DNA of 64,000 bases from Rhodococcus sp. G-MC3 (GTDB lineage Bacteria > Actinomycetota > Actinomycetes > Mycobacteriales > Mycobacteriaceae): positions 186,001 through 250,000 of the forward strand of contig NZ_JASISW010000004.1 in assembly GCF_030063335.1 (NCBI RefSeq). The letters are read 5' to 3'. The notes beneath the pieces are model-generated. The model searched no databases, was not told the DNA's origin, and saw only the letters and a program-made list of their open reading frames with translations. The position numbers and the translations under genes were made by a program. Positions 1 to 64,000 of the stretch are shown here, piece by piece (within the stretch, counting starts at the first letter, position 1; the number at the start of each line of letters is the position of its first letter).

Positions 1-544
1 CAGCCGAGCAACTCCACTCGTGCACCGACCTGGTGAAATGTTCGGCGGCGAATATCTGCACACAATGGTCGACGGCAAGCGCGGTGCCGGGCGCATTGGT
101 TCCCTTGCTCTCTTCGCTCCAGTCCACGCCCTCGGAGAAGTTCATCGACATCGCGCGGTCCTTCGCGGCTGTGTCACCCTCGACCCACAGGAGGCGCCCC
201 TCGGCGTCGGAGATCGCGACGAGCAACCCGGTGTCCGCGGCGTCCTCGACGAGTAATTTGCGGATGACAGGCCGGATGATGGACATCGGGTGACTGCTGC
301 GGTATCGCTCCAGTTCCGAACCCGACAGCGCCAGCGGGTCGTGGCCGCCGTCCGGGTCGACGCCCTTGGTCCGACTCCGGAGCCAGGAGTCGAGAACCAC
401 AGACCGGACGCTGCCGGAGGAGGGGGCGACGTCCTCGACGAAAGACCGGTGCGCCGTCGACATCTGGCGCGCGAGGACGTCGACGTCCTCACCAGGGCGA
501 ACAGCAACCCACGGGTTACCTTGCCCCGAGAATCTTCCAGTCAT
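1..544 (-). CDS. GAF-type transcriptional regulator, N-terminal part (runs off left edge)
   Basis: An open minus-strand frame runs from ATG at 544 to the window edge without a stop, giving about 181 residues. Visible signatures are SWLRS followed by GVDP (residues 53-64), a GAF-like core with LLWVEGD (118-124), and WSEESKGTNAPGTAL (142-156). This layout is typical of the sensory half of AcoR-like activators, which carry GAF then either an AAA+ domain and a Fis helix-turn-helix, or the helix-turn-helix alone. The output domain lies outside the window, so the exact class is open. An AGAAGAGG ribosome-binding site lies about 12 bases upstream. It sits downstream of the mycofactocin gene mftG on the same strand; whether it controls an alcohol or aldehyde pathway is only inference. 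Confidence 0.75.
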   Translation of the reverse strand, partial: MTGRFSGQGNPWVAVRPGEDVDVLARQMSTAHRSFVEDVAPSSGSVRSVVLDSWLRSRTKGVDPDGGHDPLALSGSELERYRSSHPMSIIRPVIRKLLVEDAADTGLLVAISDAEGRLLWVEGDTAAKDRAMSMNFSEGVDWSEESKGTNAPGTALAVDHCVQIFAAEHFTRSVHEWSCSA

Positions 545-654
545 CACTCATCTACCTCTTCTGCGTCGTCACACCACTGTAACGCAGCTCACACACGCAT
601 ACACAGTTCCTTCGACCCGGCGCTCGCCGGGACCGAAGGAGAAGAGTTCTTCGG

Positions 655-789
655 TCAGCGCTTCTTCGTCGTAGCCGAGATATCGATTCCCGGATCGCCC
701 GCCGCCTTCGACTTCTTGTCCGCTCGCTTCTCCTTCAAGGATTTCCCGACTTTCTTGGTCATGGAATTGCGGGGAGATTTGTCGGACAT
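655..789 (-). CDS. Small lysine-rich conserved protein, 44 aa
   Basis: ATG at 789 opens a 44-codon frame ending in TGA at 655. The product is strongly basic (MTKKVGKSLKEKRADKKSK core, residues 10-28) with no hydrophobic stretch and ends in KKR. Short proteins with a TKK.GKSLKEKRA.K core recur in Rhodococcus and mycobacteria from memory, but I know no function; nucleic-acid binding would fit the charge and is inference only. The gene lies between mftG and the GAF regulator, all on the minus strand. Confidence 0.6.
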   Translation of the reverse strand: MSDKSPRNSMTKKVGKSLKEKRADKKSKAAGDPGIDISATTKKR

Positions 790-849
790 CTTCTTCTGTC
801 CCCATTCTCTGTTAAACCGTGGTTGGTTCCCAGACCATGAACCTACGCC

Positions 850-2331
850 TCACGCCTTCCGAATGAGATCCGATACGCGTTCGGCCAACATGATTGCCGT
901 TGCATGCGGCCCGCGCGAGGGCACCACAGGAAATGCAGACGTGTCAGCGACCACGAGACCATCGATCCCCCGAACTCGGCATCGATCGTCGAGAACCGAA
1001 TCTCCCTCGCCCATCGACGCACTACCGGACAGGTGCAGCGAAGTTCCGAGGTGCATCGACAGTGGATCGACGGTGACGTCGACGGCGCGTGCGTCGCACA
1101 GCGGCGACGAGGCGAACAGTTCCGAGACGATATCGAGTCCGTACCGCAGGGCCGCCCTGTCGGATGCGGACTCGAGGTAGCGGTACCGAACCATCGGCGA
1201 CTCGAGCGGATCGCTCGAACGCAGCACGATCTCACCGCGGCTGTTCGGCCTCATCAGCCCGACGCCGATCATCGGGTCACCGATTGCCAGACCAGAGATC
1301 ATGCGGTCGAAAGGTGCTGCGAAGGGGCGGATTTCGAGATCGCCGGTGTGCAAAACGACCTCGAGGGGAGATGCAGGCAGATGCCCGAACGAACTTCGGT
1401 AGTACACACCGATTTCCGGATGATCACTGAATCCCTGCCCGACATTCGGGTGGTCGAGCACGACCGGCACTCCGGCGTCGTTCAACGCATCGGCGGGTCC
1501 GATGCCCGAGAGCATCAGCAGTTGTGGAGTGCGCACCGCGCCTGCGCACAACACTACCGTTTCTGCCCGGATCCGAGAGACGCCCCCATGACGCAGTACC
1601 TCCACGCCCACAGCACGCATCGAGTCGAAAATTACCGACAGAACGACAGTTTCGGTCATCATGGTCAGGTTGTCACGGTTCAGATTCGGAAGTAGGTATG
1701 CCACTGCAGTATTGATTCGCTTGCCGCCGAACACATTGAGCGGCACGGGACCTACACCGTCGCCGTCCGCGGGATCGTTGAGGTCTGCGACATGTGCGAA
1801 CCCGCATTCCATTGCAGCCGAGAAAAATGCACGACTCACCTCGGCCTGTTCGCTGTCCGGAACACGAGCAACGTCGATTGGCCCGCCTCGCCCATGCCAC
1901 TCCCCCGAGAAATCGTGATCGGTCTCCGCTGCACAGAAATATGGAAGCACGTTCCGATGAGACCAGGAGGCAGGCCAAGCGTCGAAGTCACGCGGTCTCG
2001 CTCGAACGAAATAACCACCGTTGACCGACCCCGAACCGCCGAGAACATGGCCGCGAGAAATAGTGCGCTCGATATTCGTCGTCAACGAAGCAGGGTAGGA
2101 CGCCGTCCACGGACTACCTGGACCAACAGGAAGAACGTGGGCATCGGCGATCTCGGCAGGCCAGTCTCCTAGTCCGGTGAATCCGGGGCCCGACTCGATC
2201 AACAGAACGTTGCAGGACGCATCTTCACTCAGACGAGTTGCAAGCACACACCCCGCCGATCCACCACCGACGACGACGATGTCCGCATGATCGACAGTAG
2301 AACGAGGGACGCCGGGGTACTCGCTCGTCAC
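850..2331 (-). CDS. mftG: Mycofactocin-associated GMC-family oxidoreductase MftG
   Basis: A flavoprotein of 493 residues from GTG at 2331. The start codon overlaps the stop of mftF as GTGA, indicating translational coupling. It has an N-terminal FAD dinucleotide fold (GGGSAG, residues 22-27), the GMC signature [13 protein letters not shown] near residue 100, and a C-terminal HLSGSASMG stretch followed by [16 protein letters not shown], where the catalytic His region of GMC enzymes lies. MftG members are found in mft clusters and are reported to pass electrons from reduced mycofactocin to the respiratory chain. Position directly after mftF supports the assignment. A start further upstream would run deep into mftF and is unlikely. 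Confidence 0.93.
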
Positions 2332-3788
2332 GACTCCATTCGCGGAAGCAGCGCCTTCACACTGCGAGACTCGTACGCCCCGCGCCACAGACCGGCACCG
2401 TACGCGACGTCGTCGACCCTCTTGAAGAAGGCGTAACGAACGGGATCGAGACCGCCCAGTTCGCGATGCTTGTACCAATCCGAAACAGCTTCTGCTACAG
2501 CAACTCCCAAGGCAATTTTTCTGATTCGACTCGACAGCACCACCGCGAGCAGCGTGATGGGCCAATAGTGCCGACACAACGCCGACGCCAATTGCCACAG
2601 ACCGGCGACGAATCCTTCGGCGGCGAGAATTGCGGCAATTCTGGTGGGCTGATCGAGACCGACGAACATCTTACGCAGTCGAGTGATCGTGACTCCCAGA
2701 GTCAGCAGCGCGCCGAGCAAGCCGAACCGCGTGAAGGACGCGGCAAGCAGGCAGGCGACGAGTGTCCATGGCGACATCGAGATGGGCGGCACCATGCCGG
2801 GGTGCCTGGCTTCGAGCGGGCTCGCACCGGTGCCGTAGAAGAGCTTGCGGCCAAACCAACGGCCGAACGTGACCCGATGATCGTGCGCGACGTTCGCCAC
2901 CGGCTCGTAGCGAAGCCGCCACCCAGCTTCCTGCAACCTCCAGCAGAGGTCGACGTCCTCGGCCACGTGCATGGACTCGTCGAATCCGTTGCATTCCTCT
3001 GCAACATGCCTGCGAATGAGCATGGCTGCGCTCGGTACGTAGGACACCGAACTACCGGCTCGAATTGCAGCTTCCTTGCGGCCCAGGTCGAGCGAGGATC
3101 GGGCGTGCTCGTAGCGGGCGAGAGCGTTGCCCTCGGGCTCGAGGGCAACGATTCTCGGTGCCACCAGCGCGACCGCCGGATCTGAGAAGTGACCGAGCAT
3201 CACCTCGAGCCACCCCTTGCGCGGCACGACGTCCGAATCCAGGAAGGCTACAAAATCGGTTGTCACGCTCCGGAGTCCGGTGTTGCGCGCTGCGGCCGGT
3301 CCGCGGGATTTCTCGTGGCGCAGAACAGTGACCCCGCCGACGGCCCACGCCATCGGGGGCGGAGTGATGGGAACGTCGGATCCGTCGTCCACAACGATCA
3401 CCTTCAGCCCGTGCAGTGCGGGCAGGAGGCGTCCGAGTCCTGCCGCATTGTTCTTCAGCGGAACGACGACCGTGACGTCCTGCGGAGACGGTATGGACAT
3501 CGGGCGCGGATTGGCGACACCTGAATCGAGGAGCTTGCGCGCTACGAGTGCAGACTGCGAGTCGGTGACTTCGAGAAATCCGTCGCCGATCATTGCCGCG
3601 GCAGTGGGCGCGAGTTTCAGCATTCTCGTCGGCGATCCGCCGATCAGAACGCGGCCATCGGAGTATTGACGTACCCGCGGATCGACGCGCACCCCGAAGC
3701 CGTCAGGCAATCGACCTTGACCCATCAGGTGATCGTAAGCGGACTGAGGGCGTAAGTGGGATTCGGCAGTAGAAAAACTCTGTAACAT
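2328..3788 (-). CDS. mftF: Mycofactocin glycosyltransferase MftF
   Basis: A 486-residue family 2 glycosyltransferase that adds the beta-1,4-glucose chain to premycofactocin. The N-terminal 100 residues form the MftF-specific region. The GT-A domain follows, with VVDDGSD (132-138), the metal-binding FLDSD (182-186) and a [14 protein letters not shown] motif near residue 270. Hydrophobic segments in the C-terminal third ([20 protein letters not shown]) suggest membrane association. Length fits the family (about 470). It overlaps mftG by four bases and lies 40 bases downstream of mftE, so mftEFG form one transcript. The relatively long N-terminus makes the exact start slightly uncertain. Confidence 0.93.
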
Positions 3789-3828
3789 ACCGGGAGCCCG
3801 TTTCGGGCGCTGGATCGGGGCGGAGTCT

Positions 3829-4533
3829 TCACGTCAACATTCCCCGGTTCGACGGTGCCCAACGGCTCATTGCTCCGATGCTACGTGTCGTCATCTCGGC
3901 CAGTATCCGGGCGCCTTCGGACGCGGATGCGCCCCTGGGATCGCCCAGCACACCGTTGCCCGACACCGCCCGTGTGCCTCCCTCACGAAGTCGCGGCAAA
4001 AGCTTCGAGATCGGCTCGGTGTTACCCACCTCGGCGCGGGCCATGTCCACAACCTCGGGCGAAAGATAGAGCAGCAGTGATGTTTCGGTTCGTCCTGCGT
4101 GAGCATCGGCCTCGGGGACGGCGCAGGGCAACCATGCCACGTCGCGGCCCTCGTACCGCAGAAGCGCGGTCGCTGCAGCCATCGTCGGAACGTTACCGCC
4201 GTGGCCGTTGACGAACAGGAGGCGGGCAGCCCACCGGCAGGCCGAGCGTCCGTACTCGACCAACACGGTCTCCAAGGCTGCGGCTCCGAGAGACACAGTG
4301 CCTGGAAACCCTTCGTGTTCGCCGCTCGCCCCGTAGGCGATCGCCGGTGCGACTTCGACTCCGGGAAGGCTGCGTGCGAGAGCCTCCGCGATGCGGGTGT
4401 CGGTGTCCAGAGGTAGATGAGGACCATGCTGCTCGAATGCGCCCACCGGAACGACGACCGTCCGGCCTTCGCCTATCCTGGTCCACCCGTCGATGCCGAG
4501 CAGGCTCGGTTGCACAGAGGCGTCGTCGGTCAT
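3829..4533 (-). CDS. mftE: Mycofactocin precursor peptide peptidase MftE (creatininase fold)
   Basis: A 234-residue creatininase-family metallopeptidase. In the pathway it cleaves MftC-modified MftA to release the C-terminal Val-Tyr derived AHDP. Metal ligands are recognisable: Glu34 and His36 in [15 protein letters not shown], Asp45, and His111 in NGHGGN, as in the family. The start at 4533 has GGAGG only two bases upstream, which is tight; an in-frame GTG at 4578 would add 15 residues. In most mft clusters mftE follows mftD closely, but here the next mft gene upstream begins about 7.9 kb away, so mftE must be driven by its own promoter or a foreign one. Confidence 0.92.
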
Positions 4534-4582
4534 GTCCTCCGATGCTAGCGTCAGGCTTTCATGCCGGTAAGTGAGCACGGCG

Positions 4583-4639
4583 TGTCAAAGTAAGAGAATG
4601 GTGCTCCGAGCTGGCAAAATTCGACTTGCGAAGGTCGAA
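4583..4639 (-). promoter_or_regulatory. Candidate promoter/operator region upstream of mftE
   Basis: On the minus strand a consensus-like TTGACA lies at 4588-4583, without an obvious matching -10 element. An inverted repeat TTCGAC-8 nt-GTCGAA occupies 4620-4639, just before the relic MarR gene. MarR and TetR proteins bind such repeats, but no regulator can be assigned. The region matters because the split cluster needs a promoter here for mftEFG. Confidence 0.3.
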
Positions 4640-4664
4640 ATTATCTCTACTCGATGATCAGAAA

Positions 4665-5048
4665 CTATTCTTTGGCCACGGCAGGTGTCCGTTCTTTACA
4701 GATCAGGGGTTTGCCGACGGCCCGGCAGGCAACCGTGCTCAGCAACGGAATTGTTGTTGCTCATCGGCTCCTAGCGAATCGAGGAACACTTTCTCCGCGG
4801 CTTGTTTCCGATACTCGAGGCGTTGCAGGATCTGCGATCCCAGGTCGGTGGCAACCACCGTGCGTACCCGTCTGTCGGTTGGGTCCGGTTGCCGGTCGAC
4901 CCGGATACCGAGAAAGCTCCAACTGCGTCCGGATTTGTTTGCGCACAACGGTATACAGCAGCTGATATCCCCTGGTGCCGCGAGGTACGTCCGCGAGAGG
5001 GGTTCCACGTGCGATTTGTAATCGCGCATCAACATCGGCAGCGACCAT
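4665..5048 (-). pseudogene. MarR-family regulator, decayed
   Basis: MarR-like protein sequence is split between frames. One frame (from 5048) reads RGTRGYQLLYTVVRKQIRTQ followed by LELSRY, the start of a winged helix. Another frame carries the wing, VDRQPDPTDRRVRTVVATD, and then the C-terminal helix LQRLEYRKQAAEKVFLDSL. The recognition helix between them is missing, and a further shift is needed to continue past position 4739 to a stop at 4665. At least two frameshifts and one deletion are therefore needed to restore a MarR protein. It sits between mftE and the oleate hydratase gene, on the same strand as both. Confidence 0.72.
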
Positions 5049-5097
5049 CCTAGGTCACAATCGACCTCGGATGGTCGCTGGAGCGAGTCCGATCAGG

Positions 5098-6861
5098 TCA
5101 ATCGGAAAGCAACCCGGACTCCGCGAGCAGATCTCCGATCTCCGTCGTGTCCAGCTTCGCCATCAACTTCTTGCGCAGCAGCTGCGGGCCGGGCAGCGTC
5201 AGTTCCTTGCCATCGCGAAGCTTGCTGGTAGCGGTCAATAGTGCGCGAACGTCATAGGTGGAATCGAACACCTCGGGGATACCGCGTTCGATGCCGAGTA
5301 GTCGATACGCAGCCTCCATAGCGGTGCGCACGGAGTACTCGGTGGTGAAGATGCAGTCCCGTGAGGTCTCGGCGAACTGCCCGATGAAGGCGAAGTTCAC
5401 CGCGCCCTCGGGCACGACATCGGGTCGGTCACCGGCCTGGCGCGGCATGAAGAACGAGGTCACATAGGGCATCATCACCGGCACACACTTTGCCGCCTGC
5501 GCTGCGAGTTCGGGGATCTCGCCGACCGGGACGCCCAGATGGTAGAGCCATTCCTGGGTGATCTCCTCGCCTGTGCACTCATGCATGGGCTTGTTCACGT
5601 AGTCGCCGGGTACGTCCACGAACAATGCGTAGACCCACACAACGACCTGGTCCTTGGGTTGCTGTTTGAAATGCGGCTGCCGGTTGACCGTCCAGCTCAT
5701 CAGCCAGCTCGAATCCCTCGCCGTGACAATGCCTCCCGTGACGACTTTCCCGCTGAACGGGTCGCGTTTGCAGACCTTCTCGATGTAGGCCGGGATGCGC
5801 TTGTCCAGCGTGGTGACGGTGGCCGATTCCCACTTCGTCTTGGGGATATGGGCCCCGAACACATCAGGACGCCCGAAGGACAGGTCTTTCGCAGCGATAC
5901 GCCGCCACAGATCCCAGGCGGGTGCAGGTCCCTCGTCCAGCGCTGCAGGAGTGTGCTGATCCCCGTTGACCGAGTTCTCCGTCAAAGAACCGATCGTGGT
6001 GAAGATCAGATCGTTCTCGCGCAACGCAGTTCCCGCTTCGACGCCGCCGCTGACCCAGTGGAGGTGTGTGGCGAGCTTGCGCTGGGAGGTGATCTCGAAG
6101 TCGATGTCGGTGACCTCGGTGTCGAACCGGAAGGTCACTCCCTGATCCAGCAACCAGGTGTACAGCGGGAGGACCAGTGACTCGTACTGGTTGTACTTGG
6201 TGAATTTCAGGGCCGAGAAGTCCGGGAGACCGCCGATGTGATGGATGAAGCGGTGTAGGTAGAGCTTCATTTCGAGGGCGCTGTGCCATTCCTCGAAGGC
6301 GAACATAGTGCGCCAGTAGAGCCAGAAGTTGCTGGCGAGAAAGTCTTTCCCGAAGACCTCGTCGATCCGCTTGTTCTCCATCTCTTCGCGGGTGGAGAGG
6401 AATACCTTGACGATGTCTTTCTGCGCGCGCTCACTGAGGGCGAATCGACCGTCGGTGTGCGCGTCCTGTCCCTGCTTCTGCGTGACGCGCTGCAAGGAAT
6501 AGTTCGGATCGTCCTTGTCGAGCCAGTAGAACTCGTCGAGAACACTCGCCCCTTCGGTTTCGATGGACGGAACGGAACGGAAAAGGTCCCAGAGGCATTC
6601 GAAATGGTCCTCCATTTCGCGTCCACCACGGACCACGAAGCCCTTCTTCGGTTCTGCGATGCCATCCAGTGCACCACCCGGTAGTTCAAGTCGCTCCAGG
6701 ATGGTGATGTTGGCGCCAGGCATCTGCCCATCGCGAATCAGAAAGGCCGCACCGGAAAGCGATGCCAGGCCTGCGCCGACGAACCACGCCGTTTTTTCGT
6801 CTACGCCTGCAGGCTTCCGTGGCCGGGCGAATGCCTCATAGTTGCCGTTGCTGTAGTACAT
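5098..6861 (-). CDS. ohyA: Oleate hydratase (10-linoleic acid hydratase family)
   Basis: A 587-residue FAD protein of the myosin-cross-reactive-antigen family, which hydrates cis-9 double bonds of free fatty acids to 10-hydroxy acids. The N-terminus MYYSNGNYEAFARPRKP is characteristic, followed by the flavin motif GAGLASLSGAAF (residues 30-41) and RGGREMEDHFECLWDLF (about 78-94), which holds the acidic residues of the active site. Length equals that of typical rhodococcal OhyA. It is the second gene of a two-gene operon with the dehydrogenase upstream (30-base gap). A decayed MarR gene follows it and a TetR gene is divergent from the operon. Confidence 0.94.
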   Translation of the reverse strand: MYYSNGNYEAFARPRKPAGVDEKTAWFVGAGLASLSGAAFLIRDGQMPGANITILERLELPGGALDGIAEPKKGFVVRGGREMEDHFECLWDLFRSVPSIETEGASVLDEFYWLDKDDPNYSLQRVTQKQGQDAHTDGRFALSERAQKDIVKVFLSTREEMENKRIDEVFGKDFLASNFWLYWRTMFAFEEWHSALEMKLYLHRFIHHIGGLPDFSALKFTKYNQYESLVLPLYTWLLDQGVTFRFDTEVTDIDFEITSQRKLATHLHWVSGGVEAGTALRENDLIFTTIGSLTENSVNGDQHTPAALDEGPAPAWDLWRRIAAKDLSFGRPDVFGAHIPKTKWESATVTTLDKRIPAYIEKVCKRDPFSGKVVTGGIVTARDSSWLMSWTVNRQPHFKQQPKDQVVVWVYALFVDVPGDYVNKPMHECTGEEITQEWLYHLGVPVGEIPELAAQAAKCVPVMMPYVTSFFMPRQAGDRPDVVPEGAVNFAFIGQFAETSRDCIFTTEYSVRTAMEAAYRLLGIERGIPEVFDSTYDVRALLTATSKLRDGKELTLPGPQLLRKKLMAKLDTTEIGDLLAESGLLSD

Positions 6862-6891
6862 GAATTCTGGTTCCTCTCCTAGGTTTTGGTG

Positions 6892-7758
6892 TCACTCGGC
6901 GTTCGGGTAGCGATAGAAGCCCTCGCCACTCGAGACGCCGAGTTTTCCTGCGTCGAGGTAGTTCTCCTTGATCCAGGAGGCGATGCGTCGATCGCTTTCG
7001 CTGCCATTGACGAGGATGTTGTAGGGCGTAGTGAGTCCGACGACGTCATAGATCTGGAACGGACCGAGGGGGGCGCCGGTGGCGATCCGCCACACACGGT
7101 CGACGTCCTCGGGGTTGGCATAACCGAAGGCGGCGAGTTCTCCGGCCGCATTGAGGAAGGGAACCAGCAGTGAGTTCAGGACGTAGCCGGCCTTCTCCTT
7201 GTGGATAGGAATAGGCACCATGCCGATGGCCGTGGCGAAGTCGACGACGGAATCGAACACAGCGGGGTCGGTGTCGGCGGTGCCCATGACCTCGGCGGTG
7301 TTGAATTTCCAGATCTGGTTGGCGAAGTGCAGCGCTAGGAACTTGTCGGGACGGCCGGTGAAGTCTTTCAATTCACTCGGCAACAGAGTCGATGAATTGG
7401 TTGCGAAAATCGTCTTTGCCGGCGCGACTTCACCCAACCGCTCATAGGTATCCCGCTTGATGTCGAGCACCTCGGGAATTGCTTCGATCACCAGGTCTGC
7501 GCATTCGACCGCGTCGGCGAGATCGGACGAGTAGCTGATGCGTTGGAGGGCGGCGTCCGTCTCGAGGTCGGTGGAACCGGATACCTCGCGGGTGTACGTT
7601 GCAGCAAGTTTTTCGAAGCGTTCCTTTGCCTTGGAGAGGATTTCGTTGTTGATGTCGTAGACGGTGACGTCGAAGCCGCGGTAGGCGGTCTGGAACGCAA
7701 TTTGCGATCCGAGGACTCCGGTCCCCAGGACGGTCACCTTGTCGATCTCGATAGTCAT
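6892..7758 (-). CDS. 3-hydroxyacyl-CoA dehydrogenase-family NAD oxidoreductase
   Basis: A 288-residue two-domain enzyme: Rossmann domain with GTGVLGSQIAF (residues 11-21), then the helical C-terminal domain. The catalytic His lies in LHFANQIWK; true 3-hydroxyacyl-CoA dehydrogenases usually read HFFNPP here, so the substrate pocket differs. It is the first gene of the ohyA operon. In Micrococcus luteus an enzyme of this general family oxidises 10-hydroxystearate to 10-ketostearate, so a role as hydroxy-fatty-acid dehydrogenase acting on the OhyA product is attractive. That is inference from operon context; a conventional beta-oxidation role is the alternative. Confidence 0.88.
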   Translation of the reverse strand: MTIEIDKVTVLGTGVLGSQIAFQTAYRGFDVTVYDINNEILSKAKERFEKLAATYTREVSGSTDLETDAALQRISYSSDLADAVECADLVIEAIPEVLDIKRDTYERLGEVAPAKTIFATNSSTLLPSELKDFTGRPDKFLALHFANQIWKFNTAEVMGTADTDPAVFDSVVDFATAIGMVPIPIHKEKAGYVLNSLLVPFLNAAGELAAFGYANPEDVDRVWRIATGAPLGPFQIYDVVGLTTPYNILVNGSESDRRIASWIKENYLDAGKLGVSSGEGFYRYPNAE

Positions 7759-8098
7759 GGCTACTCCTTCATTCTGCGGCGAGGCGACCAGCGCTGACTC
7801 AGTCCTGAGCGATGGGGTGGACTTCAGTCAGGCGGTGGTCTCGACCGCCGGGATATCGGTCATCGACGGTTCGTCCGTCGGTGTGTTGACAGGGTGTGTG
7901 AGTGCGGGTCGATGGACACGTCGGAGATGCGCCTCGGGCCGCGTATCGGCGCGGCAGTTCGCAAGTCCATTGCTTGGCGACCTCCGACCTACTCGAATAA
8001 CTGATTGTCGCTCGATTTCGAGTGTAGTCGTTTTTGAGTCCGACGGCAGTGTGCCGTTGAATGGAGGAGCATGAGATCGATCACGGAAGGAGCGCGTC
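7759..8098. promoter_or_regulatory. Divergent regulatory region between the ohyA operon and a TetR gene
   Basis: This 340-base gap separates two divergent transcripts. A short inverted repeat, ACTCGAA (7991-7997) and TTCGAGT (8017-8023), could be part of a TetR operator. GGAAGGAG at 8085-8092 is the ribosome-binding site that supports the TTG start at 8099. No convincing protein-coding frame is present. Confidence 0.4.
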
Positions 8099-8764
8099 TT
8101 GGCCACCGATGCCACGTCCGAACAGGCACCGCCCCAGTTGGGCCGCCGTGAACGCAACAAGCGCGATAAGTATCAGCGGATATTCGAGGCCGCGTCTCGG
8201 CTGTTCGTCGCACGCGGTTACTCGGCAGTGACTACCCAGGAGATTGCCGAGGCCGCCGATGTCGGCACCGGCACCCTGTTCAGTTACGCCTCCTCGAAGG
8301 CCGAACTGCTACTGATGGTGATGAACGCGCACATGAGGGTCGGAACCCGTGAAAGGATGGCCGCGGCGTCCTCGGAGGGGCATGCCGCCGACGCGATCAT
8401 GGGGTTGCTGGAGCCGCTGATACAGATCAGTGTGACCCAGCCCGAAAACACCGCCGTGTATCAGCGCGAGGTCCTCTTCGGGGCGCAGGGGCATCATCGG
8501 TCCGAAGCTTTGAAACGCATTTCGGAGTTCGAGGCGGCAATCGGCGAGGTACTGAGGGAACGCGGGGGTCTGCGCACCGATATCGAACCCGCGGGTGCCG
8601 CTCGTACTATCTTCTCGGCGTTGCACATGGAGATCATCCGGCTCGGCCTCGGGCGAGAGAACGCGGCGACGCTGCCCGATTCGCTTCGGCGCGATGTCGA
8701 TCTGCTGCTTCATGGCGCACTCGGCGGTCGTTCCCTCGGCTCCGGCACCGAGGGGAGCCGATAG
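8099..8764 (+). CDS. TetR-family transcriptional regulator, divergent from ohyA operon
   Basis: A 221-residue TetR protein from a TTG start preceded by a strong GGAAGGAG. The helix-turn-helix spans about residues 20-65 (FEAASRLFVARGYSAVTTQE, then IAEAADVGTGTLFSYASSKA). The C-terminal ligand domain is divergent. Its divergent position makes it the likely regulator of the oleate hydratase operon, with a fatty acid or acyl-CoA as plausible effector; both points are inferred. Confidence 0.9.
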   Translation: MATDATSEQAPPQLGRRERNKRDKYQRIFEAASRLFVARGYSAVTTQEIAEAADVGTGTLFSYASSKAELLLMVMNAHMRVGTRERMAAASSEGHAADAIMGLLEPLIQISVTQPENTAVYQREVLFGAQGHHRSEALKRISEFEAAIGEVLRERGGLRTDIEPAGAARTIFSALHMEIIRLGLGRENAATLPDSLRRDVDLLLHGALGGRSLGSGTEGSR

Positions 8765-8892
8765 TTCGTTGGCGCTCCTGCGATGCCAATATTTCGGCGA
8801 TGACTGTTCTGCGCCCGACTGCCCTGTTCTCGTAGCAGCGGTGTTCAAGCGGTGGAGCCTGGCTCACTCGGCAAGGCGTTCGTGAGCACAGA

Positions 8893-9039
8893 GGCTGGAT
8901 GTGGATCAGATTCAGCATCGCTGCACTCGGGGCGTACGGATTTGTCGCGACCCTGCATTCGGATGCGAGCTTCGGCAGAATTCTCGCCGCATACAGCGGC
9001 GTGTTTGTCGCGGGTTCATTGCTCTGGGGGATGGCCGTT
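8893..9039 (+). pseudogene. YnfA/UPF0060 membrane protein remnant
   Basis: A plus-strand frame reads [18 protein letters not shown], then [21 protein letters not shown], which matches the middle of YnfA-family small membrane proteins (normally about 108 residues, four helices). The first helix and the C-terminal block containing DGFRPDRWD are absent; after about 9039 the frame carries unrelated sequence. The gene is therefore truncated at both ends. The rest of the 8765-9179 gap shows nothing recognisable. Confidence 0.65.
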
Positions 9040-9179
9040 CGGGGGGCGCTGAGCTGGGCTACTTCGGCAGCCTTCACCTTCGGCCGCATGTACGGCTCAC
9101 CGTCGGCTGGCGCGCCAATCTTCACATGGACGAAACAAAATCCCACTAGCGTCCACTTCGCACTCAGGAAGGACTGTCA

Positions 9180-9905
9180 ATGCCACCACGTCGGAGATCG
9201 GTTCTGCTTGCTCTGCTGAGCATCGATGCGCCGGGTGGCAGCCAACTCACGATTCTGGACGAACTCAAACGTGTCATCCTTTCTGGCGACGCGCCTCCTG
9301 GCACACCTATTCCGCTCAATGAAGTCGCCGAGATATTCGGTGTCAGTAGAATACCGGTGCGTGAATCTTTGAAGACCTTGATCGGAGAGGGCCTCGTCGA
9401 TCACCGTCCCAATCTCGGTTATACCGTTGCGCAATTGACCTCGGCAGAATTGCACGAAATGTACATTGTGCGTGAAGTCTTGGAATCAGCCGCGCTGGCC
9501 AGAGCCGTCGAATTGGCGACGGACGAGGATCGACAACGGGCGATCGAGGCCAATCAGCTTCTCGAACAAAGCATTACTGCCGACGATCCGCGCGAGTACC
9601 ACCGTCAGAGCCGTGAGTTCCACATGTCTCTGACGAGGCCGTCCCATATGAAGCGACTGCTTCACATGCTCGATTCGGCATGGAATATCACCGAACCAAT
9701 TCAACCGATGGTTCACGTCGCCGGGTCAGATCGGGAAACGCTGCATTCGGATCACCGAAAAATGCTGGAAGCCTTTTTGACGCGCGATACCGCGACTTTG
9801 TTGGATATTGCGCTTGAACACCACAGTCGGCTGAACACGGTTATTTCCTCGATTCCCACCGATACCGGACTGCTTGCCCAGTCGCCTCGCACGATCGCCG
9901 AGTGA
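9180..9905 (+). CDS. GntR/FadR-family transcriptional regulator
   Basis: A 241-residue GntR protein. The winged helix near residues 25-75 contains [19 protein letters not shown] and then [20 protein letters not shown], the classic GntR signature. The FCD-type C-terminal domain has the metal-binding pattern, with REFH near residue 143 and HRKML and HH residues later. GGAAGG lies 8 bases before ATG. It immediately precedes the NCS1 permease and hydantoin racemase genes on the same strand and most likely controls them in response to a purine- or hydantoin-type metabolite. Confidence 0.9.
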
Positions 9906-9977
9906 GCGCTCGTAAAAGATATATCGCTGCTGTCACGTGGGTGCAACACTTCGTCGCTACCTTTTGTCTCGCCGGAC

Positions 9978-9995
9978 CTCACCGTGTCAGGTGAG
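9978..9995. promoter_or_regulatory. Inverted repeat upstream of NCS1 permease gene
   Basis: CTCACC-6 nt-GGTGAG lies 42-59 bases before the permease start, in the gap behind the GntR gene. It is a candidate GntR operator by position only; the spacing differs from the usual FadR-type TGGT..ACCA site. Confidence 0.3.
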
Positions 9996-10036
9996 AGCCG
10001 TTCACTGACGAACCGCGCGACGCATCAGGAGCATCG

Positions 10037-11593
10037 ATGACAGATATAGCGAACGGCTCTACCTCCAACGGGGACATGCTCGAGGCCGCCGGCCATCCGG
10101 TCGGCGGCGGTCTCATCAAGGATTCATACGACCCGCGTCTGACCAACGAGGACCTCGCGCCACTGAAAAATCAAACGTGGACCTCGTACAACCTGTTCGC
10201 CTTCTGGATGTCCGACGTCCACTCCGTCGGCGGATACGTCACGGCAGGAAGCCTGTTTGCCCTCGGACTCGCCAGCTGGCAGGTACTCATCTCGCTGCTG
10301 GTCGGAATCGGCATCGTCTACTTCTTCTGCAACCTGGTGGCCAAGCCCAGCCAGGCCACCGGCGTTCCCTACCCCGTCATCTGCCGCGCCTCGTTCGGTG
10401 TGTTGGGCGCCAACATCCCGGCAATCATTCGAGGCCTCATCGCAGTCGCCTGGTACGGAATTCAGACATTCCTCGCGTCCGCCGCGCTGGACATCGTGCT
10501 GATCAAGCTCTTTCCGAGCCTTGCACCGTATGCGGTGACCGCCGACTATGGTTTTGCCGGATTGTCGGCACTGGGCTGGGCGAGCTTCCTGTTCCTCTGG
10601 TTACTTCAGGCAGCCGTCTTCTGGCGCGGAATGGAATCGATCCGTAAGTTCATCGACTTCTGCGGCCCCGCCGTCTACGTCGTCATGTTCGCACTGTGCG
10701 GCTACCTGATCTGGAAAGCAGGCTGGGGCGCAATCGATCTGAATCTCGGCCAGGTCGAGCACACCGGCTTCAGCGCGGTTCCGGTCATGCTCGGTGCCAT
10801 TGCACTCGTCGTGTCCTACTTCTCCGGACCGATGCTCAACTTCGGTGACTTCTCGCGGTACGGCAAGTCCTATGCAGCGGTGAAGAAGGGCAACTTTCTC
10901 GGCCTGCCCCTCAACTTTCTCGTCTTCTCCATCCTGGTCGTCGTCACCGCGTCGTTGACGCTGCCGGTGTTCGGCGAACTGATTACCGATCCGGTCGAGA
11001 CCGTCGCACGTATCGACAGCACCTTCGCGATCGTCCTCGGTGCGTTGACATTCACGATCGCCACTATCGGAATCAATATCGTCGCCAACTTCATCTCGCC
11101 TGCATTCGACTTCTCGAACGTCAGTCCGCAGAAGATCAGCTGGCGTGCGGGCGGCATGATCGCGGCCGTCGGATCGATCCTGATCACCCCATGGAATCTA
11201 TACAACAACCCGGACGTCATTCACCTGACCCTGGAGACATTGGGCGCGTTCATCGGGCCGCTGTTCGGCGTATTGATCGCCGACTACTACCTCATCCGCA
11301 AGCAGAAGATCGTGGTCGACGAATTGTTCACGATGTCCCCCACCGGAAAGTACTGGTACTCGAAGGGCTACAACCCTGCTGCGGTGTACGCCACGATCGT
11401 CGGCGCCCTGCTGGCGATGTTCACCGTTCTCTTCAACGGTGCCATCGACGGTATGAATATCGGCGGTATGTCGACCGCATCGAAGTACAGCTGGTTCATC
11501 GGATGCGGAGTCGGATTTGCGCTGTACTACTACCTCGCGACCAAGACCAAGCTCGCAGTCACCAACCATCTCTACGCACCTGTGAAGGCTTAG
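10037..11593 (+). CDS. NCS1-family nucleobase/hydantoin/allantoin permease
   Basis: A 518-residue polytopic membrane protein of the nucleobase:cation symporter-1 family, with about 12 hydrophobic segments. The N-terminal DLAPLKNQTWTSYNLFAFWM and the VGGYVTAGSLFALGL stretch are family hallmarks around the substrate and cation sites (helix 1 and 2). NPAAVYATIVGALLA closes the C-terminal half. It is transcribed with a hydantoin racemase 10 bases downstream, so hydantoins or allantoin are the likely cargo, by analogy with Mhp1. No hydantoinase or allantoinase is found in this window. Confidence 0.92.
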   Translation: MTDIANGSTSNGDMLEAAGHPVGGGLIKDSYDPRLTNEDLAPLKNQTWTSYNLFAFWMSDVHSVGGYVTAGSLFALGLASWQVLISLLVGIGIVYFFCNLVAKPSQATGVPYPVICRASFGVLGANIPAIIRGLIAVAWYGIQTFLASAALDIVLIKLFPSLAPYAVTADYGFAGLSALGWASFLFLWLLQAAVFWRGMESIRKFIDFCGPAVYVVMFALCGYLIWKAGWGAIDLNLGQVEHTGFSAVPVMLGAIALVVSYFSGPMLNFGDFSRYGKSYAAVKKGNFLGLPLNFLVFSILVVVTASLTLPVFGELITDPVETVARIDSTFAIVLGALTFTIATIGINIVANFISPAFDFSNVSPQKISWRAGGMIAAVGSILITPWNLYNNPDVIHLTLETLGAFIGPLFGVLIADYYLIRKQKIVVDELFTMSPTGKYWYSKGYNPAAVYATIVGALLAMFTVLFNGAIDGMNIGGMSTASKYSWFIGCGVGFALYYYLATKTKLAVTNHLYAPVKA

Positions 11594-11603
11594 GATTCAA
11601 CCC

Positions 11604-12359
11604 GTGCTCATCAAGGTCATCAACCCGAACACCACGTGGTCGATGACCGCCAAGATCGAAGAATGTGCCCGGGCCGTCGCGGGCCCGGGCACATTCGTCG
11701 AGGCGGTCAGCCCCACGATGGGGCCGGCCTCGATCGAGTCGCACGTCGACGAAGCACTCAGTGTCCCAGGGATACTCGAACAGATCACGCTCGGCGAAAC
11801 GGCAGGTGTCGACGGATACGTCATCGCGTGTTTCGGAGATCCAGGCATGGATGCCGCACGTGAGGCGGCGGCGGGGCCGGTCGTCGGAATCGCCGAGGCC
11901 GCGATGCACGCAGCAAGCTTCCTGGGACGCGGATTCTCCGTCGTGACGACGCTCGACCGGACCACCGGCCGCGCCCGCGACCTCGCTTCGCACTACGGAA
12001 TGACCCGACAATGCCTGGGCGTGCACGCGTGCGACATCCCGGTGCTCGAGCTCGAGACCGACCCCGACGCCCGCAAGATCATCACCGAAGCGTGCCGCAA
12101 CGCCGCCGAAAAGGACGGGAGTGATGCGATCGTGCTCGGCTGCGCCGGAATGACGGACCTGTGCGAACACATCTCGAGGGAGATCGGGCTTCCCGTCGTC
12201 GACGGCGTCGCTGCGGCAACACTGTTCGTGCAATCTCTCGTCACGATGGGGCTGCGCACCGGTAAGACCGGAGAGTTCGCAGCTCCCCTACCCAAAGAGT
12301 ATTCGGGCCTGTTGGAGGATTTCGGTTCTGCGGCTCCGCCGCCCGTGCGCGGAAAGTGA
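11604..12359 (+). CDS. Hydantoin/allantoin racemase (Asp/Glu racemase superfamily)
   Basis: A 251-residue protein from GTG at 11604. It begins IKVINPNTTWSMT, the family start motif. The two catalytic cysteines are Cys in IACFGDPG (about residue 76) and Cys in VLGCAGM (about residue 178), as in hydantoin racemases. It is coupled to the NCS1 permease gene. It would racemise 5-substituted hydantoins or allantoin before stereospecific hydrolysis; the hydrolase must be encoded elsewhere. Its 3' end faces the mftD2 stop (convergent, 92-base gap). Confidence 0.9.
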   Translation: MLIKVINPNTTWSMTAKIEECARAVAGPGTFVEAVSPTMGPASIESHVDEALSVPGILEQITLGETAGVDGYVIACFGDPGMDAAREAAAGPVVGIAEAAMHAASFLGRGFSVVTTLDRTTGRARDLASHYGMTRQCLGVHACDIPVLELETDPDARKIITEACRNAAEKDGSDAIVLGCAGMTDLCEHISREIGLPVVDGVAAATLFVQSLVTMGLRTGKTGEFAAPLPKEYSGLLEDFGSAAPPPVRGK

Positions 12360-12451
12360 CACTGTGGCGTCTTCCATCACGCACGTGCTGGTCAGCACCG
12401 GTGAGTGGAAAAGCACAGAGGAGGGTATAGAAACGCGCACGGCCGGAGCGC

Positions 12452-13615
12452 TTACCTCTCGAACTTCGGCGGTATCACCACGTCCGACCGCGTCAGCTGA
12501 TGCACCGACGCACGCCCGAGTCCGAGCACGACGGAATCCAGTCCGCCGCGCAGGATGTCGAGAACGTTCTCCACACCGGCCTGGCCACCGGCCGAGAGGC
12601 CCCACAGGTACGCGCGACCAACCAGAACGGCACGTGCACCGAGCGCGAGAGCCTTGGCCACATCGCTGCCCCGACGAATACCCCCGTCGACGGTGATTTC
12701 GATTCGATCGCCGACAGCATCCGCAATGCGCGGAAGCATACGAATGGAGGCCGGAGTGCCGTCGAGGTTGTTGCCGCCGTGATTGGACACGGAAATCGCG
12801 GTGACTCCCGCGTCTATCGCCCGCTCGGCATCGTCGACGCGCGTGACGCCCTTGAGCATGAACGGTCCACCCCACTGCTCGCGCAGCCACGCGATGTCCT
12901 CCCACGTCGGCAACGGCGTCGACATCCACTCGCGGTACGCACCGAAGAACGTGGGCGCAGTGCCGCCAGGAGGTGCCAGATTTGGCGCCGTCAAGTGGGG
13001 AATCGCCCCGGACTTGGCGAACTGCCACAACCACTTCGGCCGAGTGAGCACCTCCGGCGCGAATCGGACCATCGTGCGCAGATCGACCTTCTCGGGGATC
13101 GCCGGGCTGCCCCAGTCTCGGCCCTCGGAGAACGACCAGTCCATCGTCAGGATGACCCCAACTGCGCCCGCATTCCGGGCACGGCCCAGAAGATGAGACA
13201 TGACTTCACGAGTACCGACCCAGTGGAGCTGAAAGAACGTCTGTCGGTTCGCCGCGACGACGTCTTCGATGGGCTTGCTCGCGAACAACGAGAGCCCCAT
13301 CGAGATACCTCGCGCGGCCGCTGCTCGCGCAACCGCGACCTCACCGTCCGGATGTACTGCCTGCACACCGGTCGGCGAGATCATAGCCGGGAATGAAAGA
13401 TATTGTCCCATCAGCATTGTCGACAGATCACGATCGTCCGACAACCCGGCTACGTGCGGGGCGAACCCCAGTTCATCGAACGCCGCCACGTTGTCTGCGG
13501 CAGTGATACCACGCTCCGAACCCGCCAGCAATGCCTCGTACACGGACTTGGGCAGACGCTTCGCGGCACGCCGCTGCGCTTCGGCAACGGTCTCGAACCA
13601 CCCGTTCTCGCTCAG
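12452..13615 (-). CDS. mftD2: Second MftD-like FMN dehydrogenase, CTG at start position
   Basis: A tandem paralog of mftD. From the codon that aligns with the mftD1 start it is 387 residues and collinear with mftD1 through the visible N-terminus, differing in length mainly by the last four residues. It keeps the FMN/hydroxy-acid oxidase fold, including the active-site block SNHGGNNLDGTPA, DGGIRRGSDV and GRAYLWGL. No ATG, GTG or TTG exists at the expected start. The aligned codon is CTG (13615-13613), overlapping the mftD1 stop as CTGA. The first conventional start (GTG, 13543) would remove 24 conserved residues. The gene could be CTG-initiated by coupling or damaged in its start. MftD normally oxidises AHDP to premycofactocin. 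Confidence 0.85.
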   Translation of the reverse strand: MSENGWFETVAEAQRRAAKRLPKSVYEALLAGSERGITAADNVAAFDELGFAPHVAGLSDDRDLSTMLMGQYLSFPAMISPTGVQAVHPDGEVAVARAAAARGISMGLSLFASKPIEDVVAANRQTFFQLHWVGTREVMSHLLGRARNAGAVGVILTMDWSFSEGRDWGSPAIPEKVDLRTMVRFAPEVLTRPKWLWQFAKSGAIPHLTAPNLAPPGGTAPTFFGAYREWMSTPLPTWEDIAWLREQWGGPFMLKGVTRVDDAERAIDAGVTAISVSNHGGNNLDGTPASIRMLPRIADAVGDRIEITVDGGIRRGSDVAKALALGARAVLVGRAYLWGLSAGGQAGVENVLDILRGGLDSVVLGLGRASVHQLTRSDVVIPPKFER

Positions 13616-14787
13616 AGGCCGAGCTTGCGGTCGAAGCCGGCTGGCATGACGACGTCGGACGGGCCGAGATCATGCACGGACGAATGTCCGAGACCGAGCA
13701 CCGCCGAATCCACCCCGCCGCGCAGAATGTCGAGAACATTCTCGACCCCCGCCTGGCCGTTGGCCGACAGGCCCCACAGGTACGCGCGGCCGATCAGGAC
13801 GGCACGTGCACCGAGCGCAAGAGCCTTGACGACATCGCTGCCACGGCGGATACCACCGTCGAGAGTGATTTCTATCTGATCGCCCACAGCCTCGGCGATC
13901 GCCGGAAGCGCACGAATCGGTGCAGGCGTTCCGTCCAAGTTGTTGCCGCCATGATTGGACACCGAAATTGCCGTGACCCCGGCGTCGACGGCCCGCTTGG
14001 CGTCGTCGACCCGCATGACACCCTTGAGCATGAACGGGCCACCCCACTGCTCGCGCAGCCAGGCGACGTCTTCCCACGTCGGGAGCGCAGTGCCCATCCA
14101 CTCGCCATAGGCACCGAAGAATGTAGGAGCCACCCCGCCCGGTGGGGCCAGGTTCGGGGTGGAAAGATCCGGCAACTTGCCCGACTTGGCGAACTCCCAC
14201 AACCACTTCGGGCGGGCGATGCCCTCAGGGGCGAACTGGGCCATTGCTTTGAGGTCCAGCTTTTCCGGAATCGACGGGCTACCCCAGTCGCGGCCATTGG
14301 AGAAGGACCAGTCCAGCGTCATGATCAGACCGACTGCGCCCGCGGCACGGGCACGCTCCATGCGCTGGAGCAGCACCTCACGCGATCCAACCCAGTACAT
14401 CTGGAAGAAGGTCTGCGGATTGACTGCAGCGACCTCTTCGATGGACTTGCTCGCAAACGAGGACAAACCGACAGGGATACCCCGGGCAGCCGCCGCTCTG
14501 GCCACGGCGACCTCGCCGTCCGGGTGCACGGCCTGCACACCCGTCGGGGAAATCATGACCGGGAACGAGAGTGACTGGCCCATGACCGTTGTCGATAAAT
14601 CTCGCTTGTCCGACAGTCCGGCAACATGGGGGGCGAACCCCAGCTCCCCGAAAGCCGCCGTGTTGTCGCCTGCGGTGATACCTCGCTCCGAGCCCGCGAC
14701 CAGCGCGGCGTACACGGATTTGGGCAGGCGTTTCTTGGCACGCCGCTGCGCTTCGGCAACGGTCTCGAACCACGCACTCTTGGCCAT
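13612..14787 (-). CDS. mftD: Premycofactocin synthase MftD
   Basis: A 391-residue FMN-dependent alpha-hydroxy-acid dehydrogenase family protein. It catalyses the oxidative deamination of AHDP that gives the redox-active alpha-keto amide of premycofactocin. The catalytic His is His279 in SNHGG. FMN-contacting blocks are MISPTGVQAVHPDGE (78-92), DWSFSNGRDWG (159-169) and the C-terminal DGGIRRGSDVVKALALGA. It lies 12 bases downstream of mftC and its stop overlaps the presumed start of mftD2 (CTGA). Length and motif order are canonical, so this is the copy most likely to be functional. Confidence 0.95.
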   Translation of the reverse strand: MAKSAWFETVAEAQRRAKKRLPKSVYAALVAGSERGITAGDNTAAFGELGFAPHVAGLSDKRDLSTTVMGQSLSFPVMISPTGVQAVHPDGEVAVARAAAARGIPVGLSSFASKSIEEVAAVNPQTFFQMYWVGSREVLLQRMERARAAGAVGLIMTLDWSFSNGRDWGSPSIPEKLDLKAMAQFAPEGIARPKWLWEFAKSGKLPDLSTPNLAPPGGVAPTFFGAYGEWMGTALPTWEDVAWLREQWGGPFMLKGVMRVDDAKRAVDAGVTAISVSNHGGNNLDGTPAPIRALPAIAEAVGDQIEITLDGGIRRGSDVVKALALGARAVLIGRAYLWGLSANGQAGVENVLDILRGGVDSAVLGLGHSSVHDLGPSDVVMPAGFDRKLGL

Positions 14788-14799
14788 AACTGGGTGTTC

Positions 14800-16032
14800 C
14801 TATTCCATTCCTGCGAGCGGGTTTTCGTCGCAGATCTTGGCCGGCGGCCGCATCATCAATGTGAGCGGCACCGACTTTCGGGGTGTCTTGCGCTGGCCGG
14901 TACGGGAATGGTCGACGCTGGACTTGGGGATCTCCCCCGCCGCAGCCAACGCCATTTCACCGTTGCCGATGACGCATTCAGGGTCCGGACCGTCCATGGG
15001 TAGGCCGGTGAAGAACTTGGCTGCCATGCAGCCGCCGCGGCACGCGTCGAAGTGCGCGCACTTGGTGCAGGCGCCCGAGGTCTGCGGTGAACGCAATTCC
15101 TGGAAGAGCTCCGATGTCTGCCACACGGATTGGAACCCGCCCATGCCGTCTTTGGCGTCTCGCACGATATTGCCCGCGAGGAACTGCTCATGGATTGCGA
15201 AGGGGCAGGCGTATACGTCGCCGATCGGGTCGATCAGGCACACCACCCGTCCTGCGCCGCACAGGTTCAACCCGGGAAGGGCGTCGCCGAATGCCGATAG
15301 ATGGAAGAACGAGTCTCCGGTGAGAACGCCTTCTCCGTTGGCGACGAGCCAGTTGTACAGCTCGCGCTGTTGACCTGCGGTGGGATGAAGATCGTCCCAC
15401 ACATCAGCGCCGCGGCCCGACGGGCGAAGACGCGTGATGCGCAGTGTCGCACCGAATTTGTCGGCGAGAGCCTTGAAATCGTCGAGCTGCGAGACGTTGT
15501 GACGGGTGACGACGACGGAGATCTTCGCATCCTTGAAGCCTGCCTCCTGCAGGTTCTCGAGTGCACGGCACGCCATATCGAACGAACCGGGGCCGCGGAC
15601 AGCATCGTTGACCTCTGCGGTTGCCCCGTCGATCGAGATCTGCACGTCGACGTAGTCCGACGCCGCAAGGCGAGCAGCGACCTTCTTGTCGATCTTGACG
15701 CCGTTGGTCGAGAACTTGACGCCCACCTGGTGGGCCGTGGCGTAGTCGACGAGCTCCCAGAAGTCCGAGCGCACCGTCGGCTCGCCGCCGCCGATGTTGA
15801 CGTAGAACACCTGCATCTTCTGCAGCTCGTCGATGATCGACTTGCACTGCTCGGTACTGAGTTCACGGGGGTCACGTCGGCCGGAGGACGACAGGCAGTG
15901 CACGCACGAAAGGTTGCAGGCGTAGGTCAACTCCCAGGTCAGACAGATCGGGGCGTCCAGTCCGAGTTCGAACTGATCGACCAGCTTGCCGACCGCGGGT
16001 GGTGGTGCTGGCCTTTCGAGCATGGAGGTCAT
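14800..16032 (-). CDS. mftC: Mycofactocin radical SAM maturase MftC
   Basis: A 410-residue radical SAM/SPASM protein. The SAM cluster motif CxxxCxxC is Cys39, Cys43 and Cys46 in ACNLSCVHC, followed by GGGEPT (about residues 81-86). The SPASM region carries the remaining cysteines in CGAG, YACPF, CTKC, DACRGGC and the terminal CV. MftC decarboxylates the C-terminal Tyr of MftA and then cross-links it to Val. The gene is followed closely by mftD and preceded by mftB with an 82-base gap, which is larger than the other gaps in the cluster. Confidence 0.96.
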   Translation of the reverse strand: MTSMLERPAPPPAVGKLVDQFELGLDAPICLTWELTYACNLSCVHCLSSSGRRDPRELSTEQCKSIIDELQKMQVFYVNIGGGEPTVRSDFWELVDYATAHQVGVKFSTNGVKIDKKVAARLAASDYVDVQISIDGATAEVNDAVRGPGSFDMACRALENLQEAGFKDAKISVVVTRHNVSQLDDFKALADKFGATLRITRLRPSGRGADVWDDLHPTAGQQRELYNWLVANGEGVLTGDSFFHLSAFGDALPGLNLCGAGRVVCLIDPIGDVYACPFAIHEQFLAGNIVRDAKDGMGGFQSVWQTSELFQELRSPQTSGACTKCAHFDACRGGCMAAKFFTGLPMDGPDPECVIGNGEMALAAAGEIPKSSVDHSRTGQRKTPRKSVPLTLMMRPPAKICDENPLAGME

Positions 16033-16114
16033 GGCTGTTCCTCTTCACGGGTCGAGGGTGACGTCCGACTTCGGCTGCGTCGGGTGCGCCGGGAGAAAAA
16101 GTCGGAGTCGCACA

Positions 16115-16465
16115 CTATTTTTGGGGGTCGTTGGGGGCGGAGCCCCCGACTGTGATCATCTTCGAGTCGGCCAGCGTGGCCAGGGCTTTCACGTACGGCG
16201 CCATCCCTGCATCGTCGATTCCTGCCGCCGCAATGGCGGAACGCATGTCGGGATGCTCGGGGAAGGACTCGATGATCGCTACTATCGTGCGATTCTTCAG
16301 AAAGGAGAGCTTGCGGGTCCCGAAGTGGTAGAGCAGCGCCCCGAACGACTCGGGACGCAGCGCCACCTGCGGGTGAAGGGCCCATCGTGCATCCAAGTCG
16401 ATGGAATGGGACTTCGCAGGAGCGGAGCCTGCGGAGTGACCCAACACAGATTGCAATGCGGACAT
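16115..16465 (-). CDS. mftB: Mycofactocin precursor-binding chaperone MftB
   Basis: A 116-residue RiPP recognition element protein. The segment ALRPESFGALLYHFGTRKLS (about 35-54) is the family signature. MftB binds MftA and presents it to MftC. The ATG at 16465 is one base downstream of the mftA stop, so the pair is translationally coupled. The C-terminus is slightly longer than in the common roughly 100-residue homologs. Confidence 0.94.
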   Translation of the reverse strand: MSALQSVLGHSAGSAPAKSHSIDLDARWALHPQVALRPESFGALLYHFGTRKLSFLKNRTIVAIIESFPEHPDMRSAIAAAGIDDAGMAPYVKALATLADSKMITVGGSAPNDPQK

Positions 16466-16466
16466 G

Positions 16467-16580
16467 TCAGTAGACGCCGCACATGCCGTCGATGGAAACT
16501 TCTTCCACCAGCGACTCTTCCACGAGATCGGACTCAACCACTGCAGCGTTCACAACTTCGGTCTTCTGGTTCTGGGACAT
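16467..16580 (-). CDS. mftA: Mycofactocin precursor peptide MftA
   Basis: A 37-residue peptide starting MSQNQKTEVV and ending IDGMCGVY, the invariant MftA C-terminus whose last two residues, Val36 and Tyr37, become the cofactor core. The leader is acidic (VEESLVEEVS) and serves MftB recognition. GGAGG at 16588-16592 lies seven bases before the ATG. It heads the mftABCD1D2 transcript and is divergent from mftR. Confidence 0.97.
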   Translation of the reverse strand: MSQNQKTEVVNAAVVESDLVEESLVEEVSIDGMCGVY

Positions 16581-16638
16581 CGAGGAACCTCCATCGGTGA
16601 GAATCATTTCAACCGTCACTCTCAGGGCTGATAGTGAC

Positions 16639-16650
16639 TTGGTTCACCAA
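16639..16650. promoter_or_regulatory. Candidate MftR operator in the mftA-mftR intergenic region
   Basis: TTGGTTCACCAA is a perfect inverted repeat (five-base arms, two-base centre) lying between the divergent mftA and mftR genes, 59 bases from the mftA start. TetR proteins normally bind palindromes in their own divergent promoter, and MftR is reported to repress the mft cluster and to respond to acyl-CoAs. The assignment is positional. Confidence 0.45.
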
Positions 16651-16671
16651 CATAATGGCATCGAGTGCACA

Positions 16672-17304
16672 ATGACACTACTTGGGGAGAAAAAGTTGGC
16701 CAGCCGCAAGAAACCGTCCAGCCGGGTAGGTCGCCGCCCGTCCACGACGCGGGGGCAGATCAGCGATCTGAGCATCGAACTCTTCGCCAAACAAGGATTC
16801 GACGAGACGAGCGTCGACGAGATCGCCGAGGCGGCCGGCATCGCACGGCGAACTTTCTTCCGATACTTTCCATCGAAGAACGCGGTTCCCTGGGGCGATT
16901 TCGACGAACAGCTCGCCGCGCTGCGCGGCGTGCTCGCCGGTCTGCCGGACGATATTTCGCTGGCAGACGGCATCAGGTCGGCACTGCTGCAGTTCAACAC
17001 TTTTCCCGAGGACGAGAAACCGGTACATCGTCAGCGTATGGCGCTGATCCTGCACAACCCCGCGCTGCAGGGTTATTCGATGCTGATGTACGAGGGTTGG
17101 CGGTATGTCATCGCCGAATATGTGGCAGCCCGAACGGATTCCAACTCGAACGACCATTTTCCTCGAACAGTTGGCTGGATGGTGCTCGGTGTGGCAATGT
17201 CAGCCTACGAGCAGTGGCTGACCGATGAGAGCCTCGACCTTGCGGAGCTGCTGACCGAGGGGACTCGCACTCTCTACGCGGGCCTGGACGTACCCGACCA
17301 CTGA
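16672..17304 (+). CDS. mftR: Mycofactocin system TetR regulator MftR
   Basis: A TetR-family repressor of 210 residues from ATG at 16672. A TTG at 16696 with GGGGAGA just ahead of it would give 202 residues and is an equally good start. The helix-turn-helix covers roughly residues 30-75 (SIELFAKQGFDETSVDEIAE, GIARRTFFRYFPSKNAVPWG), closely matching known MftR proteins. The C-terminal domain has the mycofactocin-type WMVLGVAMSAYEQWL stretch. It is divergent from mftA and followed 24 bases later by mftM. Confidence 0.92.
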   Translation: MTLLGEKKLASRKKPSSRVGRRPSTTRGQISDLSIELFAKQGFDETSVDEIAEAAGIARRTFFRYFPSKNAVPWGDFDEQLAALRGVLAGLPDDISLADGIRSALLQFNTFPEDEKPVHRQRMALILHNPALQGYSMLMYEGWRYVIAEYVAARTDSNSNDHFPRTVGWMVLGVAMSAYEQWLTDESLDLAELLTEGTRTLYAGLDVPDH

Positions 17305-17328
17305 CACTTTCGCACCGAAAGATCCCTG

Positions 17329-18159
17329 ATGACCGAACTGGACGCACTTGCACCCGGCATTGCCGGGCGTTGGATTCACGAGCACATCGTCGTCGAGTTC
17401 GACGAAGGGCTTTCGTCCGGCACGATCGAGCTGAACCGTGCTGCCGGTTCTCTGACTGTCCGCCACGCGCTGAACTCGTCACACCTCGGCGAAGGACTCC
17501 TCCCGCAGATCACCGCCATGAATCTTGGGCAGCGAGAGTTCGAGCTCGTCATTGTCGGCCTCGTTCGTTCGACGGTGCCCGATCCAGTCGAGTCCTGGGC
17601 AACGTACTACCGCAACTCGCTCGACGATCTGCTGTCCGGCGCTGCCGATTTCGCACCCATCCACGAGCGGGCAGAATCTCTCGTCGACGGTTCGGTTCTC
17701 GACCTCGGCTCGTGCTTCGGGTTCTTTCCTTTGAGACTGGCACTGCGCGGCGTGCAGGTCACCGCAACCGACCTCTCCGAGGGCACGATGCGGTTGCTGC
17801 GTACCGTCGCACCACACCTCGGAGTCACCCTCGACGTCATCACGTGTGATGCAGCAGGCATTCCGGTCGCCGACAATTCGGCCGACACCGTCACTGCGCT
17901 GCACCTGCTCGAGCACGTCGACGACGGCGCCTGCATCATCGACGAAGCCGTCAGAATCGCGCGGCGTCGCGTGATCGTCGCCGTGCCGTTCGAAGCCGAA
18001 GCCACCGCGTGCCACGGGCATGTCAGGACGTTCGACGCCGATGCGCTGAGGACACTCGGATCCGGCACCGGACTGCCGTTCGAGGTGGACGAGCATCACG
18101 GCGGCTGGCTGGTACTCGACACTTCCAATGCAGATTCTCTTATCGCGGCAACTAAATGA
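17329..18159 (+). CDS. mftM: Mycofactocin oligosaccharide methyltransferase MftM
   Basis: A 276-residue class I SAM-dependent methyltransferase. Motif I is LDLGSCFGFFPLRLALRG (about residues 124-141), followed by the acidic loop VTATDLSEG and the later LHLLEHVDD. MftM proteins methylate the second glucose of the mycofactocin glycan. To my knowledge M. smegmatis carries mftM away from its mft cluster, beside the MnoSR two-component genes. Here it is next to mftR and also beside such a two-component pair, which supports the call. Its stop overlaps the response regulator stop by eight bases (convergent). Confidence 0.88.
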   Translation: MTELDALAPGIAGRWIHEHIVVEFDEGLSSGTIELNRAAGSLTVRHALNSSHLGEGLLPQITAMNLGQREFELVIVGLVRSTVPDPVESWATYYRNSLDDLLSGAADFAPIHERAESLVDGSVLDLGSCFGFFPLRLALRGVQVTATDLSEGTMRLLRTVAPHLGVTLDVITCDAAGIPVADNSADTVTALHLLEHVDDGACIIDEAVRIARRRVIVAVPFEAEATACHGHVRTFDADALRTLGSGTGLPFEVDEHHGGWLVLDTSNADSLIAATK

Positions 18160-18802
18160 GCCCCTTTTTGCTCGCCTGATACACAGCCTCGGCCCTACGG
18201 CCCACCCCGAGCTTGCGCATGATGTTGCTGACGTGGAACTTGACCGTCGTCGCGGAAATGAACAACTTCGTTCCGATGCTGTTGTTGGACAGCCCTGTTG
18301 CGAGTAGTCGCAGCACTTCCAGCTCGCGATCGGTCAAGCGCTCGATAGTGGACCCCTGCCCGTTGAGCGACCGAATCACTGCCGAGGCGCTGCGTGAATC
18401 GAATGCGCTCTCTCCGCGGGACACCGCCCGGATGGCGCGTACCAGCTCGGTCGTGTCGACGTCCTTCACGACGTATCCGCGGGCGCCGGCATGCACTGCT
18501 TCCACGACGAGGCGATCGTCGAGAAATGTTGTCAACACCAGTAACCCGATGCCGGGATGGGCCCCGGAAAGCTGCGCACACAATGCGAGCCCCTCGTAGT
18601 CGGTGCTCGCCGAGAGCTTGAGGTCCATCAGCACAATGTCCGGCTTGACGCGTTCGACGACGGCGAGTCCTTCGCCCAGCGAAGATGCTTCACCCACGAC
18701 GATCAGATCGGCCTCGCGTTCGAGAACCGACTTCAATCCGTCACGCAGAATTGCGTGGTCGTCGACGAGGACGATCCTGACAACTGTCGTCTGTACGTTC
18801 AC
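18152..18802 (-). CDS. NarL/LuxR-family response regulator (MnoR-like)
   Basis: A 216-residue response regulator from GTG at 18802. The receiver domain has Asp-Asp (VDDHA, residues 13-17), the phospho-acceptor Asp in VLMDLKL (about 60) and conserved Thr and Lys later. The C-terminal LuxR helix-turn-helix reads LTDREVEVLRLLATGLSNNS-like sequence with the actual LTDRELEVLRLLATG. It follows its kinase gene by six bases. Neighbourhood with mftM and an iron alcohol dehydrogenase resembles MnoR of M. smegmatis, which controls alcohol oxidation genes; orthology is inferred. Confidence 0.92.
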   Translation of the reverse strand: MNVQTTVVRIVLVDDHAILRDGLKSVLEREADLIVVGEASSLGEGLAVVERVKPDIVLMDLKLSASTDYEGLALCAQLSGAHPGIGLLVLTTFLDDRLVVEAVHAGARGYVVKDVDTTELVRAIRAVSRGESAFDSRSASAVIRSLNGQGSTIERLTDRELEVLRLLATGLSNNSIGTKLFISATTVKFHVSNIMRKLGVGRRAEAVYQASKKGLI

Positions 18803-18808
18803 GGCTGC

Positions 18809-20146
18809 TCACTCTCGTCCAGAAGGAATGCGCACCGAAATGCGGACTCCTCCGATTTCGGCCTTGCGGATCTCGAGCACCCCTCCGTGTTCACGAGCAC
18901 GTGCCGCCATGTTCGCGAGTCCTCGGTGCCTGCCGTCGACGTCGTTGTTCTCGGCCATACGCAACATCAATCGCATGTGCGTTGGATCACCGTGGCCGTC
19001 GTCCGCGATCGAGAGGAACACATGGCCATTTCGATACGCCAGCCGGACAACCGCCCGGTTGGCGCCCGCATGAACTGCTGTGTTGAACAACGCTTCTCCG
19101 GCTATTCGCAGCAGGCCGTGTTCGCACTCGCTGCTCAGCTCGAGGGGGGTTCCCTCGACGCGGAGCGTGACCTGCAGCTCGTCCGGCATGTGCACGACCG
19201 AGAGTTGCTCGAGCATCTCGGGTAGCGACGTACGGTCCACATCCTGCGAGTGATTGAGCGCGTAGATCGCCGACCGCAACTGCTCGACGGCACGGCGAGT
19301 CAGTTCCTTGGCCAGATCCAGACGCTCCAATCGTTCTTCGGCCGGAATGTCACTGCGGCAGACCTCGATCTGCATGCCTGCCGACAGTACGGCTTGGGTG
19401 ACGCTGTCGTGGAGTTCACGTGCGATCCGGTGCCGCTCGTCGTCGAGCACCTGGCGGCGGTGCGCAGCACCGAGTTTTCGCTGCGTCGCTTCGAGTTCCG
19501 CGTTGCGCACGGCCAGATCCGCAGCCGTCCGATGCGCCTCGGCGTAGGCGCTCTCGGTACGTTCGAGCAGCACCCGCCGACTCTGGTACAACGCCGAATT
19601 CTGCAGTGCCACCGCGGTCTGGCTCGCGAGGATGCTGAGGACCGCCGAGTCGGTGGCGTCGAGTACCCGATGCTCCGGTGTCCACGCTGCGAACGCACCG
19701 ACGACGCCGCCGTCGAGGGCGATGGGCACGAAGGCATGGTGCGAAGCGATCTGCGGTTCGCGTCCGTCACCGATCGTCGCGAGTCGAATAGCTTCGAGGC
19801 AGTCCACCACGTCGTCGGGCAGCGGCGGCCCGACCACGTTGTCGACCAAAAACGGCGTCGCGTCGGGACCGAGAACGAGGCGCCGGGGGCCTGCGTCGGG
19901 AAGGGCGCCGTCGGCGAGGGCGAAGACGACCCACTGTGCGCTCAGGTGGGCCCTGGCAGCCTCGGCGACGGCGCAGATCAACGTCTCGGGTCCGTCCACC
20001 GTCCGCACCAGGGCGCGCGAGATCAGTTCCAGCGCATGAACGACGCGCTCCAACCGCTCCGCCGCACCGCGATACTGCGGATAGAACGTGCTTTTGCCCG
20101 ACCGAAGGCCGGTCAGCAGTGACAGGTCGGGTGGCTGCGCGGTCAC
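18809..20146 (-). CDS. GAF-domain sensor histidine kinase (MnoS-like)
   Basis: A 445-residue kinase from GTG at 20146, overlapping the dehydrogenase stop as GTGA. Order of parts: GAF domain (about 45-190), coiled-coil linker (TESAYAEAHRTAADLAVRNA), HisKA_3 box DERHRIARELHDSVTQAV with the phospho-acceptor His, and an HATPase domain with GLLRIAGEALFNTAVHA and IADDGHGD. There is no membrane segment, so it should sense a cytoplasmic signal. It is co-transcribed with the iron alcohol dehydrogenase and the response regulator. Confidence 0.92.
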   Translation of the reverse strand: MTAQPPDLSLLTGLRSGKSTFYPQYRGAAERLERVVHALELISRALVRTVDGPETLICAVAEAARAHLSAQWVVFALADGALPDAGPRRLVLGPDATPFLVDNVVGPPLPDDVVDCLEAIRLATIGDGREPQIASHHAFVPIALDGGVVGAFAAWTPEHRVLDATDSAVLSILASQTAVALQNSALYQSRRVLLERTESAYAEAHRTAADLAVRNAELEATQRKLGAAHRRQVLDDERHRIARELHDSVTQAVLSAGMQIEVCRSDIPAEERLERLDLAKELTRRAVEQLRSAIYALNHSQDVDRTSLPEMLEQLSVVHMPDELQVTLRVEGTPLELSSECEHGLLRIAGEALFNTAVHAGANRAVVRLAYRNGHVFLSIADDGHGDPTHMRLMLRMAENNDVDGRHRGLANMAARAREHGGVLEIRKAEIGGVRISVRIPSGRE

Positions 20147-21360
20147 ATCGCAGTCCTGAACAGCGCAGCCATCTCGGCGTGGGTGGCCCGGCGAGGATTG
20201 GTCGACATACATGCATCGCGAAGTGCATTGGTCGCGAGCACTTCGATGTCGGAATCGCTCACACCGATCTCGCGAAGCCCCTTGGGAACTCCGACTTGCC
20301 GTGCCAACCGCTCGACGCATTCGGCAACCGCCAGCGACGCCTCCTCGGCGGAGGCGCGACCCTCGGGAAGCCCGAGACTCGTCGCAATCGCGACGTAGGG
20401 CAGCGGATCGGCAGCGGCGTTGAATTTGATGACGTGAGGAAGTAGAACTCCGTTGATGACGCCGTGCGGTAGGTCCAGCAGTCCACCGACCTGATGACTC
20501 ATCGCATGTGTTGCACCGAGAATCGCATTGGTGAACGCAAGACCAGCTTCGAGGCTGGCCTGGGCCATCGATGTTCGGGCGAGCATGTCGTCGGGCACAT
20601 CCATCGTCTGCGCGAGATGCGAAGTGACCATTGTGACCGCACGCAATGCGTGATGGTCGGTGAGTTGGTTGTGACCGAGCGAGACGAACGCCTCGATGCC
20701 GTGCGTCAACGCATCGAGACCCGTTGCCGCATTGAGCCATTCCGGCATGGTAGTCAGCAGTCTCGGATCGATCACAGTGATGTCCGGGACGAGAGCGCGT
20801 CCGAGAATCGTGATCTTCGTCGAGCGTGCGGTATCGGTGACGATGCAGAACTGCGAGACGTCGGCCCCAGTCCCCGACGTCGTCGGCACCATCACCAGAG
20901 GCGGGATCGGACGTCTCGCCTGATCCACCCCCTCGTAGTCGAGAATCGAACCACCGTTTCCGGCGAGAACGGCGACACCCTTGGCTGCGTCCATGACGGA
21001 ACCACCGCCGATGGCGATGAGTACGTCGCAGCCGGACGCCTGATAGACCTCGTGGCCCGCTTCGATCTCGACGTCCTTGGGGTTCGGGGTGAGCCCGCTC
21101 CACAGCGTCGGGTCGAGTCCCTGCTCTTCGAGTAACAGCGTCAACTGCGCGACCCAGCCGGTCTCGATGAGTCCTGCATCGGAGACGACCATGGGCCTGC
21201 GAGCACCGAGCCGCAACGCTGCGTGCGCAACTTCGCCGAGAGAGTCCTGCCCGAAGACGATCTCCGGCGCGTGAAACTTCAGTACTCGCGGCGTCTCGAT
21301 CGAACTTCGGTGCGAGTGCAGGTCATGCATGGCCTGACCCGTCGCTCCCGTTTCGAACAT
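20143..21360 (-). CDS. Iron-containing (group III) alcohol dehydrogenase
   Basis: A 405-residue Fe-ADH. Nucleotide-binding GGGSVMDAAKG lies near residues 98-108. All four metal ligands are recognisable: Asp and His in GLDALTHGIEAF, His in ATHAMSHQVGG and His in LPHGVINGVLLPH. It is closer in motif to ErcA / 1,3-propanediol-dehydrogenase types than to the NDMA-dependent methanol dehydrogenase Mno. It heads an operon with the kinase and response regulator next to the mycofactocin genes, so it may be a mycofactocin client or an alcohol-sensing partner. Neither role can be proved from sequence. Confidence 0.9.
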   Translation of the reverse strand: MFETGATGQAMHDLHSHRSSIETPRVLKFHAPEIVFGQDSLGEVAHAALRLGARRPMVVSDAGLIETGWVAQLTLLLEEQGLDPTLWSGLTPNPKDVEIEAGHEVYQASGCDVLIAIGGGSVMDAAKGVAVLAGNGGSILDYEGVDQARRPIPPLVMVPTTSGTGADVSQFCIVTDTARSTKITILGRALVPDITVIDPRLLTTMPEWLNAATGLDALTHGIEAFVSLGHNQLTDHHALRAVTMVTSHLAQTMDVPDDMLARTSMAQASLEAGLAFTNAILGATHAMSHQVGGLLDLPHGVINGVLLPHVIKFNAAADPLPYVAIATSLGLPEGRASAEEASLAVAECVERLARQVGVPKGLREIGVSDSDIEVLATNALRDACMSTNPRRATHAEMAALFRTAM

Positions 21361-21687
21361 CAGTTCTCGCTTCTACATGTGAACTTTCGGCACCACTGCC
21401 CGATGGCAGCGCACACCACCACAATGTGATTCACGTTACAACCCTAGTCCTGTCCGGACGGAACACCCACCAGCCACCGGGCAGGGATTCACCTGCCCGA
21501 TCGGGCAGGTGGGCGCGCTGCGCGACCGTGAGCGTTTTGTGACACGCGGCTGTACCTGTCCACTCACGGGGGGCCGCGCCTATGACGCCAGAACAAATCG
21601 GTATCCCCTGACTCATTGCCAACCCGTACCCGGTGGGGAAGATTCCATTCTCGAGTCCATTCGCATGTTCTACCGAAAGGCACCGCC
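21361..21687. promoter_or_regulatory. Intergenic region with a perfect 22-bp palindrome
   Basis: This gap lies between the divergent alcohol dehydrogenase and idnO-like genes. Positions 21490-21511 form a perfect palindrome: CACCTGCCCGA followed directly by its reverse complement. It could be a dimeric regulator site or a cruciform. GAAAGG at 21675-21680 is the ribosome-binding site for the GTG at 21688. No coding frame is convincing. Confidence 0.5.
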
Positions 21688-22461
21688 GTGAACGGCCACG
21701 ACATTTTCGACCTCCACGGCAAGATTGCGCTGGTCACCGGTTCGAGCAGAGGGATCGGGCTGGCTTTGTCGACAGGCCTTGCACAGGCAGGCGCCGTGAC
21801 GGTGCTCAACGGCCGCGACTCCGAGCAGCTGCGCCTAACCCAGTCCGAACTGGCCGAGGCGACGGGCGCGGACATTCGTGCCTACGCCTTCGACGTCACC
21901 GATTCGGCAGCCGTCGCCGACGCCGCCGCCCGCATCGAAGTCGAGGTCGGCCCGGTGGACATCGTCGTCAACAACACCGGCGTCCAGCACCGAGCCCCGC
22001 TGCTCGAATTCGGCGACGACGACTTCCGACGCATCATCGACACCAACCTCACCAGTGCGTTCTACGTCGGTCGTGAGTTCGCCCGTGCAATGACGGACCG
22101 CGGTCGGGGCAAGATCGTCAACATCTGTTCGGTGCAGAGCGAGCTCGGCAGGGCAGGAATCGCCCCGTACGCGGCGTCCAAAGGCGGGCTGAAGATGCTC
22201 ACCCGCGGCATGTGCGCCGATCTCGCGCCCAGCGGTATTCAGGTAAATGCTCTGGCACCGGGATACTTCGACACCGAGCTGACTCGCGCACTCGTGGAGA
22301 ACGAAGAGTTCACCGCGTGGCTCGCTGCTCGCACCCCCGCCGGGCGCTGGGGCCGCACCGAGGAACTCGTCGGGGCTCTACTCTTCCTTTCCTCGGCCGC
22401 CTCCGATTTCGTCAACGGCCAGATCCTGTACGTCGACGGCGGCATGACCGCCGTCGTCTGA
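21688..22461 (+). CDS. Gluconate 5-dehydrogenase-like SDR (IdnO type)
   Basis: A 257-residue classical SDR from GTG at 21688. NAD(P) motif TGSSRGIG (about 18-25), NNTG, catalytic Ser in ICSVQSELG, and YxxxK in PYAASKGGLK. The blocks INICSMQSELGR-like, KGGLKMLTRGMC, APGYFDTELT and TPAGRWG follow E. coli IdnO closely from memory. IdnO reduces 5-keto-D-gluconate to D-gluconate. An IdnD-like gene lies 7 kb downstream, but no gluconate kinase is present, so the true substrate may be a related keto acid. It is followed 27 bases later by a hydroxyacid dehydrogenase gene. Confidence 0.85.
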   Translation: MNGHDIFDLHGKIALVTGSSRGIGLALSTGLAQAGAVTVLNGRDSEQLRLTQSELAEATGADIRAYAFDVTDSAAVADAAARIEVEVGPVDIVVNNTGVQHRAPLLEFGDDDFRRIIDTNLTSAFYVGREFARAMTDRGRGKIVNICSVQSELGRAGIAPYAASKGGLKMLTRGMCADLAPSGIQVNALAPGYFDTELTRALVENEEFTAWLAARTPAGRWGRTEELVGALLFLSSAASDFVNGQILYVDGGMTAVV

Positions 22462-22487
22462 ACCCAAGAATCGAGTATCGAAGAAAC

Positions 22488-23405
22488 GTGACTTCACCGC
22501 GTATCCATCTCGGACCGAGCGAGAACAGCGAACTCGCCGCTGCCATCACGCGCGCCGGAGGTGTTCTCTCTCTTTTGAACGAGGCCGACGCTCTGGTATG
22601 GACGGCAGGCCCCGACACCTTTCCTGCCGATCTACCCGCGAACATCCGCTGGGTTCAATTGTCCTCTGCCGGAGTGGAATCCTGGATCGACGCAGGGATA
22701 GTCGACACGTCCCGTACGTGGACCTCTGCAGCGGGCGCCTACTCGCGGACGGTAGCCCAGCACGCCATCATGCTGCTGCTGGCCGGTGTACGACACCTTC
22801 CGGAGCAGCTCGACGCCACCAGCTGGCGCAAGGAAGAATTCGACCCGCGGGTGGGAACGCTCGACGGCTCGACGGTCGCGATCATCGGGTGCGGCGGTAT
22901 CGGGCGAGCGCTCATCCCGTTTCTCCATGCCGCGGGCGCGAGTGTCCTCGCCGTCACGCGTTCCGGCGTGCCGGTGCACGGCGCATCCGACACCCTGACG
23001 GCCGACCGAGTCGACGAAGTATTCTCACGTGCCGATCATTTCGTGCTCGCCGCGCCCGCGACGAGTGACACGGCGCATCTGCTCGGCACAGCAGAACTTG
23101 CGCAGATGCGACCGACCTCGTGGATCGTCAACGTTGCCCGAGGTTCACTCATCGACACCGACGCCGCGGTCGAAGCCGCACGTAGCGGCAAGATCGGCGG
23201 CCTTGCGCTGGACGTGACCGATCCCGAGCCGTTGCCGGATTCACATCCATTGTGGTCGCTCCCCAACGCGATCATCACACCGCACGTGGCGAACCCTGCA
23301 TCGGGACTGTCCGCTGCGCTGAACGCACACGTGCAAAGAAACATCGAGAAGTTCTCCGCTGGCACACCTCTCGATGCCGTGATCGACATCGAACGCGGGT
23401 ATTGA
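22488..23405 (+). CDS. D-isomer-specific 2-hydroxyacid dehydrogenase
   Basis: A 305-residue NAD(P)-dependent enzyme from GTG at 22488. The cofactor domain has GCGGIGRAL. Catalytic residues are visible in order: Arg in VNVARGSLID, Glu in DVTDPEPLP and His in ITPHVAN. It probably interconverts a 2-keto and a 2-hydroxy acid in the pathway served by the preceding SDR. It converges on the LysR gene with only three bases between stops. Confidence 0.87.
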   Translation: MTSPRIHLGPSENSELAAAITRAGGVLSLLNEADALVWTAGPDTFPADLPANIRWVQLSSAGVESWIDAGIVDTSRTWTSAAGAYSRTVAQHAIMLLLAGVRHLPEQLDATSWRKEEFDPRVGTLDGSTVAIIGCGGIGRALIPFLHAAGASVLAVTRSGVPVHGASDTLTADRVDEVFSRADHFVLAAPATSDTAHLLGTAELAQMRPTSWIVNVARGSLIDTDAAVEAARSGKIGGLALDVTDPEPLPDSHPLWSLPNAIITPHVANPASGLSAALNAHVQRNIEKFSAGTPLDAVIDIERGY

Positions 23406-23408
23406 TTG

Positions 23409-24353
23409 TCAGAGTGTCGGACGGGTGCCCGGAGTGACGTAGTCCGCCAGCACCGTCCGCAATACCTCACGCACAGCCTCGGCGGGTCGCGACAATGGCT
23501 GATGCGCCGGAGTTCCGAGCGATACCTGAACCTCGATGGTCGGCTCTATTCGCCGTAGTTCCAGACCCTGCACGTTCATCATCCTGCGCGCCACGGACAG
23601 CGGCAGCACCGTCGCACCGAGTCTGCTGCGCACCGCCTGCGCCATCAACGTCACGGACTCGACCTCGGCCACAATTTTAGGTTGCGCGAGCGCCGTCTCG
23701 AACGCCGACTCGACGACCTTCCTTATCGTGTGCATCGGCCCAGGCAGCAACAGCGGCACCTCGGTCATATCGAGAAGCGATACCGCACTGCCGGTTTCAC
23801 CGGGTAGCCCAGTCCCGGTCGGTGCGACGACCATCAGCTCCTCGGTCAGTACTCGCTCGAACGTCACGCCTTTGATTGGGCCTGCGTCGTAGAGCAATGC
23901 CATATCCATTCGCCCGGTCATCATCGCCTCACTGAGCACCCCGCCGAAGTTCTCGTTGATATGCAGGAGGATGGACGGATAGCGTTCGCGTACCGCTGTG
24001 AGCAACGGCAGCGCCATGGACGTCACCGTGCTGTACGGCGCAAGGCCGACAGAGACACCTCCGGCCAATTCCCTTCCCACGACACTTACTTCGGCTTGCG
24101 CGCTCTCCACCTGGCGGAGAATGACCTGAGCATGCCGGTACAGCGCGCGGCCGGCATCGGTCGGTTCGACGCCTTGTTTGCTGCGCACCAGCAATTGCTG
24201 ACCGAAATGCGATTCGAGGGCCGTCATCTGCTGACTCAAAGCCGGTTGCGCAATGTGCAGGATGTCGGCCGCTCTCGTGATGCTGCCTGCATCGACGATT
24301 CGAACGAACGAGAACAGCCGTCGAGTATCCACGGTTGACTCCCCTCTCTTCAC
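23409..24353 (-). CDS. LysR-family transcriptional regulator
   Basis: A 314-residue LysR protein. The N-terminal winged helix contains SITRAADILHIAQPALSQQM, and the long linker helix and type 2 periplasmic-binding-like effector domain follow. A GTG seven codons in (24332) is an alternative start giving a more typical N-terminus. It is divergent from the pxpA operon (24598) and convergent with the hydroxyacid dehydrogenase gene, so it is the obvious candidate regulator of the catabolic operon. Confidence 0.9.
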   Translation of the reverse strand: MKRGESTVDTRRLFSFVRIVDAGSITRAADILHIAQPALSQQMTALESHFGQQLLVRSKQGVEPTDAGRALYRHAQVILRQVESAQAEVSVVGRELAGGVSVGLAPYSTVTSMALPLLTAVRERYPSILLHINENFGGVLSEAMMTGRMDMALLYDAGPIKGVTFERVLTEELMVVAPTGTGLPGETGSAVSLLDMTEVPLLLPGPMHTIRKVVESAFETALAQPKIVAEVESVTLMAQAVRSRLGATVLPLSVARRMMNVQGLELRRIEPTIEVQVSLGTPAHQPLSRPAEAVREVLRTVLADYVTPGTRPTL

Positions 24354-24597
24354 GTTTCACGTCGATGTTTCCCCACCGTTTCAGATGAGCAACAGCGCTG
24401 TAGCGAATTGCCGATCACTCTGATCTGCTGCGGACGAATCCGCAGGTGAACCAGCATAGGACTTTGCTATCACATCACCGCAAACGGGTATTAACGCTGC
24501 TTCGACGATCCTGCGTACCGTCCGAATACACAAGATGCAACGCCGGGTGCAGCGCCCGAAGACACATGAAGTTCTCCATTCGAAAGGCAGGAAAGCA

Positions 24598-25383
24598 ATG
24601 GCCTCCACCATAGATCTCGTCGCAGATCTGGGCGAGAGCTTCGGAGCCTGGACGATGGGTGACGACCAGTCACTGCTCGATCTTGTGACCTCCGCCAATA
24701 TTGCATGCGGATTCCATGCAGGCGACCCTCGAACGATGGACTCGACGGTCCGCAGTTGCGTCGAGCGCGGCATCAGCGTCGGCGCCCACCCCAGCTTCCC
24801 CGACCTCGCCGGATTCGGCCGCCGTGCAATGGATTTGACCGCCGAAGAGGTTCGGACCGACGTGCTGTACCAGATCGGCGCACTGCAGGCGTTCGCAACG
24901 GCACACGGTACGACGGTCTCCCACGTTGCTCCGCACGGACGTCTGGGCAACCTCGTCGCCACGCGCGCCGATTACGCTGCCGCGGTTGTCGATGCGGTCG
25001 GTGCACTCGATCCATCCATGATCGTGATGGCGCAGGAGGGCCTGCTCGCGGAGGAGGCCCGCAGTCGGGGCATCGCCGTCGGGATCGTCGGCATCGTCGA
25101 TCGCGCATACCGACCGGACGGCACGCTCGTGCCTCGAACCGAACCCGGCGCGGTCATCCATGACCTCGACGAGCTGGTTTCTCGTACCGTACGCATGGTC
25201 GTCGACGGTGTCCTCGACGCCGTTGATGGTACCGAGATTGCGATAGCGGCCGACACTGTTCTGCTGCACGGGGACAACCCGGGTGCGGTACGGACGGCCG
25301 CCGCCATCCGGGCGGCACTGACCGATGCGGGTGTGCGGATCGCGCGGCTGGACAGCAACTTCCGCGAGCGGTGTACCGCATGA
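24598..25383 (+). CDS. pxpA: LamB/YcsF family protein, 5-oxoprolinase subunit A
   Basis: A 261-residue PxpA-type protein starting with the family motif DLVADLGESFGAW (residues 6-18). SANIACGFHAGDP and GAHPSFPDLAGFGRR follow as expected, along with VSHVAPHGRLGN (the common form is VKPHGALYN). With PxpB and PxpC it would hydrolyse 5-oxoproline to glutamate using ATP. The GESFGAW and HGRLGN variants suggest a specialised subfamily rather than housekeeping PxpA. Stop and next start overlap as ATGA. First gene of a plus-strand operon to 32.3 kb. Confidence 0.87.
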   Translation: MASTIDLVADLGESFGAWTMGDDQSLLDLVTSANIACGFHAGDPRTMDSTVRSCVERGISVGAHPSFPDLAGFGRRAMDLTAEEVRTDVLYQIGALQAFATAHGTTVSHVAPHGRLGNLVATRADYAAAVVDAVGALDPSMIVMAQEGLLAEEARSRGIAVGIVGIVDRAYRPDGTLVPRTEPGAVIHDLDELVSRTVRMVVDGVLDAVDGTEIAIAADTVLLHGDNPGAVRTAAAIRAALTDAGVRIARLDSNFRERCTA

Positions 25384-26069
25384 CCACGTTGACCGTCGCC
25401 GACTGTGGCGATTCCGCGCTTCGCGTAGCCTCCTGCGCCGCAACGCCGGACGAGCGCTGGGAAGAGGTTCGTCGTCTCGCAACCGCCTTGACTGCCGTCA
25501 CGGCTCCCGGAGTTCACGGCGCCATCGCCACCTACGACGCCGCGTTGATCGAATTCGATTGTGCAATAACCACTCATGCCGAGGTACGCCGAATCGTCGA
25601 CGCCCTTGCAACCGCGTCCGTTCCCGAAGAGCGGAAGCCGCGGGCGTTCGAGATTCCCGTCGTGTACGGCGGCGAGTACGGACCGGATCTCGATGTCGTT
25701 GCCTCCCTGCTGGGTATCGGCTGCGACGACGTGATCGCACTGCACTGCGCCGAGCCGCTCACCATGCGCTGCTTCGGATCTCCCGGCGGCGCCCCGATGC
25801 TCGACGGTCCGGCATTCCCCCAACCCATTCCTCGTCTCGCCAGCCCGCGCCCCAAAGTCGCTGCAGGAGCGGTCGCGGTGGCCGGACGCCAAGCAGTGGT
25901 GTCGGCTCGTCCCGCTCCCGGCGGCTGGCAGGTACTCGGGCGGACACCACTGGACCTGGTGGACATCGCCGCACAGCCGCTGTCTCCGTTCGCTCCCGGC
26001 GACACGTTTCGGTTCTTTCCCATCGAGGAGTCCGCGTGGACCCGCTACGAGGGGCAAGTCCATGGCTGA
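25380..26069 (+). CDS. pxpB: 5-oxoprolinase subunit B (KipI/PxpB)
   Basis: A 229-residue carboxyltransferase-domain 1 protein. The core EIPVVYGGEYGPDLDVVASL near residues 95-114 and FGSPGGAPMLDGP with ASPRPKVAAGAVAVAG are characteristic of KipI/PxpB. Starts by ATGA overlap with pxpA and overlaps pxpC by eight bases. PxpB and PxpC form the catalytic pair that acts on phosphorylated lactam or related amide. Confidence 0.87.
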   Translation: MTTLTVADCGDSALRVASCAATPDERWEEVRRLATALTAVTAPGVHGAIATYDAALIEFDCAITTHAEVRRIVDALATASVPEERKPRAFEIPVVYGGEYGPDLDVVASLLGIGCDDVIALHCAEPLTMRCFGSPGGAPMLDGPAFPQPIPRLASPRPKVAAGAVAVAGRQAVVSARPAPGGWQVLGRTPLDLVDIAAQPLSPFAPGDTFRFFPIEESAWTRYEGQVHG

Positions 26070-27150
26070 AACTCTGAGGATCCTCCAGCCGGGTATCTCC
26101 GCGATCACCGATCTCGGCCGTCGGAGTGCTGGGTCGGTAGGCCAGATGAGCGGCGGCGCTCTCGACCAGTACAGCGCACGGATCGCCAACGTGCTCGTTG
26201 CGAGCCCCGAGAACGCCCCGTTGATCGAGCTCACGGCGTTGAATTTCTTGGCTGTTCCGAGCACCGATCTGCTGATCTCTGTGACCGGTGCACCCGCCGA
26301 GGTGACCGTGAACGACGTACGAGCCGAGCAGTGGCAGCCGGTCGTCGTGCCCGCCGGAGCATCGCTCGCGGTGACCGGAATCCGTGACGGACTGCGCGTG
26401 TACGTCGCCATCCACGGCTCGATCCGAGCCGACACGCTGATGGGAAGTTGCGCACCCGATTCCGTCCTCGGATTCGGTCGCGTTCTCGGCCGCGGCGACG
26501 ACGTTCAGGTCGACGTCGACTGCCCGCCGATACGCCACCCTCACTTCGACATTCCGGTCTTCCGGCTCGATGCCCCACGCCCGAAGTTCGGTGACTGCTG
26601 GGTTGTACCCGTCACCGACGGACCGGACATCGCCGACTTCCACGGCACCGAATCGAGCTTGTTCGACCAGGAGTTCGTTGTCGGCAATTCGAGCAACCAC
26701 ATCGGTCTCCGCCTTTCCTCATCCGACGGACATGCACTGCCCGCCCGGGTAGCCACGTCGGAAGTTCTTTCTCGCGGCGTGCCCATCGGTGCTGTCGAGG
26801 TTCCTGCCGGACACGAGCTTCTCGTCCTCCACCGAGGACGCGGGGTCACTGCCGGATATCCGGTGCTCGCCGTCGTCACCACGACCGGCCTGGACCGACT
26901 CGGCCAGGCGCGTGCTGGTCACCGCGTCCAATTCTCTTCGGTGGGTGTCGCCAGCGCCGTCGACGCCCACCGCGCGCGCAGCCGCGGTCTCGAAGAACTC
27001 CGAACCCGAGTCGGGGCCGTCTTCGCCAGCCTCGCCATCCCTGACCACTCGAGTCCGATCCATACAAGTCCTGCACTCGCCCCCAGCCCTTCTATTGCAC
27101 CCGACCCTGCTTTTACAATCAGCTCTGCACTCACACTGGAGTCAGCATGA
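26062..27150 (+). CDS. pxpC: 5-oxoprolinase subunit C (KipA/PxpC)
   Basis: A 362-residue carboxyltransferase-domain 2 protein. LRILQPGISAITDLGRRSAG (residues 5-24) and SSNHIGLRLS (about 212-221) are the family landmarks. The last 50 or so residues are rich in Pro, Ser and Ala and extend beyond typical PxpC (around 310), without a recognisable domain. The stop overlaps the transporter start as ATGA. Confidence 0.86.
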   Translation: MAETLRILQPGISAITDLGRRSAGSVGQMSGGALDQYSARIANVLVASPENAPLIELTALNFLAVPSTDLLISVTGAPAEVTVNDVRAEQWQPVVVPAGASLAVTGIRDGLRVYVAIHGSIRADTLMGSCAPDSVLGFGRVLGRGDDVQVDVDCPPIRHPHFDIPVFRLDAPRPKFGDCWVVPVTDGPDIADFHGTESSLFDQEFVVGNSSNHIGLRLSSSDGHALPARVATSEVLSRGVPIGAVEVPAGHELLVLHRGRGVTAGYPVLAVVTTTGLDRLGQARAGHRVQFSSVGVASAVDAHRARSRGLEELRTRVGAVFASLAIPDHSSPIHTSPALAPSPSIAPDPAFTISSALTLESA

Positions 27151-28493
27151 CAAACGCACTCACCCCGGACACCGCAGGCGAAGCACCGGCTCAGCCCAAG
27201 ACGACCAAGATTCGTAAGGTCGTCCTGGCAGGCTGTGTCGGTATCTTCGTCGAGCTGTACGACAACGGCATCTTCGCCTTCATGGCGACCGCTCTGGCGA
27301 TCGTGTTCTTCGACGTATCGAAGTCCTCCGATGCACTGATGTTGGTGTTCGCCGGCTACGCGATCTCGTTCTTCATCCGGCCGCTGGGAGCGGTCGTCTG
27401 CGGCATCCTCGGTGACCGCATCGGCAGACAGAAGATGCTGGTCTTCGTCATCATGCTCATCTCGGTCGCCACCGCGGGAATCGGCATGCTGCCGACGTAC
27501 GCCGCGATCGGAGTCGCTGCACCTGCACTGCTGATCCTGTTGAGAATCCTCCAGGGCTTCTCCGTCGGCGGCGAGGCGGCGGGCGCGATGACTTTCCTGG
27601 CCGAGCACGCGCCGTCGAACAAGCGCGGACAGATCACCAGCTACGCGCAGATCGCATCGTTCCTCGCGCTCCTGACCGGCACCCTGGTCGCTTTCGCTAT
27701 GTCTCCGTGGCTCAACGAAGCCGCTATCGACGGCGGCGGACTCGCCAGCTGGGCCTGGCGTGTGCCGTTCCTCATCGCGATTCCGATGGGCGTCATCGGC
27801 TGGTACATCCGACGTTCGATCAGTGACACTCCCAACTTCGAGAAGCTCAAGGCCGAAGGCGGACTCTCTCGCAACCCGCTCAAGGAAGCATTCTCGAGCC
27901 CCGAGCACCGCAGGGCAATGGTGCTGGCACTGTTCATTCCGTTGATGAACGGCTCGGGTTACTACGTGCTGTTCTCCTACATGCCCACGTTCCTAAAGGG
28001 TCCGAGCATCGGATTCTCCACCGGCACAGCGCTGATGGTCACCGCATGCTCCCTCGTGGCAATCTGCATCGCGATTCCGTTCATGGGTGCACTCTCGGAC
28101 AGAATCGGCCGAAAGAAGGTCATCGCTGCCGCCGCCGCTGCCATGGCCGTCGCCGGAATCCCCTGCTACGCGCTGATCGCCACCGGCAGTGTCCCGCTCG
28201 CCATCCTCGGTGCCTGCATCATGGCCGTCATTTTCGCCGGTCACACAGCCGTCATCCACATTCTGATCGTCGAACTCTTTCCCACTCGGGTCCGCTACTC
28301 GGCATACGGCCTGGGATACAACATCTCGTCCGCACTGTTCGGTGGCACCGCACCACTGTTGATGACCTGGCTCATTCCTCAGTACGGCATCTATGTGCCT
28401 GCCTTCTACGCGGTGATCACCGCGCTCGGCACCCTCATCGCCGTCAGCACCATCACCGACCGCGCCCAGGAACCGCTGCGCGACACTCTCTAA
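27147..28493 (+). CDS. MHS-family MFS metabolite/H+ symporter
   Basis: A 448-residue, 12-helix major facilitator of the metabolite:H+ symporter group (relatives carry citrate, alpha-ketoglutarate, proline or betaine). VELYDNGIFAFMATA replaces the usual VEWYDF..Y motif of helix 1, while GDRIGRQKMLVF (loop 2-3), LQGFSVGGEAAG and LSDRIGRKKVI are typical. It probably imports the substrate of the operon, most likely a carboxylate or amino acid; the altered helix 1 motif hints at unusual specificity. Confidence 0.9.
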   Translation: MTNALTPDTAGEAPAQPKTTKIRKVVLAGCVGIFVELYDNGIFAFMATALAIVFFDVSKSSDALMLVFAGYAISFFIRPLGAVVCGILGDRIGRQKMLVFVIMLISVATAGIGMLPTYAAIGVAAPALLILLRILQGFSVGGEAAGAMTFLAEHAPSNKRGQITSYAQIASFLALLTGTLVAFAMSPWLNEAAIDGGGLASWAWRVPFLIAIPMGVIGWYIRRSISDTPNFEKLKAEGGLSRNPLKEAFSSPEHRRAMVLALFIPLMNGSGYYVLFSYMPTFLKGPSIGFSTGTALMVTACSLVAICIAIPFMGALSDRIGRKKVIAAAAAAMAVAGIPCYALIATGSVPLAILGACIMAVIFAGHTAVIHILIVELFPTRVRYSAYGLGYNISSALFGGTAPLLMTWLIPQYGIYVPAFYAVITALGTLIAVSTITDRAQEPLRDTL

Positions 28494-28504
28494 GGATCAC
28501 GCTC

Positions 28505-29260
28505 ATGCCATTCAACGATTACCGCACTGCTCTCGTCACCGGCGCCAACACCGGGATGGGCTCGGCAGCAACCGAACTGCTCACCAAGCGTGGACTCACC
28601 GTCTACGGTCTCGCCCGCAACAAGGACAAGCTCGACGACGTCGCAGACCGCACCGGGATGATTCCCCTTGCCGTCGACATCACCGACACCGCAGCGCTCA
28701 CCGAGGCGGTGGCCGGCCTCGAGATCGACATCCTGATCAACAACGCGGGTGTGTCCGCCAACGGCAACATTCTCGATGCGACCGAGGACTCGGTCGACGC
28801 CATGGTCGATGTCAACCTTCGGGCCGTGTTGCACCTCTGCCGGCTACTGATGCCGGGAATGGTCGAACGCGATCTCGGCCACGTCGTCAACATCAGCTCC
28901 ATCGCCGGGCTCTACAACTTCTACGGCCACACCGCCTATCATGCGACAAAGGCTGCTGTGCATCAGATCTCGGGCCAACTTCGCAACGACACCAAGGGAA
29001 AGCGAATCCGTGTCACCGAGATCTGCCCCGGCCGGGTCGAGACCGAGATCTTCGGCCGCAACCTCGGCGGTACACCGGAAGCCATGAAGGAAGCATGGGA
29101 CACCTTCTACGAAGGGTTCGAATCCATCACCACCAAAGACATCGCCGATGCCATCGAGTTCGCCATCGATGCCCCTCGCCACGTCAACATGGGAATGATG
29201 GAGATCATGCCGACCTTCCAGGTTCCCGGCGGCCTCGACTTCGTTCGACGCAATGACTGA
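28505..29260 (+). CDS. SDR oxidoreductase, YdfG (3-hydroxy acid dehydrogenase)-like
   Basis: A 251-residue short-chain dehydrogenase. TGANTGMG (12-19), NNAGVSANGN, catalytic Ser in NISSIAGLYNFYG and YHATK are present, and ICPGRVETEIF follows. The overall arrangement resembles YdfG enzymes, which oxidise L-allo-threonine, serine and other 3-hydroxy acids with NADP. It overlaps the next gene by eight bases. Confidence 0.82.
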   Translation: MPFNDYRTALVTGANTGMGSAATELLTKRGLTVYGLARNKDKLDDVADRTGMIPLAVDITDTAALTEAVAGLEIDILINNAGVSANGNILDATEDSVDAMVDVNLRAVLHLCRLLMPGMVERDLGHVVNISSIAGLYNFYGHTAYHATKAAVHQISGQLRNDTKGKRIRVTEICPGRVETEIFGRNLGGTPEAMKEAWDTFYEGFESITTKDIADAIEFAIDAPRHVNMGMMEIMPTFQVPGGLDFVRRND

Positions 29261-30302
29261 GACCGCGCGGGTACCGGCGACAACGCTGGGCGTGGTGGCG
29301 CACGCCGCCGATGACCTACGCGTCGAGCAGGTTCAGGTTCGCACACCCGCCGACGACGAGGCTGTCGTCGAGGTCGCGTTCGGCGGTATCTGCGGTTCGG
29401 ATCTGCATTATTGGACTCACGGAGCCGCAGGCGAATCGATCTTGAAAGCGCCGATGCTCCTCGGGCACGAGGTCGTCGGCACCGTGGTGGCGCCGGCTGC
29501 CGACGGGTCGGGCCCCTCCGCCGGTGCCCGGGTAGCAGTGCACCCGGCGACCCCGGCCGCCGGCGCCGCCCGCTTTCCCCCGGATAGTCCCAATCTGTCA
29601 CCCGGGTGCACCTATCTGGGCAGCGCTGCGCACTTCCCGCACACCGACGGCGCGTTCGCCCAGCATTCCGTACTGCCCTCCCGGATGTTGCGGGTTCTGC
29701 CCGATGGCCTCGACTTCGCTGCTGCATCCATCGCCGAGCCTGCCGCTGTCGCATGGCATGCGGTCGGTCGCGCAGGCAACGTCGCAGGCAAGAAGGCATT
29801 GGTCATCGGATGCGGTCCGATCGGTGCACTGGTCGTCGCCGTGCTCACTCGCGCAGGCGCCCAGTCGATCACCGCCGTCGACATCCACGAGTTCCCACGT
29901 TCCATCGCCCGACAGCTCGGTGCGACGGTGACGCTGGATGCCGCGGACTCCGGTGCCATCGCCGCAGTCGACGCGGACGTGGTAATCGAGTGCTCGGGCA
30001 ACCGATTCGGACTCGAATCCGCGATTCGCGGGGCAACTCGCGGCGGACGGATCGTCATGCTCGGCCTGCTCCCCACCGGAATGCAACCGGCTCCACTCTC
30101 GCTCGTCATCACCCGGGAACTCGAGTTGGTCGGGTCGTTCCGCTTCAACTCCGAGATCGACGATGTCCTTGCAGCACTGGCGGACGGCTCGCTCGATGCA
30201 GGGGCCGTGATCACGCATTCCTACCCTGTCGCCGATGCTCTCGAAGCGTTCGCGGTAGCCAAGGACGCGTCGACGTCGGGCAAAGTTCTACTGGAGTTCT
30301 GA
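29253..30302 (+). CDS. L-idonate 5-dehydrogenase-like medium-chain dehydrogenase
   Basis: A 349-residue MDR protein. GICGSDLHYWTHGAAGES (46-63) and LGHEVVG supply the catalytic zinc ligands. YLGSAAHFPHTDGAF and LVGSFRFNSEI match IdnD closely. Cofactor fold: IGCGPIGALVV. The structural-zinc lobe is eroded: between HPATPAAGAARFPP and SPGC only the last of the four usual cysteines remains. IdnD oxidises L-idonate to 5-ketogluconate, so it and the IdnO-like SDR make a plausible pair acting on an aldonate-like substrate. Confidence 0.83.
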   Translation: MTETARVPATTLGVVAHAADDLRVEQVQVRTPADDEAVVEVAFGGICGSDLHYWTHGAAGESILKAPMLLGHEVVGTVVAPAADGSGPSAGARVAVHPATPAAGAARFPPDSPNLSPGCTYLGSAAHFPHTDGAFAQHSVLPSRMLRVLPDGLDFAAASIAEPAAVAWHAVGRAGNVAGKKALVIGCGPIGALVVAVLTRAGAQSITAVDIHEFPRSIARQLGATVTLDAADSGAIAAVDADVVIECSGNRFGLESAIRGATRGGRIVMLGLLPTGMQPAPLSLVITRELELVGSFRFNSEIDDVLAALADGSLDAGAVITHSYPVADALEAFAVAKDASTSGKVLLEF

Positions 30303-30412
30303 ACCGGTAACCATCGTGTTTTCCGATGACCCGAGAACGATTTCGTCTCGTTCACAACACAATTGACCACTACATTAGTGGAAGACACCGTTTTTCTCTC
30401 CTTGGAGGTCCC

Positions 30413-31624
30413 ATGTCGCCCGTCGCTCTCGCAGCACGCGTCACCCGCATGCGCGAGTCACCCAGTGTCGCTGCAGCACAGCGCGTCCGCGAACTGAAAG
30501 CCCAAGGGAGGAAGATCCTCGACCTGACAGTCGGCGAACCCGATTTCGATACTCCGGAACACATCAAGGCTGCCGCCGTCGAAGCGATGGATCAGGGCCT
30601 GACCAAATACACTCCGGTCAACGGCATTCCGATTCTGCGCGAGGCGATCACCAAGCGGATGCGCGCCAAGACCGGTCTCGATCACGAGTCGAACCGCATC
30701 ACGATCGGCGGCGGCGCCAAACAGGTCATCTTCCTGGCATTGATGGCGACCGTCGAATCGGGCGTCGAAGTGATCGTTCCTGCGCCGTACTGGGTGTCGT
30801 ACCCGGACATGGTCGAGGCACACGACGGCACGGCGATCATCGTGGATTGCCCTGAGTCCGAGAACTTTCTGCTCACTCCCGAGCGTCTGGAGGCGGCGAT
30901 CACGCCGAACACACGCTGGGTCATCCTCAACACCCCGTCGAACCCGACCGGAGCCATCTACAGCGCCGAACAATTGGCGAACCTTGCCGAAGTTCTCGAT
31001 CGGCATCCCCACGTCGAGGTGCTCTCCGACGAGATCTACGACGAGATCAGCTACCTCGATGCCCCGGTCCCGAACCTGTTGTCGGTGGCACCGCACCTGC
31101 AGGACCGGGTGTTTCTCACCAATGGTGTGTCGAAAGCGTACGCAATGACGGGGTGGCGACTCGGCTACGGCGTCGGAAACCCCGAACTCGTCGGTGCGAT
31201 CAACAAGCTTCAGTCGCAGTCGTCGTCGTGCCCGTCCTCGATCAGTCAGGCCGCGGCAGCCGAAGCACTCACCGGCGACCAGAGTTTCGTCACCGAATCC
31301 GTTGCCAGCTATTGCCACCGCCGCGACGTCGCCTTCGAACTCCTCAATGCGATCGACGGCCTCGAACCCGTTCTGCCACAGGGCGCGTTCTATCTGTTCG
31401 TCGGATGCAGTTCGTTGATCGGCGCCCGGACTGCCGACGGCACTGTACTGAGCAGCGACCAGGATATCGTGCTCTACCTCCTCGACCATGCATCCGTCGC
31501 CACTATCCAGGGTTCCGCCTACGGCGCCGACGGCTACTTCCGCGTCTCCTTCGCGACCTCCGAGAACGTACTCCGTTCGGCAGCGTCGAACATCTCCACG
31601 GCAATTTCCGCCCTCACCCGATAA
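30413..31624 (+). CDS. PLP-dependent class I aminotransferase (AspC family)
   Basis: A 403-residue fold-type I aminotransferase. The ATG at 30413 has GGAGG five bases upstream; an upstream in-frame ATG (30326) lacks one. Motifs: LTVGEPDFDTPEHIK, NTPSNPTGAIYS, SDEIYDEI and the PLP lysine in NGVSKAYAMTGWRLGY. It is placed in a sugar-acid/lactam-like operon, so it may remove an amino group from a substrate released by PxpABC or act on aspartate; the partner is not evident. Confidence 0.88.
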   Translation: MSPVALAARVTRMRESPSVAAAQRVRELKAQGRKILDLTVGEPDFDTPEHIKAAAVEAMDQGLTKYTPVNGIPILREAITKRMRAKTGLDHESNRITIGGGAKQVIFLALMATVESGVEVIVPAPYWVSYPDMVEAHDGTAIIVDCPESENFLLTPERLEAAITPNTRWVILNTPSNPTGAIYSAEQLANLAEVLDRHPHVEVLSDEIYDEISYLDAPVPNLLSVAPHLQDRVFLTNGVSKAYAMTGWRLGYGVGNPELVGAINKLQSQSSSCPSSISQAAAAEALTGDQSFVTESVASYCHRRDVAFELLNAIDGLEPVLPQGAFYLFVGCSSLIGARTADGTVLSSDQDIVLYLLDHASVATIQGSAYGADGYFRVSFATSENVLRSAASNISTAISALTR

Positions 31625-31635
31625 GGACACCGCTC

Positions 31636-32307
31636 ATGGTTCACGTCACCACCAAGATCGACCGTGCAGATTCGGCGCTCATCGCAGAGCTGGGAACGTT
31701 CTCGGCCGCGACAATCCACGAGGCGCAGGGGCGCTCGGGCGCCTTCGATTCCGGTATCAAACCACTCGACCGCGACATGAAGTTCTGCGGTTCGGCATTC
31801 ACCGTCGTGTGCCACCCACGTGACAACATCATGCTCCAGGTCGCGATCAGCTATGCCAAGCCGGGCGATGTCTTGATCGTCTCGTCCGGAGACCAGCCGG
31901 CTGGTCAGTTCGGCGACGTCCTTGCCAATGCCTGCGTTGCACGCGGCATCTCGGCCCTCGTCACCGATGGCGGTGTTCGGGACTCGCGGGAAATCCGCGA
32001 CCTGGGATTCCCGGTGTTCAGCAAATTCCTCAGCATCGAGGGAACCGTCAAGGAGTCCCTCGGACCTATCAATCAGCCACTCGTGTTCGGCGGTCAACTG
32101 GTGTACCCGGGTGATGTGATCAAGGGAGATTGCGACGGAGTAGTACTCACTCGCCGCGCCGAGGTGCGGTCCGCCATCGACGCCTGCCGCCAGAGGGACG
32201 CCGCCGAAGCCGAGTACATCGAGCGGTACAAGCGCGGCGAGACTCCCATCCAGGTCAGCAACCTCGGAGCCGTGCTGGAGTCCAAGGGCCTCACCGTCGA
32301 CGCGTAG
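31636..32307 (+). CDS. RraA-family aldolase/oxaloacetate decarboxylase-like protein
   Basis: A 223-residue protein of the RraA/HMG-CHA aldolase family. The TDGGVRDSREIRDLGFPVFS block holds the active-site Arg and Asp, and GDCDGVV gives the metal-binding Asp. Members cleave 4-hydroxy-2-oxoadipate-type substrates to pyruvate or decarboxylate oxaloacetate. As last gene of the operon it would provide the carbon-carbon cleavage step. It ends about 60 bases before the KstR-type site of kshB. Confidence 0.86.
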   Translation: MVHVTTKIDRADSALIAELGTFSAATIHEAQGRSGAFDSGIKPLDRDMKFCGSAFTVVCHPRDNIMLQVAISYAKPGDVLIVSSGDQPAGQFGDVLANACVARGISALVTDGGVRDSREIRDLGFPVFSKFLSIEGTVKESLGPINQPLVFGGQLVYPGDVIKGDCDGVVLTRRAEVRSAIDACRQRDAAEAEYIERYKRGETPIQVSNLGAVLESKGLTVDA

Positions 32308-32367
32308 ACCTCCTCCGCTGAGACAACGCTGCGACGGCATCCTCGACAGATCTGGAGCGCTCTGGCA

Positions 32368-32387
32368 AACTAGAACGCGTTCCAGTT
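32368..32387. promoter_or_regulatory. KstR-type operator in the kshB promoter
   Basis: AACTAGAACGCGTTCCAGTT contains TAGAACGCGTTCCA (32371-32384), an exact fit to the published KstR consensus TnnAACnnGTTnnA. KstR is the TetR repressor of cholesterol catabolism in mycobacteria and rhodococci. The site ends 21 bases before the kshB start and just before the AAGGAGAGGG ribosome-binding site, a good repressing position. Confidence 0.82.
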
Positions 32388-32408
32388 TTAAGGAGAGGGT
32401 GCCACCAG

Positions 32409-33452
32409 ATGACCACGACCGCCGAGCAGCACGGTTCACGTTCTGTGCTGCTCACCGTAGCCGAGGTCATCGAGGAGACCAAGGACGCTCGGTCCATCGT
32501 TTTCGAAGCACCGGAGTCGTTCGACTATCGACCGGGCCAGTTCCTGACGCTGCGAATTCCGAGCGAGGAAACCGGTTCGGTGGCGCGGTGCTATTCGCTG
32601 GCGAGTTCGCCGCACCGAGGCGAACTACCGAAAGTCACCGTCAAGCGAACATCCGACGGCTACGGATCCAATTGGGTCTGCGACAACGTCGCGGTCGGTG
32701 ATGTCATCGAGGTGCTGCCACCTTCGGGACGGTTCACCCCACCCGATCTCGACGACGACTTTCTCCTCTTCGCGGCTGGCTCGGGGATCACCCCGGTGAT
32801 GTCGATCCTGAAGTCCGCGTTGAGCGACGGAGTCGGCAGCATCGTTCTCTTCTACGCCAATCGGGACGAGCACGCTGTCATCTTCGCTGATGAATTACGC
32901 TCCCTCGCAGCAGAATATCCCCGCCGACTGGCCGTCGTACACTGGCTCGAGTCGTTGCAGGGGATTCCGACAGTCGATCAATTGGCCACCGTCGCATCCC
33001 CGTACCGCACCCACCGTGCGTTCATGTGCGGACCTGGGCCGTTCATGGAGGGCGTGCACAAAGCGCTTGGCTCCAGCGGCTTTCCGCGAGATCGCGTGCA
33101 CAGCGAAGTGTTCGCCTCGCTCGCCGGTGACCCGTTCGCCGACGTGCCCCCCGAAGCGCCGAGCGAAGAAGACACCGCTGGGGCCGCAGCGGTTACCGTC
33201 GAGCTCGACGGCGAGTCCTACGAACTGACCTGGCCGAGGAAACAAACGTTGGTCGATATCATGTTGGCCGAGGGCATTGCAGTGCCCTACTCGTGCCGCG
33301 AAGGCGAGTGCGGATCCTGCGCATGCACCATCCGCGATGGTGAAGTCGCCATGGAGAATGCAGAGATCCTCGACGAAGAGGACATCGCCGACGGAATGAT
33401 TCTGGGATGCCAGGCAAGGCCCGTCAGCGACCGCCTCCACATCGAATTCTGA
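32409..33452 (+). CDS. kshB: 3-ketosteroid 9alpha-hydroxylase reductase subunit KshB
   Basis: A 347-residue reductase with FAD/NAD domains first and a plant-type ferredoxin last. Visible signatures: FDYRPGQFLTLRIPS, RCYSLASSP (FAD), GSGITPVMSILKSAL, CGPGPFMEGVH, and the [2Fe-2S] ligands in CREGECGSCACTI plus a final Cys in LGCQA. These follow rhodococcal KshB closely. KshB feeds electrons to the Rieske oxygenase KshA, which opens the steroid ring system after 9alpha-hydroxylation. The KstR-type site in the promoter supports steroid control. No kshA lies in the window. Confidence 0.92.
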   Translation: MTTTAEQHGSRSVLLTVAEVIEETKDARSIVFEAPESFDYRPGQFLTLRIPSEETGSVARCYSLASSPHRGELPKVTVKRTSDGYGSNWVCDNVAVGDVIEVLPPSGRFTPPDLDDDFLLFAAGSGITPVMSILKSALSDGVGSIVLFYANRDEHAVIFADELRSLAAEYPRRLAVVHWLESLQGIPTVDQLATVASPYRTHRAFMCGPGPFMEGVHKALGSSGFPRDRVHSEVFASLAGDPFADVPPEAPSEEDTAGAAAVTVELDGESYELTWPRKQTLVDIMLAEGIAVPYSCREGECGSCACTIRDGEVAMENAEILDEEDIADGMILGCQARPVSDRLHIEF

Positions 33453-33486
33453 CGTGTCGGACGGCTGAAGTCTTGACCTCGTCGGC

Positions 33487-34767
33487 TTAAGTTCCGGATA
33501 CCGTCACCTCGGAGAAGCCTGGGCGCTCCCGACGAGATGCGGCCGTGAATCCGGCCGAGGACAGGAGAGCCAGGACGATCACGAAGCTGCCGTACACCAC
33601 CGCGGAGGGCTGCAAGCCGAAGGTGTGTACCGCGAATCCGCCGATCACCGCGGGCACGCTGAACGCCAGATAACTGATAACGAAGGTCGTGGCGAACACG
33701 CTGCCTCGCTCGTCCGCAGGCACCAGAACTCCGAGCGTGCGCATCGCACCGAGGAACGTACTTCCCCATCCGGCACCGGCGATGACCGAGCCGAGGAAGT
33801 AGAGGGGGACTGAGGCGATCGTGATCGACACCAACGACGTCGCGACCCCCGCGGCGAGCACGAGTGCACCGAGGATCATCACGATCCGCGGAGGACGGGT
33901 CCGTACGCACGCTGCAGCGACCGCGCCCGAGAAGAACAGGGCGAATATTTCCAACCCGCCCACAATGTGGTTGTCGATTCCGAATAGCGATTTGATGATC
34001 GAAGGGCCGAGCGAGAGGTGAAAACCTCCGAGGGACCAGGTTGCCACCAGTGCTGGAACCATCATCAGGAACGGCACGCGGGCGCCGGTAGGAAACGCCG
34101 CCCTCGGTAACAGAAGCTTTGCAAGGTGACGCCGCGATTCCACGGTGCGCATCGCCGATGTTTCGGGCACCAGCATCAACGCTGCAGCCAACAGCACGAC
34201 GCCGCCGATGAGCAGCGCGTAGACAAGAACCGTCGGTGCAGGTGCGAGCTGGACGAGCAAGCCTGCGCCGAGAGCGCCGCTCGCGAGGCCGATCGAGGGA
34301 GCGACACTGTTGATCAGCGGGCCTGCCGATTCGCTGGGCTGAAGGTCGATGACTGCGGCGCTCAGTGCGCCGGTGGCAGTGCCGGCCGCAAGGCCCTGGA
34401 CCACACGTGCCGCTATCAGCCCGGGGACGCCGTCCGCGACGATGAACAGGAAGAGGCTGACCACGAGCAGCACCAGTGCGGAGATGAGGATCGGCTTGCG
34501 CCCGACATGATCCGACAGGCTGCCCACCGTCAACAATGCAACGAGTAGTGCAACTGCGTACACGGCAAAGACGACGGTCAACGTCGTGGCCGAGAAGCCC
34601 CACTCACCCTGATAGACGGGATAGAGCGGCGACGGTGCAGCGGAGGATGCCATCACGACGAGATAGGTCAGTCCGACGACCCAGAATGCCGCTGTCGGCG
34701 AAATGCGCCTGCCGATGCCCCGGTCAGTGGACGGGGGAATGGTCGTCGCGGAATCGGTGTTCACCAT
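33487..34767 (-). CDS. MFS transporter, probable drug or metabolite exporter
   Basis: A 426-residue, 12-helix major facilitator. The ATG at 34767 was chosen because upstream in-frame sequence runs over the divergent promoter. SDHVGRKPILISALVLLVVS is the loop 2-3 motif of exporters; the N-terminal YLVVMASSAAPSPLYPVYQ is common in actinobacterial drug-efflux-like members. Divergent from the TetR gene at 34863, an arrangement typical of inducible efflux pumps. Confidence 0.88.
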   Translation of the reverse strand: MVNTDSATTIPPSTDRGIGRRISPTAAFWVVGLTYLVVMASSAAPSPLYPVYQGEWGFSATTLTVVFAVYAVALLVALLTVGSLSDHVGRKPILISALVLLVVSLFLFIVADGVPGLIAARVVQGLAAGTATGALSAAVIDLQPSESAGPLINSVAPSIGLASGALGAGLLVQLAPAPTVLVYALLIGGVVLLAAALMLVPETSAMRTVESRRHLAKLLLPRAAFPTGARVPFLMMVPALVATWSLGGFHLSLGPSIIKSLFGIDNHIVGGLEIFALFFSGAVAAACVRTRPPRIVMILGALVLAAGVATSLVSITIASVPLYFLGSVIAGAGWGSTFLGAMRTLGVLVPADERGSVFATTFVISYLAFSVPAVIGGFAVHTFGLQPSAVVYGSFVIVLALLSSAGFTAASRRERPGFSEVTVSGT

Positions 34768-34789
34768 AAGTGCCTCCCAGATCGCTAAC

Positions 34790-34840
34790 GCAACCATCGT
34801 TGCTTTAAAAGACGATAGACCGAACCTGGCGTTAACGCCA
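34790..34840. promoter_or_regulatory. TetR operator candidates between exporter and regulator
   Basis: The 95-base divergent gap holds a perfect 14-base palindrome TGGCGTTAACGCCA (34827-34840) and a second repeat GCAAC-4 nt-GTTGC (34790-34803). GCTAACG next to the second repeat resembles half of the first. They are the natural binding sites for the adjacent TetR protein. Confidence 0.55.
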
Positions 34841-34862
34841 ATCCATTTGCAATAATGGTCTG

Positions 34863-35429
34863 ATGCCCGCCGCCGAACACACCACTGCCCGACGCCCGGG
34901 CGGTCGAAGCGCCCGCATTCGCGCCGAGATTCACCGTGCGGTGACGGAACTGATCGGCGAAGACACCGAAGCGCTGTCCATTCCGTCGATCGCAGAGCGC
35001 GCAGGCGTTGCGGCCACAACGATCTATCGACGCTGGGGCGATCTCGACACCCTGCGCACCGAAGTGGCCGTGGAAGTTCTCACTGCCGATTCACCCGTTC
35101 CCGATACCGGGGATCTGCACCGCGACCTCGGAGTGTGGTGCGAATTTCTGATCACCGACATATCCCGACCGGAAAAGACGGCGTTGCTCCGCACCGTTCT
35201 CGGTGCCAACGCCAACGATTCCGGCAGTATCCACTGCCTCGACAAGCGTGAGATACAAATCTCGGAGATTCTCGAGCAAGCCCACGGCCGCGGAGAAGAG
35301 TCCCCCTCCCGCCAGGAGGTGATGGACCACGTGGTCGCACCGCTGTACTTCCGAGTCCTCTTCGGCACCCCGGAGACCGACGTCAGCTACGCACGATCAC
35401 TGGTGGATCGACTGTTCGCCGGCAAGTAA
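34863..35429 (+). CDS. TetR-family regulator divergent from MFS exporter
   Basis: A 188-residue TetR protein with helix-turn-helix around residues 20-65 (IPSIAERAGVAATTIYRRWG) and a TetR_C_11/TetR-like C-terminus. It probably represses the divergent exporter gene through the palindrome in the shared promoter. Its 3' end overlaps the convergent racemase gene by 33 bases. Confidence 0.9.
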   Translation: MPAAEHTTARRPGGRSARIRAEIHRAVTELIGEDTEALSIPSIAERAGVAATTIYRRWGDLDTLRTEVAVEVLTADSPVPDTGDLHRDLGVWCEFLITDISRPEKTALLRTVLGANANDSGSIHCLDKREIQISEILEQAHGRGEESPSRQEVMDHVVAPLYFRVLFGTPETDVSYARSLVDRLFAGK

Positions 35430-36170
35430 CCGACCCTCCTGGTGCGCCAACGCACTGGCAGGCAAGCTATCGGCACGGCCGCTGAGGAACAAATTCACCA
35501 GTCCCGATCCCTTCGGCCGCGGTCCCGCTTCGTCGATACGTCGAAGCGTCTGACGTGCAACGGCTTCGGCACTGTCGAACAGAGTGACGCCAACCGGCAG
35601 TGCCGCTGCGATCGCGGTGGCCACCAGTGGATAGTGCGTGCATCCGAGTACGACGGCTTCGACATCGGCGGGCGTCGCGGCCGCGGCAGCAGCGATTGCA
35701 GCCGAAATCCCTTCGGTGTCACCACGATCGATCGAATCCGCGAGACCATGACACGCGATCGGCGTAACCTCGCGGTGCGCTGCGAACTCCTCGATCAACC
35801 GGGCCTGATACGCGCTGGCCGTCGTCGAAGCCGTCGCCCAGATCGCAATTCGATCACTCACTGCAGCAGCCGGTTTGATCGCGGGCACCGTACCCACCAC
35901 TGGAATACTCGGCCCCAAGTGAGCTCGAACGTGCGCGAGCGCGGTGACACTGGCCGTGTTGCACGGCAACACGATGACACCTGCGCCCTCCTCGACTGCA
36001 CGGTCAGCCGCGTCGAGGACCCGCGCGATGACGAACTCGTCGGGCTTGGGGCCCCACGGCGCATTGTCCGGATCCATCAGCAGGATCAGATCGAGGTCGG
36101 GGCGCAACTGTTTGAGCCATGCCGATGTCGGCAACATGCCGAGCCCCGAGTCGATCAGTCCGACGATCAT
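35397..36170 (-). CDS. Glutamate racemase-like protein
   Basis: A 257-residue Asp/Glu racemase superfamily member. The two active-site cysteines sit in VLPCNTASVTAL (about residue 69) and VLGCTHYPLV (about 178), the exact MurI signatures. The start IGLIDSGLGMLPTS has DSGLG where MurI has DSGVGG. It may be a second glutamate racemase used for D-glutamate supply or amino-acid catabolism rather than the essential murI. It follows metB by five bases, both on the minus strand. Confidence 0.8.
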   Translation of the reverse strand: MIVGLIDSGLGMLPTSAWLKQLRPDLDLILLMDPDNAPWGPKPDEFVIARVLDAADRAVEEGAGVIVLPCNTASVTALAHVRAHLGPSIPVVGTVPAIKPAAAVSDRIAIWATASTTASAYQARLIEEFAAHREVTPIACHGLADSIDRGDTEGISAAIAAAAAATPADVEAVVLGCTHYPLVATAIAAALPVGVTLFDSAEAVARQTLRRIDEAGPRPKGSGLVNLFLSGRADSLPASALAHQEGRLLAGEQSIHQ

Positions 36171-36175
36171 GGAGT

Positions 36176-37348
36176 TCAGCCCAGCGCCTGCTCGACGTCA
36201 CCGATGAGGTCTGCGGCATCCTCGATGCCGACGGACAGACGCACCAAGTCGTCGGGAACCTCGAGCAGCGAACCGGCGGTGGAGGCGTGCGTCATGGCGC
36301 CAGGGTGCTCGATGAGGGACTCGACGCCTCCGAGCGACTCCGCCAGCGTGAAAAGCTCGGTGCGTGCACAGAAGTCGAGTGCGGCTTGCTTTCCGCCGGC
36401 CAAGCGCACGGAGATCATGCCGCCGAACCGTCGCATCTGCTTGGCGGCAACCTCGTGCGAGGGGTGCGAAGCGAGGCCGGGGTAGATGACCTGAGAGATC
36501 GCCGAATGGCCGTCGAGCAACTCGACTAGCTTCTCTGCGTTGTCGCTGTGTCGATCCATCCGCAGCGCGAGAGTCTTGATGCCCCGTAGCGTCAGGAACG
36601 CGTCGAACGGCCCCGGCACTCCGCCTGCCCCGTTCTGCAGGAACGCGAAGGCAGCGTCGAGTTCTTCGCTGTCGGTGATCAACGCGCCACCGACGACGTC
36701 GGAATGCCCCCCGATGTATTTGGTGGTCGAGTGAAGAACCACATCTGCCCCGAAACTCAGCGGCTGCTGAAGGTAGGGAGACGCGAAAGTGTTGTCGACG
36801 ACGAGCTTGGCTCCGGCCGCATGGGTCACGCCTGCGAGCGCTTCGATGTCGCCGACGTTCAGCAACGGGTTGGTCGGTGTCTCGACCCAGACGAGCTTGG
36901 TGTTCGGGCGGATCGCGTCGCGGACTGCGTCGACGTCGGAAACCGCCGCGACGGAGTACTCGATGCCCCACTGGGTGAAGACCTTGTCGATGAGGCGGAA
37001 CGTGCCGCCGTAGGCGTCGTTCGGAATGACGAGGTGATCGCCTGGGCGCAGGGTCGCCCTCAACAGGGCATCGGTGGCGGCCATGCCCGAGGAGAACGCC
37101 CGACCGTATGCGCCGGACTCGAGAGCCGCGAGGTTCGCCTCGAGCGGCCGCCGCGTCGGGTTGCCGGTGCGTGCGTATTCGAAGCCGCTTCGCATGCCGC
37201 CGACGCCGTCCTGAGCGAAGGTCGAGCTGGCATAGATCGGCACGTTCACTGCGCCCGTCAATGGATCCGGCTCGTACCCGGCATGGACCGCTTTGGTGGA
37301 AAACCCCTGCCAGGAGATATTGTCTGCCTTGCTGCGCTGCTCGCTCAT
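36176..37348 (-). CDS. metB: Cystathionine gamma-synthase
   Basis: A 390-residue Cys/Met-metabolism PLP enzyme. Key stretches: FEYARTGNPTRRPLEANLAALE, SSGMAATDALL, VVDNTFASPYLQQPLSFGAD and the PLP lysine in VLHSTTKYIGGHSDVVGG. It converts O-succinyl- or O-acetyl-homoserine plus cysteine to cystathionine. Start MSEQRSK at 37348 matches family N-termini. With cbs only 1.3 kb away, both directions of transsulfuration are encoded together, as in mycobacteria. Confidence 0.92.
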   Translation of the reverse strand: MSEQRSKADNISWQGFSTKAVHAGYEPDPLTGAVNVPIYASSTFAQDGVGGMRSGFEYARTGNPTRRPLEANLAALESGAYGRAFSSGMAATDALLRATLRPGDHLVIPNDAYGGTFRLIDKVFTQWGIEYSVAAVSDVDAVRDAIRPNTKLVWVETPTNPLLNVGDIEALAGVTHAAGAKLVVDNTFASPYLQQPLSFGADVVLHSTTKYIGGHSDVVGGALITDSEELDAAFAFLQNGAGGVPGPFDAFLTLRGIKTLALRMDRHSDNAEKLVELLDGHSAISQVIYPGLASHPSHEVAAKQMRRFGGMISVRLAGGKQAALDFCARTELFTLAESLGGVESLIEHPGAMTHASTAGSLLEVPDDLVRLSVGIEDAADLIGDVEQALG

Positions 37349-37420
37349 GCCTTTCAGACTAATAGGCGCCTCAACTGGGTAGCCTGCGGGAGACACCGCA
37401 GACGAAATGAGGCATTCCCC

Positions 37421-38602
37421 GTGGCCGATCCGCAGCGCTCCCAGAGCGTCGACGAGCTCTTTTCAATCGACTCCCTCCTCGACACCGAGGAGAAGGAAAT
37501 TCGAGACACCGTCCGAAAGTTGGGCAACGAGCGGATTCGTCCGCACCTTGCCGACTGGTTCGAAGAAGGGACCGTCCCAGCACGAGAACTGGCCAAGGAG
37601 CTCGGCGCGCTGGGCCTGCTCGGAATGCATCTGGAGGGCTACGGCTGCGCAGGAACCTCGGCGACGGCATATGGGCTCGCCTGCCTGGAGCTCGAAGCGA
37701 TGGACTCCGGCATTCGCAGTCTCGTGTCCGTGCAGGGTTCTCTCGCGATGTTCGCGATCTGGAAATATGGATCGGAAGAGCAGAAGCAGCACTGGCTCCC
37801 CGGCATGGCCGAGGGAAACCTGATTGGATGCTTCGGATTGACGGAAGCCGATTTCGGCTCCAATCCGGGCGGCATGCGAACTCGCGCGAAGAAGGACGGC
37901 AGCGACTGGGTCATCAACGGCAGCAAGATGTGGATCACCAACGGACCGGTCGCCGACGTCGCCATCGTGTGGGCACAGACCGACGAGAAAGTACGGGGCT
38001 TCGTCGTGCCCACGGACACGCCGGGATTCACCGCGAACACCGTCAAGAAGAAGCTCTCGCTTCGCGCATCGATCACCGGTGAGCTTGTCCTCGAGGACGT
38101 GCGCCTCCCCGAGGACGCGATGTTGCCGGAAGCTCGCGGACTCAGCGGACCGCTGAGCTGTCTGAACGAGGCACGCTTCGGCATCATCTTCGGCGCAATG
38201 GGCGCCGCACGCGATTGCATCGAATCCGCCATCGAGTACTCGAAGACGCGCGAGGTGTTCGACAAGCCCCTCGGTGCATATCAGCTGACCCAGGCGAAGC
38301 TTGCGAACATGGCACTCGAACTGGGTAAGGGACAACTGCTGGCCCTACACCTGGGTCGACTCAAGGACAAGGGCGAGCTCCGCGGCGAGCAGGTGTCCGT
38401 CGGCAAGCTCAACAGTGTCCGCGAGGCCATCAAGATTGCGCGCGAGTGCCGAACCATCCTGGGCGCCAACGGAATCACGCTGGAATATCCGGTGCTGCGG
38501 CACGCCAACAACTTGGAATCGGTGCTGACCTACGAGGGCACGTCCGAGGTGCACCAACTGGTCATCGGACAGGCTCTCACCGGTTCGAGCGCAGTTCGCT
38601 AG
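37421..38602 (+). CDS. Acyl-CoA dehydrogenase, glutaryl-CoA dehydrogenase type
   Basis: A 393-residue flavoprotein from GTG at 37421. GCFGLTEADFGSNPGGMRTR and WVINGSKMWITNGPVADVA match the glutaryl-CoA dehydrogenase subgroup, as does the catalytic Glu in LTYEGTSEVHQLVIGQALTG. It would oxidise and decarboxylate glutaryl-CoA to crotonyl-CoA in lysine/tryptophan breakdown, or act on a related acyl-CoA. It is divergent from metB and ends before a strong hairpin. Confidence 0.85.
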   Translation: MADPQRSQSVDELFSIDSLLDTEEKEIRDTVRKLGNERIRPHLADWFEEGTVPARELAKELGALGLLGMHLEGYGCAGTSATAYGLACLELEAMDSGIRSLVSVQGSLAMFAIWKYGSEEQKQHWLPGMAEGNLIGCFGLTEADFGSNPGGMRTRAKKDGSDWVINGSKMWITNGPVADVAIVWAQTDEKVRGFVVPTDTPGFTANTVKKKLSLRASITGELVLEDVRLPEDAMLPEARGLSGPLSCLNEARFGIIFGAMGAARDCIESAIEYSKTREVFDKPLGAYQLTQAKLANMALELGKGQLLALHLGRLKDKGELRGEQVSVGKLNSVREAIKIARECRTILGANGITLEYPVLRHANNLESVLTYEGTSEVHQLVIGQALTGSSAVR

Positions 38603-38615
38603 GCGCTCCGCGCAC

Positions 38616-38655
38616 GTGAGCGGAAATACGTCGCAGGGGACGTATTTCCGCTCAC
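38616..38655. terminator. Strong hairpin between convergent acyl-CoA dehydrogenase and cbs genes
   Basis: GTGAGCGGAAATACGTC (38616-38632) and its exact reverse complement (38639-38655) form a 17-bp stem with a six-base loop. It lies 13 bases after one stop and 5 bases before the other. Its symmetry fits a bidirectional terminator, although there is no U-run. A dispersed intergenic repeat is an alternative. Confidence 0.6.
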
Positions 38656-38660
38656 CTGGG

Positions 38661-40046
38661 CTACGCCCCCTTGCTCAAAAATCCGAGCAGATCGTGCCGT
38701 GTGATGACGCCCACGGGCTTGCCTTCTTCGACGACCATCAAAGCATCGGTCTCGCCGAGTGCCTTGGTGGCGTCGGAGACGTTCTCTCCTGCACCGATGA
38801 GCGGGAACGGCTTACTCATGTGCTGAGCGACCGAGTCGGCCAACGTCGCCCTCCCCTCGAACACTGCGCTGAGCAATTCACGCTCGGTGACGCTGCCCGC
38901 AACCTCGCCTGCCATGACAGGCGGCTCGGCACCGACGACGGGCATCTGCGAGACACCGTATTCACGCAGAATCTCAATGGCGTCGCGCACGGTCTCCGAC
39001 GGGTGCGTGTGCACCAGGTCCGGCAGGGCGCCGGACTTCCCACGGAGGACGTCGCCGACGGACGGTTCGTCGACCTTGCCGTCGAGGCGTGATCGCAGGA
39101 AGCCGTACGACGACATCCAGTTGTCGCTGAAAATTTTCGCGAGGTAGCCGCGACCACCGTCGGGGAGCAGTACGACAACGAGTGCGTCGGGACCTTCGCG
39201 CTCGGCGACCTTGATCGCGGCGACTGCTGCCATACCGCACGAACCACCGACCAGCAGGGCCTCTTCACGGGCGAGGCGACGGGTCATGTCGAACGAGTCG
39301 GCGTCGGAGACGGCGATGATCTCGTCAGGAATCGACGGGTCGTACGCGGTGGGCCAGAAGTCCTCCCCTACGCCTTCGACGAGGTATGGCCGTCCTGTTC
39401 CACCGGAGTACACCGAGCCCTCGGGATCGACACCGATGATCTTGACCTTGCCACCGGAGACCTCCTTGAGGTACTTACCGGTGCCGGAGATGGTTCCGCC
39501 GGTGCCGACGCCCGCGACGAAGTGTGTGATCTTGCCGTCGGTGTCAGCCCAGATTTCGGGGCCGGTGGACTCGTAGTGGCTCTGCGGACCAGCAGGATTG
39601 GAGTACTGGTTCGGCTTCCAGGCACCGTCGATCTCGCGAACGAGGCGGTCGGAGACGCTGTAGTAACTGTTCGGATCCTCGGGCGCGACAGCGGTGGGGC
39701 ACACCACGACCTCGGCGCCGTACGCTCGCAGCACGTTGCGCTTCTCTTCGCCGACCTTGTCCGGGCACACGAAGACACACTTGTATCCACGCTGCTGCGC
39801 AACGAGCGCAAGGCCGATACCGGTGTTTCCGGACGTCGGTTCGACGATGGTGCCGCCCGGCTTCAATTCACCGGCCGCCTCGGCTGCGTCGATCATCTTG
39901 ATCGCGATACGGTCCTTGGACGAGCCACCCGGGTTGAGGTACTCGACCTTGGCAACCACCGTGCCCGCCCCGCCGCCGACAACGGAGGAAAGCTTGACCA
40001 ACGGAGTGTTGCCGATGAGTTCGGTGATGTGTTGAGCGATGCGCAT
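38661..40046 (-). CDS. cbs: Cystathionine beta-synthase
   Basis: A 461-residue enzyme. The PLP domain has NTPLVKLSSVVGG, the lysine in NPGGSSKDRIA (about residues 33-43), SGNTGIGLA and GVGTGGTISGTGKYL. Two CBS domains follow after about residue 335. Size and layout match mycobacterial Cbs (about 464). It condenses homocysteine with serine (or O-acetylserine) to cystathionine. It is divergent from the SGNH hydrolase gene. Confidence 0.94.
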   Translation of the reverse strand: MRIAQHITELIGNTPLVKLSSVVGGGAGTVVAKVEYLNPGGSSKDRIAIKMIDAAEAAGELKPGGTIVEPTSGNTGIGLALVAQQRGYKCVFVCPDKVGEEKRNVLRAYGAEVVVCPTAVAPEDPNSYYSVSDRLVREIDGAWKPNQYSNPAGPQSHYESTGPEIWADTDGKITHFVAGVGTGGTISGTGKYLKEVSGGKVKIIGVDPEGSVYSGGTGRPYLVEGVGEDFWPTAYDPSIPDEIIAVSDADSFDMTRRLAREEALLVGGSCGMAAVAAIKVAEREGPDALVVVLLPDGGRGYLAKIFSDNWMSSYGFLRSRLDGKVDEPSVGDVLRGKSGALPDLVHTHPSETVRDAIEILREYGVSQMPVVGAEPPVMAGEVAGSVTERELLSAVFEGRATLADSVAQHMSKPFPLIGAGENVSDATKALGETDALMVVEEGKPVGVITRHDLLGFLSKGA

Positions 40047-40128
40047 GTGCCCATCTTCCCAGATGCCGGGAAGTCCTCTCTCGGTACCGCCGAGAAGAAG
40101 CGGATTTCGTGCCTACGATGGATCTTGT

Positions 40129-41100
40129 GTGTTTCGAAGAAAGCATGAAGCCGTGCCCGTGACTCGATGGCGAACCGCCGCCAAAGCGGGTGCTGCGACC
40201 GTCCTCGCAGGCTCCTCAGCAGGGACTGCGTCGTGGGCCGCGTACAGGCATCTGATGTCGCAGGCCACGTCCGCGCGCGGTGTGATCGGGCGCAATACCG
40301 CCAAGCCTCCCGAGGCGGACGGTGTGTACGGACCGGGCGATCTGAGTCCGCAGCGCTGGCGGGCGGGAAGTTCAGCAGATATTCACCTGATGATCTTCGG
40401 TGACTCGACGGCAGCAGGTGTCGGCTGCGCCGTCGCCGACGAGGTGCCGGGCGTACTGGTTGCTCGTGGCCTCGCCGACGAGACCGGCAAGCGAATCAGG
40501 CTGAGCACCAAGGCAATTGCCGGTGCCACCTCCAAAGGCTTGGAGGGCCAGGTCGACGCGATGTTCGTCGCCGGGCCACCGCCGGACGCCGCGGTCATTC
40601 TGATCGGCACCAACGACGTGACCAAGAAGTTTTCCATTCCATCGTCCGCGTCCAGACTCCACGACGCGGTGGAACGGCTCACAGCCAAGGGAACGGCTGT
40701 GGTGGTGGGAACGTGCCCGGACCTCGGGGTGGTGACAGCGATCCCTCAGCCGTTGCGCACTGTTGTCCGAAACTGGGGCCGCCGCCTCGCCCGCGCGCAG
40801 GCGTCGGCCACACTTCAGGCGGGCGGGCATCCGGTAGCGCTGGCAGACCTGCTGTCGCCGGAATTTCTCGCCGCTCCCGACACGATGTTCTCCGCGGACC
40901 GCTTCCATCCGTCCGCTGCCGGGTACGAGCTTGCGGCGCAACATCTACTTCCGGTGCTCGCAGCGGCACTCGGCGAATGGACGGGTGGCCCGCTACCGGA
41001 ACTACCCGAGGTGTCCGCGTCCGCCGAGTCGCGGAGGCTCGGCACCAGGGCAGCGGCTTCGGTCGATCGATTTCTGCGCCGCCGGGGTACCGAAATATAG
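40129..41100 (+). CDS. SGNH/GDSL-type hydrolase with N-terminal membrane anchor
   Basis: About 323 residues from GTG at 40129 (GTGs at 40153 and 40159 are alternatives). A short basic stretch and hydrophobic segment (AGAATVLAGSSAGTASWAAY) suggest an anchor or signal. The SGNH blocks are FGDSTAAGVG (catalytic Ser), GTNDVTK (Asn) and DRFHPSAAGY with the Asp/His dyad. The same gene lies beside cbs and a thiolase in mycobacteria. Substrate unknown; an esterase acting at the envelope is likely. Confidence 0.85.
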   Translation: MFRRKHEAVPVTRWRTAAKAGAATVLAGSSAGTASWAAYRHLMSQATSARGVIGRNTAKPPEADGVYGPGDLSPQRWRAGSSADIHLMIFGDSTAAGVGCAVADEVPGVLVARGLADETGKRIRLSTKAIAGATSKGLEGQVDAMFVAGPPPDAAVILIGTNDVTKKFSIPSSASRLHDAVERLTAKGTAVVVGTCPDLGVVTAIPQPLRTVVRNWGRRLARAQASATLQAGGHPVALADLLSPEFLAAPDTMFSADRFHPSAAGYELAAQHLLPVLAAALGEWTGGPLPELPEVSASAESRRLGTRAAASVDRFLRRRGTEI

Positions 41101-41181
41101 GGTGCCGAACCCTACAGATAGGTTCGAATCCGAACCGCTTACTCAGTGGTAACTCAGCCAGTATCCATCAAAGGAGAGTTC

Positions 41182-42402
41182 ATGCCAGAAGCAGTGATCG
41201 TCAGTACCGCTCGTTCACCGATCGGCCGCGCAATGAAGGGATCGCTCAAGGACATCCGTCCTGACGACCTCACCGTGCAGATGGTGGCCGCAGCCCTCGC
41301 GAAGGTCCCCGAGCTGGATCCAACCGACATCGACGACCTTCTGCTCGGCTGCGGTCTGCCAGGAGGCATGCAGGGCAACAACTTGGCGCGCATCGTCGCA
41401 GTCCTCCTCGGCTACGACTCGCTGCCCGGCACCACGATCACTCGTTACTGTTCGTCTTCGCTGCAGACCACGCGCATGGCGCTGCACGCGATCAAAGCGG
41501 GCGAAGGCGATGTATTCATCTCCGCCGGAGTCGAGAGCGTCTCCAACTTCATCCACGGCAGCTCCGACTCGCTTCCGCAGAGCCACAACCCGATCTTCGC
41601 CGACGCCGAGGCACGCACCAAGAAGGCGCAGGAAGAAGGCGCGGACAGCTGGACCGATCCCCGCGAGAACGGTGACGTTCCCGACGCCTACATCGCGATG
41701 GGCCAGACTGCCGAGAACGTCTCGATCCTCACCGGCATCAGCCGCGAAGAACAGGACCACTGGGGCGTCCGCAGCCAGAACCGCGCCGAGGAAGCGATCA
41801 ACTCCGGCTTCTTCGAGCGTGAGATCACCCCGGTGACGCTGCCCGACGGCACCGTCGTCTCCACCGACGACGGTCCTCGCGCCGGCACCACCTACGAAAA
41901 GATCAGCCAGCTCAAGCCCGTGTTCCGCCCCAACGGCACGATCACTGCGGGTAACGCCTGCCCGCTCAACGACGGTGCAGCCGCTCTCGTGATCATGAGC
42001 GACACGAAGGCCAAGGCGCTCGGCCTGACGCCGCTGGCGCGCATCGTCTCCACCGGTGTCACCGGCACCTCGCCCGAGATCATGGGCCTCGGCCCCATCG
42101 AGGCAACTCGCCGTGCGCTCTCGATTGCAGGCCTCTCGATCTCGGATATCGACCTGTTCGAGATCAACGAAGCGTTCGCGGTGCAGGTGCTCGGTTCCGC
42201 TCGCGAACTCGGCATCGATCACGACAAGCTCAACATCTCGGGCGGTGCCATCGCCATTGGTCACCCGTTCGGCATGACGGGTGCTCGCATCACCACGACA
42301 CTGCTGAACAACCTGAAGACGCAGGACAAGACGTTCGGCGTCGAGACCATGTGCGTCGGCGGCGGAATGGGCATGGCAATGGTGCTCGAGCGCTTGAGCT
42401 AG
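41182..42402 (+). CDS. Thiolase (acetyl-CoA C-acyltransferase, FadA3-like)
   Basis: A 406-residue thiolase. AAGGAGAG lies just ahead of the ATG at 41182. Catalytic residues: Cys90 in [10 protein letters not shown], His in [19 protein letters not shown] (spread over two motifs) and the C-terminal Cys in [10 protein letters not shown]. It catalyses thiolytic cleavage of 3-ketoacyl-CoA, or the reverse. Neighbourhood (SGNH hydrolase, cbs, metB) resembles the fadA3 region of M. tuberculosis. Confidence 0.93.
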
Positions 42403-42420
42403 TAAGAAAGACCACGCAAC

Positions 42421-42454
42421 AAGGCCCCGCTGCTCGAAAGAGCAACGGGGCCTT
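42421..42454 (+). terminator. Terminator after thiolase gene
   Basis: AAGGCCCCG and CGGGGCCTT frame an inner TGCTC-GAAA-GAGCA stem-loop, giving a long hairpin with a GAAA tetraloop followed by TTG TTGG. It lies 18 bases past the thiolase stop and 25 bases before the convergent BI-1 stop, so it may serve both genes. Confidence 0.8.
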
Positions 42455-42479
42455 TGTTGGAGCTGCTGAGTTCGACCTA

Positions 42480-43322
42480 CTAGTCGTTGTTGAAGTAGCT
42501 GAGCAAACGCAGGATTTCGACGTACAACCACACGAGAGTGATGGTGAGTCCGAGTGCAACGCCCCAGGCTGCCTTCTCCGGCGCCTGTGCGCGGATCAGC
42601 TGATCGGCCTGGTCGAAGTCCAGCAGGAAGCTGAACGCTGCGATACCGATGCAGACGAGGCTGAAGATGATCGCGATGGGGCCACCGTCGCGAAGGCCGA
42701 GGCCACCGTCGACGAAGAAGCTGGCAACCAGGTTGCCGAGTGCCAGCACGACGACGCCGATGAGCGCGCCGATGATCATGCGAGTCAGGCGCGGGGTGAC
42801 ACGAATCGCGCCGGTCTTGTAGACCACCAGCATTCCGAAGAACACACCGAACGTGCCGACGACCGCCTGGCCGATGAGCGCTGTTCCGCCCACGCCACCG
42901 AATTCGACACCCGTGAACATGAGCGAGAGCGCACCGAGGAAGAGTCCCTCGGCTACCGCGTAGGCGAGAACGATCGCGGGGTTGTCCATCTTGCGACCGA
43001 AGGTTGCGACGAGAACAAGGACGAGGCCCACGATGCCGCCACCGATGACGAACATCGGAGCGAGGTCCGGGTTTCCCTTCGACAGGACGTACGAGATGAT
43101 GGCCGAGACAGTCAGCACACCGAGTGTGATGCCGGTCTTGGTGACGACGTCGTCGATGGTCATGGCCCGTGTTGCGGGTCCGGTCCGGTAGGGCTCAGCA
43201 GTGGGCGGCTGACCGAACTGCGTTGCCTGAGTGGCTCCGGCCGTCGCAGTGCCGAAAGTGGCGTATCCGCCGCCCTGCTGCTTGGGCAGGTTGCGGAACA
43301 CCGGGTTGCTGGAGGTGCGCAC
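42480..43322 (-). CDS. Bax inhibitor-1/YccA family membrane protein
   Basis: A 280-residue protein from GTG at 43322. About 55 polar N-terminal residues (GGGYATFGTATAGATQATQF) precede seven hydrophobic helices; YAVAEGLFLGALSLMF and SFLLDFDQAD are typical of the family and include the acidic pair at the end. Members are proposed to be pH-sensitive calcium leak channels. Function in actinobacteria is unknown. Confidence 0.9.
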   Translation of the reverse strand: MRTSSNPVFRNLPKQQGGGYATFGTATAGATQATQFGQPPTAEPYRTGPATRAMTIDDVVTKTGITLGVLTVSAIISYVLSKGNPDLAPMFVIGGGIVGLVLVLVATFGRKMDNPAIVLAYAVAEGLFLGALSLMFTGVEFGGVGGTALIGQAVVGTFGVFFGMLVVYKTGAIRVTPRLTRMIIGALIGVVVLALGNLVASFFVDGGLGLRDGGPIAIIFSLVCIGIAAFSFLLDFDQADQLIRAQAPEKAAWGVALGLTITLVWLYVEILRLLSYFNND

Positions 43323-43552
43323 CGTGTGACATCCCTTCTAAGAGCGCAAGCCCTTCGTTTCGAGCCCGACGCCGTTGTTATCCGGCAGTTGTATGAAGAA
43401 CGTTTCACATACGGACAAAAGTTCCCAGTCGGGCCGCGAGAACTTCCGACAATTCGGACTCTACCGTGACCATGAGCTCCACGCGCACGCACGACCGTGA
43501 CGGCCCGGGCTCGGGGCGATTGAGCCGACGTGTCAGCGGGTAGGTTTCGAGC

Positions 43553-43975
43553 ATGAGCATCGAAGACGGACCTGACCAGACACTCGATCCGAGCGAAAGC
43601 GTCGACTCGGACGAGATCCGCAACGACGACGGCGACACCGTGGTCGATGCTCCCGACCATTGGAGCGAGGCGGACAAGTTCGGCACCACCGCAGCTGAGG
43701 CCCGTGAGGGCGAAAGCCTCGACGAAAAGCTCAGCGAAGAGGAGCCCGACACAGCAGTCGAAGAGAACGAGCGCTCGGTATCGGAGACACCCGACGAAGA
43801 ACTGACCGAGGAGTTCGTCGACCACGAAATCCTGGAGTCCGACGAGAATCCCGATATCGACTATGCAGACGGACAACGTCAGGCCGAGATCATCGAGGGC
43901 ACCCTCGTCGAAGATCTCGGACGCAATCGCGGTCAGGTCGACGGCACGCCCGAGGACGGCGGGCCGGTCGAGTAG
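43553..43975 (+). CDS. Acidic conserved hypothetical protein (DUF5709-like)
   Basis: A 140-residue, strongly acidic protein: long runs of Asp and Glu, no Cys and no hydrophobic segment, so it is probably disordered and cytoplasmic. MSIEDGPDQTLDPSESVD and DHWSEADKFGTTAAEAREGE resemble the actinobacterial DUF5709 family from memory. It stops three bases before the convergent methyltransferase gene. No function is known. Confidence 0.75.
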   Translation: MSIEDGPDQTLDPSESVDSDEIRNDDGDTVVDAPDHWSEADKFGTTAAEAREGESLDEKLSEEEPDTAVEENERSVSETPDEELTEEFVDHEILESDENPDIDYADGQRQAEIIEGTLVEDLGRNRGQVDGTPEDGGPVE

Positions 43976-43978
43976 AGG

Positions 43979-45106
43979 TCAGACGATCGACCGAGTGACG
44001 GTGAACTTCGCATTCTTCCCCACCACCTCGGTCGGTCCGACGGCGTCCGCGATTGCCCGTCGATAGGCGAGGTGGGTGTTGAACACTGTCCACAGCTCCC
44101 CGCCCGGTGCCAGGACACGGCCCGCGGCCGCGAACAGCTTCTCGGCGCTCCCGGTGTGGAGCGATGCCCCCTCGTGGAACGGCGGATTGCACACGATCAG
44201 GTCCACGGACGAGTCCGCGAACGTTCCCATGGCGTCGTCGCGAACGACGTCGACGACTACCCCATTGGCTTGAGCGCTCGCCCGAGCCGACGCCACTGCA
44301 GCGGCCGAGCGATCGGTTGCGAGAATGCGGGCGTCCGGGTGTGTCCGTGTCGCCAAGCAGGCCAGAATTCCCGTACCGCAACCGAGATCGACCACCGCTC
44401 GCGCGTCGGGCTTCATCCGGCCCATGAAGGTTGCGAGGAATCGCGTACCGATATCGAGCTTCGCACCGGCGAATACGGCGCCGTGTGCGACGACGGTCAA
44501 TTCCACGTCGCCCAGCACCTCGGTCACCGGGAAGGACGGCACGTCGGTGGCGAGCGGACCCGATGCAGTCAGCACCCGCGCTTTTTGTCTACCTCGGCCC
44601 GCGCTGACCGATTCGAAGGAATGCCGAAGAACCGAATTCATCGCGGGTGTCATGTGTTTGTCTCGCCCTCCAGCGAAGACCTGTACATCGGCAGCAGCGA
44701 ACCGGGCGATGGTCTCGGCGATTTCGGTGAGCTCGGCAAGACTGCGCGGCAGTTGCACGAGCACGACCTCGGCGCCGTCGAGCAACGCCTCGTCCAACCC
44801 GCAACTGCGGTAGACACCGTCGAGTCCGGCCTCCGCCGCGTTGCGCGCGAGGGCGAGCTCGCCGGTATAAGAGTCTTGGTGCACTCGAATCCCGGTAATC
44901 CCGTGCACGACCGCCATTCCCAAGGTCAGCGCACCGTATCGGTCGCCTATCACCGCTACCGACGCCCCTGCGAGATCAGCGACGACGTCGCTTGCAGAAT
45001 CGATTATCAGCCGGTCCGCGGCGTCGACGGCAAACAGGTTGGGGGCCTCGGCGTCGGGGCTGCGGCGTAGTCCGGCGAGGACTGTTTCCAGGTCAGGCAC
45101 GGGCAC
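43979..45106 (-). CDS. RsmC/RlmG-type class I methyltransferase
   Basis: A 375-residue protein with two halves: an inactive N-terminal methyltransferase-like domain and a C-terminal catalytic domain with VDLGCGTGILACLA and the NPPF motif (VCNPPFHEG), which marks enzymes that methylate exocyclic amino groups of guanine. RlmG and RsmC modify 23S G1835 or 16S G1207 respectively; which of these applies is uncertain. Confidence 0.87.
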   Translation of the reverse strand: MPVPDLETVLAGLRRSPDAEAPNLFAVDAADRLIIDSASDVVADLAGASVAVIGDRYGALTLGMAVVHGITGIRVHQDSYTGELALARNAAEAGLDGVYRSCGLDEALLDGAEVVLVQLPRSLAELTEIAETIARFAAADVQVFAGGRDKHMTPAMNSVLRHSFESVSAGRGRQKARVLTASGPLATDVPSFPVTEVLGDVELTVVAHGAVFAGAKLDIGTRFLATFMGRMKPDARAVVDLGCGTGILACLATRTHPDARILATDRSAAAVASARASAQANGVVVDVVRDDAMGTFADSSVDLIVCNPPFHEGASLHTGSAEKLFAAAGRVLAPGGELWTVFNTHLAYRRAIADAVGPTEVVGKNAKFTVTRSIV

Positions 45107-45217
45107 AGTGTTTCACCTGATCGACGGCACGATCAAACTCGTTGCACGTCAGTATTTCTTGCCGCGCGTCCGCGAGTCCAAGTGGCATTTTCGGGTTTTC
45201 GAGGGCATGCTCGTGCC

Positions 45218-45355
45218 ATGGAACCATCCAAGAAAACCGAAGCCCTCTTCTCGCACGTCGACGCGTCGAGCGACGACGCGCCCGCAGAGAACAAGAAGCC
45301 TGCGGTCTACACCGCCCTGTTCAGCGGTGAACACCCCTCAGGCCAGAAAGCGTAA
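45218..45355 (+). CDS. Small hypothetical protein, 45 aa
   Basis: ATG at 45218 to TAA at 45353 encodes a 45-residue hydrophilic peptide (MEPSKKTEALFSHVDASS start, FSGEHPSGQKA end) with codon third positions rich in G/C like its neighbours. There is no clear ribosome-binding site. Its 3' end overlaps the convergent peroxiredoxin gene by 18 bases. I do not recognise it. Confidence 0.42.
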   Translation: MEPSKKTEALFSHVDASSDDAPAENKKPAVYTALFSGEHPSGQKA

Positions 45356-45862
45356 ATAGTCCAGCGACTTGTCCGCGTGGACGTGAGCGCGCTCGCTGGT
45401 GACCACCAATCGCACAACGCGATTTCGGTCGATGACAAATGTAGTTCGCTTCACGGACAGCAGTCGACGGATGTATCCACGCTTCACTGCGTGTGATCTA
45501 CCTCTCTTAATTTCCTGTCTTCTGCGCCGCTTCATCAGCCAGCCGCCCCTGCGCACGCCGAATTGCTCGGCAACGGCGCAGTCGGAGTCGGCCAACAGCG
45601 GATAGTCGAACGACCTCTGCAGCGCGAAGTGCGACTGCTTGTCGGTTGTGTCGGTGCTGATACCCACACGCTGAGCGCCCAGTGCGTCGAACGACCGGCC
45701 CAGATCGCGAAAGTGGCAGGCCTCCGCGTTGCAGATCGGACTCGATGCTGCGGGGTAGAAGAAAAGAACTACCGGACCGTTGTCCAGCAGCTCGCTGAGC
45801 GACCGGACGCGCCCTTGGTGGTCGGGGAGCCGAAAATCCGGCGCAATTTGGCCAGTGCGCAT
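45338..45862 (-). CDS. Peroxiredoxin, BcpB-like, with basic insertion
   Basis: A 174-residue AhpC/TSA-fold thiol peroxidase. The peroxidatic motif is FYPAASSPICNAEACHFRD: Ser replaces the usual Thr and Ile the Gly of TPGC, with the resolving-type Cys five residues on. The C-terminal half is like mycobacterial BcpB (VKRTTFVID) but has an insertion of about 20 residues rich in Arg and Lys (MKRRRRQEIKRGR) just before it. The insertion could bind nucleic acid or membrane; this is speculation. Confidence 0.85.
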   Translation of the reverse strand: MRTGQIAPDFRLPDHQGRVRSLSELLDNGPVVLFFYPAASSPICNAEACHFRDLGRSFDALGAQRVGISTDTTDKQSHFALQRSFDYPLLADSDCAVAEQFGVRRGGWLMKRRRRQEIKRGRSHAVKRGYIRRLLSVKRTTFVIDRNRVVRLVVTSERAHVHADKSLDYLRFLA

Positions 45863-45885
45863 GTGCAGAGGTTAGCTGCCTTTGA

Positions 45886-46692
45886 TCACGACCAGTCGAC
45901 GAGCAGTTCACCTCTCAATCGAACGAGGTCTTCCTGCGTCACTCCGATAGCGTCCAAATACCCTTCGAACGACCCATGAGTACTGGTCACCGCATCGAGG
46001 CCGGTGCGGTAGTACGTTTCGGCGACCCCAAGCAAGGCGTCGGACGGATCCACCGGCCTTCCGTTCACATCCGGCGGCCACACGGCCTTGACGTGCTCGC
46101 GCAGCGGCTCGATGGCATCGTTACTCGCCATGAAGTCCGCCACGATGTGTTCGTCCGTGACGCCGACCGCCCGAAGAACGGTCGCTATCGTCCAGCCGGC
46201 ACGGTCCTTTCCCGCGGCACAGTGCACCAACGCGGGACCCTCCCCTGCGCCGATCGCATGGACGACGCTTCGGATGGCCTTGTGTGCGCCGGAGAGCGAC
46301 GGGAAACTGGTGTAGGTGCGCAGCATGTAGCCGAGCTGGGCGTCTCCCCCGTCGGAGAGAAGTTCCTCGTGCGGAGCCTTATCCCCCTGCTCGCCCCGAT
46401 AGGGAACGGCCACAACGGTGACACCGCCCGGAACGGCGTCGACGCCGGAACGACGCACCTCCGCGTCGCCTCTGAGATCGAAAACCTGGCGTACGCCCAG
46501 GCTCGTCAGCTCGGATCGGCCGGCGTCGTCGAGATGGCTGAGCTCGGACGAGCGGAAGAGCACACCGTTGCGGACGAGCCGCCCATCCTCCGTTCGGGCC
46601 CCGCCGACATCGCGGAAGTTCCACGCACCGGACAATCGATACTGGCTCTGCCGATCTGCGTTCGTCACCGAGCGACTGTAACCAATGGCCAC
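45886..46692 (-). CDS. Protein tyrosine/serine phosphatase (PtpB-like)
   Basis: A 268-residue phosphatase from GTG at 46692 (GTG at 46668 is an alternative). NFRDVGGARTEDGRLVRNG at the N-terminus and the P-loop HCAAGKDRAGW (Cys nucleophile, Arg) follow the Y_phosphatase3 family that includes secreted MptpB of M. tuberculosis and lipid phosphatases. No signal peptide is seen. It is divergent from the FAD oxidoreductase gene. Confidence 0.9.
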   Translation of the reverse strand: MAIGYSRSVTNADRQSQYRLSGAWNFRDVGGARTEDGRLVRNGVLFRSSELSHLDDAGRSELTSLGVRQVFDLRGDAEVRRSGVDAVPGGVTVVAVPYRGEQGDKAPHEELLSDGGDAQLGYMLRTYTSFPSLSGAHKAIRSVVHAIGAGEGPALVHCAAGKDRAGWTIATVLRAVGVTDEHIVADFMASNDAIEPLREHVKAVWPPDVNGRPVDPSDALLGVAETYYRTGLDAVTSTHGSFEGYLDAIGVTQEDLVRLRGELLVDWS

Positions 46693-46727
46693 ACAAGACT
46701 GCTCGACAGCAGAACGGAGGGAGACCG

Positions 46728-47882
46728 GTGAGCGATACCCATTACGACGTGATCGTTATCGGCGGTGGAATCGGGGGTGTATCCATCGGCTACGAACTAG
46801 CTCAGGACAGACGGGTGTGTGTGCTCGAGCAGGAACCGGTTCTGGCGTTCCACACCACCGGACGCTCGGCTGCGCTCTTTCTCGAGACGTATGGGAATGC
46901 GGCTATCCGTGCACTGACGACGTCGAGCAGGCAGTTCTTGCTCGATCCACCGGAAGACTTCCGTGGGCAACTGGTGTCTCCTAGGTCTCTGCTTCAATTC
47001 GCAGGCCCAGGGCGCGGCGAGAAACTCGAGTCGCTGTTCGATCAGGTCCGAGCACACACACCCGATGCGCGGATCGTGTCACCGGACGAAGCGCGGTCGC
47101 TGTTTCCTCTCTTGCGCTCTGACCGCATCGACCTCGCAATGTACGAGCCCGGGTCCAAGGAGGTCGACGTTCATGCCCTGCACCAGGGATACGTCCGCGG
47201 CCTGCGGCGTCGCGGAGGGTCGGTCCGAACCGACAGTGCCGTAGTGGCGCTGAGGCGTCGCGGTGATCGGTGGGACGTGCAGAGTGTCGACGGCGTCGTG
47301 CGGCAGGCACCCGTCGTCGTCGATGCAGCGGGTGCGTGGGCGGACTCGGTGGCAGATCTTGCAGGTGCTGCGCGATCCGGTCTCGAGCCACTGCGCCGGA
47401 CTGTCTTCATGGTGAGCATGCCGGACGGAGTCGACGGTTCGATTCTTCCGACTCTCAGTGACATCGACGAGTCCTTCTACATCAAGCCCGAGGGGCATCA
47501 GATGCTGTGCTCACCCGCCGACGAAACCCCGATGCCGCCGGGGGATGCGAAGCCCGACGAGCTCGAGATTGCACGGGCTCTCGATGCCATCCTCGAAACC
47601 ACGTACCTGACCACTCGGCACGTGCGATCGTCGTGGGCTGGGTTGAGGAGTTTCGTGCCGGACCGGACACCGGTCGTCGGATTCGATCCGAGGGTCGACG
47701 GTTTCTTCTGGTGCGCGGGGCAGGGCGGTTACGGAATCCAGACGTGCGCGGCGCTCGCCCGCGTCGGCGCAGCCCTCGTCCGCGATGCCGAGGTGCCGAC
47801 CGACGTTGTGGATCGAGGGCTGGACATCGCAGATCTGGCGCCAGGAAGAGATGCGGCTGCTCCGCCGGTGCGTGTTCAGTGA
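46728..47882 (+). CDS. FAD-dependent oxidoreductase, D-arginine dehydrogenase-like
   Basis: A 384-residue DAO-family protein from GTG at 46728. FAD fold: IGGGIGGVSIGYEL (about 10-23). HTTGRSAALF matches HSTGRSAA of Pseudomonas D-arginine dehydrogenase DauA, whose His is catalytic; DESFYIKPEGHQMLCSPAD, SSWAGLRSFVPD and GQGGYGIQTCAAL also align. It would oxidise D-arginine or another D-amino acid to the imino acid, passing electrons to quinone rather than oxygen. The next gene encodes an Lrp regulator, and an agmatinase relic lies further on. Confidence 0.85.
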   Translation: MSDTHYDVIVIGGGIGGVSIGYELAQDRRVCVLEQEPVLAFHTTGRSAALFLETYGNAAIRALTTSSRQFLLDPPEDFRGQLVSPRSLLQFAGPGRGEKLESLFDQVRAHTPDARIVSPDEARSLFPLLRSDRIDLAMYEPGSKEVDVHALHQGYVRGLRRRGGSVRTDSAVVALRRRGDRWDVQSVDGVVRQAPVVVDAAGAWADSVADLAGAARSGLEPLRRTVFMVSMPDGVDGSILPTLSDIDESFYIKPEGHQMLCSPADETPMPPGDAKPDELEIARALDAILETTYLTTRHVRSSWAGLRSFVPDRTPVVGFDPRVDGFFWCAGQGGYGIQTCAALARVGAALVRDAEVPTDVVDRGLDIADLAPGRDAAAPPVRVQ

Positions 47883-47934
47883 CACTCCCGTGTTACTTAC
47901 CGCGCACGGGCGCGGAGCGCATTACCGTGAACCG

Positions 47935-48414
47935 ATGACCGATTTCGACCGAACGGACGCCCGTCTACTACTGGCCTTGTGTGAGAGGCCACGCGCGACC
48001 GGCGTCGAGTTGGCAAACAGCCTCGGAGTGTCCCGCAACACTGTTCAGGCTCGTCTGACTCGTTGGGAAGAGAAGGAAGCACTCACCCCGATCGATCACC
48101 GAGTCCGCCCGCGCAGTCTGGGGTACTCACTCCAGGCGTTCGTCACCACTCGGGTGGACCAGCACAAGCTGGCCGAGGTCACCAACCATCTGCGCACGAT
48201 CCCGGAAGTGCTGGAGGTCTATGGACTGTCCGGTGCTTCGGACATGCACATCCGTATCGCCGCTGTCGATGCAGACGATTTATATCGCGTCGCCGGGCTC
48301 ATTCTGAAAATTCCGGGAGTGGAACGGACCAATATGTCCATAGCGATGAGCGAGCTCATTCCCTACCGTACGAAACCACTGCTCGATCGCGAAGCAGGCA
48401 CCGCTCGACCTTGA
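47935..48414 (+). CDS. Lrp/AsnC-family regulator
   Basis: A 159-residue regulator with an N-terminal helix-turn-helix (LLALCERPRATGVELANSLG, VSRNTVQARLTRWE) and a C-terminal RAM ligand domain (VLEVYGLSGASDMHIRIAAVD). The ATG at 47935 gives the standard length. Placement 52 bases behind the D-amino-acid oxidoreductase gene suggests amino-acid-responsive control of it. Confidence 0.92.
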   Translation: MTDFDRTDARLLLALCERPRATGVELANSLGVSRNTVQARLTRWEEKEALTPIDHRVRPRSLGYSLQAFVTTRVDQHKLAEVTNHLRTIPEVLEVYGLSGASDMHIRIAAVDADDLYRVAGLILKIPGVERTNMSIAMSELIPYRTKPLLDREAGTARP

Positions 48415-48484
48415 AGGACAAGGGATCGGCGCCGCCCCCGACGCGGCGCCGATCTGTCCTAGACGGTAACTCATCGGTTCGGCG

Positions 48485-48640
48485 CTAACCCGCGGTCCAC
48501 GAGATGTCGTCGTCTGCCGAGAAGAGTCCAGGGTGTCGCTCGTCGAATTCGTCTTGGACGACGTGTCCGAACAAGCGTTCCAGGTATCGGTAGTGCCCCG
48601 GCAAAGTTTGCCTCGAAGGCGCCCAAGAAGTCCGTTCTGT
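48485..48640 (-). pseudogene. Unidentified protein-coding remnant
   Basis: A minus-strand frame without a good start reads GHYRYLERLFGHVVQDEFDE, then RHPGLFSADDDISWTAG and TAG at 48487-48485. Composition is protein-like but I do not recognise the family. With the opposite-strand agmatinase relic it fills most of the 500-base gap between the Lrp and PucR genes. Confidence 0.3.
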
Positions 48641-48701
48641 CTACCCGGACAACGACACGGCCTCGCCGACGACGGGGCTCCGAAATGCGACTACCGGATA
48701 A

Positions 48702-48899
48702 ATGCTTTCGAGTGAACGCAACACGATATTCATCCGCTCCGTGCGGCCGTGCAGTCCGGCGCTGAAAGTCTTTCCGTTCAAGATTCTGACGCTCGGCGGT
48801 GACCACACCATCAACGACCAGGCGGAGATCACCGGAATCGCCGCGGCCCCCGTGGCCTACCAGCTTGTGTCGGTCCTGGCGCTCGACAACGGCGCCTGA
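48702..48899 (+). pseudogene. Agmatinase/ureohydrolase gene with internal deletion
   Basis: The frame contains ILTLGGDHTIN, the agmatinase metal-site motif (GGDHT), fused directly to DQAEITGIAAAPVAYQLVSV, which is the C-terminal helix of the same family (usual form YDHAEIT..AA..AYE). The whole central region that carries the other metal ligands (DAHxD and DxDxxDP) is missing, as is the true N-terminus. The product would be inactive. Guanidino-compound hydrolysis fits the neighbouring D-arginine dehydrogenase-like gene. Confidence 0.6.
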
Positions 48900-48918
48900 A
48901 CGCCGCCAGCTTACGATG

Positions 48919-50109
48919 ATGTCTGTGGCACACCAGTCCGATCAAGCAGGAGACGAGCCGCAACGCCGGGTGGCAGACTTAGCCGCCGAGGATGCCGGCG
49001 GGCTGTCGACCGAACTGCTCGGTGATTTCCTCGACGTACTGTCCTCCGCGGTGTCGGATGGAAGGCCGTTGACCAGAAGACAACTGCGCACGTTGCGCAC
49101 TCACGGAGATACCGCAGCCAAACAGGGCGTCGCGCTGCGTGCGTTGCTCGACCTGTATCTCTCCTCGGCGTGGCGTTTGTGGCGCACTTTGCCCGCAATC
49201 ATGAACGCCGAGCGCGATCCCGGTGCCGTCGTGACCGCAGGCGAAGTGATGCTGCACGCCGTCGACGACGCCGTCGCCGAGCTCGCCGAGGGCTTTCAGC
49301 TGGCTCGGCGCACCCTGGTTCGCGCCGAGGTGTCCGCGCGCCGCGAGTTCGTCGACGATCTACTGTCCGGAAGCGCTGACGTCGCGGGAGTGCTCGGTCG
49401 TGCCACGAACTTCGGGCTCGACCTCTCCGGTCCGCATGCCGTCATCGTGGTCGATGCCACGACCCCGTTCACCGACGGAGGCTCCGTCATCGCGGACGTC
49501 GAACGCGCCGTCGAAGGCAGCAAGGGTGACTCCGAGGTGATGGTGGCGAGCAAGGAAGGCAGGCTCGTCGTAGTGTTCGCCGCTCCGAGCCATCAGGCGG
49601 TGACCCATGTCGTCGATCGGGTCTCGATCGCCACGGGGCAGCGTCGCACCACGGAGGGATGGACCCACAGGTTGGGGGTCGGTAGACCTGGCCAAAGCGG
49701 CGCGGGCGTCGCCTCCTCGTACCGAGAGGCGCTCGACGCCCTCGAACTGGCCGCCAAGTTGGGCCTGGACACCCAAGTGGTCGATGCCCGGGATCTGCTC
49801 GTCTACCGGGTACTGCTCGACGATCGGCCCGCGATCACCGATCTGGTCGACACGGTTCTGACTCCGCTTCTGCACGCGCGCGGCGGCGCCGAACCACTGC
49901 TCGACACTTTGCTTGCGTTCTTCTCGTCGGGTGGCAACTCGGCGTCGACCGCTCGCGCTATGCACCTTTCGGTCCGCGCGGTGACCTATCGGCTAGCACG
50001 AGTAGCGGAGCTGACCGGGCACGATGTCGCAGATCCGAGCGAGCGTTTCGCTCTTCAGGCCGCGGTGTACGGGGCGCGACTGCTCGATTGGCCACACTCG
50101 GCTTACTGA
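48919..50109 (+). CDS. PucR-family transcriptional regulator
   Basis: A 396-residue protein (start at 48919 or the adjacent ATG 48916). N-terminal RsbRD-like helical region (residues 35-150), a GGDEF-like central region without the GGDEF motif, and the C-terminal PucR helix-turn-helix: FFSSGGNSASTARAMHLSVR then AVTYRLARVAELTG. Regulators of this type respond to purines, amines or other nitrogen sources. Targets are unknown. Confidence 0.87.
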   Translation: MSVAHQSDQAGDEPQRRVADLAAEDAGGLSTELLGDFLDVLSSAVSDGRPLTRRQLRTLRTHGDTAAKQGVALRALLDLYLSSAWRLWRTLPAIMNAERDPGAVVTAGEVMLHAVDDAVAELAEGFQLARRTLVRAEVSARREFVDDLLSGSADVAGVLGRATNFGLDLSGPHAVIVVDATTPFTDGGSVIADVERAVEGSKGDSEVMVASKEGRLVVVFAAPSHQAVTHVVDRVSIATGQRRTTEGWTHRLGVGRPGQSGAGVASSYREALDALELAAKLGLDTQVVDARDLLVYRVLLDDRPAITDLVDTVLTPLLHARGGAEPLLDTLLAFFSSGGNSASTARAMHLSVRAVTYRLARVAELTGHDVADPSERFALQAAVYGARLLDWPHSAY

Positions 50110-50257
50110 AAACCCTCGACATTGCCTGAATCCGGCAATTGAAATCGGTCATACATGTCCGATATCGAACGGTGCATGCCGGATTCATAACAGGCACACT
50201 TGAGTAGTCGCGGCCGAACCACTGCCGCTCCCCGCTACTCGAGAAGGAGCACCGATC

Positions 50258-50413
50258 ATGGCCTCCCTAATTCAGAAACTGCAGGTTTTCGCCCGCAGCC
50301 CCCAGGGTAAAAAGGTGGTCGCGCAGGCGCGCGCGTTCGCCACGAAGCCCGAGAACCAGGCCAAGTTGAAAAGCTTGGGCTCGCGGCTGAGAAGTAAGGA
50401 CACTCGCCGATGA
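50258..50413 (+). CDS. Small basic protein, 51 aa, coupled to TerC
   Basis: ATG at 50258 with GAGAAGGAG eight bases ahead encodes a 51-residue basic, probably helical protein (MASLIQKLQVFARSPQGKKV, ending in LRSKDTRR). Its TGA overlaps the terC ATG as ATGA, so TerC translation should depend on it. I do not recognise a family; short proteins of the FARSPQGK type occur in actinobacteria from memory. Confidence 0.72.
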   Translation: MASLIQKLQVFARSPQGKKVVAQARAFATKPENQAKLKSLGSRLRSKDTRR

Positions 50414-51420
50414 ACGTTCCCGTGTGGGCATGGGCAGCGTTCGCTGCTGTCATCGTCATTCTTCTTGCCATCGACCTACTCGCGCACCGCGGCGCGCACA
50501 TTATCGGCTTCAAGGAAGCCGCCTGGTGGAGCGCCCTGTGGGTGGGCGTCGCCCTGATCTTCGGTGGAGTCGTGTTCGCCACCCTCGGGACGACGGCAGG
50601 CGTCGAATACACCACGGCCTGGCTGCTGGAGAAGAGCCTGTCCGTGGACAACCTCTTCGTGTTCGCACTGATCTTCGGATACTTCAAGGTGCCCCGTGAA
50701 TATCAGCACCGCGTGCTGTTCTTCGGTGTCATCGGCGCCCTGGTGTTCCGAGGAATTTTCCTCGCCGCAGGCGTAGCGATCGTCAGCAAGTTCACGGTCG
50801 TGCTGTTCGTCTTCGCCGCGATCCTGCTCTACAGCGCGTGGAAGCTCATGAAGGACGAGGACGACTCGTACGATCCGAGTACCTCGCTCGCAGTACGCCT
50901 GCTGCGGAAGGTGATCCCGGTACGCGACGAGTACGAGGGCACCAAGTTCTTCGTCAAGGAAGCCGGTAAGCGGGTTGCCACTCCACTTCTCGCCGTGGTG
51001 GTGGCCATCGAAGCGGCCGATCTGGTCTTCGCCGTCGACAGCGTTCCGGCAGTGCTCGCAGTCAGCGACGACCCGTTCATCGTGTACTCGTCGAACGCAT
51101 TCGCGATCCTCGGACTTCGCGCACTGTACTTCCTGCTTTCGGGTCTACTGGACAAGTTCCATTACCGGTCCAAGGGCTTGGCCATAATCCTCGGATTCAT
51201 CGGCGTCAAGCTGATCCTCCAGGCCAGCCACAAGGTCATCAGTACCTCGATCCCGGAGATCCCGTCGATGATCAGTTTGGTGGTCATCATCGCGGTACTG
51301 GCAGGCTCGATCATCCTGAGCCTCAAGCGCCCCCCGAAGGAGGAGCCTGTTGTCGACGACGAGCCTGAGGCACTGCCGGATGAGTCACCGTCTCTGACGA
51401 AGGACTCGCACGAGAAGTAA
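50410..51420 (+). CDS. TerC/Alx-family integral membrane protein
   Basis: A 336-residue membrane protein of nine or so helices. Hallmarks: WLLEKSLSVDNLFVFALIFGYF with acidic residues in the membrane and VAIEAADLVFAVDSVPAVLAVS, the two symmetric metal-site motifs. Family members export manganese or act in metal homeostasis at membranes. The C-terminal tail is acidic (EEPVVDDEPEALPDESPS). It is coupled to the upstream small gene. Confidence 0.93.
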   Translation: MNVPVWAWAAFAAVIVILLAIDLLAHRGAHIIGFKEAAWWSALWVGVALIFGGVVFATLGTTAGVEYTTAWLLEKSLSVDNLFVFALIFGYFKVPREYQHRVLFFGVIGALVFRGIFLAAGVAIVSKFTVVLFVFAAILLYSAWKLMKDEDDSYDPSTSLAVRLLRKVIPVRDEYEGTKFFVKEAGKRVATPLLAVVVAIEAADLVFAVDSVPAVLAVSDDPFIVYSSNAFAILGLRALYFLLSGLLDKFHYRSKGLAIILGFIGVKLILQASHKVISTSIPEIPSMISLVVIIAVLAGSIILSLKRPPKEEPVVDDEPEALPDESPSLTKDSHEK

Positions 51421-51435
51421 CGCTCGACTCATCTG

Positions 51436-51468
51436 CCCGGGGCGTGTTTCGCACGAAGCCGCCCCGGG
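51436..51468 (+). terminator. Hairpin between terC and dps, overlapping a possible SigB-type promoter
   Basis: CCCGGGGCG (51436-51444) and CGCCCCGGG (51460-51468) form a nine-pair stem. The same bases contain GTTT (51446-51449) and GGGTA (51466-51470) 16 bases apart, close to the actinobacterial SigB/SigF form GTTT-N-GGGTAT. The dps ATG follows 10 bases later without a ribosome-binding site, so a leaderless stress promoter is possible. Both readings may hold. Confidence 0.5.
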
Positions 51469-51480
51469 TAGCCGCATCTC

Positions 51481-52029
51481 ATGAGCAATTCGACTTCGTA
51501 CACCGTTCCCGGATTGAGCACCGACGAGGGCGATCGCATCGCAGCTCTGCTCCAGGATCGCCTGAACGCATACAACGATCTGCACCTGACGCTGAAGCAC
51601 ATTCATTGGAATGTGGTGGGACCGAACTTCATCGCTGTCCACGAGATGATTGATCCTCAGGTCGAGGCTGTCCGTGGCTTTGCCGACGACGTCGCCGAGC
51701 GCATCGCAACCCTCGGGTCGTCAGCAAAGGGAACCCCGGGCACAATTGTCGAACAGCGATCGTGGGACGACTACTCGATCGGCCGCGCCACCGCGATCGA
51801 GCACCTGGGTGCGCTCGACCTGGTGTATGTGGGAGTCATCGGCGATACCCGCAAGGCAATCGACGAGATCGGCAAGATCGATCCGATCACCGAGGACATG
51901 CTGATCGGCCAGAGCGCGCAACTCGAACTGTTCCACTGGTTCGTCCGTGCGCACCTGGAGAACTCGGGTGGTCAGCTGTCCACCTCGGGAGCATCGAGCG
52001 AAAACGAAGCCGCGAACAACGCGGGCTGA
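51481..52029 (+). CDS. dps: Dps-family DNA-binding ferritin
   Basis: A 182-residue Dps. The inter-subunit ferroxidase site is in LKHIHWNVVGPNFIAVHEMI followed by DPQVEAVRGFADDVAERI with His, Asp and Glu ligands. N- and C-terminal tails are longer than the core; the C-terminus (SSENEAANNAG) is not lysine-rich, unlike DNA-condensing M. smegmatis Dps. It protects DNA and stores iron with peroxide as oxidant. Next to the metal transporter-like TerC and ended by a strong terminator. Confidence 0.94.
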   Translation: MSNSTSYTVPGLSTDEGDRIAALLQDRLNAYNDLHLTLKHIHWNVVGPNFIAVHEMIDPQVEAVRGFADDVAERIATLGSSAKGTPGTIVEQRSWDDYSIGRATAIEHLGALDLVYVGVIGDTRKAIDEIGKIDPITEDMLIGQSAQLELFHWFVRAHLENSGGQLSTSGASSENEAANNAG

Positions 52030-52047
52030 GAACACGGTTTCAATGAC

Positions 52048-52079
52048 AAGACGCCCCGTGCATCTGCACGGGGCGTCTT
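52048..52079 (+). terminator. Rho-independent terminator after dps
   Basis: A perfect 15-pair stem, AAGACGCCCCGTGCA and its complement around a TC loop, followed by CTCGTTT. It is 18 bases past the dps stop and just before the convergent PAS-ANTAR stop. Confidence 0.9.
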
Positions 52080-52087
52080 CTCGTTTG

Positions 52088-52780
52088 TCAGCGAACCAAT
52101 CGCTCGTGCGCGGTGAGCAACAGATGACTGACACCGGACTTCACATCGTCCGCGGTTGGATCGAAGGTCTGCAGGTCCCTCACCACTTGCTCCGCCAGCG
52201 AACGCAACTTCAGATTGTGTGTTTGTGATTGCCAGGACAGCACTCCGAACGCAGTGTCGGCGTCGACACCGAACGCGAACATCAGTGCACCCTTCGCCTG
52301 CTCGATAACGGCGCGCGATGCGAGCACCGATTGCACCGCATCGTTGACGCTTTCCGTCACGACATTTTCGGTGGTGCGCGTGACATCGACGGCGTACCCC
52401 GTGAACCGGACGGTACCTGTGTCTTGGTTCGTCAGTGGGCTTCCCACGATGACGATGTGGCGCACTTGGCGCGCAGGGGTGATGATCCGATGCGCGTGGA
52501 CGCATCCGGTTCCCGACGCCAGGGTGGTCGCAAGCACCTTCGCAGCCTGCGCACGATCGTCCGGATGGGCTGCGTCGATAAGAAGTTCGGTCGTCGGGGT
52601 GACCGATCCCGGATCGTAACCGTAGATCTCGAAGAGGGCGTCCGACCACACCAATGCGTTCGTCACTACGTCGAATTCGAAGGTGCCCGCCCGGCACGGG
52701 GTGATGAACCCCGCCGCGGAGTCCCCCACATCCCCAGGCTCCATGCGTATAGCAATACCAGGTCGGCTCGCCCTCGGCAT
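52088..52780 (-). CDS. PAS-ANTAR domain RNA-binding antiterminator
   Basis: About 230 residues from ATG at 52780; GTG at 52873 or ATG at 52744 are possible starts and none has a clear ribosome-binding site. The PAS domain (FEFDVVTNALVWSDALFEIY) is followed by a C-terminal ANTAR helix bundle (VLASRAVIEQAKGALMFAFG, AFGVLSWQSQTHNLKLRSLA). ANTAR proteins bind paired hexaloop hairpins in mRNA leaders. Target transcripts are not evident. Confidence 0.85.
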   Translation of the reverse strand: MPRASRPGIAIRMEPGDVGDSAAGFITPCRAGTFEFDVVTNALVWSDALFEIYGYDPGSVTPTTELLIDAAHPDDRAQAAKVLATTLASGTGCVHAHRIITPARQVRHIVIVGSPLTNQDTGTVRFTGYAVDVTRTTENVVTESVNDAVQSVLASRAVIEQAKGALMFAFGVDADTAFGVLSWQSQTHNLKLRSLAEQVVRDLQTFDPTADDVKSGVSHLLLTAHERLVR

Positions 52781-53125
52781 ATTCTGCGTACTTCTACGGT
52801 CCACATTGGTTTCGAGTCTTTGCTCGCGGGGTAGTCTCCTTTGCCCGGTACTCGCAAGAAACGAGTACCACACGTCCTTCGTCCAGCAGGTGGCGTACGG
52901 TCCGAATGGCTCTCTCGATGTGCGAGTTCCTCATCGCACTCTCGGGGTCATTCTGTCGTGGGCCGAGCGCGATCGTGCGTTGCGAGAAAATTGTGAGATG
53001 TTTGAAATCGCAAGTGCCACCGCATTTTCGACTAACATCAGGGTATGTTCTAAAATGTTCGGCGGTCTACTAAAGTAGGTCGGGAGATGCCGGACACGGC
53101 ATCGAAATCGAAAGAAGGTAAGACA
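52781..53125. other. Intergenic region between PAS-ANTAR and small membrane gene
   Basis: No convincing gene is present. CTACT-AA-AGTAG (53067-53078) is a small inverted repeat and AAAGAAGG at 53111-53118 is the ribosome-binding site for the GTG at 53126. Confidence 0.35.
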
Positions 53126-53281
53126 GTGATCGTCCTGGGAATCATTCTCGCGCTCATCGGTTATTTCGCGTCGATCAGCATCTTGACAACGATTGGCATC
53201 ATCCTGATTGTTGTCGGGGCAGTGCTGACAATTCTCGGCGCCACTGGTCGCGCAGTCGGCGGCCGCAAGACTTTCTATTGA
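53126..53281 (+). CDS. Small two-helix membrane protein (DUF6131-like), 51 aa
   Basis: From GTG at 53126, 51 residues: two hydrophobic helices (IVLGIILALIGYFASI and ILTTIGIILIVVGAVLTILG) and a C-terminal GRAVGGRKTFY. This is the pattern of DUF6131, widespread in mycobacteria and rhodococci and of unknown function. The GTG has a much better ribosome-binding site than the in-frame ATG at 53087, and the homologous N-terminus is MIVLGI. Followed by a terminator. Confidence 0.8.
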   Translation: MIVLGIILALIGYFASISILTTIGIILIVVGAVLTILGATGRAVGGRKTFY

Positions 53282-53300
53282 TCCTCTCGCACCAACGAAC

Positions 53301-53333
53301 AGCAAGGCCCCACGCACTGTGTGGGGCCTTGCT
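53301..53333 (+). terminator. Rho-independent terminator, convergent genes
   Basis: AGCAAGGCCCCAC and its exact complement around a seven-base loop, then CGTTTCG. It lies between the small membrane gene and the convergent SRPBCC gene and may serve both. Confidence 0.88.
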
Positions 53334-53344
53334 CGTTTCGGAGC

Positions 53345-53779
53345 TCAGAGCGCTTCGAGCGTCCTCGTCATCGCTTCGACGGTCTTGCCGCCGACCCTCT
53401 CGAACACCAGCTTGAAGATCGGATCCGACAGCTTCGCGATTCCGTTGAACGTGATGATGGCGTTGTAGGTGATCCGCGTAGAGCCTTCCCCTGCATCGGA
53501 GAACCTGATGTCGTCGACCGACGAGGCAGTCTTGTTGCTCCCCTCGAATTTCACTCCGTCTGCACGATCTTCGACCATGCGGTAAGTGAGCTCGGTACTG
53601 ATCCCGGCGAGCTTGGATTCGTTGTGCCACTCGGTACCGACACCGATCTCCCCGGGCGTGGTCTGTACGCACTTCTGTGTTCCTGGATCCCACGTTTCGG
53701 CGTGGGCGAAATCGCGCAGATACGCTACGACGATATCGCGTGGCTTCTTGACGACGAATGTGCGTTGAACATGAACCAT
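53345..53779 (-). CDS. SRPBCC-fold polyketide cyclase/lipid-transport-like protein
   Basis: A 144-residue protein: VQRTFVVKKPRDIVVAYLRD at the start, FAHAETWDPGTQKCVQTT and ITFNGIAKLSDPIFKLVFERV later are typical of the START-like SRPBCC family in actinobacteria (Polyketide_cyc2). It has a hydrophobic cavity for small lipids or ketides; the ligand is unknown. Next to, and codirectional with, a luciferase-like monooxygenase gene. Confidence 0.85.
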   Translation of the reverse strand: MVHVQRTFVVKKPRDIVVAYLRDFAHAETWDPGTQKCVQTTPGEIGVGTEWHNESKLAGISTELTYRMVEDRADGVKFEGSNKTASSVDDIRFSDAGEGSTRITYNAIITFNGIAKLSDPIFKLVFERVGGKTVEAMTRTLEAL

Positions 53780-53832
53780 CGAGTTCCTCCAGTGAGTGCA
53801 GTTGATATGGAGTTACCCGAGCGGGCGACAAC

Positions 53833-54882
53833 TCACACCCGAGGCTCGTCCGGCGCGGGAGACCAACCGAGCGCGGGGCCGAGGGTCGTTGCCATGTCCG
53901 TCAGGATCTGCACGTAATCCTCGTGTTCGAAACTGAACGGCAGCGCGAATGCCACTTCGTCGACCTGTTGAAAAGACTGATTCGCAGATAACATCTCGAC
54001 GATTTCCTCGGTAGTCCCGACGAGATCCGCGGCAAACATCATGTGCGCAGGCCCTTGCGGTTCGAGGGTGCGGGCCAGCCTGCTACTCGCGTACTCGCGG
54101 TACTTGCGCCTCTGCTCGCCCGAGGCAGAATCGGTCGGAATCACTACGAGCCCCTGGGATACACGTGCAGCGGGTCCCTCAGGGTGGTGTGCACGGAACC
54201 GTTCGATGTGCGAGAGCTGAATGGCGTCGAAGTCCGGCAGCTCCCCAGCATTCTCCTGCTCAGCCTTGACAACGCTGCTGACCAGCAGGTTCACATTTGC
54301 TTCGCCCGCCCATTGCGCCGAGCGCAGGCTGGCACCCCCGTACCACATTCGGCTACGCAGGCCCGGTGAGTGCGGCTGCACTCGATCGGAGAACTGCTCG
54401 ATTCCCACGGTTCCACTCCAGTCCGATGCCGGCTGTCCATCGACCAATCGCAGAAGCCGCTCGACGCGCTCGTATCCAAAATCCTCGGAGTCCGCGGTAT
54501 CCGGGTACAGGCTTGCCTTGACTCTCTCGTACTGCATCGGGGGCCCGACGCTGACTCCCGGGTTGATTCGCCCCCCGGACAGCACGTCAACCGTTCCCAG
54601 GTCTTCGGCCAGACGCAGCGGGTTCTCCCAGCCCAGCGGAGTCACCGCAGTCCCGAGCGCAATTTTCTTGGTGCGCTGCGACGCCGCGGCCATCACTGCA
54701 ATCGGTGACGAAATTCCGAACTGCAGATGACGATGCCGCAGCCAGGCGCTGTCGAACCCCAGACTCTCGCCGAGCTCGATGATCTCGAGTGTCGACTCGT
54801 GTCCGAGGCCAGGACGATTCTCGTCGAACAGGCCGATCGTCAAAAATCCCAGTTTTCTCAATGGAGTAGAACGTTCGGGCAT
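53833..54882 (-). CDS. Luciferase-like monooxygenase (LLM class flavin-dependent)
   Basis: A 349-residue bacterial-luciferase-fold protein. KLGFLTIGLFDENRPGLGHE, LGESLGFDSAWLRHRHLQFG, TAVTPLGWENPLRLAEDLGT and LSGGRINPGVSVGPP are typical of LLM enzymes using FMNH2 or F420. The start at 54882 has AAGGGATAG upstream. Substrate unknown. Confidence 0.88.
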   Translation of the reverse strand: MPERSTPLRKLGFLTIGLFDENRPGLGHESTLEIIELGESLGFDSAWLRHRHLQFGISSPIAVMAAASQRTKKIALGTAVTPLGWENPLRLAEDLGTVDVLSGGRINPGVSVGPPMQYERVKASLYPDTADSEDFGYERVERLLRLVDGQPASDWSGTVGIEQFSDRVQPHSPGLRSRMWYGGASLRSAQWAGEANVNLLVSSVVKAEQENAGELPDFDAIQLSHIERFRAHHPEGPAARVSQGLVVIPTDSASGEQRRKYREYASSRLARTLEPQGPAHMMFAADLVGTTEEIVEMLSANQSFQQVDEVAFALPFSFEHEDYVQILTDMATTLGPALGWSPAPDEPRV

Positions 54883-55230
54883 GCTTCGACTATCCCTTCG
54901 ATCCAAACGTGTGATGCATCGTCCCGGATGGTATTTTACTTTCTTGAAAAGCGTGATGACCTGCCCGTCTCGACCGCTCGTCGAGCAACGTCGGAGGCGG
55001 GATTCGGCTGCGGATCGCCCCGTCTACTGCAGCGGCGAACTCGACACTCGAAACTCACTGAAAACGCACTGGCACAATAGCTTCGGGCCGGCATCCGAGA
55101 GGCACCCCTCGTAGCATCAGACTCCATGCGAACCCGAGGATGCGCAGTCCATTCAACGCAAACCCGGCTCGATGCCCCCGCAGGTGTGTTTGAATCGACG
55201 AGCATTTTGGAACCAAGGGGTGAATCGAAC
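54883..55230. other. Intergenic region upstream of small membrane protein
   Basis: A 348-base divergent gap. I see no gene, repeat or clear promoter; AAGGGGTG at 55214-55221 is the ribosome-binding site for the ATG at 55231. Confidence 0.4.
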
Positions 55231-55815
55231 ATGACCAGCGCTGTGAAGTCCTCGGAAGAGCATTATGAATGGGGAGTAGACCTGATGTCCTCCCTCGCTG
55301 TCGAGGGCATCGTAAAAAGAGTTATTGCACTGGCGACGCTCGGTATGGCTGTCATCGTGACGCTCGAAATGGGATTCGGGTACGGCGCGACCACGCCGAT
55401 TCCCACATCAGTGCAGTGGACATCGATGATCGCGGCATACGTGATGGGTGCGTTCTGGATGTTCGGGCCGTGGCCGACGATCAATCAGGCGTTCGCATTC
55501 GTGACGATCGCCAACATCGCCATTTTCTCAGCGACTATGGTGGCAGATTTTCCGCCTGAGATCACGCTGGGGAAGAGCGCTTTCCTGATCGAGCTCGGGA
55601 TGTTTGTCGGATTCTTCTTCGAACGATGGATGCTGGCCTCCCACATCTTATTCTGCGTTGCCGCAACGACTTTTATTGCCGTTTACGTCGTGACCTACGA
55701 GAGCGTGTCGATTCTGATGGCATTCGTAGTGTGGTCACCGGTCGTGGTGTCGATCGGCGGATTCGTGTTGTTGCTGCACTTCGCGGTTCGATCGATGCGA
55801 CTCGAGTTCGAATAG
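55231..55815 (+). CDS. Hypothetical polytopic membrane protein
   Basis: A 194-residue protein with about six hydrophobic helices after a short polar N-terminus (residues 30-185). It resembles the membrane sensor half of actinobacterial diguanylate cyclases, ending LLLHFAVRSMRLEFE where a cytoplasmic output domain would begin, but a stop follows and no GGDEF sequence remains downstream. It may be a free-standing sensor domain or a truncated gene. Confidence 0.68.
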   Translation: MTSAVKSSEEHYEWGVDLMSSLAVEGIVKRVIALATLGMAVIVTLEMGFGYGATTPIPTSVQWTSMIAAYVMGAFWMFGPWPTINQAFAFVTIANIAIFSATMVADFPPEITLGKSAFLIELGMFVGFFFERWMLASHILFCVAATTFIAVYVVTYESVSILMAFVVWSPVVVSIGGFVLLLHFAVRSMRLEFE

Positions 55816-55879
55816 ACGTGCGCACTGTGTTTCCGAGGTGGACGCCGGTGTCATCGCGATCGGCGGCCACAGCGGCCGA

Positions 55880-56632
55880 TCAAAGTGCTGCCACCAGAGC
55901 GGGCAAGCCGTTCGCTGCGGTGGTTCGCCATCGGAGGTCGGCCATGTCGGAGATCTCGGTTTCCACCGGATTGATTTCGACTACTGAAGCTCCTGCGCTG
56001 CGCGCCATCGCCGGCAGTCCAGCGAACGGAAAGACGACGCCTGAAGTACCGACAACCACTACCAGATCGGCGCTCTCGACAGCTTCCACTGCCGCGCGCC
56101 ACTGATCCTCGGGCAGCGATTCGCCGAACCACACGGCGCCGGGGCGCATATCACCGCCGCAGTACGGACAGAGCGGTGGCGTCACACGGTCTGCGTACTC
56201 GTCGACCGGTTCCGGCTCGGGGTGCGAGTGAACATCACACTCGGTGCATCGAGGGTCGAACAAACTGCCGTGCACATGCGACATCACAGTCGATCCCGCA
56301 CGCTCGTGCAGGTCGTCGACATTCTGCGTTGCGATGTCGAGGTGCGTTCTGGCCTGCCACTCGGTCAGCGCAAGGTGCCCGGCATTCGGCTGGGATCGAC
56401 GAACCAATTCCGCGCGCCACTGATACCACCCCCACACCAGGTTCCGATCACGGGCCCAGCCGTCGGGACTCGCGAGGTCGGCCGGTTCGAACGTCGACCA
56501 CAGCCCGGTCTGGGCATCACGAAAAGTTGAAATCCCGGATTCGGCCGACATACCTGCGCCGGTGAGAACGGCTACGCGCTGAGCGGATCCAGCGAGTTCG
56601 GCTACGGCGCTTAGTACGTCGGCATTGCTCAT
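55880..56632 (-). CDS. cobB: Sir2-family NAD-dependent protein deacylase
   Basis: A 250-residue sirtuin. NAD motif GAGMSAESGISTFRD (about 25-39), QNVDDLHERAG, catalytic His in SHVHGSLF, and the zinc site CTEC with CPYCGG. GAVWFGESLP is the class III-like stretch. It deacetylates or deacylates lysines, possibly acyl-CoA synthetases. Start at 56632 gives the normal N-terminus. Confidence 0.92.
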   Translation of the reverse strand: MSNADVLSAVAELAGSAQRVAVLTGAGMSAESGISTFRDAQTGLWSTFEPADLASPDGWARDRNLVWGWYQWRAELVRRSQPNAGHLALTEWQARTHLDIATQNVDDLHERAGSTVMSHVHGSLFDPRCTECDVHSHPEPEPVDEYADRVTPPLCPYCGGDMRPGAVWFGESLPEDQWRAAVEAVESADLVVVVGTSGVVFPFAGLPAMARSAGASVVEINPVETEISDMADLRWRTTAANGLPALVAAL

Positions 56633-56684
56633 GGTCGGTAGTGTGCCATGGGCGACCGGCAGCTCGGGCGGACCGCTCCAGCCC

Positions 56685-57281
56685 TCATTTTTGTGGAAGC
56701 ACGCGGAATTTCCGAGCTTCCGCTTCGAGTGTGTCCACGTACCCGGACCAGTACAGCTCGTCATCGCTCGGAAGGTTGTCTCCGATCGCACGAAGGCCGA
56801 CCACACCATCGATCATTTCTCTGACGATATCCGCATGGCCTGCATGTCGATCCATGTCTGCGATGACGTGAACGATGATCCGGTGCAATGTGACCCCTGC
56901 TCGGTCCGCAGGCCAATGCGGGACGGCCCCCTCCGCGTCGAGTGCAAGCTCGTCGATCGTGGCGTCCGAGTGTGTCCAGATCTGCCTGTACAGGTCGACG
57001 ACATACTCGGACGACTCCTCGGCGGTGGCCCACATGTCGGAGTTCAGTTCAGCACTCTCGGAGGCCCACGGGACCGAACCGGCGAAGGGCCGATCGAACG
57101 TCCAACCGAAATATCCCAGCTCGACCGCCGTGAGATGTTTGACGATGCCGAGCAGGTTCGTGCCGGTGGACGTCATCGGTCGCCGCATGTCATATTCGGA
57201 CAGTCCATCCAGCTTCCACAGAACCGCATCGCGCCCGAGTTGTAGATACCGCCGAAGATCCGCTTTCATCGCATCGGTCAT
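56685..57281 (-). CDS. DinB/DUF664-family protein
   Basis: A 198-residue four-helix-bundle protein of the DinB superfamily. LLGIVKHLTAVELGYFGW and HRIIVHVIADMDRHAGHADIV carry the three His metal ligands. MDRHAGHADI is typical of actinobacterial mycothiol-dependent or DUF664 members. It may act as a thiol-dependent transferase; the reaction is unknown. It lies 52 bases upstream of the sirtuin gene on the same strand. Confidence 0.88.
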   Translation of the reverse strand: MTDAMKADLRRYLQLGRDAVLWKLDGLSEYDMRRPMTSTGTNLLGIVKHLTAVELGYFGWTFDRPFAGSVPWASESAELNSDMWATAEESSEYVVDLYRQIWTHSDATIDELALDAEGAVPHWPADRAGVTLHRIIVHVIADMDRHAGHADIVREMIDGVVGLRAIGDNLPSDDELYWSGYVDTLEAEARKFRVLPQK

Positions 57282-57540
57282 GCGCCCAGGGTGACAGACC
57301 CATCGATCCAAGTCTCTCTCATTGCCGTTTCGAAGTCTGCGGGACTGACGCCCACTCCAGCCATCGACAACGGAATACACCGAGTGACAGCACGATTCAA
57401 ACACTTGCCGGAATCGCCGTTACGAAACAGTTATGTATGTTATTTATCCGTTACCTTACATACGGTCGTACAGCGATGTAGATCCGTCAGCATGGAAGTC
57501 GCCGCATCTTGTCGGCGCACGAGGCGATCAGGAGACGACG

Positions 57541-57675
57541 ATGGATGAGGCTGCACCTCTGCGTCCGTCGGCACGGACACCGTTGATCGATCGGACCCCA
57601 CACCGTGTCGCGTTCGTGTCCGCGTTCGGAATCATCGTCGCTGGTTTCGTCGGGCTTGCGGCCGCCGCACTGTGA
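57541..57675 (+). CDS. Tiny single-helix membrane protein, 44 aa
   Basis: ATG at 57541 with CAGGAGA upstream gives 44 residues: a polar half (PSARTPLIDRTPHR) and one hydrophobic helix (VAFVSAFGIIVAGFVGLAAA). The stop overlaps the start of the EAL-DICT gene as GTGA, so the two are coupled. It may anchor or regulate the larger protein; this is inference. Confidence 0.6.
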   Translation: MDEAAPLRPSARTPLIDRTPHRVAFVSAFGIIVAGFVGLAAAAL

Positions 57676-58637
57676 GCGATACGAACACCGTTGCCCGACG
57701 CCTCGAGGTCCGCGACGCCCACGAGAACGCCCTCGATGTGCTCAGCGATGCGTTCGTCGTGCACCACAGGAATTTGTTGGACAACCCCGCCGAAACCCTT
57801 CATTCGGTCGAACGCGCCCGGGACCTACGACGTATGGTCGCAGTCGATGACGTCGGCACCGGGCCCGAGTCCTTGACCCTGCTTCCACTGATCGAGCCCG
57901 ACATCATAGTTCTCGCACCGGAATTGGCGCGTAGGGATCCCGACACCGCCGCTGCCCGCACGGTCCACGTCGTCGCCGCACAAGCCGAACGCACCGGTGC
58001 CTTGATCGTCGCGCGCGGAGTCGATTCCGAGGACGATCGTGCCCGTGCACTCGCGCTCGGTGCCACGTTCGGCGTGGGCGAGATGTACTCGAACTGGCAG
58101 CCGTCCGTCGGGGCCATGCATGACGCGCACGTGCCACCCACGTGGAACACCCCAACTTCGAAATCGACGTCTCCTTTCGACATCGCGGCGGATGGCCGCA
58201 TCGTGACGCCGTCGTCCAAGAAGTTACTCGTCGCGATGAGCACCCAGATCGAGTGGCAAGCCGCATCGGCAGGCGCGGACACGATGACGCTGGGCACCTT
58301 TCAACACGCACGACGGTTCGGCCATCGGACCCGTCGACGTTGGAACACCATGGCACGCAGAATTGCCTACACCGGTGTTTACGGCATCGCGATGGACACG
58401 TTGTCCGATCCAGGGATAACGCACTTCGCGCTCGACCCGGCCGACCCTCTGGTCGAGGAATGGAATGTCGTCGTACTGGGCCAGTTCTTCTGCTGCGTGT
58501 TGTCCGCGCGCGAGGTGCGCCGCGTAGACGACAAAGACGACGAACGCGATCGGTTGTTCGAGTACGTCGTCTCCCACGATCGTGCGACAGTCGTCCGTTG
58601 CGCACGTGCAATTCTGTCCCGTGCCGGCAAGGGCTAG
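57672..58637 (+). CDS. Degenerate EAL plus DICT sensory domain protein
   Basis: A 321-residue protein from GTG at 57672. Residues 1-150 look like the second half of an EAL phosphodiesterase: VAVDDVGTG (normally DDFGTG) and GALIVARGVDSEDD with GVGEMYSNWQP (normally QGYLFGRP). The EAL triad itself and several metal ligands are absent, so it is unlikely to hydrolyse cyclic-di-GMP. The C-terminal 150 residues form a DICT domain (LVAMSTQIEWQAASAGADTM). Probably a signal-binding protein of the c-di-GMP network. Confidence 0.78.
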   Translation: MSDTNTVARRLEVRDAHENALDVLSDAFVVHHRNLLDNPAETLHSVERARDLRRMVAVDDVGTGPESLTLLPLIEPDIIVLAPELARRDPDTAAARTVHVVAAQAERTGALIVARGVDSEDDRARALALGATFGVGEMYSNWQPSVGAMHDAHVPPTWNTPTSKSTSPFDIAADGRIVTPSSKKLLVAMSTQIEWQAASAGADTMTLGTFQHARRFGHRTRRRWNTMARRIAYTGVYGIAMDTLSDPGITHFALDPADPLVEEWNVVVLGQFFCCVLSAREVRRVDDKDDERDRLFEYVVSHDRATVVRCARAILSRAGKG

Positions 58638-58644
58638 TTTTTGC

Positions 58645-59631
58645 CTATCGCGTCAGCAACGTCTTCAACCTCCCGGAGCTCATTCCTACGGTTGGGCGAT
58701 CGGCGCGCTGCGGTGCAACACGTCCGAGCGACTGCAGCCACGACCAGGTGTCGGCGACTGTATCGGCCACCGGCCGACATACGAGGCCGGCCGAATACGC
58801 CTTGGACACATCGGAACCGTGCATCATGTCGTGATCCGGGCCCGGTGGGATCCAGATCGGGAAATCGATCCACGGGGTGACGCCGTGTGCCTGCAGCGTC
58901 CCTGGATCGAGCCATACCAGCTGGGCTTTGGAATGTGTCGACTCGAGACATGCGGCAAGCAACGTGCCCATGGTTGCGTGACCGGACGCGCTGACGGCGT
59001 CGTAGTCTCCGGACAGCCCTCGCGCAGCTGCCGAGAGTGTCCAGCGCGATAAGTCGCGCGCATCGATGTACTGCAGATCGAGTGATTCCGGACCCGGTGC
59101 CGGGACGAGTCCGCCATCAGCAATGGCATTGAGCCACCATGGAAGCCTTCCGATGTTTTCGTGAGGCCCCAGAATCAGTCCCGGCCTGACGACGAGCGCC
59201 CGTTCACCGAACACCAGCCGCAGTGCCTGTTCTGCCCCTGCCTTCGTTCTGGAGTAGTTGTTGAATGCGATGTCGTCGGGATCGCACTCGACGGTCCGAT
59301 GAGCCTCCGTCGCGCCGGCCGGGACGGGGGCCCGGTAGACCGAGCGTGAGGAGATGTACACGTAGCGGTCCGCGCGATCCGCCAACACCTCGGCTGCCGA
59401 GCGCACTGCGATCGGTGCCCACGACCAGGTGTCGACGACGACGTCCCACTCCCCTGCGCACAGCGCCGCCAGTCCGTTCTCGGCTGTCCGATCACCCTGC
59501 AGCGCAACCACTCCTGGAGTGTGAGCTGTACCGGATCGATTGAGTACCGTCACTTCCCACCCGGCCCCAACCGCCTCGTCGACGAGTGTGCGTCCGACGA
59601 ACTGTGTGCCTCCAAGAACGAGAAGTTTCAC
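58645..59631 (-). CDS. NAD-dependent epimerase/reductase family protein
   Basis: A 328-residue extended SDR from GTG at 59631 (GTG at 59640 is possible). The GGTQFVGRTLVDEAVGAGW start (GxxGxxG variant) and YISSRSVY with the catalytic Tyr in FNNYSRTKAGAE are visible. Such proteins in actinobacteria reduce or epimerise nucleotide sugars or isoflavone-like substrates. It stops seven bases after the convergent EAL-DICT stop. Confidence 0.85.
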   Translation of the reverse strand: MKLLVLGGTQFVGRTLVDEAVGAGWEVTVLNRSGTAHTPGVVALQGDRTAENGLAALCAGEWDVVVDTWSWAPIAVRSAAEVLADRADRYVYISSRSVYRAPVPAGATEAHRTVECDPDDIAFNNYSRTKAGAEQALRLVFGERALVVRPGLILGPHENIGRLPWWLNAIADGGLVPAPGPESLDLQYIDARDLSRWTLSAAARGLSGDYDAVSASGHATMGTLLAACLESTHSKAQLVWLDPGTLQAHGVTPWIDFPIWIPPGPDHDMMHGSDVSKAYSAGLVCRPVADTVADTWSWLQSLGRVAPQRADRPTVGMSSGRLKTLLTR

Positions 59632-59711
59632 GTGCTTCACTATGCCGCACTCGCAACTGTCTCGGACATTGTTCTGCTCGCGGCAGATCCGACACGACAT
59701 CCGGCGTGGAG

Positions 59712-61079
59712 CTATGCGCCGATCGGCTTACCGAACAGGCCACCGACCAAGTCACCGACCGTGCGCTGCCACACCGGCCAGGTCTGAGCATCGAGAGCCA
59801 TAGATCCGACGTCGCGGGTAGTGCATCCCTGTTGCGCCGGAACGCCGTCGAAACGATCACCCAGCCAGAGCAGAGCTCGCGGCAGTCCGATCACGTCGAG
59901 AGTCAGGTGCTCGCTGAAGTGATCGCGGGTGTACTCGACACTAGCTTTCGGATCCGCGCAGTACGTGTTCACCAGTGCATTCACCGGACCTACCGGCACC
60001 AGCCAGTCCGGATTCGATTGGTACAGGAACATCGGTACATCGGGCACGGCCTGACCCATTTTCAGTCGAGCAAGGACTCGTCGAGCCTCGGGCTCGAGCA
60101 GTGGATCACCCGGAGTCTCGAACAGCCCCTTCAGATTCAGGAACGGAGCGAGTGCAGAGTTCCACCCGACGCAGAGATTGTCCTTCGCAGCGAACAACGC
60201 TCGCCCAAGAGGGTTGAGATGCTGGTCGAGGAACGACGCCATCTCGGGGTCTTCACGGCTCACTCCGATGATTCCCGACGCAACGATTCCTGATCCGACC
60301 GCATTGTTCGCATTGTCCACGAGGGCACCGACATCGGCTGCGACACCGCCCTCGGCAGCACCGACGATGTTGAGATCGGGCGCGTAGGTCTGCCGCAGTT
60401 CGGCGGCGTGGCCGGTGGCGATCGACCCGCCCGAGTAGCCGAGCATGCCAACCTTCGTATCACGCCCGGTCAGCTGCATCGGCCGGAAATTCTCCGCTGC
60501 CCTGATGCCGTCGAGAGTGATCCGACCGGCCAAGGGTCCGGACGCAAACGAGGAATTCGGTCCCTGATGATCGGGCACCACAACGCCCCACCCCTGGGCG
60601 AGCGCAGCCTGGATTTCGAGGAATTGTCCGCCGCCGGTCACGGCCCCCGTGAGTGGCCACGGAATCGAACCCTGTTGCAGCACGTACGATGACGCGCAAT
60701 AGTTTCCGAGGGAGTCCTCGGCAATCTGATACGAGAGCAGTGGTCGCTCACCGACCGCGTCGCCGCGAGGCTTGATTACCGTGGCAACAGCCGGAATAGC
60801 CTCGCCGCGAGCGTTGTTCGATCGATACGAAAGTTGCCATGCATCGACATTGAGCGGGATCACGGCCAGAGTGGCGAGATTCACCGGCCGTGACGCGATG
60901 ATCTCTCCCGGCTCCGCAGCCGACACCACGGCATCCGCAGGCGAGTAGAACTCGGCGTCGAATTCCGGCACGGCAGGGAATGCGGGAGGAGGGCCGGGTT
61001 CGGCCGACGCCGGCATCGAAACGACTGCAGGCATCACCGCCATCGCCGCTACCACTATGCCCAAAGTCCATCTGTTCAT
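59712..61079 (-). CDS. Secreted lipase (LIP family)
   Basis: A 455-residue protein with a clear signal peptide (hydrophobic core GIVVAAMAVMPAVVS, cleavage likely after PASA). The alpha/beta hydrolase nucleophile elbow is GMLGYSGGSIATGHA. The family includes fungal CalA-like and mycobacterial secretory lipases that hydrolyse triacylglycerols. A TetR gene lies upstream on the same strand and a matching inverted repeat sits in the promoter. Confidence 0.92.
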   Translation of the reverse strand: MNRWTLGIVVAAMAVMPAVVSMPASAEPGPPPAFPAVPEFDAEFYSPADAVVSAAEPGEIIASRPVNLATLAVIPLNVDAWQLSYRSNNARGEAIPAVATVIKPRGDAVGERPLLSYQIAEDSLGNYCASSYVLQQGSIPWPLTGAVTGGGQFLEIQAALAQGWGVVVPDHQGPNSSFASGPLAGRITLDGIRAAENFRPMQLTGRDTKVGMLGYSGGSIATGHAAELRQTYAPDLNIVGAAEGGVAADVGALVDNANNAVGSGIVASGIIGVSREDPEMASFLDQHLNPLGRALFAAKDNLCVGWNSALAPFLNLKGLFETPGDPLLEPEARRVLARLKMGQAVPDVPMFLYQSNPDWLVPVGPVNALVNTYCADPKASVEYTRDHFSEHLTLDVIGLPRALLWLGDRFDGVPAQQGCTTRDVGSMALDAQTWPVWQRTVGDLVGGLFGKPIGA

Positions 61080-61102
61080 CGTTTTCGGCCTCCCCGGCAG
61101 AC

Positions 61103-61126
61103 AAGTTAGATATTTGTGTCTAACTT
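61103..61126. promoter_or_regulatory. TetR-type operator candidate in the lipase promoter
   Basis: AAGTTAGA-8 nt-TCTAACTT, eight-base perfect arms, 24-47 bases before the lipase start. TATTTGTG fills the centre. The adjacent upstream TetR gene is the natural candidate to bind it. Confidence 0.55.
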
Positions 61127-61195
61127 CGATCTAATGGACAGTAGAGGCGAGTGACGTGGATTACAACCCCCAATTCCCGCAGCAGAATCCTCAGG

Positions 61196-61828
61196 TCAAC
61201 GGGCGATGAGCGAGTCCAGGAACGCGACCATGATGTCGGTGAGGTCCTCGACAGGAGGTCTTGGGTCTGCCGTGCTCCATTGCTGAACGAGCGCGATCAA
61301 GGCCCCGATGAACGCCGTCGAGGCCATCGCGTACCCCCCTGGGGGAACGTAGTCCTGCCCGACGGCAGCACGAATGGTCGCCTCGAAGAACACACGCCAC
61401 ACTGCACGCTCGGCCAGTCGATGCTCCTCGATACGAGGGCTGACGCCGACGCTGTCGACGAACGAAATACGCGCTCTACGAGCGTCTTTGCCAATCGACT
61501 CGACAAAGGCACCCATCGCCAAGGCCGCCAGTTCGTGTGGGTCCGAAGAACCACTGCACTCGATAGCCGCAGTCGTAGCGACTTTGGCGTCGTTTTGAAT
61601 CGAATCGTACAGGGCGATGAGAGCATCCTCGCGACTGCTGAACTCGTCGTAGAACTGACGCCGGGCAAGCCCTGCACTGCGGCACAGATCTGCAACGGTA
61701 CTCGCCTTGTATCCCTTGTCCGAGAACACCGACAGCGCAGCTTCGAGAAACTTAACGCGCCGTTCTGCCCGCCGATCTTCGACGGATACCCCGCCGTACG
61801 TTCGTACTTCGTGTTCGGCCGCGGTCAC
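61196..61828 (-). CDS. TetR-family regulator upstream of lipase gene
   Basis: A 210-residue TetR regulator. The helix-turn-helix (residues 25-70) contains LSVFSDKGYKASTVADLCRS and AGLARRQFYDEFSSREDALI. It lies 116 bases upstream of the lipase gene on the same strand and probably represses it; lipid-derived ligands would be logical effectors. Confidence 0.9.
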   Translation of the reverse strand: MTAAEHEVRTYGGVSVEDRRAERRVKFLEAALSVFSDKGYKASTVADLCRSAGLARRQFYDEFSSREDALIALYDSIQNDAKVATTAAIECSGSSDPHELAALAMGAFVESIGKDARRARISFVDSVGVSPRIEEHRLAERAVWRVFFEATIRAAVGQDYVPPGGYAMASTAFIGALIALVQQWSTADPRPPVEDLTDIMVAFLDSLIAR

Positions 61829-61945
61829 CTTGCGAGTTTAGCGTGTTCAACCTGCGCGCCACGTGATCGAGAGGAGTCAGTAGGTCGGTCTCGGAGTTGC
61901 ATGCCCAAAACCTGACAACCCTCGGCGTCGAGCACGCAGCCGGAA

Positions 61946-63343
61946 CTACCAGGAGAGCCGAGGTTCGTCTCTTTCGACCGTGATCCCGGATTCGGCGCGA
62001 TCGATGCGGTGAGCGCCGAACAGAATCCGACGCAGAGCCTCTTCGGTCGTCTCCGCCCGCGCCGACCACCGTCTCGCTCGATGAACTGCCCTGGACGACT
62101 GCATGGTCACCGTTGCCGAATCGGCGGCGTCGAACACCACGACAACTTCCCCTGCCCGACCAGGCCCTACCTCGTCGGCCAGTCGCGCCAAGGTATCGGG
62201 AGAGAAGCGAACACGTCCCGACACCGCGACGGCGAATCGGCACCGCGCCAGAATTGCCGCCTCGGGTACCCCGCTGCGAACCCGCGAATCATCGATCCGC
62301 AATTCAGTGTGCAGCTCGACGGCGTCGTCTCCGACCAACCACACTGCGCTGTCACTTCCCCGGACTGCGCTGGCAATCGTCAGCGACAGCGATGCTGCTG
62401 TGTGCCCCAGCGTGGACACGAGAACCACGAAGTCCGGGATCCAGTAGTGCAGACCCGACGTTCGCGCTGCCGGATCGGTGATCGACGACGCCAACGCGAG
62501 CGCCTCTGCATTTTTGCTTGAAATCCTATCCGGCACAGCTCTTTCCGCCCAATCAGGTCCGTCGTGCCACGCCAGCGCATCGGACGCATGGGCGAACACT
62601 GCACCCATCATGAACGCTCGATTCGCGAACTCCCAGTCTTCTCCGCCGTAGCGAACGAAGGTGGAATCAAAGCCACCCGTGTCCAGGAAAAGCTGCCGGC
62701 TACAGGTCAACACCGCGCTCAGCATGTACTTGTATCCGTCCCAACCCGGTTCCAGCAGATCCGCTGTTCGCTCGTAGCCGTCCACCAGCCACTGCGGTTC
62801 ACTCTCGTGCGAACGGGCGCGCCAGGAGTTGTCCGCGATCCACGTAGCCACTGTGTCCACGGTGACCGATGACAGGTCGGCATGTTTCCGCCGGCCGACG
62901 ACCATCACGTCCGGCGCGGCAGACGGTAGCCGGACAGCTCGCCGCACGTAATCGGGCACCGGCACCGTGTCCGCGTCGAGAAAGCACAGAATTGATCCGT
63001 TCGATGCGGCTGCGCCCAGATTCCGCGCCGCGGCAGCTCGAAAACCCCTGTTCTCCTGCCGCACCACCGTGATCGAGAGGTCCGCTGCCCACTGATCGAT
63101 GTCGGGCGGCGTCGCCGACCCGTCGTCGGCGACAACCACGTCGATGAGCTCGCGCGGATAGGTCTGGGTCGTCAACGCTTCGAGCACGAGCGCCAACTGA
63201 CGTGGTTGCTCGTAATACGGGATGACAACACTCACCGTCGGTGTGTGTTCCGCTTCTTTCGCGAGGTCCCAGCGATTGTCGGGCAGGATCTCGCGGCCGC
63301 CCGCCTCTCGGAACGGCGGGAGTGCGATCGGTACGGAAGTCAT
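61946..63343 (-). CDS. Family 2 glycosyltransferase with C-terminal extension
   Basis: A 465-residue protein from ATG at 63343, overlapping the upstream glycosyltransferase stop as ATGA. GT-A signatures: VSVVIPYYEQPRQLALVLEA, VADDGSATPP, FLDADTVP and the YGGEDWEFANRA acceptor/catalytic block typical of chondroitin-polymerase-like GT2 enzymes. The last 150 residues do not match a domain I recognise. The acceptor is probably a cell-surface or lipid-linked glycan. Confidence 0.9.
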   Translation of the reverse strand: MTSVPIALPPFREAGGREILPDNRWDLAKEAEHTPTVSVVIPYYEQPRQLALVLEALTTQTYPRELIDVVVADDGSATPPDIDQWAADLSITVVRQENRGFRAAAARNLGAAASNGSILCFLDADTVPVPDYVRRAVRLPSAAPDVMVVGRRKHADLSSVTVDTVATWIADNSWRARSHESEPQWLVDGYERTADLLEPGWDGYKYMLSAVLTCSRQLFLDTGGFDSTFVRYGGEDWEFANRAFMMGAVFAHASDALAWHDGPDWAERAVPDRISSKNAEALALASSITDPAARTSGLHYWIPDFVVLVSTLGHTAASLSLTIASAVRGSDSAVWLVGDDAVELHTELRIDDSRVRSGVPEAAILARCRFAVAVSGRVRFSPDTLARLADEVGPGRAGEVVVVFDAADSATVTMQSSRAVHRARRWSARAETTEEALRRILFGAHRIDRAESGITVERDEPRLSW

Positions 63344-64000
63344 CGGGTACACCTGAGAAAGAAGTCGTCGTACATTCGCGCGACATCAGCCGCCGACGGC
63401 ACAGGTGAGACCGAGGGGGCGATCCACGTTCGAGCCGGATCGTCGACAGCGTCCGACATCGACGCTCGAAGCGCGTCCTGCCCGTCCTCGTGCAGGGTCA
63501 CCACACCTGGTGACCGTGCATTCAGTTCTTCCGTGTAGGAACCACGCGGCACCAGCGGCTTGCGACCGCAGGCGATCCAGGTGTTGATCGAACCGGACGC
63601 GGACAGGTGGCGGTGGTAGGCGACAGGGACGGTAATCGTCGCCGCCCTCGCTCGTAGCTCCTCGTCGTCGAGAAAGCCTGTGATCTCGAAGGATCGCCCG
63701 CTCCGATCAGCCGCGGAGCGCAATTCGTCCACGAGATATTCGTGTCCGGGCGATGGCATTCCCAGCGCTACGAAGCCGATGTCCGCCGGCAGCTCCTTCG
63801 CAGCGTCCATCGCCTCGGCATGGCCCTTCCCCGGGTAGACGAACCCCAGCACACCCACTGTTCTAGGCCCCTCGCTCGCGCGAACGATCATCGGCGTCTC
63901 GATCACCGGCGTCTCGATCATCAGGGGGACTACCTCGGGATCGATCCTCTCCGACACATGTTCCCGAAACAAGGAAGCCTCGTGCTGACTTGACACCACC
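63340..64000 (-). CDS. Group 1 glycosyltransferase, C-terminal part (runs off right edge)
   Basis: The C-terminal 219 residues or so of a GT4-type glycosyltransferase: VGVLGFVYPGKGHAEAMDAA, FEITGFLDDEELRARA and HLSASGSINTWIACGRKPLV follow the nucleotide-sugar-binding half (usual E..EGFG.. region). A GTG at 63999 is in frame but is probably internal, and the true start lies beyond the window. It is coupled to the GT2 gene by ATGA overlap. Confidence 0.8.
   Translation of the reverse strand, partial: VVSSQHEASLFREHVSERIDPEVVPLMIETPVIETPMIVRASEGPRTVGVLGFVYPGKGHAEAMDAAKELPADIGFVALGMPSPGHEYLVDELRSAADRSGRSFEITGFLDDEELRARAATITVPVAYHRHLSASGSINTWIACGRKPLVPRGSYTEELNARSPGVVTLHEDGQDALRASMSDAVDDPARTWIAPSVSPVPSAADVARMYDDFFLRCTR

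Follow-up and report, generated by a model that had tools for sequence, protein, structure and literature searches.

The most important feature of the mft locus described here is not the unusual start codon of its second mftD gene, but the replacement of the catalytic Tyr by His in a tandem MftD paralogue—an exchange that is fixed in the paralogue and, as far as examined, found in one genus. It is MftD that gives mycofactocin its redox-active group, and the family is described as occurring in single copies per genome in the portion of Haft 2011 drawn on here (PMC3023750). A fixed paralogue in tandem whose catalytic Tyr is altered suggests an unrecognised step, product or regulatory subunit of the pathway. 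We hold with moderate confidence that mftD2 is a living pre-mycofactocin synthase paralogue, which would be translated by reinitiation from mftD1 at a CTG codon and act as an altered-pocket enzyme beside MftD1.

The window—the whole stretch of 64,000 nucleotides that was analysed—comes from a genome of Rhodococcoides, a group of soil bacteria (G000; the genomes compared carry G-numbers as well). Sequence reading and profile matches give the minus-strand order mftA–mftB–mftC–mftD1–mftD2, which places mftD2 inside the mft operon. The precursor gene mftA (16467..16580, ending in IDGMCGVY) is followed by mftB (16115..16465, TIGR03967, with the ATG read at 16465–16463) and the radical SAM maturase gene mftC (14800..16032, TIGR03962). 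The canonical pre-mycofactocin synthase gene mftD1 (14787..13612) runs from an ATG over 391 amino acids to a TGA stop at 13614–13612, and mftD2 (13615..12452) from a CTG first codon at 13615–13613 over 387 codons to a TAA stop at 12454–12452. On the plus strand lie the regulator gene mftR (17304 at its far end, from a putative start at 16672; TIGR03968) and the methyltransferase gene mftM (17329..18159, NF041255). The remaining mft genes are found on the minus strand about 8–12 kb past mftD2: the peptidase gene mftE (3829..4578, TIGR03964, some 7.9 kb from mftD2), the glycosyltransferase gene mftF (2328..3788, TIGR03965) and the dehydrogenase gene mftG (850..2598), for which TIGR03970 matches residues 105–579 and the listed start probably lies too far upstream. 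The two groups are split by oleate hydratase and 3-hydroxyacyl-CoA dehydrogenase genes between mftD2 and mftE (5098–7758, minus strand); MftR has been described as responsive to long-chain acyl-CoA (PMC8728441, in part). The genome carrying the window contains one match to the precursor family, and across the loci IDGMCGVY was the only mftA core found, with a pattern match in 36 of 38 regions; the pattern required a C-G-x-Tyr end and would miss others, and the two regions without a match (G014 and G018b) are cut by contig ends. A variant precursor was considered as the reason for MftD2 and rejected as unlikely, since the core was the same wherever the pattern matched.

Both proteins score above the cut-off of the MftD model TIGR03966 (470.85 bits), MftD1 with 716.7 bits and MftD2 with 688.7 bits over residues 4–387. 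They are collinear from residue 1, with residues 1–5 unlike (MAKSA and LSENG) and residues 6–17 identical; overall protein identity is 79%, and DNA identity from Trp6 on is 76.7%. An earlier note on this DNA had described a tandem mftD pair, collinear from the first residues and with CTG in a CTGA overlap, and all of this is borne out by the sequence. The DNA of codons 6–17 is identical over 36 nt (13600–13565 in mftD2, 14772–14737 in mftD1), though the genes differ at 23% of positions, and shorter identical runs lie at the same place in G013 (32 nt) and G035 (29 nt). These runs may reflect gene conversion at this place or a constraint on silent sites. In other genomes, such as G026, other parts of the gene contain identical runs of 34–61 nt; hence, a length of 36 nt is by itself unexceptional.

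The active site sets the second copies (D2) apart from the first (D1). Position 131 is His in 27 of 27 D2 sequences and Tyr in all 43 others—D1, single-copy and outgroup MftD—and reads CAC in the window (13223..13225, minus strand; counted from 13615 and read in the sequence). Ser110 is replaced by Leu and Arg142 by Met or Leu in the same 27, and Gly228 by Arg in 26 of them. Lys255, His279, Asp159 and Arg166 of the FMN-barrel active site are kept in every D2. Hence, D2 shares the profile score, the operon position and the Lys/His/Asp/Arg set of the MftD family but lacks its catalytic-dyad Tyr131, and is filed here as an MftD-family homologue, not as a proven pre-mycofactocin synthase. The predicted MftD2 model places helices at residues 10–20 and 23–31 and is poor (pLDDT under 50) at 163–177 and 281–284, near Arg166 and Asn282. 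Judged by its sequence, MftD2 probably functions alongside MftD1 as a paralogue with an altered pocket. The suggestion that a duplicate MftD could broaden or modulate cofactor maturation had been a guess, to which the fixed Tyr131His and Ser110Leu exchanges now give substance.

Among 37 Rhodococcoides genomes, at least one MftD match was present in 35: D2 in 25, a single copy in 10, and none in the other 2. G014 holds its D2 as a fragment at a contig end only, and the comparison of tandem loci comprises 25 complete loci from 24 genomes, G017 contributing two. This genome has two complete mftC–D1–D2 loci (L135, L136), and G018 has one complete locus plus apparently one broken by contig ends (L137, L138, L156). 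In a scan of public genomes, two mftD genes lay within the fetched stretch in 5 of the best 80 loci, all from Rhodococcoides. An order-wide set of 249 genomes contained MftD in 113 and two matches in 12, with an adjacent pair in G000 and G010 only, both Rhodococcoides; across the best 80 scan loci and these 249 genomes, no adjacent pair was seen outside this genus. The other ten two-match genomes belong to other genera and carry the second MftD on another contig or at a distance on the same one, G070 perhaps by an assembly end overlap. A literature search, largely without subscription papers, found no mention of a second MftD in tandem. Duplicate MftD, called unusual in the earlier note, is thus not so within the genus; that it is spread across the genus, has a single origin and carries an altered active site had all been missed.

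In a codon-aligned tree of 70 sequences, the 27 D2 rows (25 complete and two partial; L099 is missing from the outgroup) form one clade (100/100), which shows a single origin of the D2 duplication. Terminal branches tend to be longer in D2 than in D1. The closest relative of the window's pair is that of R. yunnanensis NBRC 103083 (G028), its sister in both the D2 (96/88) and the D1 tree (100/86). The mftC tree pairs G000 not with G028 but with G021, which has a GTG start (96/89, the bootstrap being unsettled), and the conflict between the mftC and the mftD1 and mftD2 trees (L119–L155) points to possible recombination inside the operon. It is thus the D1 and D2 trees that speak for a shared CTG ancestor of G000 and G028. 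The single-copy genomes G001, G020, G027, G030 and G031, five in all, fall within the D1 sequences, though weakly supported; either a loss of D2 or an earlier branching may account for their single copy, and the age of the duplication depends on which. A tblastn search of 4 kb behind the single-copy mftD in eight genomes gave no convincing D2 remnant (best E 0.15).

The start of mftD2 depends on the junction with mftD1, which reads CTC TGA GCG. The putative CTG start (13613..13615, minus strand) shares its first base with the wobble position of CTC, the final codon of mftD1, and forms a 4-nt CTGA overlap with the mftD1 stop (13612..13615). Going upstream from the CTG, the reading frame extends over just 18 codons to a TGA at 13672 and contains no ATG, GTG, TTG, ATT, ATC or ATA; the next canonical start in frame is GTG at codon 25 (13541..13543). 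Across the 25 tandem loci, D1 begins with ATG throughout, while the D2 starts fall into eight GTGA overlaps, eight separate GTG, four separate ATG, three CTGA combined with a GTG just before Trp6 (G010, G013 and G035) and two CTGA alone (G000 and G028). The 4-nt overlap is thus the only nearby start candidate in ten loci (eight GTG, two CTG) and ambiguous in three, and the remaining 12 have an ATG or GTG 0–33 nt past the end of mftD1. The candidate lies at most 17 nt from the mftD1 stop in 23 of the 25, a distance inside the range needed for coupling according to the part of PMC10666635 used here; a short stop–start overlap as in termination–reinitiation is kept among the relatives. The last D1 codon is GTG in eight of eight GTGA loci against one of the 17 others, and the wobble base of mftD1 hence seems to be selected with a view to the mftD2 start. 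A single synonymous substitution (CTC to CTG in G000, GTC to GTG in G028) would yield GTGA, yet CTG is kept. The junction forms a natural GTG/CTG/ATG series, in which a synonymous substitution in the upstream gene could govern how strongly the downstream one is initiated.

Wherever the end of mftD1 reads ...C TGA and D2 is in that frame, the geometry itself produces a CTG at the overlap. Six loci have one, and in four of these (G010, G013, G026 and G035) an ATG or GTG follows; G003, G009 and G032, too, have in-frame CTG codons close to their D2 starts. G000 and G028 are distinct in that no start other than CTG is on offer. Shine–Dalgarno pairing before the CTG is weak, with −1.1 kcal/mol in G000 and −3.5 in G028. 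A sequencing error was rejected because the sister gene from R. yunnanensis has the same CTG. A frameshift fusion of MftD1 and MftD2 was considered too: by eye, the junction showed no slippery heptamer, and D2 has a start of its own in many relatives. An unusual initiator tRNA was a further candidate and was dropped. The genome has the canonical anticodon arm GGGCTCATAACCC—which we take to be that of the initiator tRNA—twice; the search pattern gave seven further matches and a reversed control pattern eight, so that the search shows only that normal arms exist in the genome.

The earlier note had left two options for the CTG, a rare initiation codon or a lesion, and had proposed to look in relatives for ATG or GTG at the site; GTG indeed occupies the same 4-nt overlap in the eight GTGA loci. 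If the start had been lost by substitution or deletion, mftD2 would be a silent relic, dispensable as long as mftD1 remains. Such a reading draws on the poverty of CUG as a start, with 0.024% of bacterial starts and 0.86% of the efficiency of AUG in the section of PMC11497404 cited here, and on G032, which has an ATG seven nt after the mftD1 stop where the junction of G000 is 14 nt shorter. The five single-copy genomes, if they did lose D2, would likewise show it to be dispensable in some lineages. Against a lesion, the CTG-only state recurs in a second species, both CTG genes are free of internal stops, and both keep the active-site pattern of the clade. The D2 genes of G000 and G028 are separated by a dS of 0.90 with a dN/dS of 0.096 over 382 codons, so that neither frame decay nor lost selection is seen; a recent loss would be compatible with this ratio. 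These values show purifying selection on mftD2. A lesion appears improbable to us, and the CTG is probably a real, weak start used by termination–reinitiation, from which translation would proceed.

A start inside the gene, at GTG 13543, would give an MftD2 of 363 amino acids without residues 1–24. This is the first canonical start in frame, and the protein catalogue is split: its R. yunnanensis entry begins at the matching codon (P0034, 367 aa), its entry for the window at the CTG (P0001, 387 aa, MSENGW). However, the shortened protein would lose the predicted helix 10–20 and be cut within the predicted helix 23–31, and 13 of residues 6–22 are at least 90% conserved across 58 aligned MftD sequences, of which many are closely related (L095, which holds a stop, and L112 were left out). 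Moreover, the GTG is just the codon of a conserved Val25 and reads GTC in G010. Codons 6–24 seem conserved as protein in both CTG genes: they show 8.5 silent and 3.5 replacement changes, and when as many changes were simulated under neutrality, an outcome free of stops and equally poor in replacements had P = 0.0005. Codons 18–24 alone show no significant constraint (P = 0.13), and as codons 6–17 of D2 equal those of D1 in G000, copying from mftD1 in a conversion tract could mimic part of it. Overall, we consider the internal start highly improbable and retain initiation at the CTG.

It is also conceivable that MftD2 catalyses the reaction of MftD1 and merely raises capacity. The scores of both proteins above the MftD equivalog cut-off and the same mftA core in every locus with a pattern match fit such a dose copy, but the exchange of a catalytic Tyr that is invariant elsewhere, and of a pocket Ser, in all 27 D2 does not. 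Nor do the starts, with ATG in four of 25 D2 against all 25 D1, or the rates: the median pairwise dN/dS (300 pairs each) is 0.116 for D2 and 0.033 for D1, about 3.5 times higher, which would be as expected for a specialised but functional copy. Pure dosage hence seems unlikely. In the altered-pocket reading, ribosomes ending mftD1 would sometimes restart on the overlapping start—in G000 and its sister on a CTG that borrows its first base from the wobble position of the final mftD1 codon, and on GTG in relatives with a G there—and the CTG would yield little MftD2 relative to MftD1. MftD2 keeps the FMN barrel and the active-site Lys, His, Asp and Arg, while His stands for the catalytic-dyad Tyr and Leu for a neighbouring pocket Ser. 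Most likely, it would either perform a different oxidation on AHDP, pre-mycofactocin or a related pathway compound, or tune MftD1 in a mixed oligomer. More speculative, and doubtful in our view, is that MftD2 is a natural Tyr-to-His variant of the FMN alpha-hydroxyacid-oxidase type with a switched outcome—such as a four-electron or oxygen-inserting oxidation—making a mycofactocin derivative specific to Rhodococcoides, with the third base of the final mftD1 codon controlling how much of the enzyme is made, a conserved CUG start being the low extreme.

Compared with MftD of the Rv0694 type (TIGR03966), MftD2 is alike in fold family, score, position after mftC and active-site Lys, His, Asp and Arg, and likewise has Ala28 and Asn282 at the positions of the Tyr and Arg by which HAO1 binds the carboxylate. 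It differs in Tyr131His, Ser110Leu, Arg142Met/Leu and Gly228Arg, in being the second gene of a tandem and in its mostly weaker start. AHDP, the known substrate of MftD, has no alpha-hydroxy acid, unlike the case of p-hydroxymandelate oxidase (Hmo). In that enzyme, changing the corresponding Tyr to Phe turned a two-electron oxidase into a four-electron, monooxygenase-like one, as the excerpt of PMC6677016 has it. Hmo and its Y128F mutant are represented by PDB 5zzp and 6a11; the mutant carries Phe where MftD2 carries His, and a likewise shifted chemistry in MftD2 would be an analogy. With termination–reinitiation at 4-nt overlaps, as treated in the sections of PMC6728339 and PMC10666635 considered here, mftD1/mftD2 shares the overlap and the tight coupling geometry. 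It departs from the known pairs in that the start of mftD2 is CTG, a codon of which no mention was found in the PMC6728339 sections. Overlapping gene pairs are, furthermore, enriched in heteromeric subunits, as the same part of PMC10666635 describes.
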